Positions 1-64,000 of a stretch of DNA of 64,000 nt are shown piece by piece (positions within the stretch are counted from its first letter, which is position 1; each line of letters starts with the position of its first letter). The stretch is from Seriola aureovittata (Eukaryota; Chordata; Actinopteri; Carangiformes; Carangidae). The notes beneath the pieces were generated by a model, which did no database searches, was not told the DNA's origin, and worked only from the letters and a program-made list of their open reading frames with translations. The stretch spans positions 13,953,856 to 14,017,855 of the forward strand of contig NC_079368.1 of NCBI RefSeq assembly GCF_021018895.1. The letters run 5' to 3'. Position numbers and translations under genes: made by a program.

Positions 1-2087
1 TCAATGGAAATACTGTGGATACAAATTTAAACCACAATAAGATCCTGTAAGTCTGAGTTACTCGTCAGGAGTTTTTCAATTGTCTGCAGTGTGATTCCTC
101 ATACTGCTCCCTGCCCACTGTTAACCTGGGGAGGAAGTAAACACACGGGTGCCTCGTCAAGTACCCGTTGTGTCACTCTGTGTGTCTTTTCTTTTTTCAG
201 TTTCATCAAAACCCAACCTGTCCTGCGGTTAGCTTAGCAGACCCTGATATTGTGCAAACACCTCAATTGACCAATAGGAGTCACTAGTGCAAAGATTAAC
301 ACATCATCCCACACCTGTTTCCCACCTATGCACACAGAGGTATCATTACTGGTGTTTGTATTCTTGTATTTCTGAACTTGAAAATTCCTGCAAGCACAGT
401 TTTTACATAAATGACACAAAAAGACTTTAAACAACAATATGACAACGAAAAACAACAGATACAAGCCTGATGAAGATAACCAGGATTTCTAAAGAAAAAT
501 CAGTTGATCTATTGGAGGTCGGTTATCCTGAATTTCAGTGATGAAGTGAATAACTATCACTTTAAATAAAGCTCAGGATGGGTATAGCTGTATTTAAATA
601 ACATCTTGGAGCAAAACTTGGGGAACTATGTAAAGACACTCTCTCAATAAATAGCTAGGCTACGCAGCTGGCTAAACGTTGGAGTAACTTTAAACCTTCT
701 GTATTTTTTTTTGGCTGATGAGTAACATCTTATTGGGCAGATTAATCATGCCCAATAGAAATGTTCTTCTATACACTTTGTATCTTCAATATGCACATTA
801 GCCCTTAAAACACAAACATTCATCAGCTAAGGACCTCCTTGTGGTGGTCTAAATCAGGAAATACGATAAAAAGTATTTGACCAAGACTCTTGATCAATTC
901 TCTGTATACATTTCCCCTTTACACTATATATACACACACAACAGAAAGCAAATCTTTAAATGTTAAAAGTCATGATGTTTAAAACAGTACATCCAAAATC
1001 GCAGGGAAAAAGGTTGTAGGATTGAGCATATTTACATTATAATTACAAGTTTACAAGCAAACAGGGTTAAAGCATGAGCGTGTACAGTGACTGCACTGCA
1101 CGCAAAAAAGCAATGGAAATAAAACTTTTTGATTAGAGCTAAATTGGGCTTATGACTGAAGAGAGAAAGAAAGAGAGAGAAAGAAAGAAAGAGAGAGAGA
1201 AAGAAAGAAAGAAAGAAAGAACTAACGACATTTGGCTCCAGTGTGCACTGCCTGCTCTCACCTAAGACACATTGGTTGATTTAAACCTGCACTGCTGTGC
1301 ACTACGCCATCTACTGTACACAGTGGGAAGGTTTTTCAGTACATTCAAGTGATGCTGACACAAGATTGGTACTTCAAGCTATCGCACAATCAACCAATCT
1401 TCTAGCCAAACCATGACTAATATAGTAAATGCTTCAAGTTATATGAATAATTACAGTAAAGATTGACGCGCGGCTATCATTTCTACACAGATTTTCATGA
1501 CACAGAGATACGAGGTTAGCTTAATTCTAAGAATACTAACATCTCTCAAGTACTGTAATGTCAACTTCTCATCGCTGAGGAATCCCTGACAACTGCATCT
1601 ACATTTATCCGACAGTTGAGAGAAAGTCCAGGACTGACACATAAACAGTGACATTCTTCATACTTAGTCTTATTGAAGTGGCCATTATACAGCTCGTACA
1701 GTTACATGCCTGAGAGCAAGCTGAGCGAAAGAAGGGTGGGGGAAGCATGATTGTCTGCTCAGGCATGAGGTTTATATGAGAGCTGCAGAGGAGAGGTTTG
1801 GTCGACAGCATAAAGTGTGAGGAGTGTGTGTTTGCATCTGACAACTCCCTGTCAGACACACAATCAGAGCCACCCTGAGCTAGCAAATACAACTTACAGG
1901 ACCAATCTCAGAAAATCAAACACCTTGTCCACCCAGGTAGAGGACAACCTCTGGCTTTGTTTAATACTCTGGCCTGGATAAAGGGAGTTAGGAGACACAG
2001 TCCTACAATAGTGCAAACACTGCTGTTGTCTTGACGACATGCCCCAGTTGCCTGTTAGTGGGGCCGAGACCGGATGGAGTGCCTGTA
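1..2087. other. lnpep 3' untranslated / downstream region
   Basis: No coding exon is visible here. The part next to the lnpep stop codon (2088-2090) is presumably its 3' UTR on the minus strand. An ATTAAA (minus strand) at 1960-1965, about 120 bases past the stop, is a possible polyadenylation signal, but I see no strong AATAAA, so the true end is unknown. A purine-rich GA/GAAA microsatellite lies at about 1158-1221. The rest looks like ordinary AT-rich intergenic or UTR sequence. Confidence 0.5.
1158..1221. repeat. GA/GAAA-type purine microsatellite
   Basis: About 64 bases are almost entirely purine on the plus strand, with mixed GA and GAAA units. This is a simple-sequence tract downstream of lnpep with no associated gene signal. 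Confidence 0.9.
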
Positions 2088-3913
2088 TTAGAGCCATTTT
2101 CGGAGTGTAGACAGATTGTTGTTCATCCAGCGCTGATTCAACCTGATGGTTTCCAAAGCTTCCTGCACGCTCCTCATCTGAGAGCCACGCTCCTTCAGAC
2201 CGGAGAAGAAACCCTGTACCTTCACAACACACAAACACACACACACAGTGAGATGTTTGCTAGATCAGACTTGACATCTAGTAAAACAATAAAGACCATT
2301 TGGCAAACAGTTAATGTCTCACCATAAACAAGTGAACAGAGCCTCAAATACATATTCTATTAGAAGAAAAAAAACATACTTGATCAAGGTGGGCCTGTGT
2401 GGAGAACTGGGAGGTGGCAGACTTAATGATTGTCTGGATTGCAAAGGAGCCCACAGGGAATCTATAGCAAAAAACAATTGTAAATCAATACTGATGTCAT
2501 TTAATTTTTTCATCTTTATGTGAACTAATCCTTAAATGTATTCTCAATGACAACATGTATGAAGCAGACACAAACCACTTACTTCTCTATGAGTCGGTCC
2601 CAGTTCTCTTGTACAAAATCCCAGGCAAACAAGTAGCCAGCGAAGCCATTACACACAGTGCTGATGACCAAAGGCAACTCCTGTGTCTGGATGATATCCC
2701 CGTTTAGACCTGCCTTTAGAATCCTAGACAGACCGAAATAAGTGCTCTGTTCAAATGCTCTTAAGTGCATAAACAGCACTGACAATACCCTCAACCTCAT
2801 TATCATCACTTCTGTACACTCCTCTATTACACCCAGTGCAAAGCAAAATGCAAGTGTCTTTGCTAGTTTCAGACACAGGTGTGATTTTCCGGTCCAGCAC
2901 CCACATTGTTTAAAGAGCAAATACACTTGTGGTCATTGGCGTGTTGGTCTTAAAATGAGGTGTGGTCAAGCGCATTGTTGGCACGCATTGCTATCTTGAG
3001 GTGGACAGCAATTGTGCGATTGACCAACAAAAACCTGGTCTGAATATCGCAGTATTTCACTGTTATTCCAAGGGCTCATTATCAAGATAGTAATATGCAC
3101 CAAGATAGGCGAGTACACAACGTGCATTTATTCTGCCTGTTACGCACAAGCAGAGTGAGCTGAAAATGCATTTCATTCTTTGCACACACTGAAAGTCACT
3201 CTGGATGAGAATGTCATAGAATCTATATAACTGGACACTAACTCAAAGTTGAGCAATGACCTGGCCATGCCAATATATCAGCTGATATCTGTATCTGTGT
3301 ATAATTCAGAGAATAACTTACAAGTAATTGCAGTACAGAAATACTGAGGTTGATTTGTGACCACTGAGAGCACTGACAAGTTGCATTTTCCATTGTAAAC
3401 TGTCCCATTCATTCAGTAACTTGGACACAAACAAACCTAAACAAAAAACCAAGGAGTCCATTTTAAGATTAGCCTCAAAAATCAAGTATCATCTGGGTAA
3501 TGTACAATATATGACGATATATAATATGGTGATGAGGGTGACACTGAAGTATATGAAGCAACAATATTATATCAAACCCTGGCCTAGGTGGGAATCCTCA
3601 GGATGGTGTGGTCAAGTTTTTTTTTTTGGTTTTTTTTTACATTGAATTTTCTATGAAATTTCTTTCAGGATGGATTGATAGGATTTTGATGCACAGTTTT
3701 GTGAACTTGCATTAGTAAGCAGCCTGTTTCATCCACTGTAAGTACAAACCAAAGCAGGTGGAGTGGACTTGAATGAACTGACAGCAAACAACATGCATTA
3801 ACATTTAAAACATTGCTGCCCTGATGGGTCCAAATGAAACTGACTTGTTAAGTGTGTGTGTTCAACAAATCATGAATGAATGAAGAAAGGATGTTGCTGC
3901 TTGATTCTGTCCA

Positions 3914-3991
<78 letters not shown>

Positions 3992-5086
3992 TACAAACAC
4001 TTACCATACTAAACGACGTGTGTCCTGAGTGGATGCTAGGCCTTGTAGCATTTTTCGCTTCTCTGCATCATAAGTGTTATGTCCGTACATTTTGAGCAAA
4101 GACTCCCAACCTTCATCTGACTGAGCAGCCACAGTGAATACAACTCGCTGCAGATCGCCTGGTATCCTATGGAAATACATATAGAAGGAATAAATATGTA
4201 AACATAATTTACATATTTTACAACTGCTTAAAATTTCAGTTTTCTTCCACCAGCTCAAATTCCAGTTACCCATTCAATCAAGTTACAGCCGCCTCCACCC
4301 CTACTAAAGGTAATTTCTATCTCTAAAAAGAAAAGATGTGTGCCCTACACTGCTCACCCTGTTGCTAGCATGACCAGGATAAGAAAAATGAAAGTTTCTT
4401 GTGTGCTTTACATACCGTAAAGTGCTATTGGACTCATACTGTTTGAACAGGGCTTTGGCTTTTTGAGTACAATTTACTGCATTCAGACTGCAGGCCATCT
4501 CCAGCAGGGCTGAGCGCAGCTCCTGTTTAGACACACTCTCTTCCTCTTCCCATGTTTGATTTTCCATCAGAGAACCAAAATGATGCGTAATATAATTCTG
4601 TTACATGCAAGAAAAAAAAAAAAAACAGATTAACAAAATTAACATTAGAACACAAACACTAAACTCATGTAATGGGCTCTATCTCCAAGGAGTGTGTTTC
4701 GCACTGTCCTGTGCCCACCTGCTCAGAGCAGGTCAACTACTTGGAACACCTTTGTTCCACAGTATTTTCATCACAATTTATTATGTTTTGCTCATCTTAC
4801 CACTTTAATTTTCCATTTTTCAACCAGCTGACAAAAAAGTTTTATATTTGACTGGTAATAATGCCACCTAGACAGAATATAGAATGAATGATTGTTATCA
4901 GCTCTGTAATCCATAACATAAGTAGTCTACACTAATGGCCTCTACTGTGGTGAGCGTCTTTACAGCCATTTGAAGGTAGCAGGTATCTGTTCCTTCCGCA
5001 GTCATTTACAGGAGTGATGTTGTCACTGTTAAGCCACAATTACAAACGGCAGATCCTCTAGTTTCATTTTGTCCAACCAGCACCAG

Positions 5087-5158
<72 letters not shown>

Positions 5159-5880
5159 GTACCTTCATGCGGGCCACAAGAACATGCTCCTGTCTTTTGT
5201 CTAGCAGCATGTAGATACGATTGAGCTGTAGCAAGGCCTCTGTCACAGGAGAAGTCTCTGTTTCATTGGACATGTAGTTCAACAGTCTGAGGACCTGATT
5301 GAAGGATACACGTCCCAGTCTGGTGACAATGCAGGAAAGTGACCGGAAGAAGTGTGTGAAAGGAGAGTGAAATGCAAGAATTAGAAAATACTCCTCCACT
5401 TGTGTTTTTTAGTTATATAAGGTCCTCACTTCATCATTTTATGCAATTAGATATTTGTGTAAAATTTTGTGATTTGACCTTTGATCACCAAATTCTAATC
5501 AGGTCATCCTTGAGTCTAAGTGAATGTTTGTGCCAAATTTCAAGAGATTCTCTAAAGGCATTCCCAAGGTATCGTGTTAACGAGAATGGGACAGATGGAC
5601 AGACAACTTGAAAACATAATGCCTCCGGCCAGGCTGCAGCCAGCGCGGAGGTATAAAAAGACTCTTTAGATTTTCTCTCATACCTGGAGAGAGCAAAGAT
5701 GTTGTGTATGAGAGAGGCACGGTCCTCATGTGTAAGAACACTGACATTTTTGGACAAAGCCTCTATGAGAGCATCCCAGCCCTCATTTCCATAGTGGACG
5801 ATGTAGAAACCTGTGTTTCTGTAGTTCAACTTCAGCCACTTCACACTTTCTGGCAGCTTTAGAGTACCTAAAAACACACA

Positions 5881-5922
<42 letters not shown>

Positions 5923-8900
5923 TGTATCTTTTGACAATGCACCAAGGATTCTGAGGCTTAAAGGTAGAGTAAGCAGTGCAGGAGAAGACTTTTAATATTT
6001 GAACTCAATAGCAAAACAAATACACCCCTCCCTTCAGTGCTTCTTCAGAACTGCTAAAGCACGGACACATTGGTGAAATTATATAAAAGTAATACACGTT
6101 AGTTGGTTCGTTGGCTGTAAATTCATGTTATTGATTAGTCAGACTGGCCACTGTGGCTACTGGCTAGGCTAACAAAGGTTATGTTAGCCCAGAGTCAGAA
6201 TCAGAATTAAAAATTACTTTACTGTCAAAAGCATCGCACATATCCCAACTGCAGAACAGAGAAAGACTTAAACATTTCTGCTGATAGGAAACGATATGTG
6301 CCGGTGGAATATCACCCATCTCCCCTTTTCTCCGTTTCTTTCCATTCTCCTGTGCACAGGCACAAATGCCCCCTGTTGCTGATTGGCTGGAATAGTGCTG
6401 TGCTGCTTGGTGTGAGTCACTTTGTTTATTTCCCATTTACAGAGCCAGGGCTGTGTAGATTAAAATATCTTACTCTTCGTTCAAGATAGAAGATTAAAAC
6501 TTGGTGTTTTACCTGTCTTGTTCTTCAGAGTGAACACCTGTCTGCACTCAGGGGCCAAACTACAGCTGTCGTTTACGTACGTCACTGGAACATTCCACAG
6601 GCTGAAGAGAGTGCACAATGCAGTTATGGTTATGGCGTGTTTCTATGATCTGTGCGTGTGTCTGCGTGTGTGGTAATGTAACCCACCTGGAAGTATGCGT
6701 GGCATTGTCAGATGTGAGGAGGAAGTGCTCCTGTGTGAGGGTCAACTGACTTCCCTTGCGGCTCACAGTGACCAATGGGAAGCCTTTCTGTGATGTCCAT
6801 GAGCTCATCATCTCTGACACATTCTGGTGCTGCGTTGAGACCTCGACCTGAGGACAGGAAGAGAAATCCAGAGTCTGTGCAGGCAAACACCATTTTCATT
6901 GTCTTTTCTGTATATATGAAGATAATTGTGGGAGAGGTCTGAGAGTTAAATGGCAAATAGATAAATGGGATATCCACAAAAAGTTCACACAACTCAGAGA
7001 TTCCATCTAAACCATGTCCTTTAACTAAATAAGCCAAGCCTCAACACGCTCAAAATCCACTATTCTTGTTTTGCCATTTAATTAACTTTTTAATACTAAC
7101 AGACATTTAGGACTGGTAGTATCGTGGCATACCTCCTAATGACTCATGCAAGACTAGGCAGGTGCAACTAAAGCTTCAACAGAAGCAGCAGGGGCAAGTA
7201 ATGAGATGGCAGACTGCCATTAAACTAAGGGCACTTGGTGCAAGCCCTTTTGACAGTAATTATCCAATGTAATGTCTGTATCTAAAGTATCCTGTCCTCT
7301 GACTTCCATACAACATTATAACATTATCAACTATAATCACAAGTCATTTTCTGCCTTTTATGTCAATAATGTAGCTCCTGTGACACTGATCAGGTGTGAT
7401 TATGTGATGACAATAACACACGCTAAAAGCAGCTGATGTCAGGGAAAATAAACTTTAGCCAGATGGTTGGCTGACAGACTGCAGAGGGGACGTAAGGGTA
7501 GTAGCCAAAGAGATAAACTGCTGATGTGTAGTATCCAATATAATCAATGAAAATTGCACCAAAAAACAAAAGGGCACATAGACACACAGACACAGACACA
7601 GACACACACAGACACACCTGTGTAAGGCTGTTCCAGAGGTCGTTGGTGTCTGTGTTAAATCCACTGAACTGTTTTAGGTATTGAATGATACCTTTTCTGA
7701 ACTGCTGATCTCCTGGCAGAGAGGCATTCAGCATCAGAAGAATGGATGCACCCTGGTAGGACAGAGAGGCACAAAGCATCTGTTATCAGACACAAAACAG
7801 AGTGCTACAGTTTTAACCAAGTGTGAGGTCCAGTCAAGAAATGTCTCTGCTGGTTGCGGAAGTTCAGTGACTTAATGAAAACTTATCTACTTACATATTG
7901 TATATAAAAGTGTACCTTTTCATAGGAGACGGAGTCAAACATCTCTTCCACCTGTTCCGCCGTATTAACGTCGGTCGACACTGCATGGGAGGAGTTTAGT
8001 GCATCTTTGTCCAAGGCTCTGAATCGCACCGCCAGGAACAAATTACCCTGCAAACAAACACAGGACTTACTGCACAGGCACACAGTGAGGCACACAACTT
8101 AATCTTCTTCAAGTATGTGAGAATGAATTCATGATCCAGATGTGAGAGCTTACAATGTCCAGCTTGGGCAACACTATCTGTAGCGACATGTACTGCATGT
8201 AAGTGGCAAAGCCTTCATTGAGCCACAGGTCATTCCACCAGCTCATAGTTACCAAGTTTCCAAACCACTGCAACACAATCACAGAAAGATTACAACTTGG
8301 ATAATCTTCATGGCCTCTGCTACACAAAGACAAAAGGAGACAAACCTACCTGATGAGCGAGCTCATGCGCTATGACCGAGGCAACTACTTGTTTCTCCAG
8401 AGGAGAGGACTGTTTGCCCACCAGTAGGCTGGTCTCTCTGAAAGTGATGAGTCCCCAGTTCTCCATGGCTCCTGCCAGGAAGTCTGGGATGGCTACCAAG
8501 TCTGACAAAAGAAAAGGGAGCATATTCGGGTGTGTAAAGAGTGAAGAAAAGTAATAATCAGTGGGGGATAAATAGTGTGTATACTGTACACATTGCATGA
8601 AATGTCCGTGTGCCCTCACCTAGTTTTTTGAGGGGGTAGTCTATTTCAAAGAAGTTATTGTAGAACTCCAGGAGTTTGGAGGCAGTGTCCATAGCGTACT
8701 CAGTGTGCTCCTTCTTCTCTGGCACAGAGTACACAGATACCTAAAACAAGCAGACATAACTATCACATACATCCAGACAGTTTATCAGCAACAACACAAA
8801 CTTAAGTAAACAAAGATTAGAGGGTGTACAACCTGAATTAAAAGGAAAAACAAGTTATATCACTGTCATACCTACCTGAGTTTTTGAGACATTTTTGCTG

Positions 8901-11900
8901 ACCGGGGTGAAATTAGCAACAACGAAGGCCACCAAGTAGGTGCTCATGTTGACACTGGTTTTTTCAAACTCATCTTGCATGAGGCCACCAGTAAGTGGTG
9001 TGGATTTAGCCTGAAACACACAGCATAAGGACAAGATGACAACCAACAAGTCACTGTGGTCACAGGAATGAGTCACCGGTCCCTCAATACAGGGCAGAAT
9101 ATAGAGTGAGTGACTTCACATAATGTTGTTCTGAAAATTGTGGCTAGCTAGGTGACAAACATGACATTTCTGATGAGCTGCAGTTGACTATGTGTTATTA
9201 ACAAAATGCTAGTAACACATTAAGCCTGTAAACATTAAACATCTGTGCTAACCTAGTAATGCTGAGCACAGACACTGGTACACTCTGTTTTTTACTTACT
9301 ACATGAAAAGTATTTTTAAAAATGGTTTTCTTTAACAGTTTAACCTGTACTGAAAATTAAATGTGTCCCACTATTGAAACCAAATGTAATTAAAAATTGG
9401 GGTCTGTTTTATGTTAGTGTTTTTAGTTTCAACTGTCAAATACTGGCAGCCCTTATATCAAATATTCTGTAAATGCTAGAGTAGAAAAAATTATGTCAAC
9501 CAAACAAATACATTGAAGAAGCCATTTAGCAAACAAGATTTTTCAACACTTGGCTTCATTCTGTGAAATGAACAGATCATAAGTAATGTTACAGTACCTT
9601 TGGCATGTTGGAAAGGGTCATATAGTTTTGTTTCCTGTTGATTTTAATCAGGAAGGTGGCTTTGAAAGCTGGTTCATCAAAGCAAGGGAAGGCCTTCCTG
9701 GCTGACAGTGGTTCAAACTGGGTTGCAGCTAGGACTCTGGGGACAAGAGGGAGAGGAGCATGATAATACTGAAAACAAAATTTTGTTAAATGCATGTAAA
9801 ACAATAAAGCTACCTCCAATTTACATTTCTAACTGTTATTTGTTACTGCAGTTCATCTTTCAGCCACTGTGAAGTACTTACAGCACAGATAATTAGTCAA
9901 GTCTACCTTTTGTTTCCATCTTTATCAGTGTAGGAGCTGTTGTAGAAACCATCATAGGTGTGTGAGAGGTTGGCAGAGTAATCCAGGGTCAAAACACAGT
10001 ACTGGCCTGCCTTCAGCTCCTCTGAGAATTTAACAGCTATCTGCTGTCTGGGTTTGTACTCCAGTACAGTTACATCACTGGCCTCTCCATCACCCAGCTG
10101 GAAGAGGGAGAAATTATCAGTTAACAACTAGCAGACAAAAGCTGTTCAGGCAGAAATTAAATCATTGAATGCAGTTCTGTTCAACTAGTCAGGAAGACTT
10201 TTCACATTAGAGAATGACATCTAAAATATCTAAACTCTGTCACAAACCCCCTCTCCCAATCCCACCTTAAAGGTAGCTTTGGTAATGTTGAGATTAGCAC
10301 CATGCAGGACAATCCGCTTGGTGTTATGAAGCACAGACATGGAAATAACAGTGGAGCCAGTGAAGGTCATGTTGTCGAGGTCAGGTGCCAGGGTGAGGTC
10401 ATAGCTGAGAGGACGTATGCTGTGAGGCAGCCGGAGCTGAGCCCATGGAAACAGTTCGCCATTTGTGGACAGAGGGTAGACTGTCTCTACGGGAATGGTC
10501 TTGTTTGGCTTACGACAACCTGTCTGCAGAAGGATGGAGGGTTGGGTTGAGCCAAGGAAATAGGTGTGTGATTGAGTATAGAGCAACAGAGAAATAAAGA
10601 GGGAAATAGTCTGACAGAGATATTGACTTAATGTATAGAAACAGTGATTAATGTTATTGCAAAACCTACCTAAACAGAACTAGTGAATATTTTTCTTACC
10701 TTGGTAAAGGTGCATCCAGGTAAGAAGTACAGTACCATGGTCATAGACGCCACTATCACCAGGAATAACACACATACAACCATGGTACGGGCCGAGGGTC
10801 GTGAACATGACCTGAAACCAGGAAGAGTTTAACATCACTTACTTTGAATGCTTCTACATAAAGAATGAAAGGTAGCAGCATTCCAATGTACATTAACTTG
10901 TACATGCTTTGGCGGTTTACTGGATCTGCATAATGTAGAAAATGACACCTGTATAAATTTTCTAAGACTTGAGCAGGGAATAAACTGTCATATAAACAGC
11001 CAACAAGATAAACTGACATTAAGCTGCAGAAAAGTTTTAATGTCTATCATTTTGACAGCCTGATCTTTTCAGAATGATCATACAAACTGAGAACTGGGCT
11101 GATAACTGAGAATCTTTTTATGCCAAGATATTGCGCATTATTCCAAATGATGACCTTTTCAGTGCATTACCTTGGTGGAGCCTGTCTGGTGTATGGGGAA
11201 GAGTTGGATCTGTGAGCAGAGCTACGGTTCATGAAGGACATGCCCAACAGACGGGCTGAAGACTCACAGTCCTCCTCATCCTCGTCCATGTCATTCTCTC
11301 CCAGGCCTCGCACAAGCAGCCGTGAGCTACGGGGCTCAAACACCACCTCATCTGGGTCAAGAGCAGGAAATGTCTGCAGAGAGCATGCAAAGTACAATCT
11401 GTTATTCTCCAGTTAAGCTGTGCAGTGTTTCCCATGTAATGTTAATAACTGGATTGCACTCCCAGGTAAATTAATTAGCACAGGGTAAGATGTCATATGT
11501 GGAGGCGGTGAGCAGATTGGGGGCAGAGAGGGGAATAATGGGAAGTAATCAGGACAGAGAAGGGTCTAACAACAGGCCACAGATGACAAGTTAAATCATA
11601 ATGACAGGAAAGCATTTTTAGCATTTTTTTCAAATTAGAAATGTGGTTGTGGCAAAATAACAATCTTGGACATTAGGGATGTAAAGGGGGATGATATTTA
11701 AAGGAGGGTTTGTTGGGTGGCGTTATGATTAAGAATGTTTATATCAACAGAAATTGACATGGAGGAAGAATTCATTGTAAAGATAAGATCAAATTTACAA
11801 TTTACATTGTGAAGATACAGCATCTTCATCACGCTAAAATTAAGTTCCTTGTTGCTAGAAGTAATTCACACAATGCTGATTATATATAGGTAGAATATAA

Positions 11901-14626
11901 GTACAAGAGGAGCACTGTATATGCTGAACTGAAAGTTTGCAAATAAGCATCACTGGCTACCCACAAGTGATCCTTATTTATATTGCTAATAGCCAATCTG
12001 TTAAGAGTTATAGATTTACAAATGAAAGCACATGTGAGAAATGGGTGGAGTGGTGCAAATATGTCTTCTAAGACATTCACTGAGCCAGGCATTCGTTGAA
12101 GTGAAGGAATGCATAGCTTGGCATAAGATGATATAGATATACCGGAAATGCAGTGGAGTCTTTCGCCAAATCTACGACATCAGGCTCTTCTTCAAACATG
12201 CTGTTCTCAATCATGTTCCTTGGTAGGTTGGCTCGCTCTACAACACACAGAGGAAGAGAAATCAGACAGAGGACTGACAAAAGGGGAAATGAGAGAGGTG
12301 TGAGAAGATCATTTACATTGATACACCCATGGTATGTAAGTATACCGTATGTGCTGTGTTTTTGGAGTTTTCCAAAGAGAGCAGTGGAAGCAAGCCACTA
12401 TTCAACACAAAGGTTTGGTAATGTCACTGAATGTGCAGGTAACATGAAACCACATTTAACAAAGCACTGAGTTTCTTCAGTTTCCTGTTAGTAAGTCTTT
12501 CCTGGTACTTTGACCTACATAGAATGGGTTCATCAGGCTGGAGAGGCAGCTACTCTGAAGCATTTCACAAAGCACTTTACTTTACAAAGTCTGTTAAGAC
12601 AACTCTCCTATTTCTTTCATAGTGCGTTCATTAATAACAGTGTTAAACATTTGAGGAAATGGCTTCAAAACTAGGAAAAAGCAAATATAACAAATATTCA
12701 TCATCTCACCATGTCATGTACTACTGCAGTTTAAAGCCTGCATTCCCACAACTAACCTGCATCTTAAGAAGAGTCACCTCTTACAAAATGTCCATGTGAT
12801 TTTCTGGCTGCTGTAGTAATTTTGAAACAATCAGAAGCATTTTCAACTTCCTAATCTAATAATAATAGAAGTAGCAAACTGCTACGCTGTGCATGTCTCC
12901 CATTTTGTCTCACGTTCCATTCATGCTGTTATAGGCTAAGGACAATGCTTTTTCAGTCTCAGTTGGTGATGGTTTTAAGTGGAAAGAACCGAGAGACAGT
13001 AAACACCTACTGAATGCATGTTGTTCACACAAACACAATGACACCAAACAAAGTGAGCTTTAACTCCCCAAAAGGAAGACAAGAGCCCAGAAATGTGAGA
13101 GGGGAATTTAGCTCTTTGTCAGTTCTGTACAGTGTTTCTGATATGACTGTATGGACTGCCACTGTGTATCAGTCTGGACCTCAGTGCTGTGGTATGAATG
13201 TCTAAAAATAGGCTTGGAGCTAAGTAGGAGGTAATGTGTAATGTTCAGAAGAGGATATAATAAAAAATACCCCCCCCCCCCCCCCCCCAAAAAAAAAATG
13301 TATCAAACTTAAATGATTGTCATATCTATTTTTAACAGCTGTGGGATATTGTTATGTTGATATTTATTTCATACCACCAAGATGACAATGGAGAGGCAGT
13401 TTATGTAATGGTTTTTATCTAGACTACAATTAGAAAACAGGCCAGGCGAATGTGAATAACCAACAACTCCTGCACTTTCGTCAAGTTTGTATGTAAATGA
13501 AGCAGTCAGGCATGTTATCTGCTGACTGTGCTCTTCCTGTTAGCTGAAAACATTATCCAGCCTACCTTAGAGTCACAGAACTACAGTTAAATATATGCGT
13601 CTGAGTTGCCAGGTATGTCCACTGATTCAGACCTGGTAAGAACAGGCAACAAATTCACTACATATTGTAGACACTGAGTGCTGAGCCAGAGCACTGTTAT
13701 CTGTTGCTTAGATGATGATGAAAAACTTGTGGGAAGGATTTTCTGCTAAGGCTTTCTCATCAATATCTGATCAAAATGTGATTTCGAAATGCGAGCTTGG
13801 TCTTCTACTAACACCACTAAGTCACAAAAGAGAACACAAACAAGAAAACAGGAAGTTAAACTGCTGTGATTTGGTCATCGAGACAAAACTGAAATTAAAT
13901 GACATCCACTCAAAACGCTTCCCTGAGAGCTGTTATAGTGTGTGCACTGGCCTTTTTGTTTGTTTCAATAAAGCCCCTGACGCCATGGGACCATAACAGA
14001 GGTTATAAAGCGGCTGGCTGCTGGTAGCCTGAGCTGAGCGGGCATGACTTATCAGCTCTCCACACCAAACAAAACATGGCTATTATCAATCCGACAGGTT
14101 TAAACTGGGCAAACAGGGCTGCTGGGTTTTAACAAACAACTAACAGACAACTTGTTTCTGTCAGGAGTCTCAAGACAGCCATTGCTTAAGCTGTTAGAAA
14201 TGTATTACTGGCTTTGTTCAGTTCAAATAAAATCGAAACGATACGTAAATAAATTACAACATTTACAAATTCTGCTTTGTGCTTTTAGGGGAAGAGAAAT
14301 GTTATCATGTCTCTGCAGCACTGTCAACAGACTGACAGTGCGATTAAGTCAGCTTCTGAGAATCCATCAACTGTAAATAAATAAATAAATAAAACAATAA
14401 AGAGAGAAAGAAACAAATTAATCGGAAAACACAAATGTAGTTTTCGTTGGGTTCGTCAAAAGTCAAACCCACCCCCCTAAACATGTGTCCTCGGGTGAAT
14501 GTCACTCCCAGACATCTTGCAGCTAACATCCCGTTAGTTTTTAGCTGGCCTGCTGCTATTAGCTTGCTGTTACTGTACCTACCACCTTCCTTCCTTACCT
14601 GTACTGTTATTGTCAAATGGATCCAT
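2088..14626 (-). CDS. lnpep: leucyl/cystinyl aminopeptidase (IRAP, oxytocinase), 22 coding exons
   Basis: Type II membrane M1 zinc aminopeptidase of GLUT4-type storage vesicles and endosomes. It cleaves oxytocin, vasopressin and angiotensin IV-type peptides and trims antigens for cross-presentation. Exons read from phase-consistent AG/GT borders (3' to 5' on plus): 2088-2219, 2380-2461, 2583-2723, 4005-4166, 4416-4597, 5163-5319, 5684-5867, 6513-6601, 6687-6847, 7618-7752, 7916-8047, 8154-8267, 8350-8501, 8620-8740, 8876-9010, 9598-9736, 9907-10097, 10266-10523, 10700-10811, 11171-11373, 12143-12237, 14599-14626; about 1034 aa (human 1025). The start exon encodes only 9 codons plus one base (MDPFDNNST) before a strong donor; exon 2 continues with a near-human [19 protein letters not shown]. 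Both cytosolic dileucine sorting motifs ([15 protein letters not shown]) are present, then a signal anchor ([20 protein letters not shown], exon at 10700-10811), GAMENWG, HELAHQ/WFGN with NEGFA, and the catalytic SYEK. No frame break was seen. Confidence 0.96.
3915..3987. repeat. (AC)n microsatellite in lnpep intron
   Basis: A pure AC tract of about 73 bases. On the transcribed strand it is (GU)n and begins about 17 bases after the 5' splice site of the exon at 4005-4166. Confidence 0.97.
5089..5153. repeat. (TG)n microsatellite in lnpep intron
   Basis: A TG tract of about 65 bases. In the lnpep transcript it is (CA)n, starting about 9 bases after the 5' splice site of the exon at 5163-5319. 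Confidence 0.97.
5405..5656. mobile_element. decayed interspersed repeat, teleost family with 'ataatgcctccggcc' end
   Basis: The stretch from about 'cctcacttcatcatt' to 'gcgcggaggtataaa' resembles a repeat I recall from many percomorph genomes. It contains 'gacctttgatcaccaaattc', 'tgtgccaaatttcaagag', 'cgagaatgggacagatgg' and 'cataatgcctccggcc'. It lies inside the lnpep intron between the exons at 5163-5319 and 5684-5867, with no reading frame of its own. The family name is not known to me; the assignment is from memory of the sequence pattern only. Confidence 0.6.
5871..5921. repeat. (CA)n microsatellite abutting a 3' splice site
   Basis: The CA tract starts within a few bases of the 3' splice site of the lnpep exon 5684-5867, so the pre-mRNA has (GU)n directly upstream of a short U-run and the AG. 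Confidence 0.95.
13270..13298. repeat. C19-A10 homopolymer pair
   Basis: Nineteen consecutive C followed by ten A, within lnpep intron 1. The transcribed RNA would carry U10G19, a run able to form G-quadruplex-like structure. Homopolymer lengths of this kind are also prone to sequencing error. Confidence 0.85.
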
Positions 14627-15059
14627 GGCTGGATATCTCAAAGAGCCCCTCGCGTCCAAAACAAGGGGACCTCCTCACATTTACAGCAACTCGACAGACG
14701 TGATGTTTCTATGGCTAGCCACGACCCACCGCAGGCTATCCGACGTTCACAATAACTGGCAGCCCGTCCTCACTGTACTAACGTTAGCTATGTAGTAGCT
14801 AGCTAGGCACGAGCCAACTTCCAACAATTTTAACTGACTGAAAGACATTCGTTCAGCTAACGTTAGCTTGTTTCCTTAACTTTATCGTCCATAGCTGTTT
14901 GCTTAACTAATACGTGAATACGGCAAGAGTTGTCTAAAATGTCAAACCTTACGATAGAAATATGTAAACAAATCTTACTCCAAAACGCTCGGCAAACTAA
15001 CTAGCGAGCAAATGACACTTTCCTTCCTCCCCAACCAGTTGTTGACAACCTCCCATCAA

Positions 15060-15115
15060 ATTACAATACTCACACACTATTGGACGATACTGTCGAGGGC
15101 GGGGCCAGGGCGCCA
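15060..15115 (-). promoter_or_regulatory. probable lnpep core promoter (CCAAT and GC box)
   Basis: About 455-480 bases upstream of the lnpep start codon there is a GC box (GGGCGGGGCC, 15097-15106) and, 14 bases nearer the gene, an inverted CCAAT box (ATTGG on plus, 15079-15083). The sequence between here and 14627 contains repeated TAACGTTAGCT-like words and no other gene, so it is likely 5' UTR plus proximal promoter. The transcription start is not determinable by eye. Confidence 0.5.
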
Positions 15116-15122
15116 CAAGCAC

Positions 15123-15123
<1 letters not shown>

Positions 15124-15179
<56 letters not shown>

Positions 15180-15215
15180 ACACACGCACACACATACACG
15201 CACACACACATTTCT
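15124..15215. repeat. (AC)n microsatellite, pure to 15177 then imperfect
   Basis: A pure AC tract to about 15177 continues as an imperfect CA-rich stretch. It lies just upstream of the proposed lnpep promoter. Confidence 0.95.
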
Positions 15216-15224
15216 TTATTATAC

Positions 15225-15500
15225 TTACTATACTACTTATGAGGACATCCTATTGCTATACATACATTCAACCTTTAAACAGTCTATGATGTCAGCCCTG
15301 ACCGTTAGATGCGTAACCTTAACCCTCACCCTAACCTCAACCTATACTTACAAGTCTTACCTTAAGCCCAAAACCAAGTCTGAATCCACAAACAAACGGT
15401 CAACATGACGACTTCCAAACACACACTCGCACATACTTTCACTCTAATTATGAGGGCAATGCAATGCTCCAAATTAATTCCCTGAAACCATGATAGTTCT
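15225..15500. repeat. decayed teleost repeat rich in 'ccctaacc'-like words
   Basis: Contains 'cttatgaggacatcc', 'aaccttaaccctcaccc' and 'aaaaccaagtctgaatcc', a combination I recall from a widespread fish repeat that often neighbours (CA)n arrays. It is not a telomere array, because the words are degenerate and interspersed. It lies between the erap2 3' end and the lnpep promoter. Confidence 0.45.
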
Positions 15501-15677
15501 TACCACACCTTAACATCATGTCTTAACCCTAAATTAAATTAATATGATTAACACCAAGCATACATACACATACACAAGCACAGACAGGCACACACACAGT
15601 GGTTGGACTTGTACACATGTACACAAAAACACAAGGATGTTTGTCAGTTAACACACAGAGATGGTACAGATAACCCT

Positions 15678-15683
15678 TTTATT
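15678..15683 (-). terminator. candidate erap2 polyadenylation signal AATAAA
   Basis: AATAAA on the minus strand, 345 bases past the erap2 stop codon, in intergenic sequence before the lnpep promoter. No nearer canonical signal was noticed. Confidence 0.45.
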
Positions 15684-15733
15684 GTGTATTTGGTGAAGAA
15701 TCAATTTACAGAGAATTTGTGTTAAATCGGAAT

Positions 15734-15735
<2 letters not shown>

Positions 15736-15795
<60 letters not shown>

Positions 15796-15796
15796 T
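15736..15796. repeat. (TC)n(AC)n compound microsatellite
   Basis: A TC tract from 15736 to about 15773 runs directly into an AC tract to 15796, within the presumed erap2 3' UTR. Confidence 0.97.
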
Positions 15797-16027
15797 TCAT
15801 GGTACACGCACAATTCATCACAAACAGACTGCTACTGATCAGCTGCCAGTTTTACCACTTAAATTTTTTTCTTAACAAATTAGTCCCCTCAAAATTTACA
15901 AAACGCTTTTTATACACAAAACTGTCAACTCTCCAGTGATGTCACAAACACACTTAGAAATTAAAAAACACCATCAAATATCCATTCTATGGCATCTGTC
16001 AACCACAACCTCTCTTTCGGCTGTCCT

Positions 16028-19000
16028 TCACTTCATTTGCTCATTCACCCAATTTCTCAGAGTCTCTAGGTTCCTCTGAATCCACCGAACATTTTTCTGT
16101 ACGTTGTCCAGGGCAATCTGAGTAGCTCTCAGCTGAGATGTCTGTTCTTTGATGGACTCAAAGAACAATCGCACCTGGGAATCAAACATACATACATTTA
16201 CAAAAATGCAAACTGGGACACACCTGAAAAATGACTTGCTTTTTTAGAGATGTCTTTTTAGGTCAATACCAAAATATTTTACAGCTGCAAACAGTAATTA
16301 GCCCTTTGTGTCTCAGAGCAAATGGAGGGGCAAAGAAGGTTAGGTTTCTCAGACACTACCATTTTAAAGTCATTTTCAGACTACAGTGTTTTGATTTTAT
16401 CACTAATTTGATATTTCATTGGATTATGTGTAGGAATTAAAATCAAAACATACCCATCAACCTTTCGAAAATACTGTCAATAGAAACAATATTTCTGATA
16501 TTGACAATGCTGGTAGATATCTAAGTCACCTTGTAGTTCAAGATTTAAGAGTATATTTACCTCAGCGAGTTCCTCTGGTGAAGAAAACTGGCCTGTGGTG
16601 CCAATGAGGATGTTTCGAATGCAAAATGAGCCCAACTGGAACCTGCAGCAGGTCAGGAAGACAACAGAGAAGACAGTCACAAACAAGTATATCTTAACAT
16701 ATCTGCATTCATAGTTGTGGGATCAACTTCCTCTTGTTTTGCTTTTGGTGTAATCAAACCTGTTCAACTTGTTATTGCACTGCACAGAAGCCACTAAAAT
16801 GTCAAGTTTTACTGGTTTACACAGAGTATTCTCATCAAACTCACAGACCAGCTTGTGGTATCAAAACTGTACAAAGTTTATACACCTATAATATTGTGTA
16901 GGTTCCCCTTGTGCCATCAAAACAGCCCTGAGCTGTCGAGTCATGGACTCCACAAGACCTCTGAAGGTGTCCTGTGGTATTAGGCACCAAGACGTTAGCA
17001 GCAGATCTTTAAAGTCCTGTAAGATGGTGGGGTGGTGGGGTCTCTATGGATCAGACTTGTTTTTCCTACACATCCCAAAGATGCTTGATCAGATTGATAT
17101 CTGGGGAATCTTGCTGAAAGAGGCCTGTACTTGGTCTGCAGCAATGTTTAAGTAGGTATGTGTCAAAGAAGCATCCAAATGAATGCCAGGATCCATATAT
17201 ACCCAGCTGAACATTGCCCCAAACATCACACTGCCTTCTTCCCATAGTTCATCCTGGTGGCATCTTTCTCCAGGTAAACCTGTTCACCTGCTACCTAATG
17301 TACTCCACCCCTTCACAGGTGTCACTGTAATTAAATAATCAATGTTATCAACTTCACCTGTCACCTGGTTTTAACGTGGTGGCTGATCGCTGTTCACTTG
17401 GTAAGATATTATTGTAATAGTAAGGAATTCTGTCTTTTCATAGCATTACGTGTTTTGACTGATACTACAATTTCATTCACAGTGTCTCCATTTTGTTTTA
17501 CTAACTTCTTAACCAGTGTGTCCCAGTTCTTTTCGACAAAGCTCCAGGCAAGGTGATGTCCCCGTGGGTTCCTAGCCACCATCAGGATGAGACTAGACAG
17601 ATCCTGTGATCGAATCACCGTCCCTTCCAGGCCCAGCTCCAGCAGTCTGCAACACAAACACACACGTGCTGCTGACTAAAATACAAAAATGCTGCCTTCG
17701 TGACACATTATCTGTCACTTGAAAAGCCTTTATTTGAAGTTGTTTAGCCTACTGACCAAGAATACAAAGTAGAATATGTGTTAGCAGCAATACTGTAGTA
17801 CCATACCCCATGTTTGCCACAAGATGGCAACATTAACTGTGTGGAAAAATATAATATGAAGAAGATATACCTCTCCAGTTTGCTGGTGTCTCTGCTGCAG
17901 GTCAAGGCAAACAGGATTTTGTACTTTTGTGCTGCAGAGAGGGAGACGTTGTATGTGTGTAAGAGTGAGGTCCAGCCATGGTCATCCTGTGCTCCAACTG
18001 AATACACTGTCTCTGCCACATCAGTGGGTAAACTGGAATAAACACAAGCAGAGATGAAATATCAAGTGATATGGTCCAGTGTAGCATAGTTGTTTATGTG
18101 AAATGTATCAACTGTTGTTAATAATGACGTGTGTTAAAATGTTATTTAGACAAACTTGAGTGTTCCATTGGACTGAAGCCAGTCTTTGAAGCTCTGATGT
18201 GCCCGCTCCAGGCAGGGAGGGTCATCCAGGTGACAAGCCAGAGAGATGACCTCTGACCTCAGCCGTCGCTCTGATACAGAGCCGCTGTCACTCCATGTCT
18301 GCTGGTCAATGACAGCACGGAAGAATCGCAGGATGTACATCTGCGCCAAAGCACACAGGGAAACAGCGTCTCACATGAACTCAATTTCATGCTGACATTG
18401 ATATAAATATCATACAGTCTGTGTCCTCTTGTCTTCTTACCCCCAGGTTGTGCGTGAGCTCAGGCTCATTCCTTTTCTCAATCATCCGGTAAAAGGCCTC
18501 CAGATAGCCCAGTCCTTGGATGAGAGGCACTGTGTGTGTCTCATATTGCAGATAACCAATCAGGTCTAAGGCTTTATTGATCGGCAGGTGACCTGCCCTT
18601 TAGAGAAATACAAGAATATTTAAAAGGTTGGGTGCTATTTCTGGTGGGATAATCAAAGCTGTTTTGTTTATGTGTAAAATACAGACATATAGAAAAAATG
18701 TGTCTCTCGTTCTCATACACAGACCCACAAACACATTCACAGATGCTTACGTGACCAGTTGAAAAGCGTTGTGTATCAAGTGAGTCCTATCTTTGTAGCT
18801 CAGAGCAGTGTGGTTTTCCCTCAGCAGTTTGGTCATCTCATCCCAGCCATCATCCTCATAATGCACCACATAATAGCCAGTCATGTCAGTGTTTACCTTC
18901 ACCCAGCTGATTTCCTCTCCTATGTGGATACTGTCTAAATGGCACATAAATGGCAAAAGAAAACAATGTAATTGCAAAGAAAAATTAAGATATGTATGAC

Positions 19001-22000
19001 TTGTATTTAGCATCTTCTCTCTTCCCTCTTACCTGTGTGTGTTGTCATCAGGTGTCTGTGAATGGTGCTTGATGCATCGGTCTTGTATGTCAGAGGGATA
19101 TGCCAAAGGAAACTATACAAGAGCAGAGAGTATTCTTAAAAGACACAAACTAAAACTGAAAGTTGCTTGAAATCAAATTCTTGCTGACAATGGTTATGCA
19201 GCTGTGAATACATGTAGATGTGCATGTGCATGCTCACCCTTTCTGCAACGTGGGCCAGAGAGGGTCAGAAGGCAGGACTGTCCTCAGGAACCTGTCCTGT
19301 CTAAGCAGCAGACGAGGCCCCTTCCTTGTTACAGTTACCAGAGGAATACCTTTCTGCAGAGTCCAAGTGTTCATCATGGCTGTCAGATCGAGATGTTCCC
19401 CTGCAAAAAGGTACTGTAGGAGACAGCTGGAGATCAACACATGTGGCCGTAATCTTATAAATGGTGTGACATTTATAATAGGCAACTCATGAGGAGAGGT
19501 TAAAGAGTTTATGTTTAAATGTTTACTCACTGCATTCTTGGTGGCCTGGCCACTGCTGTAACAGTGTTTTCCTGAGATGAAGTCCTCCTCTGAGCATGTC
19601 TGAAAAACAGAATCAATTCTTTTTCAAATTCTATTAACCTGCATGAAGAAACTGTCATGCAGGTTAATAGAATTTGAAAATGATGACATTCAAAATCTAA
19701 AAGACTTTTAGATTTTGAATGTCATCTTTCTACCTTCATGGATTTCATTCCAGGTGAGTTCAGAGCAGTAAGAAAATTAAAGACTTTAAACTTGTTTGAG
19801 ATTGGTAATCCATCATAGTGAACACTATGTCTGCTTTTATTTTCAGCAGTGGTTTGTCTTCAATGCATGGCAAGGCAGTGAATTCCTTTTACTGTAAATC
19901 AATCTGCTCTCACAACTGCTTTACCAGGCACAGACAACATAACTTTAACTGCAATGAAAACAGACATAATCTTCACTTTGATTAATTACCTACTTTAAGC
20001 AACTTTCAAGTCTCAGCAAATTGATTTTTGCCCCACAATGAAAGGAATGGAAAACAACAGCTGTTTGGAAGGAGGGAAACATGAATCAAAAAGCTAGCAG
20101 AAACATAAAATATGGCTGACGTGTAATATATGGGCTAAAACAAAAAAAAAAAGATTTTAAAGAACAGCTGGAAAAATATGTAATGTATGATTTCTGTTCT
20201 TTGTCTTATGCCACAGCGGTTAAAAAGACGGGAAGGTAATTTGTAAAAACAGAAAAAACATATCTCAACAAGCGCAAGCTTCATGCTATTTCATTTTTTA
20301 GTTCAGATCAGACAGCTCTCATCCATTCATATAATTGTATCCCCCATAAAGAAAAACTTTGCTGCATCTATTTTTGACAAATTCAAATACAGTTCCTCTA
20401 GGCTGCCCCTTGACTTTTCTTCTACAAGATGACAAAGGACCACACTGTGTTTTGCATGTTGAATGTAATTTGTGTTCCTACGTTGGCTAGACTGTCCCAC
20501 AGGTCCTGGTTGCGTGCATTTTTGAAGCTGTATTTGCGGAGGTATCGCACTATCCCACTCTGAAACACATCATCTGTCAGAAAGTGTCGCAGCATGTGCA
20601 GGACACATGCTCCCTGGTGGGAGAGAGAGAAAGGGTCATTTTAATCAGTAAGCCACAACAGACTATGCTATAGGTTGGTTTCAAAGCCATTTGTGAAACG
20701 TTTTCTGTTACAGTGTTAATATAGAGATCAATTAGTAGTTCATCAATAGTTATGTAGTCATCATATGTGTTTTATTTATCCCTGATTTTGCAGGTTTTAC
20801 ATTTTCACAGATAATATATTCCTGATGATGTCATTATCAGTTGTGTAGCCCTCTGTGTGACTGAAAGCATACTTTGTCATAGGAGACTGTGTCAAACATC
20901 TCTTTGATCTGAGTGGGGTTCTCTGCTGGACTGGACATTGGACGAGAGGAGTTGAGCGAATCATGACCAACTGCTGCAAAGCAGGTGTGCAGTAGATATT
21001 CCTCCTGCAAGATTGTGCACAGAACATCATTAATAATCCTTGGGCCTAATGATTAATATTAATCTATTACTCAATGATGTCTCAGATGAAATCACACACC
21101 ACTTTGAGGTCAGGGTAGGTGGCCTCCACTGAAATGTACTCCATGTATCTGGCAAATCCTTCATTCAGCCAGATATCATTCCACCACTCCATGGTCACCA
21201 AGTTACCAAACCACTGCAGACAAGATTTAAAATTTTACTGCTTTGTGTTGACTGTTGAATGTAATGAATTGATTTATGAGCATCTGAACTACTGTAGATC
21301 AACAAACACTTAATCCTGTGTGTCATTATACGCTGTGGCACTCTCACCTGATGGGCAAGCTCATGGCCAATCACCATAGTAACCCAGAGTTTATCGGAAA
21401 CAGAGGATGTGAGGGGGTCAAAGAGAAGGCTGGTCTCTCTGTAGGTGGTCAGACCCCAGTTCTCCATCGCACCGGACTGGAAGTCTGGGATGGCAATCAG
21501 ATCTGAGGGAGGGAAAACTCAGGTCACAGAACTGAAAGTGACAAGATAAATGACAGAAATGTGGAGATAAAGAAATGCTCATTGGTTTAGTTACAGAACT
21601 AGAACAAAAAAAAGGTTTTACCTTGTTTGGGTAGAGGATAGCGGATGTTGAAGTACTCCTCGTAAAAGTCCAGCATTTTGACTGCAACCTCCAGGGCATA
21701 GTGGGTCTGAGACCACTTCTCAGGGGCGGCATAGATGGACACCTATAGATGCATAACAATACATTAAACATAACATGACAGAGAAAGTAATATTTTAACC
21801 AAGGAATTCAGAAAATCCAATAATGCTTTGGAGGCCTTACCTGCACTCCAGAGGATGTTGTTGCAGTGACCGATTTGAAATCACAGACGACAAACGCTAC
21901 AAGGTATGTGCTCATCTTCACGCTCGCAGCAAACCGGTCCTCGAGCAGGTCATTGTTTACTTCAACTGTCTTCACCTGAATTACACAAATATCTAATTGT

Positions 22001-23020
22001 AGCCATTTGATCACACACATTTGATCATGTATGATAGTTGATGTAGGAAATAGCACATGTGCAACACTCACTATTGGCATGTTGGAGAGAGAAATGTATT
22101 CCTGGCTCCTCCTGATCCGCAAAGAGAAGTTGGCTTTGAAGATTGGCTCATCAAAACAAGGGAATGCCATCCGAGCACTCGTGGGCTCAAAGTGAGTTGA
22201 AGCCAAGATTCTGCAAGGAGACATCAGCAGATACCTTTTGTACTTTATTGTAACTGTAACACATCAGTATGTGAATGTGTAAGAATCTATTCGCTCTTAC
22301 CTGGTCTCTCCTGTGCTGGTTTTGTAGGTGCTCTTATAGAAGCCGTAGAAGCCTTCTACTAGTTCTGCCCCAAACTCAATATACAGAAAGTACTTTTGCC
22401 CACTGCTGAGCACCCTGGGAGAGAAAATGCCAATCTGCTCATGCTGAGGGTTATGAAGAACTGGAAGAACCTACGAAGAGAAAATGAGATGTCAAATTAA
22501 TAAGAAATGGAGAGAAGTTGCGTCCAATCTATCCAAGTATCAAGGATAAGCAACCTCTAGCTCTGTATTTACAGCTACCTGGTCAGACAGATGAGCGAGG
22601 TTCTGGTTCAGAATGGTGGCATTGAAGATCTGTAGACCCTTGCTGTGTAATACAACCCAGTTTGTATTGTTCTGGACATCAATCTGGATCTGCACTGAGC
22701 CAGTGAAACTGAGACTGGTGAGGTTGGGGTGCAGGAGGAGGCGGTAGTGAAGAGGAATGATGTACCTACAGAAAAGAAATATGCGTTGCTTTTTTAATCA
22801 GAGACTCAAAAACAGAGGTCCAACAATTTTTGTCATCATTTTTCCCGTATTGCAAAGTCTACCTTGGCAGGCGAAGACGGCTCCAGGGGAAGGACAGTTT
22901 ATCAGTACCCAAAGGAGATTGTTCTCCTGGAGGGCTTGACGCCTGTTGTGAACTGTTGGGCTGACACCCAACTAGACACACATGAAATAGAGACAGCGCT
23001 AACAGCCTTAACAAGACCAT
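16028..23020 (-). CDS. erap2: endoplasmic reticulum aminopeptidase 2, 20 coding exons
   Basis: M1 zinc aminopeptidase of the ER lumen that trims N-terminally extended peptides for MHC class I. Coding exons (plus coordinates, last to first): 16028-16174, 16561-16642, 17506-17646, 17871-18032, 18156-18340, 18441-18597, 18751-18934, 19033-19112, 19238-19413, 19531-19599, 20482-20613, 20873-21004, 21100-21213, 21348-21502, 21622-21742, 21841-21975, 22072-22210, 22301-22470, 22579-22765, 22863-23020; about 941 aa with all phases agreeing. The first ATG (23020) begins a signal peptide ([18 protein letters not shown]). The GAMENWG exon reads into [19 protein letters not shown] and IGHELAHQ, then WFGN and NEGFA; the catalytic tyrosine is in SYDKGAC. 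The LLFDP..SSxSDKLWV stretch, the SEEDFISG insertion before the [13 protein letters not shown] exon and the C-terminal LFFES exon look closer to ERAP2 than ERAP1, but ERAP1-like identity is not excluded. Two introns start GTTTGT and GTTAGT rather than GTAAGT. Confidence 0.93.
16883..17393 (-). mobile_element. internally deleted Tc1/mariner-type transposon remnant
   Basis: The plus strand carries the recognisable antisense of a fish Tc1/mariner transposase: 'aggttccccttgtgccatc', 'gactccacaagacctctgaa', 'acatcccaaagatgcttgat', 'gaacattgcccc' and 'cttcttcccatagttcatcc', ending near 'cacctgtcacctgg' and 'ggctgatcgc'. Compared with the family as I recall it, large internal blocks are missing and both terminal repeats are worn. 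Frames are broken; it is a fossil. It lies in the erap2 intron between the exons at 16561-16642 and 17506-17646. Confidence 0.85.
19621..19726. repeat. two adjacent perfect inverted repeats (hairpins)
   Basis: First hairpin: a 26-base arm at 19621-19646 and its exact complement at 19655-19680, separated by 8 bases. One base later comes a second: a 22-base arm at 19682-19703 and its exact complement at 19705-19726, around a single central base. Both sit in the erap2 intron between the exons at 19531-19599 and 20482-20613. Neither arm codes for anything recognisable. Confidence 0.95.
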
Positions 23021-23902
23021 TGTGGGGGAAATGTCCTTCAACCACTGATTAAAAAATTTTAAAAAAAAAAGGCTAAATGGGGAGACAGGTTGACAGCTAG
23101 TACTGAAATCACTCGGTCACATCCCAAACACAGGGAGCGACTAAGGACCACCTGATGTGAGTGTTGGATACTGATAAAGCTGGAGCAAAAACGTCAGTCA
23201 GGTTCTCAGGACTTCTTCTTATACCTGAAAGACATTAGTGCAGGAGTAAGGACACACAGATTCTCTTAAAAGGCACAGTATTCATTCAGACAACGTTATT
23301 ATTCTGCCCTCGGCATAATAATGCTTTGCTTCCTCCAGCCAGGTTTATCCTATGGTCACGATCTTCACTTAAAAACTATGGCAAAAAATAAAAGTACAGT
23401 TTACTTCTTCCTGAAATGACTTTTCACTCACTTCCCTGAATCAGACTCTCATTTTCTGGCCTTTGCTCACACAGCACAGCGGGCTGCTACGCATTTGACT
23501 GGATCCTAGCTTTGATACTTAGAGGAAGTAGACGGTTCTGGACAACATGCTCAGTTCATTCTGGCGAACTGAGATTTGTTAATGTGTCAGGCCACAACAC
23601 AACTCATGCTAAAGGAGACTCAAACATGTGACAGACGGACCACATGATTTTCCATGCGGATGAAACAAGGTGAGGACACAGCTATAACTGTGAGGTGACA
23701 ACAGCTGCAGGAGCATAACTGCAGTTCAAATCAGGCAGCACATGCAGCAGTTCCTGTTCTACCACACTGAAAGGAGGAAGCTGTTAGTTACAACAACCTA
23801 TGATTTGAGAAACGTAACTAACTGCGTTACAGCTAGTAAAATAAAGCTTGTCGTGTGATGGCTGCATAGCTCATATTTAATAGAAATGTCAGAAAGCTTT
23901 AC
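23021..23902 (-). other. erap2 5' intron and untranslated sequence
   Basis: No coding sequence is visible. Just upstream of the erap2 ATG, a pyrimidine tract ending in CAG at about 23045 looks like a 3' splice site, so the first coding exon probably begins with about two dozen untranslated bases. A good donor (GAG/GTAAAG) lies at 23903/23902, which suggests one long 5' intron. A weaker alternative donor (CAG/GTATAAG) lies near 23226. Confidence 0.5.
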
Positions 23903-23945
23903 CTCAGTCATTTCAGCCTCATCATCCTTCCTTCATGTTCCTGCC
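23903..23945 (-). other. predicted erap2 5' noncoding exon
   Basis: The sequence between the ISRE-like element and the GAG/GTAAAG donor at 23903 is a likely short leader exon. It contains an ATG followed in frame by a stop four codons later (ATG AAG GAA GGA TGA), so a minimal upstream open reading frame is possible. The start site itself is a guess. Confidence 0.4.
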
Positions 23946-23951
23946 GGTGAC

Positions 23952-23961
23952 TTTCACTTTC
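23952..23961 (-). promoter_or_regulatory. interferon-stimulated response element (ISRE/IRF-E) at erap2 promoter
   Basis: The minus strand reads GAAAGTGAAA, an exact match to the GAAANNGAAA core bound by IRF/ISGF3 factors, inside a longer AGAGAAAGTGAAAGTC. It lies about 50 bases upstream of the proposed erap2 5' splice donor, where a proximal promoter is expected. Mammalian ERAP genes are interferon-inducible; the site suggests the same here. Confidence 0.65.
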
Positions 23962-23990
23962 TCTTTTAAGCTCCCGCCCACTGCCTCTGC

Positions 23991-23994
<4 letters not shown>

Positions 23995-24036
<42 letters not shown>
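23995..24036. repeat. (GT)n microsatellite
   Basis: A GT tract of about 42 bases in the interval between erap2 and the divergent Ig/TCR-like gene. Confidence 0.97.
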
Positions 24037-24040
<4 letters not shown>

Positions 24041-24256
24041 GTGGGAGTGTGTGTGTTTGAGAGAGAGAGGAAGATAATGTAGAGAATGTAGCTTCACATG
24101 GTGCCTTTGTTAAATAATGTCTTATGTAATGTCTTTTCCAGCTAATGTTAGAGGATACAGATGCTGATGTTAGTATAATGTGTAACTAGAATGGTTGAGG
24201 TGATCAGGTCAGGTGGTTAATATCAAACCTAAACTGGAGCATTTACAATGAAAAGA

Positions 24257-24284
24257 CAGCTGTCCTCACAACAGTTTCTCTCCT

Positions 24285-24338
<54 letters not shown>

Positions 24339-24529
24339 GTGTACCCTACAAGAGTGTTGTCTAATGTTCTGGGTGCGTTGATATGATCAGTTTCTCACCT
24401 CAGATCTAACAGCCGGGGGCAGGTGTGTCTCCAGTTGTTCAAAATGACTCGTCCCTCCCAGCGTCCACATAAATGTCCTGTCCTCAGTTTCCTCCTGTCT
24501 TCATAAATACAGATAACCTTTCACATGTG
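24257..24529 (+). promoter_or_regulatory. E-box cluster upstream of the Ig/TCR-like gene
   Basis: Four E-boxes lie in 273 bases: CAGCTG (24257-24262), CAGGTG (24336-24341 and 24420-24425) and CACATGTG (24522-24529). A TATA-like ATAAATA is at 24503-24509. The (GT)n at 24287-24335 lies between the first two. E-proteins bind such sites, and mouse Ptcra is an E-protein target. Short motifs occur often by chance, so this is suggestive only. Confidence 0.3.
24287..24335. repeat. (GT)n microsatellite
   Basis: A GT tract of about 49 bases in the erap2/TCR-like divergent intergenic region. Confidence 0.97.
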
Positions 24530-24783
24530 CGGGAGCTCACACTGTCTCCCTTTCTCTCTCCTTCTCAGAGTGTGTGTTTCAGTTGCGTGTTGGGACGGAG
24601 TGGGGGCATAGAGGAGGGGGTAGCATTGTTAGTATAAGGTCGCCAACAATGAGGCATGTCGATCCCCCATAATGCAATGCTCCTGGCAAATCCAAACGGC
24701 ATGCCCCCATTTCACACACACAGTAGGCGCACAAACACACACACTCACACAATATCACAGAATCCCCTCCGACTAAAGCAGAC

Positions 24784-25756
24784 ATGACTGAGCCATCCAG
24801 GGGTCTGTTTTACCTTCCTATCATCTATTTATGGACAGGTAAGAGCTTTTAATCTCTGAAACGTGATCCTGGTGTATGTTTTGGATCAATGAGCAAGAAA
24901 GTGCTGCAGCATTGTTCAGTAAAAACCTTATACATACAAAATATTGCCTGCCTTTACAGGGGGAATTTTACAGTTTGTGTTTCTAGCTGTCAAGTAATAA
25001 GGTTAAATGTATCTTTATTGTTATTATTATTATTATTTTATCATTTTTATCCTAATTTTGTATTCCTCTTCATGATCCTCCATCCTCCACCTGGGTCAGG
25101 TGGGGTAGAGGGTGATGTCCTGGCATCTCTGGCCCATCCGGTCCACCTGTCAGGGGAAAGGCTCGGCTGGACCCTGCTGGTTTGTATGGTTAGTGACTTC
25201 AGGAGGGGGCACCTAGAGGTCAGCTGGAGCTCACCATCAGAAGGCCACATGTTCACTGCACCAAACAGCATTGCTCTAAACAGGAAGCATCGCAGCCACA
25301 GTGCCGTGGCGATAATCACAGTGGTGACCAGTGACTGGCCATCGTACAGTTGCTCCATCAGTCGCAGACGACACCCAAAAGTCACCAGGAGACATCGCAT
25401 CACCTCATCAGGTGGGACTGAAGCGGATCACATGTGAAAATATCAGTCTTATTGTTTTTTACCAACCCTTTAACACATTTTTATCATTTCCGATGATCAA
25501 GACAAGAGTTGCTATGAAGATGAAGAGACAGAAGGTAAATTTGACTTATTTGCAGTTTCCAGTAAAAACAAAAACAAAAAAAAACAATTCTCCATGACAC
25601 ATTCTGCACAGATGTTGATCCTCATGTCGGTCTTTGTGGTCTCTAGACGTTGATGTGTGGACAAACACGGTGGTCGTACTGGCCATGAGGCTGCTTCTCA
25701 TGAAGATCATCGTCTTCAACACTCTGATGACCACTTACGCTGTTATTAAGTGGTAA
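24784..25756 (+). CDS. pre-TCR-alpha-like / TCR-alpha-constant-like membrane Ig protein
   Basis: Four exons join in constant phase 1: 24784-24838 (signal peptide, 18 codons: MTEPSRGLFYLPIIYLWT), 25100-25411 (312 bases), 25502-25534 (33 bases) and 25647-25756; about 169 aa. The second exon encodes a C1-type Ig fold: Cys in LLVCMVSDF, Trp in LEVSWSS, second Cys in SDWPSYSC, 56 residues apart. Its start (SLAHPVHLSGE) recalls mammalian pT-alpha. The 33-base exon gives an acidic connecting peptide with one Cys (DKSCYEDEETE), placed to pair with a partner chain. The last exon encodes VVVLAMRLLLMKIIVFNTLM then a stop: Arg and Lys five apart plus FNxLMT, the TCR-alpha/pT-alpha transmembrane signature used to bind CD3. 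I saw no V or J segment. It could instead be a relic or paralogue of a TCR constant gene. I leave the symbol blank because synteny does not prove orthology with PTCRA. Confidence 0.7.
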
Positions 25757-25947
25757 GAGTCTATGAGCATTAATTAGAGCAACATACAGCACATGTACAC
25801 TTGCAGATAAGTGTGGCATCATTCACTGTTATACAGGTTGTATAAGTACATACAGTATTATGTCTAAAAGTGCTTGAACTTGTTTTATTCACCATAACTG
25901 AATTACATTTTTTTCATATGACAGTAACAGTGTATTTGATTTTTCAG

Positions 25948-26312
25948 ATGAATGGAGAGCTTCTGCTGTGTGACCTTGAAAAAACAAACTAACCCAGAGA
26001 GGGGAACTTTTTCTTGTCTGAATCTATACAGTGATGATTTGTGCACTGGAAGATGATATGTTCCTGTGGTCTTACACAGAGCTTTTTGGAAGGTTTCATG
26101 GATTAAATGGGAAAGTATCCACTGTCAGGATCGCAGGAGAAGCAGCTCTCAAATGCTACAAATCTTTTGTCGCGCCATTTTCAGCCCTTCAGAACCGACA
26201 TCCCAGGTGTTGCTGACTGTGGCAGTTGAAAACAGATTGTGTTTGCGAAGCCAAACTTGGTATCTGTTCAAAACCTAACCTCAGACAGATGGGTTAGTGC
26301 ACATACTGTACA

Positions 26313-26364
<52 letters not shown>

Positions 26365-26490
26365 TGTGTGTGCTTCTGTTTGTCGGGTCTAATCTTTAAC
26401 TCTGAATTCCTTGAATTACTAAAACATTTGTAGTGAAAACTTGGCACAACGTTTTTTGGAAGTTTACAAAAAATAAAATAATTTTACATT
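25948..26490 (+). other. predicted 3' noncoding exon of the Ig/TCR-like gene
   Basis: The transmembrane exon contains a consensus donor (AAGTG/GTAAGAG, at 25752/25753) overlapping its own stop codon. A good acceptor (pyrimidine run then CAG/ATGAATGG) lies at 25948. If joined, the junction itself creates TGA. The exon would then be wholly untranslated, as in mammalian TCR-alpha constant genes. Candidate AATAAA signals are at 26472-26477, 26520-26525 and 26566-26571. A (GT)n tract at 26316-26362 lies inside. Confidence 0.45.
26316..26362. repeat. (GT)n microsatellite
   Basis: A GT tract of about 47 bases within the predicted 3' UTR of the Ig/TCR-like gene. Confidence 0.97.
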
Positions 26491-26551
26491 TGTTTTGCTT
26501 TTTATATTCTTGTAAAAGTAATAAACAGCAAGTAAGCTTGATCATTTTGAC

Positions 26552-26557
26552 TTTATT
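26552..26557 (-). terminator. candidate rgmb polyadenylation signal AATAAA
   Basis: AATAAA on the minus strand about 1.7 kb past the rgmb stop. It lies among the plus-strand AATAAA motifs of the facing gene, so the two transcripts end within tens of bases of each other or overlap. Confidence 0.4.
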
Positions 26558-26669
26558 GTTTTTTAAATAAAACACTTGCACACAGTTTGTTTCCTCAATT
26601 TTTTTCTTTTTCTTTTTTTTTTTTTCTTTTTGAGCGCCTTGAGTAACACACTGACATAGCAACAGAGCA

Positions 26670-26683
26670 CCACTAGGTGGCAG
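26670..26683 (+). promoter_or_regulatory. consensus CTCF-type site
   Basis: CCACTAGGTGGCAG matches the CTCF core consensus CCASYAGRKGGCRS at every position. It lies next to the convergent 3' ends of the TCR-like gene and rgmb, a natural place for a boundary. A weaker relative (CCTCCAGAGGGCAG, one mismatch, same orientation) is at 28021-28034. Confidence 0.6.
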
Positions 26684-26689
26684 TACAAT

Positions 26690-28270
26690 CACATCTGACA
26701 TTTTTTTAAATTATTATCCAACAGCAAGAATATGGAGCTTAACTTCCCCTACAGGACACTACGTTCATAAATAAGTTAAGTATTTCAACACTGACCAGTC
26801 ACTCTTCACCAAACTGACACTCACACATGATGTAAGAGATCACAATGCCAAAAAACTGAGATTAAGCTTATATGGCCAAAAAAGTGGGGCACAGTTATAC
26901 AGAATGTTACATGTTAAAAAAAAGCTCATAGTTGTAGGGATTAACATTTCTACCAGGTATCAAATGGCATTCATTTCCCACGACACAATGCTGAAGTATG
27001 TATCCCCGCTGATTCTGTGGTGACGTTTTCTCAGTGATTTGCAGTGTTTTGTCCACACTCCAGTATCTTACACATATCTCATTAAGGAGCAGCTTGTCAA
27101 TTCTGGCAGTAGGAGAAAAATAGTCTACAGTAGCAAGTTTAAAAACATGGGGAGGGGGGACTGTGAGGAGGAGGAGGAGGAGGAGGAGGAGGAGGAGGAG
27201 GAGGAGGGTGCTGGTTTGGTGGTGAGTTATGATTTCCTTTCTACATAAAAAATCATACATCATCTGTCTTTGGCTCAAATGAAAACAACAAAGTTTACGC
27301 TGAGTAACAAACATGAGCCAGTATCGTCACAGCCTCTTGAAAAAAAGGTGGAAATACCATGATTTTCAGAAGAAATAAAAACACATTCAAACATGTCACC
27401 AAAACTGGTAAAAAAAAAAAACAAAACACTGACGCATGCACTCACGCTCGCACACACGCACACACATATTTGAAATCAGAAAAAACAACAAATTCATACA
27501 GCAAGAAAATAGTACTGATGGCATTTGCTGTGACAATATTCATAATACATTCAACAGAAAAACTCACATTGACTGACTTTAAATGAGGCGCTGAGTCAAA
27601 TCAGCTACTGGAAGAATGATGCACTTTAACAAAAATGGCAGCTCCTTGTAATGTAACTGACTTTTACTTTGAAAGGATCAAAAACAAAATTATAGTCTCC
27701 AAAACTTGAGCCACTGGAGATTTTGGTGGAGGAGAGTAAATGGGAAGAAGAAACACTGATGTGGATTTGTTAAAAAAATAAAATAAAATAAAATAAAGTG
27801 CTTCTGTTAAAACAAACATCCTCTGTCTGAGTTATCAAAGAAAAATCACATCAAAGTCTACGCCATTACACTGTGCACTGAAGACAAAATGAACTATTTA
27901 CAGTCTGGAGTGTATATCCACATACTCAATTCACCCACACAGGAATGTTTATGTCAATTGTGTGTGTCCAAAGATGAAGACAGACAGCGTAAGCCGTCAT
28001 CACATCTGCTGTGTATTTTACCTCCAGAGGGCAGATTCTGCCACGTAAGATGAAGTTAGTGTCACCAGTATCCCCTGTGCCCACTGGGAGATCTGCCACC
28101 TCTTCTACAAAAACATCTAGTTCCCAGTAACTGTCCAGCCTGCTGTTTCCTCTCTGCATGAGAGAGGAATCAGTGCTCAGTATCAGTGCTCGGCAAAAAA
28201 CTCTCTTTCTAGTGCACACACATACACGAGCCCACTCACAGGCGGGCATACATAAAGACTCCAACTCCTG
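26690..28270 (-). other. rgmb 3' untranslated region
   Basis: Noncoding sequence downstream of the rgmb stop, extending toward the AATAAA at 26552-26557. It includes a (GAG)n tract (27164-27207, CUC repeats in the rgmb transcript) and A/T-rich runs. No separate gene is visible. The UTR extent is inferred only from the polyadenylation motif. Confidence 0.45.
27164..27207. repeat. (GAG)n trinucleotide microsatellite
   Basis: About 14 consecutive GAG units on the plus strand. It falls in the presumed rgmb 3' UTR, where the RNA would read CUC repeats. Confidence 0.97.
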
Positions 28271-29976
28271 CTAATACATCAACGCAACACTCAAAGCACA
28301 CAGCAGGAGCAGAGTGAGCCTTTTGATTGGTTGACAATCAGAGTTTAAGGTGGAGGTGGCGGAGCCACGGGGATAAATCCTCCATCTATCCCGGTGTGGG
28401 TGGAGACTCTCCATGTCCTTCTGGGCACTGTAAGCCGCCACTGTGAAATTAGCATCCCCGGTGGTCAAGAGATCAAACACGCAGGAGTGGAAGTAAATGT
28501 CTGGCTCCTCCAGCTTCTCCCTGCAGCGTTCCTTTGCCCCGTCCACACCGAAAACCTGCGGGGTACCGTAGGGGTACGCTTGTGTCTGTGAGGCGTAGCT
28601 GGGCCGACGTAGCTGCTGAAGCTGAAGGCCAAGCGCAGGAGGGGAGAGGGGCAGGGGAAGATGCCCTGCCTGGTCGATGCGCTCTCCACTGGGGCAGCCG
28701 TTCAGACAGAGCTGCAGGTCCTGGGTGGCATCATAGGCCTGAGCCAACTCCTCTGGGATCCGCACTGCCAGGGTCAGGTAGCGGCCCAGCTGGCGAACAA
28801 TTACAGTCACACCAATGTAGCCAGCATGCAGCTCCACGTGGTGCCCCGGGGTGCGCTCAGAGATCCAAAGAGCCCGGACCTTCCCGGCTGCCCCGTCTGC
28901 ACCAGCAAAAGTGTGGATGGGGTCTCCACTGCTCACGGTGCCATCATCAAAAGCAGCAGGGAGGTTGTCTGTGACGGCCTGGTAGACCCTCTGGTCTGTG
29001 CAACCCTCATAGGGCTTGAAGATGATGGTGATCTATAGAGCAGGAGAGAGGGAGCATCAGATAAGCTGTAGAGATATTTTAAGTTCAGTGAATGAAGTGC
29101 ATTTAAAAATGCAAGAGACAGTTCGCAGTTACAAAGTCAATTCATTAGATACAGGACAAACACAACTTTCATCAAAGAGCCGAGTGGAGCTGAAACAGAG
29201 TTTAAGTACACAGTTTTACATCTTTTGGATTCTTCCTGCTGATTGGACAAACATTCTACTCTGGAGACTTTACTTGGGGTCTGGGAAATTGTGACGGTCA
29301 ATTTCACTATGTTTTGACATTTTAAAGACCAAATGAGTAATTGATTATTCAAAAAATGATCAGCAAATCAATCAATAATGTCAATAATCGCAATTGCAGC
29401 CCTAATTCATTGTTTAGTGGATCAACAGAATTTAATTGGCAACTAATTTGATAACTGGTTTTCAAGCAAAAGAAAATCCTTCTGTGGTGAAGGTGTGTTG
29501 CTTTTCTCTGTTTTGTGTCATTGCAAACTGAATATTTTTTTGTTGGACATTTTATCAACTAAATCATTAATCTGTTAATCGAGAAAAAAAATCACCAGAT
29601 TAATTGATTATGAGAACTATCAGTGGTTACAGCCCTAGGTAAAAAGTCTCTCTCACACTCACACACACAAATATTAACATTCACCTACACAGGTTATTGA
29701 CTCTTATCGCACGACATTTGAGAAATGACTTAATGACTTTTTAACAAGTTGTAATTTGACACAGCTATACAAACATGCTGACACATGCACACACACACAC
29801 ATACACATAAAAACACACGGGGCCCCAGTGGTGAATGGAAGCCGTGGTGGATACAGGGTGTGGTGTGAGCATTACGGTTAGCACTAGCATCATAGTTCCG
29901 GTGAATGGCTGCTTTGTTCACATGACAGCTGTGAGGAATGAGGCCTGGCAGGCCATTAAGCCTGGAGGGCTGTTAA

Positions 29977-30007
<31 letters not shown>

Positions 30008-30300
30008 GTATAAGAGTGTGTGTGTGTGTCCCTAATAATCATGACTAATAACTTGCCCCACCTCTGACACAAGGTTAGACCTTCAGCTCCACCGTGTAGC
30101 AACCCTGCTGTTTGCTTAATATGTGTGTGTGTTTCTGCCAATGAGTGTATGACTAAGTGTATGTATGGGTGTGTATGTGCTTTAATAATTAAAGCTATCG
30201 ACTCAACTAGAGAGGGTAGATCATTGGGGGAAACATCAACATCGCTTCTTTCACACCACAAAGATCACCTTGTGTGGCTCGTCATCCATTTCGTAGAGTG

Positions 30301-30343
<43 letters not shown>

Positions 30344-30771
30344 TTGTAAGTGCAAGTGTATCATTTTTGTCATACAGGGATAAGGACCTTTAACACACAC
30401 AGTGCTTTAAGTTTAGTGTGAGGAGTGCCACTTATGAGACACGCACGCACACACAAATACTTGCGAACACACACATAAGTAAACAGTAGGTCCTTTCACA
30501 CATCTCATTCCATGTTATTAGAGGTCATGCTATAAGCAGCCATTAACCAAGTTAGGTTTCCAACACTGCTTCAGTCAAATAAGACAGTCACAAGATCGGG
30601 CTGTTTGCCTCACATCTGTGAGTGAAAGACACAGAGAGAGCGAGACGGGAAGAGAGAGGAAAATAGAGCATGGAGAGCAAGGGTGTTTTCCAGGCTCACA
30701 CTGATAAGATTTCCTTCTCTGAAACACAGAAAAGCAACTTAGAGGTCATTATAGAAAATGTTTCTCTCTGA

Positions 30772-30820
<49 letters not shown>

Positions 30821-32401
30821 ACACACACTCACAGAAATAAACTAAATTACACCAGCTGCTCTCACTTAGGAAACTCTTTCAGCCTTAATGACAGCAAATT
30901 AGACCCCAAAAAGCCCACTTCTCTCTGCTTCCCCCTTTGCAATAGCTCTCCTCTCACCTTATTGGTTGCCGTGGCACTCGAGCCAGGTACCACGGGAACA
31001 TTAGTGACCTGCACCGACAGATAGTCATTATCGATGAGAGGCCACGCCCCCTCCACCTTACAAGTCTGGAAGCTGTCCTTAAATGTCCTCAGGTGTGGGT
31101 CCCCAAACAGCCCGCAGAATAGGTACCCAGGCTGAGAGTGGCTGTGGCCATGGCCGTGCGCATGGGCATGTGTGTGTGCATGCACGTGGGAGTGTGTGTG
31201 GGCGTGTTGGGTGCGACTGTGGTAGCTGCAGGGCTCGGGGTGGACCTCGGGGTGCGTGGAGGAAGTGGGCCCGTCTCTGGAGCAATTCCTCTGGCTCATG
31301 AGGTCTGAGATGCCCAGCACGGCCGAGTGGAAGACCAGGTTCCCCCGGCAGGACTTGGCTGTCCTCTGGGTGCAGGCCGAGTACGCACGTAAAGCTTTGC
31401 AAAATTCAGTGTGAAAGCCATCCACAGCCGGCGTCAGGTGGGAGGTCAGGGAGACGAAGTCGGTGGTGCACTTCTGGATACGACACTGAGGGGTGGCCAC
31501 TTGACACTGACCTGTAGAAGACACACACACAGGGAGAGTCAGAAATACTGCAAGAGAGAAACATACACATCTCATAATTTAGGCAGGAATGAGACTGAGA
31601 GCTGGCTCTCACGAGAAATGGAAAGTTGATGTGCTCACTTTAGACAACTACGGCTACTGTCTGAAGAAGGCTTTGATCTTAAACACACAATGCCACCAGC
31701 CTGTTACAATCCAGCCTAATACAGATGGAAAAAGAACCAGCCGCTGGTTCAAAGTCTTGATCAATCAGCAGAGCTGCTCTGCGAGTGTAATAAACCTGAA
31801 GTGTAATAAACCAAAGAGCAGCCAGAGAGAAAGATAAAGAACATTTTCCCACAAGCCAAGGATAGACAAATCTTCAACACATAAGGTATGGTAGCCAGAG
31901 ATAACTTGACAATACAGCGTTTGCTTCGCATGCATACACACTACCATGATTCAGTAAAACTCTTTGTTCACACTGTTTTGTAGATTAAATTCTGTAGTCA
32001 TTTTTGAGGCAGCTGTCTTTGTGCCTGTCCTGCATAACAGCAACACTGAAAATAATACACAATCAAAATTTCCCTTTATCAAATATGACTTTAAGTTATG
32101 TTTTCTTTTTTTTTTGGGCAGATTAATGTTTGTTTACAGCTATAATCATGATCACCAGAGCAGGCTGAAGTACGGAAATGCATCCAAAAGACTGATTATT
32201 CTGTCCTCCGAATGTTCTGAATGTAACAAGGGTCAAACCAGCCTTTTATATCATAGATCATCAGAGAGAGAGAGGGAGAGACAGAGAGAGAGTTGGAGCG
32301 AGAGAGAGATTAGAGACCATACCTAATGCATCAGTCACAGCGTGCTCCTATTAGATTAGGCCAGAGAGAGAGTATGGGCAGCTGCACACACGCGCACACA
32401 T

Positions 32402-32434
<33 letters not shown>

Positions 32435-35400
32435 TAGCTATCTTAGAAAGAATGCTGGTTGTGCTTCTGTTAAACGCACACAGTCTGTGATCCTCAGATG
32501 GTGGTATGATCTCCTAATGGCCAAGCAAAAGCAGAAAGTGCATGGTTTTTAGTGAAATCAACAGATTCCCTTAATGTCACACCATCACTTAACAACCATA
32601 CGTAGCCACTAACACATAAACACGCACAAGCAAAACAGCACATTCCAGTTTTCTTCTTTGTACGTTTATTTGATTTTTGGGGCATGAAGGAGTTGGGTGT
32701 CACCATTTGGGGGCAGTAGTGTTCTGAGTTTTAGAAAGCAGGGTGCAGGTACGGACCCCCACTCACACCATGCCTCAGAATCTCTCTCCAGCCCGTTAAA
32801 TACTGACACCACAACCCACAGACACACACACATACACAGGCTGCCTTCCATGCCAACCACCACTGTACAGACGGTCTGAGCACTGAGGACACATTGTGTC
32901 TTTGACTGGCGCACCGAAAACGCCTCCTTCTCTCCCTCCTATCTGCCCTGCACTACCTAAATACCGCTTCCAATCTAATCAGAGTGGGTTTATTCTCTTT
33001 CAGAGGGTATCGGAATCATGAGCCGCTCTGAAAACGCACAAAAGCGCTCATTCACTGACACTGTCCCCAGCATGGTGACGTAGCAAAAAGGGAGTTGACC
33101 CTGTAACTGAAGGACTCGGGGTTCAAACCGCTGACTTATACAAAGGTTAAAACTTCTCTGATGACATGGCATCTGATGAAGTTTCACACCACCTCCCCTC
33201 TATAGCCCACGCCGCACTCTTTCCTCCCTGTGAACGCATCAAGCAAACAGGATTTTCATATGATGTTCTTCAAGGCTTCCCGTGATCTCCCTGTAGTGAG
33301 GCCGTCCTCTTTACGTGCTCTCTATAAGTATTCCGCAGCTGTACTTTCAAAAGAAAATCTCATCATACACATAAGAAATTTGTGGTAAATAGAGCCGAGG
33401 TGATGAATACTGAATTGACTTGAAAATAGTGTGAAGAACAGAATAAATAACTCCTCTTGTGAGGGCTGTTCAACACACCCAGATCCTGGTCTGTTTCATC
33501 CCCTGGGGCAAGAATCTAATACAGACACAATAAAACAGTCAGCAATGCCCACACCACGTCCTACCATAATATCAACCTCTCCTTTTCACTCCATCCCCCT
33601 CTCCCAGCTGACTTCATCATCGCACTGGTCTCGTCTCTTCTTTTTTCTCAAGCTTCATCTGTTCAGATCTGATTTTTTTTTTTCCCCTCAGCTTGAATCA
33701 TTTGCCTCCATCAGCATTACTCTGTTTTCAGCTGTCAGCCCTCTCCGCCCGATTCCCTGGCCAGTCCCCCCCCCCCGGTCGTCTCCCAGCCTCTCTTCTC
33801 CGCATCCTTAGGCACCTTCTCTACCATCAGACAGAGGTCAAAAGCTCCACCAGCTGAATCTCGCAGGTTTAGCGATTCTTTGTCTCCCAACCCGGCTGCC
33901 TCCAACCTCTCTGATCTCCAGAGATCAGAAAAGGATCTACTGGGATCATCTCTCAACCGAGGGAATGGCTTGTGAAGTGCTTATTGATCACCTTGTTGTG
34001 TGCACTCTCTCACACACTGAGCTCAAATCACACAAACAGCCCTCCAAGCTTAGAGATACAAAGCTTTACAGGAGCTCACTACAGCCTGCACTCCTTTCTC
34101 TCTATTTCTCTCTCTCTCTGTCTCTCTCTGTCTCTCTCTCTCCCGACTAGACACTGCGAACAATAATCAACAATTCGGACGTTCCTGCCTTCCAGTCTAA
34201 ACAGACACATGGGGCTGACAGCTGGAGTGACAGTGAAATGGATATAAATATCCTGAAATGTTCAAGTTATAACAAATAAAACATTGTGTTTGGCTAAACA
34301 GACTAAATAATACACATTCTTTCCAGGTGACGCACATGTAACAGAAAGTGCCAGGAGGGTCTTTAATGTGAAGTGGGTCTCTCTGTTCCCACCCGGCTAC
34401 GTGCAGGGGCGGTTTTGTCCCGCTGCCTGAGCCGTGTTAAACTAATTACTGGAGGTGTGACTGCTCAACAGACAGCCGCCACAACAGCCAACCCCCTGCA
34501 CACATAGCAACACTACACACTTGGCCAAAAAAAAGAAAAAAAGAAGAAGAAAAACAAAAAAAACAAAAAAGATTTGACTGCTTTTTGCACCAAATGAGAA
34601 ATGCATCTGTCTTCACTAAACATAACCAAATGAATTGTGATGAAATGTGGTAAATAAGGAGTTAGTAAATCATGAAGTCAGTGTCAGTGATCCTTACAAA
34701 CACCTTATTAACCTTTGGCTTTCAGCAACACACTCTTCTTTTGTTTATATCTCTGTTTTATTTTGTTTTATATCTAGCATTGGGCTCAGACTGAGATTTG
34801 TGAGTTTCTGCTTTTGGTGATGATCAGAAAACGAACAAGCACCAATACAAAGAAACTGCTGTTCAGAAAAGCACTTACTTTATGCATTTTCCCTTTAAAG
34901 AGTCTAGCTTGTGAGACTATAATCACTTTGATACCGTTTCTTATGATGCATTTAATTATTGACATCATCCAACTGGCCATAAACTGTACTCCACAATAGA
35001 TTTTGTAGGATTTACAACACACCACAGCCTCTATCTAAACTTTTTCTGATTACATCCACACTCAGATAGATGGAGTATAACTGCAATCTGTTATATAGCT
35101 ATGGATATAAGAGGTAGTCACCCTCTCTTCCCTTCTCTTCCCCTCCTCCATGAGCCATTAAGGGGCAGACAGGAGAATGACGGCCCAGGAGAGAGGAGGA
35201 GAAACTCGATCCGTGCTCAGACTGCTGCACTGCCGCTGGAGAGAGAGCCATTGTCAGGCAGCTCTGGGCCTAACACCAGGATCGGCAACACAGTGATTGC
35301 AATCGCTTAATAACCAATAAAGTATCTCCGATGACTGTTAAATGCAACAGACTGAAAATAAAATATAGTTTCTGAGGCTGTAGTTGCAGCAGCGCACAGC

Positions 35401-35621
35401 AATTAGTGCGAAACTGGACAAAAAAGTGCGTAAAATCACAGATGAGTTGCGACTATGACCGAGAGACGTTTCGTGGATGCAGTGTTTAAGTGTAGTTTGT
35501 TACCTATGTGGGCACCGCAGCAGAGAGCGATGATCAGCAGCAGCACTGGCCGGAAGCGGCGCACCAGAGACGGGGAGGCGAGGCGCTCAGCCCCGCGGCA
35601 ACAGCATCCGGCTCTCCCCAT
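28271..35621 (-). CDS. rgmb: repulsive guidance molecule B (DRAGON), 3 coding exons
   Basis: GPI-anchored BMP co-receptor and neogenin ligand of neurons and other cells. Exons: 28271-29032, 30958-31511, 35504-35621; 477 aa (human 437-478). Exon 1 encodes [14 protein letters not shown] and a hydrophobic leader ([17 protein letters not shown]). Exon 2 begins [20 protein letters not shown] and carries the N-terminal helical domain, the von Willebrand D-like region with the autocatalytic site GDPH (FGDPHLRTF) and [17 protein letters not shown]. Exon 3 continues with ITIIFK and reaches [20 protein letters not shown] and a C-terminal hydrophobic tail ([16 protein letters not shown]) suited to GPI attachment. 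N-glycosylation sequons NCS and NFT are present. There is no RGD, as expected for RGMB as opposed to RGMA. An unusual alternating His tract sits in exon 2 (31138-31206). The chosen ATG is the first in frame after an upstream TAA. Confidence 0.96.
29270..29404. mobile_element. teleost repeat ending in TGCAGCCCTA (copy 1)
   Basis: The stretch from 'tctgggaaattgtgacgg' through 'tttaaagaccaaatgag' and 'caataatcgcaattgcagcc' matches my memory of a widespread short fish element with ATTAATCG-rich ends and terminal TGCAGCCCTA. It lies in the rgmb intron between exons 2 and 3. Confidence 0.65.
29405..29638. mobile_element. teleost repeat ending in (G)CAGCCCTA (copy 2)
   Basis: A second copy follows head-to-tail: 'aattggcaactaatttgata', 'ttgcttttctctgttttgtg', 'tcattgcaaactgaatat', 'gattaattgattatgag', and an end reading 'ggttacagccctagg'. 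It includes the internal part that copy 1 lacks. No reading frame. Confidence 0.65.
30775..30818. repeat. (AC)n microsatellite in rgmb intron
   Basis: An AC tract of about 44 bases in the second rgmb intron. Smaller GT tracts in the same intron lie at about 29977-30012 and 30297-30337. Confidence 0.95.
31138..31206 (-). repeat. in-frame alternating-histidine tract in rgmb exon 2
   Basis: Twenty-three codons read His at every second position ([13 protein letters not shown] and on), 12 His in all, encoded by a CAC/CAT-rich imperfect microsatellite. It sits in the variable linker just before [14 protein letters not shown]. The reading frame stays open through it. Confidence 0.93.
33070..33135 (+). 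other. tRNA-like module (pol III box B-like)
   Basis: 'ggtgacgtagcaaaaaggg' followed by 'actcggggttcaaaccg' resembles worn A and B boxes of a tRNA-derived sequence in rgmb intron 1. I cannot fold it into a good cloverleaf by eye, so it is at best a fragment of a tRNA-derived element. Confidence 0.25.
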
Positions 35622-36001
35622 CCCCGTCCATGCAGGGCCAGGAGGGGAGAGTGGACAGACCTCCAAAGGGCGAGGAGGGGTGGTGTCCAGGCCTTCTTAC
35701 TTCTTCTTCTTCTTCTGCCTCTTCTTCCTCACTCTTCTCTCCTTCCTCTCCTCCTCGGGTGCGCAGGGGCATTAAAACACAGCTGCTCCGCGGAATGCAG
35801 GGCGGAGGGGGGTGGAAAGGCAAAGAGAGGAGGAGAACAAAGTACAACCAGAAGTCACTCCGACGACACTTTTACTTTTTCCCTGTACAAATCCACACCC
35901 CCACGTGATTTAAGAGCGCTCCCTCCGCGGTCGGACTTTTGCCTTGATTGTGATCACTGTGTGCTCTCCTCGCTCTCTCGTCCCAAACACGCACAATCAC
36001 A

Positions 36002-36005
<4 letters not shown>

Positions 36006-36051
<46 letters not shown>

Positions 36052-36060
36052 TCTCCCTCT
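36006..36060. repeat. (TC)n microsatellite
   Basis: A TC tract, pure to about 36045 and then interrupted, upstream of rgmb. Complementary in sequence to the GA tract 150 bases further on. Confidence 0.95.
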
Positions 36061-36209
36061 CCCTCACTCTCTCTCCCTGCCTCACCAGGCCGGGGTTTCT
36101 CCTCCACTCCTCCCCTTTCACTTTCTTCTCCTCCTCCTCTGCCCCACCAGCAAATCAATAGAGAATCAACCAAACCCTGCTGGCGGAAAACCCGCCTACA
36201 AAGACTCAC

Positions 36210-36240
<31 letters not shown>

Positions 36241-36304
36241 TAGAGAGGGAGAGAGAGAGAGAGCGACAGAGAGAGAGAGAGAGAGCGACAGAGAGAGAGA
36301 GAGA
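36210..36304. repeat. (GA)n microsatellite
   Basis: A GA tract of about 95 bases with a few interruptions (GGGAGAGATAGAGAGGG, GCGACAG units), forming an inverted partner of the TC tract at 36006-36060. Confidence 0.95.
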
Positions 36305-39170
36305 TGGGCCAGTCTGCAGAATAATGAAGAGGCCGGAGATAAAAGTTGTAAAACGTTGGTAAGATGCCATTAAATCACTGTGTACAAAGAAGAGAATAAT
36401 GGGTTTCCGATGCAGTGCTGCCAAGGCATTTTATATGGCAGAGTCAAAGCTGATCAAGACAAACCAGAGCTTGTAGGAAATCACTATATTTTTCTTTCTT
36501 TTCTCTTTTTTTCTTTTCTCCCGTTTGCTTTCCTGCAGCAGCAGCAGCGACAGTGACGATAGTTGTTGCAAAGTTCGGGTTTTCGATTTACATGTAATTA
36601 TAAAACTTTATTTTATGATTAAAAATATATTCAGCTTTAAATGTATTTTCTGCAGAAAGAAGAAATACAGTCTCATTATTTAAATGAAAACGCTTTTTTG
36701 AATTATATTTTTCAGCTACCGTTAATGCACATTATGAGCTTTGTATTATCACCAAAATAATACCATAATCTGAAGAGTGACTTGCAATATCATCAATTTT
36801 AATGTACAATGATTCCTCTCTGCTGATGATATTAATCTGCCGCATCAAACCTTTGATGTAGTTGATCCACTGAAGAGAAGAGACTCTGACATTTTGTCAG
36901 AGAAAATTTAATAAATTGGGGGGCGTTCACTATCAAGTGGCTAACTCCATGTTTGAAATCTCGCTTTATGTTTTCCGATGAAACCCTCTGAGGATGGCGC
37001 ATCACATTTTTAACTTTATGCCAGATAATTATGTTGCAGTTGGAGGGAGCTGTGCATCGACCTTCCTTTCTTTCTTTCAGATAAGTTTGCATCTCTGCTG
37101 AGGACGGTAACAGAGCAGAGCAGGGTGTGAAGGCAGCACCTCTGTGACACAAAAGGGTCCAGACATAACAACACACAGACACACCAAACAGCTCGAAATA
37201 TGCACAGTCAAACAAAACAGCAGAAGGTACAATAATGACAGACAGTGAATACTGAACACACAGCTGTATATGCAAAACAGCCTCTACCTTGCTGTCACTC
37301 CTGTTCACCCCACCTACAGCCAGCTATAATTCATAAATGAATAACGTAACACCCAGTTTCTGGAGGCTGTTGAAATCCATTTTAAAACTTTCTCTTGCAA
37401 AGAAGTTGAACCGGATCCAAACCTCCCTTTTTCAAGTAAAGGTTATGGAGTTGGACAGGTTTCAAAGCAAGCACCGAGGCATTTTAGATAATTTTTTACT
37501 GAGTTTGCTTATCTGCACTGTGTTTGTTCTTTTAATACTTTGTATTCTGCCGGGAGAGTGTGTGTGAACCACATTCTGCCAGATTGTGTCACCCTGTCTT
37601 AACTTGTTTGCTAGTGTATGTGCATATGTGCGTATATGAGTGTGTGCATGAGTGTCTCCATTGCAGCAAACAGAGCTTCTCTGTGGCTGATGTTTTATGT
37701 GCTGCATGTGTGTCATAGCCGGGTAGTTTCACTACTAATATGACTCAACTACAGTATATTATTATATATACTCACTCACACCACTGCCGGCCATAAGTTT
37801 GGCCATGGCCACTCGTTCCTTCTTGATTGTGTCAGTAAAATAAACACACAGTCACTATACAGCTCATGAGGGTTTGACAGTAAATGTGGCCAGCTGAGAT
37901 GATGTGTGCACCTCAAACAGGCTCTGATATTAGATTATATTGACTTCCTGTTTGTGGCAGAAGCCTCTGATCTCACCAGTGAGGACGTCCACATGTGTGT
38001 GTCTGTGAATGAGGAAACCTCAGCAGGTGTTGTTGTATTGTAGTAAACACATATGTGTGTGTATTTGTGCCTTTAGCCCTGGAACATGTTAACACACAGA
38101 CAGGAAATAAATGAAAAAAAGGAATGGTGAAACATGCTTCTGTATGTTCGATTAGCAGTGGTTAAAAGTAACTAATTTACTTAAGTACTGTACATAGTTT
38201 TAGGGTAATTACATTTTACTTGAGTATTTCCCTTTGATGCCATTTTATTATTTTACTGTGCTATATTTTAGAGGCAATTATTGCACCTTATACTTCACTC
38301 TATTCATTTGACAGTGTAAGTTAAGAGTTACCTTTCTTACAAAACAAATAATGATACTATAACACCATTCAAAAGAACCATTCTTTAAAATAAGGACGTT
38401 TGCTGTACATACTCCAGGACTTATGCTGATGATGTATTTTATGACTATAAAGGGGAACTTTGCTGCATATTCAATTCATTTCCTTTTATATAGTTGAGTA
38501 TCAAATAATAAGGAACAAAAATGCTCTAAAACTCTTTAAAAAGATTTTTGCCCTCACAGTCACCAGACCATAACCGGTTAAAAACATATGGGAGATTTTG
38601 GGCCAGCATGTTTGAAAGCAGTCTCCATCACCATCATCAAAACACAGAATGAGGGAATATCTTTCAGAAGAATGGTGTTCATCCTCGCAGCGGAGTTCAG
38701 TTGAAGCAGTTTTTTAAGCAGTTGATTCAGTCCTACTGGTCCAACACCCCGCTGGGACACTTATTGCTGTTTAACTTTCATTTTGCCACCCAGCTCTACA
38801 TCCTGGATGCCAACTATTGGGACCGGAATTAAAACAAGCAGCGTTTGACAGCCTCTCTGCCCAAGCTGTCAACCTGCCGTGCACCTCTCTGCTGGATGAG
38901 GCTCACTCGTTGAACATTTCATTTGTGCTAACACTCTGAACACAGGGTGGTTAATTCAATTACATGTATGCATATGGTGCTATTTATCATGGCTAATTTC
39001 ATATTTCATTCCAATCATACATCCATCTGCATAGACGCACACACACACAGAAACCTTGGTAACATATGACCCTATTCATGCAGATTAATTTTATATTTCA
39101 TACTAATTCATTTAATCAATTACAGCACAGCTGAGCCCCGGGAGCAGAGGGCCCTGAAACTAACTAATCT
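36305..39170. other. intergenic region, no gene seen
   Basis: AT-rich sequence upstream of rgmb. It contains one copy of the 'aagtact' teleost repeat (38153-38340). The stretch 38940-39120 is free of simple repeats and rich in TTAATT words, so it could be a conserved noncoding element. No open frame here resembles a protein. Confidence 0.5.
38153..38340. mobile_element. interspersed teleost repeat, 'taacttaagtactgtac' family (copy 1)
   Basis: 'gcagtggttaaaagtaac', 'acttaagtactgtacatag', 'cattttacttgagtatttcc' and 'ttcatttgacagtgtaag' are words of a short repeat I recall as very common in percomorph genomes. No coding capacity. The class is not known to me. Confidence 0.6.
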
Positions 39171-39174
39171 CTCT

Positions 39175-39205
39175 CCACACACGCACACACACACACACAC
39201 GCACG

Positions 39206-39287
<82 letters not shown>
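39175..39287. repeat. long (AC)n microsatellite
   Basis: About 110 bases of AC repeat with a short GCAC-type interruption near 39200-39212. Confidence 0.97.
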
Positions 39288-39288
<1 letters not shown>

Positions 39289-40286
39289 CTCCATAGAGCT
39301 GCTATGCCTAGTTACACATGCATTCATACACAGCGCCTCGGGCACAAAGACAGTCTGTTTCTGAACGTCCAGCTTGTCTTCACCTCCACACCTCTGCCTC
39401 CCTTCTCCACTTCTCTCCACACCTCCCCCTCACCCCACCCCAGCTCCAAACAGGCCGTCATTCAACAAATGGCTCTCGCAACTCCATAGTACACGTGTGT
39501 GTGCATGTATGAATGTGTGTGAATGTTGAGAGTTTGCATTGTTGCAAACATGTCACAGGCTGTGTTTAGGGAAGAGGAGATGTTTCAATGAATCTCTTAC
39601 TATCTGTCTCACTTTCAGCAAATATTATGGAGTAGTTATTGTTTATATTATTGCATTATTATTACTGAAGTACTTACGTGTAAGTAGCATTTTACTTTTG
39701 GAGCTGGTCAAGGGTTTTCAAAGCCAATTCTGCAAGACCTGTTAGCATAGTAAGAGGATCTGAACTTGTCCCAAGGACTGTATCCCTACACAAGTAAGTC
39801 CCATTGCAGAACTAGAATTATCAAAAATCAAACTTAAATTGAGAAAAATATTGAAAAAATATGCAAATAATATCCAAATCATTTGCATTGATTTGAAAAT
39901 AGGCCGGAATATTCTTACTGCACCAATGGGTTTTTGATCAAAGTTTTTGATAAAATAAGAGGTTAGGAGCCAATCCCAAACTCACATGACTTGATAAGAA
40001 GGGACTTGGAACAGATGTGTCATCATTTAAAAGGGGTCTTGTGTTTTGTATTGAAAATCTTAATTAGTAAAGCAAGTAACTAATGCTCTTAAATAAGTAA
40101 AAAGTAAAATACCTTGTTTTGAAATGTAGTGAGCAGAGGTATGAAATAGCATGAAATGTACACATTTGTATAAGTTGTACTTAAATATAGTACTATGCTT
40201 CGTACATTCCACCACTCCACAATACACTGCATTCAGTGTCAGTGCCAGTCTCCACAGCGCACACACAAAAATCCCACACAGGCTGC

Positions 40287-40326
<40 letters not shown>

Positions 40327-42300
40327 ATATTCCTGATTTGAGATGATAACATAAAAGATAAAAAACCAGGTATCACAGCCTCTCAGAAATGCAAGTGGAA
40401 ACCTAATCCTATAATAGCCTGTTTTCTAGCTGTTTCTCTGCCCGGCCAAACTCATGTTGTGTTTTACCTGAGTTGGTCTTATCAGACCGTTCTTTGTCTG
40501 CATGTTCACTCCACTGTTACAAAGAGAAGCAGAGAGAAACCGAGGCTGGTCTCAGGTGCCTCCATGCAAAATGTGTCAGAGTGGGAAAAGCGAGAGCACT
40601 TATCTTGGGGTTAGTTTATCTTTTAAAACGCGGAGGAGAAATGTAGCGTCATCAGAGCACTCAGATCAGTGGGAGAGGATTCCTTTAACGCAGGCCAGAG
40701 AGGGAGATTATCACATTGATCCTTCTCTTCTTACGCTCTCAGCCCCAGTCTCTTTTTCCCTGACCAGCCCGTTGATGTGCATTGATTGACTGGTGCTGAC
40801 GTAAAAACCTAAATATTATCATGACTCTACAGTTTAAAATAGAAATAGAGGAAAGTAAATAAGTATAGCAAATAATCATGACGGAGCTTGTTCTCCAAAC
40901 ACATTTCTGTCACTTTACCTTTCTTTCTTCTCTCTTATTGTGCTCCTCATCATCCCCTTATTACCACTATTGTTTTTTTATGTATCTATTAGTGGAAAGT
41001 ATCTCTGTACATTACATAATTGCTGTAGTTAGGCAACATTTTGAAGTACTTGTACTTTACTCAAGTATTTCCATTTTATACTTCCATTCTGCCACGTCAG
41101 AGGCAAATACTTGCTCTTATTAAGTATTCTTACTCCACTACATTTACTCGACAGCCATAATGATCAGTTACTTCACTTATGAAGACTTAACTCACAAAAC
41201 CTTTGATCAGCTTATAAAACATAACCCAGTGTTATCAATTAAACCATGTAACAATACATAGGGTACATAAAATTGTTTCACATCAACCAGCTACATATAT
41301 ATATACAGATGCTGCTTACATGTTAATGTATTTAAAATAATTATCCAATAAGTTTTGATACTTCAAGTATATTTAGCTGATAATGCCCCTGTGCTTTTAT
41401 TGAAGTAAGACTTTAACTTATAAAGAAGTATTTTTATTTTGTTTCTATTTAGTGTGTTCATTAAAGCTCAAAGCAAGATAACTTGGACTTTTGTGTTTCA
41501 AACATCAAATCAAAACCTGACACACAATATATATAGAATAACCACGGAAAGTTTCACACCTGTCATCTCAGGTGTCACTGGTCCACAGAGACGCTTTACT
41601 GTTTTAACTTGACAAGGTGTCACTCCATGAAAAAAACAAAAAAAAACTGACATGCTGGTAAATATAAAGTGAACTATTTGTCACAAATGGTGAAGCAAAC
41701 AAAGCCTGAATGAATCTGAAATAAACATCTACCCGTCTCATCATCCTCTTTGTTTTTAGCCTCTACATTTCCCTCGTCTACCATTTCATCCTTTGTGTAA
41801 AAACATCTGAAGCGCACACAGCTGCATCAGACAGCACAGTCAGTGACAACGAAGCCTCTGTTTTCTCCGGGCAAACACACAGAGACGCACACACTCTTGC
41901 ACACACATCCACGCGGAGCCGTACGAAGGGAACAGCTGAAGGATGTAATAGGGCAGATGAGGATCATGGGGTTGCAGTTTGGTTTGAGTCAGGGTGAATG
42001 TTTGGCAGCTGTGAGACAAAGACGTACTATTGAAACCGATCCACTCTCGCCTCCAGCTTGCTCTGCAGTGAAACTTGTTTTGTCAGTCAGTTTGCCAGCG
42101 AACATCGAGTTAAATAACCAGAAGCCTTGTTCATTTTGCATGTATCCCTGCCTCTAAGAAGTGGGAGATTTTCAAGCCTGTTATTTCTGATCATGAAGGC
42201 AGCACTGGTGGTAATTGTTCACTGGGTTTTGTCGCTGCGTTCTGTGTGCATCTTCTTTCATCACGTTACACACAACCATCAATCTTTGTCTTTTTCCCTG
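39288..42300. other. intergenic region, no gene seen
   Basis: Noncoding. It holds a second 'aagtact' repeat (41020-41440), remnants with the same words near 39655-39720, and a GT tract at 40290-40323. The longest nonrepetitive frame (40502-40789) has no recognisable domain. Confidence 0.5.
41020..41440. mobile_element. interspersed teleost repeat, 'aagtacttgtactttactc' family (copy 2)
   Basis: 'ttgaagtacttgtactttac', 'tcaagtatttccattttata', 'ttcttactccactacattt' and 'ctcgacagccataatgatc' match the same family as the 38153-38340 copy. The right boundary is uncertain. Confidence 0.6.
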
Positions 42301-42303
42301 TGT

Positions 42304-42306
<3 letters not shown>

Positions 42307-42387
<81 letters not shown>
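42307..42387. repeat. (AC)n microsatellite
   Basis: About 80 bases of AC repeat, broken once by a CAA. Confidence 0.97.
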
Positions 42388-42389
<2 letters not shown>

Positions 42390-42549
42390 GCAGGTTGCTT
42401 TGTTGATGTACTGGTTTCTACACATGTACACACACACTGAAGCTTCACGGATATTTTGAGTCTTGTGGTACAGATGGTCAGCTTCCGTCTCCTGCTGGGC
42501 CATCCACATCCTCCAGTGGTAAACACAGACCCCCACACGCACGCACGTA

Positions 42550-42584
<35 letters not shown>

Positions 42585-42928
42585 GCGCGAGAAGGTATGG
42601 GTATCTATAAATCACTCATACATCAGAGCCATATGCTCATACCTGTCTGTGAGGAAGAAGCCCAAACACAGGTGAGCCCCTCACATTCCAGCAGCCCGCA
42701 ACCTGACAGATATACAGATGGAGAGAGAGAGAAGGCGAGCAAGAGACATAGAGAGAAAGGGTAAAAGCTCACCACCCCTCTCTCTTTCCAACATCCAGCT
42801 GTGAGTGCCTCCCTCTCTTCTCCTCCCCCTCTCCTCCCCTCTCTTCCCCCTGGGATAGAGTGCTCACAGAGTGGCAGATGGGTGGAATGCATAATACATA
42901 GACTATTTGGGGGGCTGGGAGGGTGCAG

Positions 42929-42938
42929 TGTGTGTGTT

Positions 42939-42989
<51 letters not shown>

Positions 42990-43018
42990 GTGTAGGTGTG
43001 TGTGTGTGTGTGTGTGTA
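42929..43018. repeat. (GT)n microsatellite, imperfect
   Basis: About 90 bases of GT repeat with GTTT and GTAG interruptions. Confidence 0.95.
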
Positions 43019-43228
43019 GTCAGTCCACAGGGAGTTGGCTGTAGAGTCATTATAGATCTAATGGTTGTGTTTTAGACGCTGCGCCGTGCCAATCTCATTT
43101 GAAGTGCAAAAGCCAAATGAGTGTGAAGCGTTTCATTACTCATGCTCTGTGTGTGCACGCTCCCTATCGGTTCATGCGAGGCAACAGATCAGTAATGCAG
43201 TCACAACTTTCTAACTGACATGTGAGTA

Positions 43229-43277
<49 letters not shown>

Positions 43278-44997
43278 ATGTGTGCGTGTGGGTGTGTGCG
43301 TGTGGGTGTGTATTTTGAAGGACATTTAAGGTGGATGTTAGACAGACTGGATTTGAATCTTTTGTTCTCCACATTCGTGGTTCTTCTGCCTCCATGCTCA
43401 TGTGACTTTATTTCCCTAATTACTGTGATTACAGCAAGATGAGGTCTATGTATCATAATGTTGTGCAATTAGCACTCAGTTGTGAACTAACAAGGCCTCC
43501 TCAGGCATAGGTAATGGATTTTGGATAGACAAGCTGAGCTGAGGCATGACTAATACAGCAAGGGTAAGTATAATTAAAGCCTCCTGTCTGGAAGGAGGTT
43601 CATCTCACACACAGAAGAAGTTTGAGTAACAATGCATCAATCAGCATTGTTGTGAGAGAAGTTCATCTAATCCCTATTATGAATAACATCAAGGTCTCTC
43701 TCGGACCATTTACCTCCCTGGAATTTAATGGGGACGTGCAAGATGTGTACCCAGAGCAGATAAAGGGAGACTGTTCGCTCCCATCACAGTTAGAGCGTAG
43801 CGTCAGTTTAGGCGACAAACAGCGAGGAGGGGGGGGGAGAAAACAAGACAGTAGAAAACAGAGTGAGAGAACAATGAGGACAAGACAGAACAAGAGAGAG
43901 CTGGCAGGTAGCAGTTCTCTGGAGATTCATTAGGCTTGTCAGAAATGTTGGCTGTGAATATGCTTGCACAGCAAACTCCTCTGTGGGCACACACAAACGC
44001 ACACAAATGTACACACACCAGCACAGGTTGCCGCAGGTGTATAGAGCTCTCATCTGCTGACAGGTAGGGATGAAAGCGCGATAGGGATGGTGGGATTTGG
44101 AGTCACACTGTGAAAACAGCAGGCTGCATGTCTCCAAATGGCTTCAGCGGGAATTAACATATCCTGACTGGCATTAAGTCCTGTGCTTTGTGGCATGCAG
44201 CATCTCAAGCGATCAGTGAAATATTTAATTTGTGTAAAAGTGACTGCGAGAAGTCTCTTTGACTCAACTTTAAAATTTCAGTGAGTTTTGTTTTTGGGAA
44301 TGTTAACACAGAAGCTGATCTTTCAAAAGCTTTCTAACACTTAAGAGCCCATCTGTCCTGTGACAGTTTGGAGGAACTGTGGTGACACATCACGTTTTTG
44401 TGCTCTGACAGGCTTTCTCAGCATGCTTTACAATGGTTGTACTGGAAAGCCCCAGTTGGAATGGACGCAGTATCTGTATTCCTGCCTACAAAGGAAATCA
44501 GTGCTGACTTTGTCAATTTGTCTGGTTAAATAGGGCTTAAAATGCTGCTGAGTGAGTGCGTAATGAACTGAAACAGCAGGTAGCACATTATATCACAAGT
44601 AAGCTGCTTGAACAGGAACCAATTTGTTCACAGGAGACTCTCTTTCTCCTCCTCTCTCTTTCTCTTTCTGAATAAATCAATGAATGTATTATGGTTGTTT
44701 GTTTAAGGTGAAATGCTTCAGATGAAAAATGACTAACAGATGATGAAATGGCTCGAAATGAATGATGCAAGCTGTGCAAGTGGATGAGTCCTTTGTGTGT
44801 ATGCATGCAAGATTGCATGCATATGCATGTTCGTCTTGGCACAGGAGCGCTGAGTGTCTGGGCTTTGGGCAGCGTGTAAATCCCAGTGTTTAGGTGGAAG
44901 ACAGAATCACCGTCTGATTCCCCAGCTGTTCTCGGAGCTGTTTCTCTGCCTCAAGCCTGATCGCTCACAGCGAAGTGTTTACTGTACACATACAAAG

Positions 44998-45035
<38 letters not shown>

Positions 45036-47602
45036 TTTCACACATGCAGACAAACACACAGGGAGCGCTTACTGACAGTGGATTGGGGCTTTTCTTTGCA
45101 GACAAGTGTCCAGCGAGTGAAGTGTCAGCTGCCAGATGCAGGCTCTCATCACAGAAATGGAGCTCACTGGGAGATGGAGAGAAACTCCACACCAGCAGTT
45201 GGAAGCTAGATGACTGTTCCATGTGTTCATGTCTCACTGGAGATCCATAAAGCCTTACCATCACAGCCTGGGACCCATCTTGAGTTAGTGTGTGTGTGTG
45301 TGTGTGCTTGAAATAGTTAGGCAGAAAAAGAAAGAAAGACAGAGCCAGAGAACCGCCTGCATATATTCATCAGTTGCAGAGAAGTGTTTTGTTTCCTCTA
45401 CACCCTATTAGCAGTATACACTACATCACTTTTTCTAAATCATTTTTTTCATCCTGCATAATATCTTACTGCTAGTGGTCACATAAAAACAGTCTCTCTC
45501 CCTCTTGGAAAGACATTTTTTCTTGCACACATTTTGACATGAGGTGACAGTATTTATTTTCACCTCATTTTCTGTTGAAATGATCAGACTGGTACAGTGC
45601 ATCTCTTTCTCTCCTCCTCCTCCGCCTCCTCCTCCTCCTTCTTCTCCTTCTCCAAAGGGGACTCAGCTGTGGGCTGAGTGGGATCATGGGACTATGTTTC
45701 CGTGACAACCAGACATCATCACTGAATGCTGACACTAAAATAACAGACTGAATAATTTAGACAGATCCATTTTCAAACAGCATGTCAATTCACATCACTG
45801 GCCACAGACACCCTGCTTGGCACCCTGCAGACAGGCCCACCCAGGCCGGGGGACGGGTGGGGTGCAGCAGGGTCCAAAACTCATCTAAAAACAGTGAGGC
45901 TGTTAGAGCGAGTCATTTTGAAAAAAACTGTGAAAATGTGGGTAGTTGTATAATATAGGTCAATTGTGTCTCTTGAGATAAAAAAAAGAAAACTCAAACT
46001 GTTTAAAATCAAATATTTGCTTAATAAAATAAAATTGATATAAATATAAATTGATAAAAAAAATATATATTTAGTAGCAGAATAGGAAAAAAAGGAGGGA
46101 TGAAAGGAGCATTAGCACTGGCTCCATGATCAAAGTTCAAAAGACATCATCCATCAGGCATCATTTTTCACGTGTAATTTTCTCATTTAACTCCGTTTAA
46201 TTTAAAAAAAAGAACACTGAAATTAGCATTGATGACTGGCAATTTATCAGCATGAAGCATAGGAGCAATATGATGATAAGTAGGCCTAATTAATTGAGAC
46301 AGATTTGTAATGCATGTGATATCAAGATGTGAAATATGGGCCAAATGAGAGTTTAACAGCTAGGTTAGCGAGGAAGCTAAAGGAAGTTTTATTTCATGTT
46401 ATTCTTTTTGAATAAAACATTCATATTGTTGAATATTTTTTCACAGTTTCATATCACATATTATTACTTATTCCAGCAAAAGTGACATGAGATAACTCTA
46501 ACAGCACACACTCCCTCTCTTCATCTCCCTCAGGTTTCTTCCAAATTTTAGGTGGATGTTTTATGACAAGCTCATGGAAAAACGCAATCTTAGGTCTGCA
46601 GTTCATACAGCACGTCTACACAAATCAAAGAAAGACACATACATAAGACACATGTTCACACGTCACACACAGATCTAACTGATGACTTATTCAGATGGAA
46701 CCTCGGGCTGTGAACCAAATATTTGCACACATGGTTTATGCTGCTTTCTTCATGGCATGAGTGTTGAGAAATAGTCAGACACCATTGTGTCTGCACATGT
46801 TTGTGTGTGTGTCTGTGGAGCTGCAGCGTGTCTGTGTGTGCTCTTCCGTTACTTTACAAACTCGTATTCACACCCACACACACACACACGCCCAATCACC
46901 AGAGGGCTAAACAGAATAACGAAGCAGGGGAGGTGTAAAGGGCCTCGCAGGTGTCTCCTCTACTCTGTGTCTCTTTGTCTCCGTCTCGCTCACATTTAGT
47001 GTCACATTATCCTCCCTGCATCTCTCTTAAGTCGTGCTTTCATCCATCCAGTTGTTGAGCAAATTTTAAGCACAATTTTTCAGAATCATAACAGCAAACA
47101 TACATAACAGCAAAAGTAGCCATGCCTTTGAAACAACATCATATAAAACGTTCCTTAAAACCCAAGTAGGTTTAACAAGAGTGAATCTGCTTGCAGTATG
47201 AATCATGTTGTTTAAATTCTCATTCATATTACTAAAAGTCTTGGATCCTACTCTTTGTGGTCCATAACAACAAATAAAAATAAAATGCAAATTAGATACA
47301 TGAACACACTCATAGCTTTATGCAGTATCATTAACAATACACTGCATGTCCATCGCTATTAATCACCGAAACAAAACCTCAAGTATAACCTTTGTGCTGC
47401 TGAGACTGTTCTGTTGAAATTTCCTATTTTTAATTCTACATGTCTAATTCAGTGGCTGATCATAATTTACATAAAAATACCTCCCAGCTCTTGTTCTCTC
47501 TCTCTTTTTTTTTTTTTCCACTGACACGATATTTTGAATTTGACCTTATTTCTTGTGCTGGGGTTTGGGGAAAAGAATCCTCTTGGTGCACCCTGTCATC
47601 CC

Positions 47603-47649
<47 letters not shown>

Positions 47650-50600
47650 ACACACACACACCCCACCTCTCACCCCACCAACCTTCAGGCATTGCACCTG
47701 GGTACAACTCTTACACATACATACAGATATAAACACATACGCAAATGCATGCATAGACACATTCCCCCACACACATACATATGCAAGGCACAAGGACTAA
47801 CAACACAAAAATGTGTTCTCACTCAGACAAATTGTGTTTCCAGTCTCCAACAGCCGATCAGATTGTGTGTCCAACCCAGTGTTTGGGAAGTATGCGGCTC
47901 CAAACAGCCCTCGTCAGGAGGTCTCCCATTAGGTCTTATAACACCATGAGCAACTGGGGAAACGGCACACACACACACGCATAAACACAGTGTGAAAACC
48001 ACTGAGACACACACAGCAGGATTGATCTTCCTCAATCGTATTGATTAGCCTACCCCCAACTCAGAGCAGAAGATACCAGCTGTGTCAAGCCATTTACGTC
48101 CTGAAGTGCTCCGTCTCCTGCATGGAAGATGAAAATAATGACGCTGCGAGCGTCTTCTCTCAGAGAAATTCTGCTGGCTGCAAAAGGGCAGGAAGTCCAC
48201 AGGGAAACCGTTACCTCAGATGAAGGTCGCTCCAAGCCATTTGTTTTAACCCCCTGCCCCTGGTGCTGCCGAGTGTGTGAGTTTGTATTTGTGTGTGTGT
48301 GTGTGTGTGTTGTGTGTGTGTGTGTGTGTGTGTCTAATATGCTGTGTGTAACTACTCCTTGCGCTTATGTCTCATGTGGTTGGTATGTGGCGATGTGATC
48401 AGCTATTCTGTCAGTTTGTCTTTCTGTAATTTTGCATTTGCCATGCACACACTAACACACCAAGACACACGCTCGAACGCATGGCGGGGAGTAACATCAA
48501 GGGATTTCTGTTCAATTTATAGTTTATGATTTTATCTTCCTTGGACAGGACAGTTATTTCACATGATTTATAAAAAGAAAATGTATGAAAACTTTTCGTT
48601 TTAAAAAGCTGCACGCTGAGGACTCAGTACGATAATATCACAATGCAAGATTTACTAAGCTTAGAAAAGATTAATAAGCTGCTTTTTCATTTGGGAACTC
48701 CAGATTTTCATACTTTTTCTGACTATTCTGTCTGGTACTGAGGCAAAAATCCACAATTATTCATCTGAAACCTTTTGTCCTCTTTAAAATCTGATTTGGT
48801 GTAAAAAATTTATAGCACTGCAGCTAAAATAAGACAAATGAAAGGACTGGATTGTCTCATAGAGTGAATTATGAAGAATCCAGTGATAGTCCTGCTCCAA
48901 ACCAAAATTACTATTGTTAGTATTTCCTCTTGAAAACACCACATCACATGCCAAAAGTGTCAGGAAATATATCACGGGCAGGGGGAAAAGCAGCTGTTTG
49001 AGCTTCGATGAGGAGTCCCAGCTGTCTGATTTACAGTAGTGGAGCAGTTTTAAGACTTTTGTGCTTAACTCTTATCACATAAAAAAAAAACAACAACAAC
49101 AACATCCTCGTCTCTGGCAGACAATAAAAGCTATTAAAAAGAAACAGAGAAAAATAGTCATAAAATACTGAATAGAATAAAAAGTATACTTTCTTTCAGT
49201 AACATGTAGTGCAAGTGAATAATCCCAACAACACTCTGTTACTTCAACATTTTGAGGGGCAGTTTGTTTAATGTCTTAAAAGGAGTTCGGCTTGAAACTG
49301 GTGCGGCTGAGTGTGGGCCTGGAGGTGTGGGGAGGTTTCTACCAACAGAGGTGAAGCGCTTTAAGCTTCACTGCTCAGTGAAGGCGGAGGGTGTGTGAAC
49401 TCTGCCGTTTCACTCCCAGGACAGGACGTCTTTTATGTTGTGTGCAGTCGCTGTGGCTAACACTGAGCTAGATGTTAATGGTCGGTAAATACCTCCAAAA
49501 TGTAAAATGGCGGCTTTCCAAACCATCGTGTCTTTTTCTATTTCTACATGTCTTAAATAAAGAAGATGTGACCTGTGGGTGAGGAGGATGTGAGGTTGTT
49601 GACTGGCAGCTTTGACAGAAGAAGGTGGAGTTATGTAACAAATTACTTTTGCTGTTGCATAAACAACATGTAATGAGCAATTGATTACATTTCTTCAACT
49701 AACTTGTATTAAGTTGTTTTAATGGGTATATTTTCGCCACAGAATAATTTTTTTTTTTTCACAAAGGACTAGCTGTTTCCTCCAACTTCTCTCTGCGCAA
49801 TTTGCTTTCCTCTATATCCCCGTCTTTAAATTATTCATTATTACTGAAAGACTTTAATCAATCCCATGTGTAGAAACTTTACAACAGCACAAACAAAAAT
49901 GCCAAAGTCCAGTATATATATATATATATATACCACAGTGAACTGGGAGCATGTTACAGCAAATCACGTGTGTTCTCATGTGGCCTTGCAAGAATTTGTG
50001 TGTATGATGTGAGCATACATGACAATCCAGAAACCCATTCACCATGTGATTCCCTGATGTTTAAGCACCTGAAAAACATGTGAGCATGAGAAAACTAACA
50101 TGACCAACATCAACATGATATCTTTGAACTGTCTGATGTTTACATGTTGTGCGATGCCCGAAATCCCATTTTCATGATTTAGGTGAAATTTAGGTGGTTT
50201 TGCTCTACAGGTGAGACTTCGTGCCTGGCGCCTGAGCTCTTCAAACATCCCTCTGATGCGACAGACTGCTGTTTGGATTCGAGACAGCCGTCCATCTCTC
50301 TCCTCTCCAACTCAAAACATCTCTCTCCTGCTCTGCTGCTCTCCCGCCTACTCTCGCCCTTTTTTCCCTCTTTGCCCTCTCTGTATTTTTGACAAGCTGG
50401 CACACTCAAAGGGCACTGTCAAACCGTCAAACTTTATAAAATATAGATATAGAAAGAGATGCGCAGATGCCGAGGAAAAGGGGAGAGAAGATGAATGGGG
50501 GGAATATGAGAGAAGTGTAAAAAAAAGAGAGAAGACAGGGTGAGAGAGTGAGAAAAGAGATATGAGCCCTCTGTGGTAAAAGACAATAAAGTGTGAAAGG

Positions 50601-50733
50601 TTTTTCCTTTGTTTGATGTCCTCCCCTCGGGGGCTCTGTGACAGAGACCGCTGCAGAGCCCGAGTTAAAAGAGGAAAAATGACAGGAGCCATTTCTCTCT
50701 TTTTCTCTCTATGGCCCTTCAGGATGATGATTG

Positions 50734-50737
<4 letters not shown>
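43019..50737. other. intergenic region, no gene seen
   Basis: Noncoding, with GT or AC tracts at 43232-43277, 45003-45031, 47607-47661 and 48291-48334, and AT-rich sequence at 45950-46480. The stretch 43070-43200 is free of simple repeats and contains an 8-base inverted pair (CTCATTTG...CAAATGAG). No open frame resembles a protein. Confidence 0.5.

Positions 50738-50810
<73 letters not shown>
50738..50810. repeat. (GT)n microsatellite
   Basis: A pure GT tract of about 73 bases. Confidence 0.97.
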
Positions 50811-50812
<2 letters not shown>

Positions 50813-51666
50813 CAGAGACTGAGTGAGGGAAAGAAGGAGAACAAGAAGCAAAAGAGGGAAAGAGGGAGCCCTTGGGGTCTAATAAATCAGGCCTGCATTG
50901 AGCAGGAGGGTCCTGGAGGATCTTGCATGGGAAGACAGGTGTCCATAGCATTCTGGGGCAGAGGTTACGGTCAGACATATCAGTCATTTTATACAACACA
51001 CACACACACACACACACACAGACACAGGCAGGGCTGAAATTAACCAGAGACAAAACCCATTTCCTCCTCTTGTACTTCATTACCATGTCACAGCCCTCTG
51101 CTTCATATTTGGTTTTGTTTTAAATGTGAAATACTGCTGTGATCAAATAATGAGAGCAAAAGGCAATGCGAGACGCTTTTGTAAACAGTTTACCATTGAT
51201 TACTCCGGCGCTTATTGTGTTTCACTGTGTTTTTCTTTCAGTTTATAAAAAAGCAAGGCTGGCACCTTAGTGCACTGTGGCGGTGGCTCCCTGACAACAT
51301 TAGCATAATAACAATTCACAGGCTGGAGTTATGGAAATGAAATAAAATATCATTCTTTTATTCTGCAGCACGCAGCAGTATTCCACTAAGACATCCAGTT
51401 ATTATACATGACAAATAGGAATTAAAGACACGAGTTTGAGCCAGAATGAAGGTCTCTCCCACTGCCTCCCTGCTGTTTGAGTGTGTATGCCTGAGGTGTG
51501 TCTATGTGTATGTATATGAATGTGTGTTTGTGTAAGTTGCATAACCCTGGATCGATAGTTCAGTCGCTGTAATAAACACAGGAGGTCCTGGGAAATGGAG
51601 CTGTATATTTGTTTCTGGGATAAAACCAGAGCTGTCAACTGTCCATCATCTGTTTGAGTCATTTCC

Positions 51667-51901
<235 letters not shown>

Positions 51902-53503
51902 TGCATGCCTCAGGGTCACAGATAGGGGAATGTTGCGTGCCTCTCTTCTCTGTCCTCCTTTTCACCCTTACAGATGCAGAAAAATGAAACTTCTACATGC
52001 CGCAAACACACACACACACACACACACATAAAATACACACATACACGTGTGCAGACAGTCAAAGAGTGAAGGGTCCCGCAGAGTTCATAAGCTAGTGAAT
52101 AATAAAAGCTCCACACTGGCCTGGGCTGTCTGTCTGAGGTAAAAATGGCCTGTCTGTGACATGAATATGATTTTTGTTGTGTGTGTGCGTGCACGTGTGT
52201 GTGTTTGTGCACATGCAGATGTGTGTGAGTGAGTGTGCTCTCTATGGTAACTAGATGAATTATTCACTGTTTACTGATGAGGAAGCATTTAGGCTCCCAG
52301 GAGTGGTGCTCAGAAGCAGGCCTCACCTCTCTCCTCTTGCCCTCTCCATCTCTATCGTTCTCCTCTCCTCTTTCCTTTTTGCCCCCATCACACTTTTATC
52401 ACCTCTCTCTCCATTACTGGAGCTGTAGGTTCTAACATGACGCCTCTGTGGGACAACAGTGCAGCTGCAGAAATACATTGGTTTAAGCAGTTTTTCTGCG
52501 TTTAGCCCCAAATCTCTGCCTGTCTGGTCCCGCTGACCCAGTTGAGAAACAATGGCCTGGTGGTGAAATCTCTGTTATGGTGAACACAGCAGGAATTAAG
52601 TATTAAGCAGAGGGATGGCATTCATCGCCTTCTCTTTGGGGCTGCCTTTGCTGAATTAGCATCACTTCACTGGCTAGACTTGGGCATACAAATATACCCA
52701 CACAAATACTCACAAATCACTGGAAGCCAAGTTTAATCTTTCTCTCTCTCACACACACACACATATTAACATTAGCTAAAACACAGTTAATACACCCAAT
52801 AATCAAGCTTCTTTTACCAGGAGGAGGCTTTCACACCTGGGGACCATGCTACCCTCATCTAATTGGTCCGCTGAGAAAATCGCTAAGCTGTTCACATCTG
52901 CAGAGATACATACACACACGTATGCACACATGGACACACACACACACACACATACATGCGCACATGCACACACACACAGACACGGTCACCGTGCGCCAAT
53001 CAGTGCAGAGCTCCTTGGGCAATGTGCACAGTTCCATCCTTTTCTTTATCCATCCTTTATCCCATGGTTCATCCCTCGCTTTCAGCTCCATCGGTCCCAA
53101 TTACCACAGCCAGGGACCCCAATCCCTGAAACAGAATATCAACACACACGCACACACACACATACACACATATGCACAAATAGAGCACACTTTGCCACGG
53201 ACCAGTTTCCACCATAACAAAAGGGTCCTAGCTTTTTTAGCCCATTAGTATCTTTCCTATGTGTTTGTGGTGTTTTGTTAAGTGTGTGTAAGTGTGTGTG
53301 TGTGTGTGTATGTGTGTGTTTTTGGAGTTGGGTGGTTTCCCATCCGGAGCAGCCGTTGTGCTGCTTATTAAACAAAGCCTGTCTAAAGCTGTCCTAATCC
53401 TTTCCCATAGCTATCCCTGGCTACGCATATAGACACACACAGATTTCTGAACAGTTGCTGAAGTCCAGTGCTCAGCAACACATTTTGTCCTCTGTCAACC
53501 CCA

Positions 53504-53548
<45 letters not shown>

Positions 53549-54999
53549 AAGGTGGCGAGAAAGGAAAACTTGGCTACACACACACATGCACATACACGCA
53601 CACACACACATACATAGATATAGTACATCGTTTCTTTAGGGTCTGGCGGCTAGTCACCCATCTGGGACCGAAGATAACCCTCGCTACCCACTAGTCTACA
53701 CAGCAGTGTGCACAGATTGTGTGTAAGTGTGTGTGGGTGATGGGGGATTATATTATCGCTGCTTTAGAAGCCCCTGCACCCAGTACCACCAAACCAGCAC
53801 CCAACACAGCTCTACCAGCCAAAACCCTGCGTGTGCCATCTCTTTTTTAAACACTAATTCAAGGTCAAAGAAACCTGGAGAGATATCATGACTTCATTTC
53901 AAAATTAATTTGGCACAAATTACAGTGCTGAACCATAAGGTGGATGAAAAACTGCTTTTGGACACACAACACAAGTGTGAGTCCATCAGAAAGTCTGCTT
54001 CAGCTCATTTTAGCTGCGTATAACAGTTTTAGGGGATTGGCTGACAGGAAGCCTTGAGTGGTTAAGCCAAAATGACTTCAATAATCTTTTTGAATTATGT
54101 GCATCTAAGTCTGGCAGTCTTGAACAGTAAAGTTTATACACTTTAGGACACAAAAATAGTGTATAACTAGATAATCAAGTTACTGTCCAGCGTATTAAAG
54201 TTCAAACTGTGAAATAAATCTGAGTTCCCTAATAGGATGTAGATCACTGATTTTATTTATCACTGATAGATTGAATTCATGGTATTACAGTGACCTATTC
54301 TGTCACCACCCGATTAACAATATATAATTACCAAGTATTTTTGTAGGTCATATAGCAATAATAAATCAATTTGTAACAGTGTAACTGTTATCTGTAAGAT
54401 AACTTCAGTGCTTCTTAAAATGAACATTGTGCTGCTACTGGCTCCATAAACTAAATGGTTAGGTTTGGTATTAGATTTATAGATGGTTGCATAACTGGTC
54501 ACCTGAATGACTTTGATTTGAGAAATACGTACATTACACCTACAGGCCAAGAGCTGCCTGAGAAGACAAGCCTCCAAGTCCTCCCACCATAGCTACAAAG
54601 AAGTTTAATTGTGGTGATTGACTGAGGATTTGTGTTTAACTTTGGCTCAGGGACATTTCCGGAGGGAATTCATTTCACCAGTGATGGGTGGTAACCGGTA
54701 AGCATTCCTCCTGCTTGACCACTGTTTGATCACCTCAATTTCATAATAAAAATTCATTTATCTACAAGCTCATATTAGTCTTTTAGGTACACTACACTCC
54801 AGTGCTCATCTACATTCAACCAAACAGTTCATAGAAACAAAGATCCTGAGTTGGATATTATTCATACTGTGTCACCTTTATAGAGTGGAGAACCTCTGGA
54901 CCGCCTGACGCCTGATAAGCAAGTCATATCTGACAGTACATATAGCTGTATTTACTGTACTGTCAGCTGTTGTGTGCATGTGTGTAATGAGGCTTGTGT
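51902..54999. other. intergenic region, no gene seen
   Basis: Noncoding. CA-rich patches near 52006-52040, 52930-52980 and 53145-53175; a GA tract at about 53506-53543; AT-rich unique sequence 53850-54980. No coding exon recognised. Confidence 0.5.
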
Positions 55000-55004
55000 G
55001 TCGT

Positions 55005-55500
55005 GTTACGTGCCAGACAAAGGTAGGCCAGACCCAGATGCAGAGTAAATTCAAAAAACTGGTTTATTTAACAAAGTAGCAACAAAGAAAATCACTTTAC
55101 CAGGAATAAACGTAAAGTACCAAACAAAATATCAACAAAGTACCAACACAAAACGTAGAACAGAAAATCACCATACAAATGGGAAAAAGGCACAAGGTCA
55201 AAGTACAACAGAAAATAGTGTCAAGGCACCAAAAACTCACTACACTAGAAGGAATTCTCAAGAAGGACTTTGCGTGGCGAGAGGCAAGAGATCAACGAGA
55301 GCGCGAGGGACAAGCAGGAGCAAAGGGAATAATCCAGCACTGGGGACAAGGAGAGTGTGACTTAAGAAGGATGCTGATTAGGCCGAACGAGCTGCAGGTG
55401 TGCCGGTGGAAGAGCACTCCCGGAGATCGCCCCGCCTCTCGGCCACTCACACTGCAGGAAGGGGAGAGAGAAGTCAATCAGGTGCAAAACTAACTAACAC
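55005..55500. mobile_element. probable non-autonomous interspersed element
   Basis: From 'acgtgccagacaaagg' through 'gatgcagagtaaattcaaaa', 'actggtttatttaacaaa', several 'caaagtaccaaca'-like words and 'gagatcgccccgcctctc', the sequence has the look of a fish repeat built from short related phrases. Boundaries and family are uncertain. The 104-codon open frame across it (55179-55493) has no recognised domain. Confidence 0.4.
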
Positions 55501-55789
55501 AGAAAAACCAGACCACAACATGTCGCTGGCTGTTCACTCACTAAATGTGTGAATGAGACTGGAAGTGTGTCCACATCTCTGTTTGTCCACAGCTGTTTGT
55601 TGTGATATTTCCAGCTCTGGCTTGTGTTGAGTGTGACACCCTGTGACTTTGGTGATAATTGAAGCATATATAACCCCCCCACCCCACCCCCCACCCCCAT
55701 TGAGATCTGTTATTGTGTGTGTGCAGTGGGTTTGCATACCTATCCAGTGGAAAGGTATGGACCTCATCGTTGCTCACTCACCAGTAGGC

Positions 55790-56670
55790 CTGCACCGGGG
55801 CAGCGGCGGTGTGGAGACACAGAGCAGGGTTGATTGGTTTTGATGCTCCAGGCACTGACAACAGGCAGAATTTGAACCAGACACTGCATCACTGGGCCCT
55901 TACAGTTGTGAACAAGCCCCTTTATGCCACCAAGTACCCTTCAGACTGGGAGCTTCTCTCTGAGCGCAGTTCAGTCTTCACTTTGGGTTTTGAACCTCAA
56001 AATTTACTGAGCCACATAAGGATCGAATTCACATCCTCAAATATTCCAAGTGGTCCTCCAATACCATGATATTTGGTCAGACAACTGACCCTTATTTCCT
56101 AGAGCCTTTAAATATTTACTTTGGGTGTTCAACTTTAAATGTCACTGAAGAGCCAGAGGATCGAACACAAGACCTGAAAGCTCCAGTCTGGTCCTCTTAC
56201 TCTGCTATTTGAACGGAGACAGAGACTGAAAAGGTCCTCTTACACAAATGTGTTTCCCCTTGGACGCCATGAACTGCCAAAGGTGGTCCTAACTTTTCCT
56301 TTGGACAGCACCCAAAGGAAAAAGTCAAAAGCTCCTAGAAAAAGAGTGAAACAATCCTTAACTAAATAGATCAACATGTTCAAGGACTGCCTGGAGGTTC
56401 TGACATTTGATTTTCAGGCTTTAGTGATTTTTGAACTCCAACACCAAAAGTGAGAACTCATGTAACACAGCTCATAAGTGTCTGACCAAATGTCTCAAGG
56501 TGTTAAAGGGCTGTTTTGAAATGTTGAGGTTGTGGGTTCAAGCTTCAGAAAAGATACAAATGCTGTAGGAACTACAGCTTAGAAGTGTCTGAACAAATAC
56601 CTCAGGATGTTAGAAGAGTGCTCTCAAGTTTTGAGGTTGTGGGTTCAATCCTTGGTGATTTTTTAAGTCA
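55790..56670. repeat. run of tRNA-like (box B-bearing) modules
   Basis: At least four box B-like words occur within 900 bases, on both strands: 'aggatcgaattc' (56020) and 'ggatcgaacacaag' (56159) read as GTTCGATCC-type boxes on the minus strand; 'gttgtgggttcaagc' (56528) and 'gttgtgggttcaatcc' (56634) on plus. The last two units are partly similar to each other (about 108 bases apart). They look like degenerate tRNA-derived repeats rather than functional tRNA genes. Confidence 0.35.
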
Positions 56671-57261
56671 CAAACACAGATGAAAGACTTGAGGACTTTA
56701 GTATCAGTGAATCTTGAAATCCACTACCCAAAGTCAAGACTGACAAGTGCTCAGAGAGAAGCTCTGATTGCAGTGAGGTGTGTTAGTTTGCGACTGTACG
56801 TGGTTCGCGTTAAACCTTATCCTCTTGTGCCATTTAAAAAAAAATGTTTGCAACTACAATAATAAGACACTATTACTAAACATACCACTACTGTATTAAT
56901 ATTAAAATACACTGCAGAGTCATCCCTTTTGGCCACTCTAACGCTAATAGAGCGCACACCACTTTTTTTTGTCAAATGTTTAAATGTTAAAATCAATATA
57001 GTTAAATGATCCATTTTGAAAGACATTAAGAAGCATTTGTATGTATTCATGTCCCAGTCTGTGTTCACCACAGATGTGTGTTTGATAGGTAGACAAGGGT
57101 TCCCTCTTGACATTTTTTTTTTCTTAATTTAGAAAAGCAGCTTTGCAGTTATATTATGATAAAAGACTTTATTCTTTTTTTAAGTAAGAAGTGGGTGACC
57201 ACTAGAAATGATTTGGTTGACTTTTGCTGACAGTTGGTTGGAATATGTGTGTGTGTGTGTG

Positions 57262-57300
<39 letters not shown>

Positions 57301-57410
57301 TGTGTGTGTGTGTACAAAGGTAACATTGACCAGATAATTACCTCAAAATGTGTCTGCACACTCAAGTCATCACTTATGGAGATTGCATCCCAGACTAGTT
57401 TCATGCATTA

Positions 57411-57464
<54 letters not shown>

Positions 57465-58211
57465 AGACACACACACACACACACACACACAGACAGGCAC
57501 GCACACCGAGTGAATTGAGGTGATTTCAGAAGGGCTGGGGCTGTTTGAAGAGCTGCTTCAGACACACGCATCCCAAATAATTTCAATATTTCAATGCATC
57601 TCAATGAAGAGTCCTCAACATGGACGCAGCTGTCAAAGACAGATACACATATATTACACTCTCTTACTCTCGGAGCTGTCCCTTCAGTAAGTGTGTATAA
57701 TGTGTGTGACCAAGAAGGGCATGGCCACAAGCACTTCTTTGTTTCAAGACAAAGAGCAGGTCAAAAACATCATTAGTGGGAGGCTGCAGGACACACACGC
57801 TCACACACGCTCACACACACACACACTGTTTTCCAGATGCTAATACTATTGCCAGCAGGGTTTCTGGGCCCCAGTGAGACTCTGAAGCAATCGCTGGACT
57901 CACAGTAGGAAGCGCATCACTTCTCTCTGGCACACACAGCAACAGCATTTTTAGCCCAAAAGATTATTGAATTTTTATGAAAGCGACAAAATAAAAAGGA
58001 GAGGCAAGGTGAGCGGAGCATGGAGAGGAAAGAAAGAGGGGGAAAATTTGTTGACAGATCTATTGTTCAGCTTATTGTCCAGCTCTGTCTGTAACCTTGT
58101 CCTCATGAGTCAAGGCATAAATCACTGTAAATTGTGTTTGTTCACACTAATCCAACCTTGGTGTGGCGTGGAACGGTGCAGTCAGCACCTATGTGAACAT
58201 ACCCTCACCCA

Positions 58212-58244
<33 letters not shown>

Positions 58245-58925
58245 TAACCTGACCTCTCTCCTCTCTAGACTCCTCTGAACTGACATCAGCCTCACGTAAA
58301 GCTCTGACATCAGCTTTTAGAGGCCATAATATCTGATAAAAAACACTTTTGTCTGGTTAAAAACATTACAACATCGTTATTAGTGTGATGCACTTGCAGC
58401 ATCAAAATACTGCAGACACTAATTAGACGCTCTTATACTCGCACCCGCTGTTTAAACTCTCCTCTCGCACACTTTTCCTTCATTCTACATTTCCCTCTCT
58501 CTGTATGACTGCGAGGTGTAGGGCAAGAGGAATGTTCTGGTGTTGTTCTGGTGTCTGAGCCTGTATAAACACACACGCTGCACTGAGAAAGCAAAGGACA
58601 GTGGCTCAGACACATGCACACAAAACAAGGCTGTGCTGCTATAATCACCACGGAGCGGAGCGTCGGGGCCGAGTGGAAAACCACAAGAGAGGAGTGATGA
58701 CAAAGAGATGTTACACCTCTCTGTCCCTTCTCCTCCTCCCTCCACTCTCCTCCCCTCCCCCATCGTTCAATTCCCAGGCATCAAGGTCGGACCGTGATAG
58801 AAATGAAGCACTGCTCCATCCTTCTCCTATCCACTCTAGACACACACGCACAAAACACACTCTAAAAAACACACACACACACACACACACACAGACTGAT
58901 GAACGCCCGCTGCTGTAACTCACTC
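56671..58925. other. intergenic region, no gene seen
   Basis: Noncoding. GT and AC tracts at 57246-57314 and 57412-57492, shorter CA tracts near 58213-58241 and 58868-58892. No recognised exon. Confidence 0.5.
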
Positions 58926-58931
58926 CTCGCT

Positions 58932-58977
58932 GTGACATCATTAATACGACATACTGTCCACAGTGACATCATTAATA
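58932..58977. repeat. short direct duplication GTGACATCATTAATA
   Basis: The identical 15-base word occurs at 58932-58946 and 58963-58977, spaced 31 bases start to start. Each contains TGACATCA, close to the CRE/ATF site TGACGTCA, next to TTAAT. Confidence 0.9.
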
Positions 58978-59429
58978 AGGGCCGGGGTGGTGACTCTCCC
59001 TTAATGGCCTCCTAAATATGACAGGCTTGACATATTGTCCGTGTGGTGGTCCTGTGTTTGTGTGTGGGGGTGTGTATTCATGTCTAGCACAGAGGCCTGT
59101 GCATACGCTGGTGCCTGATTTACACTGCCGGCTGCCGTTTGCTGGGTAGAAGCAAATGTCAGCCAGAGCAGGCTCGCTGTCTTTTTTTAAGCAATTAGGG
59201 AAACAGTTTCTGTCCCACCCTGTGACACATCCTCACACACCTAGCGACAAACACAGAAAGAAACACACACACTGAGAGAGAGAGAGAAAGAGAGAGAGAG
59301 GCTCTGTTAGTTTCTTGGTTGATGGCCTACACTGAGCAGAAGATGGATTCTGAATAATTAGGGAGATAATTGCCCAGGCAGGGGAGAAAGAGAAGATCAA
59401 TGGCTGATCTTTGAGCGAGTTTGTGTGTG

Positions 59430-59461
<32 letters not shown>

Positions 59462-60897
59462 TGAGTGCGTGCGTGCGTGTATTTGTGCATGTGTATGCAT
59501 ATGGGGAGGGGTGGAAGGGCAAATATATGTATCGACGTAGATGTTCACTTTGGATGCTGCTGTTTCAAATGTTAGAAATAGAGGCCAAAACACTGACTAG
59601 CATTGTTGAAACAATTCACCATCTGGTTCAGTTGTAATATAAAAGGATGCACACACACTCACAACTTCAGACAGTGCCCTACATAAGGATGTATAGAAGT
59701 AGAAATATAGGGCTATATATGGCAGTACAAATGATAGTTGGTGATGGTGTTGTCATGGAAGTAAAAATGAAATGTGCTTTGAAGTCGTGTGCAGATAAAA
59801 GCTAATGCTACAACGGAGGAGTGTTTCATCCTGTGTCTTTGTTCAGCCTGACATCAGTAGAAACAGACTTCCTTGCCTTTGTTTGGCAGAGGAGAGAGAT
59901 GGAATAGGAAACAGAAAGGTGCAGGAGGGGGGAGAGCATGGCAGGTTAGACTGCACCTGCTAAGCAACGGATACATTGTCATGGCAAGGCTTCTCGTTCC
60001 CCTCGTTCTGTTTCTTTCCGTCTCTGACACGCAAACACACACACACACACACACATACACACACACACACACACAAATCTCTGACAAAAGCTTGATCAGA
60101 GCCTCCTGCTTCCTCTTAAACTTCTTCCAAAGCTTTGTCTCTCTCACGCTCCCGCTGCTCTCCTTCTGTGCTCCTCCTCTCCCCTCCTTCCTCCCTTCTC
60201 CTCCCTCAGACAAAGGTGAGCACACGTCAGACTGACAATCAGACTGGAAACTCAGAGCGTGCATATAATTGGCACACACACACTCACACACATACACGTT
60301 AACACACACACAAACACACACACAGACGACACATACTGACATACATGATGAGTCGCCGACGTCTCTCATGGCAGCCAAACAATGAGCCTCACTGACATTC
60401 ATCTCCATCATATTTATCTCCTGGCAGACTAGAAAAACGTGGTGGCCCCTGTTATCTTGGAGCTCTCTTCCTTCATTTTCTCTGTACCATGCATTTACAT
60501 TTCAGTCCTTTAGCACCCAGCCCTTTTCACAGTCCTTGAATTCAGAATCATTAATTTAGTATCTAGGCTTCCAACAAAGGCAAACAACTGGGACAGCATC
60601 ACTGTCATCACTATTAATAGAAGTATCTCTGCTGCATGTGTTGTTAAGGGTTATTATAATATGTGGAGCAGACACAGAGAGGAAGAGCCAAACAGAGGAG
60701 GAAGAGAGATATTAAAGGCAGAGGGGGCAGCTGTGGGTGTAATGCTGTACCAGATAGGCAGTGGCAGGTCGAAGCCTGGACTCATCACATCACATCTCCA
60801 TATGAAAGGAGCTCTGTGCCACTCTAAACACTACGTATGCATTCGTAATGCAGCTCAAACATAGGGCTGGGAATTCATCCACCGCTACACTCGCGTG

Positions 60898-60928
<31 letters not shown>

Positions 60929-62345
60929 TGTGTGTGTGTTTAAGCAGGTGCTCAGAGGACAAATAGTAATCAATCTGGATTCAACTAGTCCTGTCTCCAC
61001 CTGGCACAGCACACATCCGCCGACACAAATGTCACCCCTGAATAGGACAGGTCATTTCTTGAGCATCCATCGAGCCATGTCATGCAAATAACAAAGGAAA
61101 GGGAGCTGTGATAACAAGGTGTCCACCCCTCTAATTGCAGCAAAACCGATGTTAAGCAGTGACGTTATGATGTCTAAATTAGCTTTTCACAGCAGGCTAC
61201 CTTCCCAGTTTGAATTATAAAAGAGAAAATCTCCAGCAGCACGTGCCTGTCTGTCTTTGTGTCTCCATCCCTGTCGGTTGATCCATGATCTCAGGCTGGA
61301 ACGGTGCAGCTTACAGTAAAGCTGGCAGCTGACTGACAGCTTAAGTCAAAAACATGAAATATGTTATGTTTCAGCACCTCCCGACGGACGACACCCTGGG
61401 GAAGGATAGTTAACTTTAATGGTTTGTTTAGTTTGGAGGCGTGTATGTGTGTGTCCGTGCGTGCATGCGCCTATGTGTGTTTATTTTGAAGCGTGGGGGC
61501 ATTAAAATTGCATCGGCACTGTGTGGGCTGATGACTTCAGGCACCGTTAATTGGCCAACTTGGCTATTTCCGTGCAACACTTACTTCCACAGGCAGACCT
61601 GGATCTATCGCACACACATATATAGAAACACACACCTTCTGAAAGCTAAATCTAGACATAAAGTCTGTCTGTGCCAGATGTTATTTCTCCCTCCAGGGTT
61701 TACTGCCCAACAGGTAGCTTCCATGAGTATGTGTGTACTGCTGGACACTGTCATGTAATCTCTAGGTGCTTAAATGACAAGAAACCTCACTTTTTAGCCT
61801 TGCGACTAAAGAAAACGACTTACAGAGTTTACATCTATCAAAGACAAATAGTTCCCTTCTACCCTCAAACAGTGTTTTATGGTTACAAGCATCCTCCTGG
61901 CGTGCTTTATTCATTCAGCTCCAAAGGCATGTAGCACATTTACTTCTCAGAGGCTAAAACACTTACTGCAAAATGACATATCTGAGTTTTAAACAGTGCG
62001 AGCAGTTTCACTGGAAACTCTATCAGACTTAATGGGGAAATAGCGTTTTCAGCAGAGTAATGTAATATGCGTGGATGATTGTGTGCACATAAAGACAGGA
62101 AAAATGGTAACCACACACAGTGACAAAAATGAGAAATAACACCATTATGCCTTCTCGGCAAAACACAGAAAGCCATAATGGAATAATCTGCTAAACACAT
62201 TAACTAAACATTATACTGTCACAAGGTGGTTGATATGCTATTAACTACTACCACTATTACTGAACTGTAGGGGCTGCGTGATCATCAGTAAGAGTTCTGC
62301 TGCTGCAGATGTATAAGTCCTGTAGGATTTATACACACACACACA

Positions 62346-62393
<48 letters not shown>

Positions 62394-62551
62394 CGCGCAC
62401 ACGCACACACATTCAGTTTATTAGCTGCTTGTGTTTTTGCCTTTTTCTGTCCATAAACAGATCTGTCAGAACAACAGAACACAACAGACTGGTAAATCCA
62501 GTTATCCTCCAGCCACAGAGGAAATGACCTGGACCAGGCCATCTGTGAGTG

Positions 62552-62619
<68 letters not shown>

Positions 62620-64000
62620 TGTGTGTTGTGTGTGTGTTTTAGAGAGCGAGTGAGAGCAGAGTAGGGTGGGGATAAAGCAAAAAGAGAAAGAGTTTCGCCA
62701 CTGATGCTCATGTGTTATTCATGAGCATGCAGAGAATTTGTGGAATAAAAGCTCTTTCAAACATTAAGCAAAAGAGAAGACAGCAAAGTGAGGAAGTAAG
62801 GGGGAAAAAGCAGCAAGGCTGAAAGTATGACTTCACTTGGCTTTTGGCTGTTTTATCTCTCTCCCTCCATCTCCTGCTCTCTCTTTTGTTTCCATTCTGC
62901 GGCTGTCAGACGGAAGACAGCAATGTTGGGGACTGAAAGAGTCCCAGACAACCGGTGGAAGAGGAGAGGGGCAGGCGAAGAAAGGGAAGCAGATGGGGAG
63001 AATTTGAAGAAAGGAAAGGAGAGAGAGAGGAAGAGGGTTGGATACAAGATTGTGGAGAGAAATGAAGGAGTAAGGAGGGGGCTTAGGGAGGCAGATGGGC
63101 TAAACGAGGGCAGTGTAATACTCTAGGTGCCACATCTCAGGATGAAAGCAGGGCAGGAGTAACATGTCACTGTTGTCTCTCGGATCCCCTCAAAGACAGT
63201 CTGACAGACTGACACTGGAAAAATAAACTGAAACCAAATTGGCTTTATTAGCCTTTGGGAAGAATAATAAATGGAGATAAATAAACAATTACACGATGTT
63301 GTTCAAACACAAAGCATCTTAATATGCAAATGCAATGAAAAATACTTGCAAACAAGAACGTGCCTAGCCAGTTACAAACACTGAATGTTAATTGCCCCCG
63401 GCACTGACGGAGCGGTGGGGACTGATGGATCTTTTTCTACCTGTGCATTAATTACAAAACTTCTTGTCTTATTTTCAACTTTGAAGAATGATGCAGCATT
63501 TATTTTTAAATCATGCATATTCCAAAGCTTATCTTGTCCCTTTTTTAAGCTGCTGTAATAAAAATGTGTAATTAATTACATTTCCATTAGATTCCTGCAA
63601 TGAATTTTTCCCCAACCATAATGGAATTTTTAATTGCAGTGATTGTTCCCAAGTGTTTGCCGCAGGGCATGTGTTCCTGATAAATGTTCTTATTAAAGTT
63701 TACACATACGAAAACAGTGGTAGATGCAATCAAATGCACAATCACTGTCAAACACCCGTAAAGCCAAAAAATGTCCTTATTCAACTTTTATTAAAGAGGA
63801 ACTCCACTGATTTTACACATCAGTTTCTTTTCTATTAACTTTTTTTTGTGGCTCCAGAGAGAGCTGCACAAACACCCAAAAATTGGGTGATGTCGCTTGA
63901 GTCAGTTACTTGAGTCTGAAGACCACAATTTTGAAAATGAAAAAAATCTGGGGGTGTGGAGTTAGAAAGTAAAGAGCTTGTAACCAACTCCTCATCTGTG
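58978..64000. other. intergenic region, no gene seen
   Basis: Noncoding, with GT or AC tracts at about 59420-59480, 60030-60076, 60896-60940, 62331-62411 and 62557-62638. An octamer word ATGCAAAT is near 61082. The stretch 63470-63700 is free of simple repeats, AT-rich and full of TAATTA-type words, the composition of many vertebrate conserved noncoding elements. No exon of chd1, the usual next gene, was found. Confidence 0.45.
62557..62638. repeat. (GT)n microsatellite
   Basis: About 80 bases of GT repeat with two TGG/TTG interruptions. Confidence 0.97.

What the first reader, a model, noticed from the sequence alone, without database searches (positions are those of the whole stretch)
24784..25756. 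A pre-TCR-alpha-like gene next to erap2 in a fish
Seen: a four-exon gene encoding signal peptide, one C1-type Ig domain, an 11-codon Cys-containing connecting peptide and a transmembrane segment with R-x4-K and FNxLMT, all exons in phase 1, and no V or J segment. Known: the Arg/Lys pair and following F-(N/D)-x-L-x-T are shared by TCR-alpha and mammalian pT-alpha, and a lone C1 domain without V is the hallmark of pT-alpha. I recall pT-alpha being described in mammals and sauropsids and do not recall an established teleost gene. Inference: this is a fish pre-TCR alpha chain or a previously overlooked TCR-constant-like chain.
Basis: partly seen in the sequence, partly recalled or inferred. Interest (0 to 1): 0.88.

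Follow-up and report, generated by a model that had tools for sequence, protein, structure and literature searches.

The report
A small intact-looking fish gene appears to encode a fixed partner chain for the T-cell receptor, of the kind that checks newly made receptor halves in land vertebrates and that published work says fish lack.

Summary
Four + strand exons (24784-24838, 25100-25411, 25502-25534, 25647-25756) join in phase 1 into an intact 169-residue chain: short hydrophobic leader, one C1-set Ig domain, an 11-codon connecting peptide with Cys126, and a membrane segment with R148-x4-K153 and FNTLMT. Pattern scans found no V or J and no excess of recombination signals in the 64 kb. Neighbours are ERAP2-like and RGMB-like.

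In the PDB the membrane half finds 11 hits, all TCR-alpha-type, best E 0.12. The first 43 mature residues rank human pre-TCR-alpha first (E 0.035, weak). A human+mouse pT-alpha profile ranks exons 2 and 4 first and second of 2133 window peptides; the joined protein scores 19.7 bits, E 7e-5, but lambda constant scores 21.5. The later C1 part carries no pT-alpha signal.

Best reading: a fish pre-TCR-alpha, or another unrearranged TCR-alpha-type chain doing that job. Papers up to 2025 say teleosts lack it or that it is unidentified there. Orthology, expression and conservation in other fish stay untested: no fish database answered.

The parts
24784..24838 (+). Exon 1: start codon and hydrophobic leader, ends after the first base of a Gly codon (phase 1)
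   Evidence: donor CAG|GTAAGA, 99.9th percentile
25100..25411 (+). Exon 2: single C1-set Ig domain, 104 codons, Cys47, Trp61, Cys103
   Evidence: first-ranked window peptide for a pT-alpha profile, E 0.04
25502..25534 (+). Exon 3: acidic connecting peptide with Cys126, 11 codons
   Evidence: acceptor only at the 79.7th percentile
25647..25756 (+). Exon 4: membrane segment with Arg148 and Lys153, FNTLMT, very short tail, stop
   Evidence: second-ranked window peptide for the pT-alpha profile, E 0.22
25948..26570 (+). Possible alternative 3' exon (mostly untranslated), reached by splicing inside the stop codon; AATAAA at 26472, 26520, 26566. The end is a guess.
   Evidence: Acceptor and poly(A) signals; no transcript evidence
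24633..24638 (+). TATA-like sequence 151 bases before the start codon
   Evidence: Pattern match only
21811..23020 (-). Neighbour: start of an ERAP2-like aminopeptidase gene, head to head with the candidate; proposed start codon at 23020
   Evidence: Pfam Peptidase_M1_N, PDB best hit ERAP2 E 1.1e-31; start codon read by eye
28274..31578 (-). Neighbour: RGMB-like gene, tail to tail with the candidate
   Evidence: Pfam RGM_C and RGM_N, PDB best hits RGM domain family member B

Best explanation
A fish gene for an invariant, never-rearranged TCR-alpha-type chain, most likely the fish pre-TCR alpha (pT-alpha, PTCRA). Inferred mechanism: the leader sends the chain into the ER of thymocytes that have just made a TCR-beta chain; its C1 domain packs on the beta constant domain and Cys126 makes the interchain disulfide; Arg148 and Lys153 in the membrane recruit CD3 zeta-zeta and a CD3 heterodimer; the V-less receptor signals that beta rearrangement worked before TCR-alpha is made. 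Shown here: an intact gene model, a C1 domain, a TCR-alpha-type membrane segment, no V/J pattern nearby. Inferred: transcription, pairing, CD3 recruitment, beta checkpoint, orthology.
Against: The C1 part after residue 34 of the mature chain does not resemble pT-alpha (p 0.74-0.80) and does resemble lambda, mu and HLA-DRB; lambda constant outscores the pT-alpha profile for the joined protein, 21.5 against 19.7 bits, and a TRAC+TRDC profile nearly equals it, 19.4. The whole protein finds Ig chains first in the PDB. The E-value of 0.035 sums three weak stretches and I had noticed the likeness beforehand; a 32-residue version found nothing. Pfam's PTCRA model did not report a match. Locus is not the CNPY3 neighbourhood of amniotes. 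The membrane motif FNTLMT is nearer TRAC than pT-alpha. No expression or conservation data.
Confidence: 0.65

Rival explanations
1. A separate duplicate of a TCR-alpha or TCR-delta constant gene that left the TRA/TRD locus, gained its own leader and became an invariant chain independently of amniote PTCRA. It may act as a surrogate alpha by convergence, or in another receptor.
For: Membrane segment nearest TRAC; a TRAC+TRDC profile scores the joined protein 19.4 bits; very short tail and a possible separate 3' untranslated exon, as in TRAC by recall.
Confidence: 0.22
2. A non-functional relic or a gene in decay: the frame is still open in this individual but it is not expressed or not conserved.
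For: The exon 3 acceptor is mediocre; no transcript or conservation evidence exists here.
Against: 510 nt of open frame over four exons with good donors, two good acceptors and all landmark residues kept; coding GC 0.52 against 0.34-0.36 in introns.
Confidence: 0.08
3. Not a surrogate chain: a constant gene used by rearranging segments outside the window, or another C1-domain protein of MHC or Ig type.
For: Splices from J to C are phase 1 too (recalled); the C1 core is generic, with lambda constant scoring best and a low-confidence model nearest MHC class II beta.
Against: Own leader exon with a 261-bp intron to the C1 exon; no V-like or J-like pattern in 64 kb; single-copy neighbours of other kinds on both sides; membrane segment TCR-alpha-type, with no match to the HLA-DRB or mu membrane parts.
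Confidence: 0.05

Closest known systems
[quoted passage not shown] human structure 3OF6)
   Same: Own leader, one C1 domain with Cys-Trp-Cys, connecting-peptide Cys, membrane R-x4-K with [ND]-x-L-x-T, no V or J, exon 1 ending after base 1 of a Gly codon; similar first 22-34 mature residues.
   Different: Other genomic place; almost no tail; FNTLMT rather than the FDLLLT typed for human; later C1 part not recognisably pT-alpha.
TCR alpha constant, TRAC
   Same: Membrane segment, very short tail, separate connecting-peptide and membrane exons (teleost TRAC: three exons, PMC5972329).
TCR delta constant, TRDC
Ig lambda constant and other C1-set domains
   Same: Best C1-core score.
   Different: No likeness of the connecting peptide and membrane part (Z -0.96 with lambda).

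Membership tests
PTCRA (pT-alpha) | Germline-encoded chain with its own leader and no V or J segment | tested here: met
   Leader exon in frame; no V-like or J-like pattern in 64 kb. Leader judged by hydrophobicity only.
PTCRA (pT-alpha) | Single C1 Ig domain with two Cys and Trp | tested here: met
   Pfam C1-set above cut-off; Cys47, Trp61, Cys103
PTCRA (pT-alpha) | Connecting-peptide Cys, then membrane segment with Arg and Lys | tested here: met
   Cys126, Arg148, Lys153; PDB hits all TCR-alpha-type
PTCRA (pT-alpha) | Domain sequence closer to pT-alpha than to other C1 families | tested here: inconclusive
   First 22-34 residues yes, remainder no; lambda constant scores higher than the pT-alpha profile; Pfam PTCRA not reported
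PTCRA (pT-alpha) | Locus beside CNPY3, as in amniotes | tested here: not met
   Neighbours are ERAP2-like and RGMB-like. This is a mark of amniote orthologues, not of the protein family; it lowers the orthology claim.
PTCRA (pT-alpha) | Expressed in early thymocytes and pairs with TCR-beta and CD3 | not testable with these tools
   No RNA or binding data
TRAC | Lies in a TRA/TRD locus behind J segments | tested here: not met
   No J-like pattern, no excess of recombination signals
TRAC | TCR-alpha-type membrane segment | tested here: met
TRAC | C-alpha domain sequence | tested here: inconclusive

The most novel reading that the evidence does not exclude
Ray-finned fish possess a true orthologue of pre-TCR alpha in the ERAP-RGMB block, so pT-alpha dates back at least to the common ancestor of bony vertebrates, was lost or overlooked in amphibians, and a beta-chain checkpoint with a surrogate alpha exists in fish.
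Probability: 0.48. Interest if true: 0.9.

Novelty: new member of a known kind. Interest (0 to 1): 0.82.

Why it matters
Passages seen here say that PTCRA is absent from or unidentified in teleosts, and some draw conclusions from it: that lineage decision may differ in fish (PMC6747487), that the timing of beta selection could not be fixed in medaka (PMC11759298), that pre-TCR signalling might not occur in teleosts (PMC5840141), and that PTCRA is an amniote innovation (PMC12529555). A fish pT-alpha would reverse that and give zebrafish and medaka work a gene to knock out at the beta checkpoint. If the gene is instead an independent TCR-constant derivative, surrogate alpha chains arose twice, which is also notable.

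Tried and rejected
Single-sequence AlphaFold2 of exon 2 gave mean pLDDT 49.9, pTM 0.42, too poor to place the family. Foldseek on that model gave 1642 matches up to E 10 and 0 at 0.001 or better; the best, E 0.006, and most of the 50 listed are MHC class II chains. I use it only as agreement with a C1-like sandwich.

Viral-contig scan with the protein: 6 pattern stretches, none confirmed. A 32-residue N-terminal PDB query: 0 hits. Counts of E-box, GATA and CSL sites upstream were looked at and are not used as evidence.

Considered and set aside: an MHC or Ig gene (membrane segment carries Arg and Lys and matches TCR-alpha); a gene using V and J (no pattern match in 64 kb); a chance reading frame.

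Paper searches behind 'no contrary report'. They cover open-licence PMC papers only, no preprints and few subscription journals, and long result lists were capped, so a report could be missed. Smelty et al. 2010 was not held; I know it through citing papers and recall only.

Full report
What is there. Reading 22-29 kb and joining the exons gives a 169-residue protein on the + strand from four exons: 24784-24838, 25100-25411, 25502-25534 and 25647-25756. The three introns are GT/AG and phase 1. The leader has a short hydrophobic core (hydropathy only; no signal-peptide predictor was run). Exon 2 is one C1-set Ig domain (Pfam 22 bits against a cut-off of 21; 23.6 for exon 2 alone). Exon 3 is an acidic 11-codon connecting peptide with Cys126. 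Exon 4 holds the membrane segment VVVLAMRLLLMKIIVFNTLMT and ends eight residues later. Key positions are Cys47, Trp61, Cys103, Cys126, Arg148 and Lys153; there is no N-glycosylation motif. Donors score well; the exon 3 acceptor is mediocre, 79.7th percentile. The stop codon overlaps a GTAAGA donor and a T-rich acceptor lies before 25948; splicing there makes TGA at once. From recall, TRAC genes carry such a separate 3' untranslated exon.

Is it more than chance. The membrane pattern occurs once in the window and never in 40 simulated windows; the looser C1 pattern occurred 14 times in those 40 and twice in the window. Both patterns were written after seeing the gene, so I rely more on ranking. 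The joined protein scores 19.7 bits, E 7.3e-5 for that search size. In the same test lambda constant scores the joined protein 21.5 bits (E 2.5e-5), TRAC+TRDC 19.4, mu CH4 14.1, HLA-DRB 13.4, TRAC alone 12.8, TRDC alone 10.1, and TRBC, IGKC, TRGC and B2M at most 6.2.

Which family. The 49 residues of connecting peptide and membrane segment, searched against 177,635 distinct PDB sequences, gave 11 hits up to E 10. Ten are named TCR alpha chains and one is a delta-constant fusion whose aligned membrane letters are those of alpha; the best E is only 0.12. The whole protein finds Ig chains first; the 60 of 1004 hits shown hold no chain named as a TCR. As a yardstick, human pT-alpha itself finds its own structure and then only Ig chains among the 60 of 63 hits shown, so C1 cores of this family are poorly placed by sequence. 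The first 43 residues of the mature part rank human pre-TCR alpha (3of6) first of 50 hits, E 0.035, aligning GVEGDVLASLAHPV with GVGGTPFPSLAPPI. That E-value sums three weak stretches, I had noticed the likeness before the search, and a 32-residue version found nothing.

Gene structure adds support. Exon 2 here is 104 codons; that isoform B arises by skipping exon 2 is recalled. By contrast salmon TRAC is 110 residues in three exons (PMC8559430, passages), shorter than the roughly 150 codons of exons 2-4 here. Split-Gly phase-1 leaders are common in Ig-superfamily genes (recalled), so this supports but does not prove.

Surroundings. The gene is head to head with an ERAP2-like aminopeptidase (Pfam and PDB on the exon at 21811-22263; start codon at 23020 read by eye, 1764 bases away). 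A second M1/ERAP-type gene lies on the - strand around 2.6-10.7 kb (Pfam). On the other side it is tail to tail with an RGMB-like gene. V-like and J-like patterns gave no match, and recombination-signal-like rows (30 on both strands) equal the expectation of about 27. Amniote PTCRA sits beside CNPY3 (PMC9614664 and PMC12529555, passages); that synteny is not met here.

How it would work. Most likely the chain pairs with a freshly rearranged TCR-beta through the C1 domains and Cys126, recruits CD3 through Arg148 and Lys153, and signals the beta checkpoint without a V domain. The lack of a tail is no bar: tails of non-eutherian mammalian PTCRA are shorter and have fewer or no prolines (PMC9614664, section 15 part 1). 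Everything after 'the gene model is intact and encodes such a chain' is inference.

Known or new. PTCRA is stated to be absent from, lacking or unidentified in teleosts or fish in PMC6747487, PMC11759298, PMC10464911, PMC5840141 and PMC8559430. PMC12529555 names zebrafish among species without it and argues for an amniote origin. PMC9138301 calls it indirectly suggested that ectotherms lack it. PMC9614664, a survey of tetrapods, says it arose in amniotes. In all of these I saw passages only, apart from the section part named above. PMC4558533, PMC5972329, PMC8656973 and PMC5339814 were also seen as passages and say nothing there of a fish pT-alpha. No contrary report was seen in nine searches of open-licence papers.

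Limits. I put 0.65 on a pre-TCR-alpha-type chain and 0.48 on strict orthology with amniote PTCRA.

Noticed in passing
window 2582-10679 (-) and 19237-23020 (-): Two M1/ERAP-type aminopeptidase genes seem to stand in tandem on the - strand. Pfam confirms M1 or ERAP1_C domains in exons at 10233-10679, 5488-5991 and 21811-22263, and below its cut-off at 2582-2932; 19237-19623 was judged by eye.
   Followed up: partly
window 25753-25948: The stop codon of the candidate overlaps a GTAAGA donor and an acceptor precedes 25948, so the last residue may be alternatively lost and a separate 3' untranslated exon used.
   Followed up: partly
window 32000-64000: Stretch rich in CA/TG and CT repeats in which many listed ORFs of 110 residues or more are repeat translations; two of these ORFs scanned with Pfam gave no family. 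Perhaps upstream introns of the RGMB-like gene.
   Followed up: no
window 24210, 24336, 24420: Three CAGGTG/CACCTG E-box sites within 211 bases upstream of the start codon, against 0.875 per kb in the window. E proteins drive mammalian PTCRA (recalled), but three sites chosen afterwards prove nothing.
   Followed up: no
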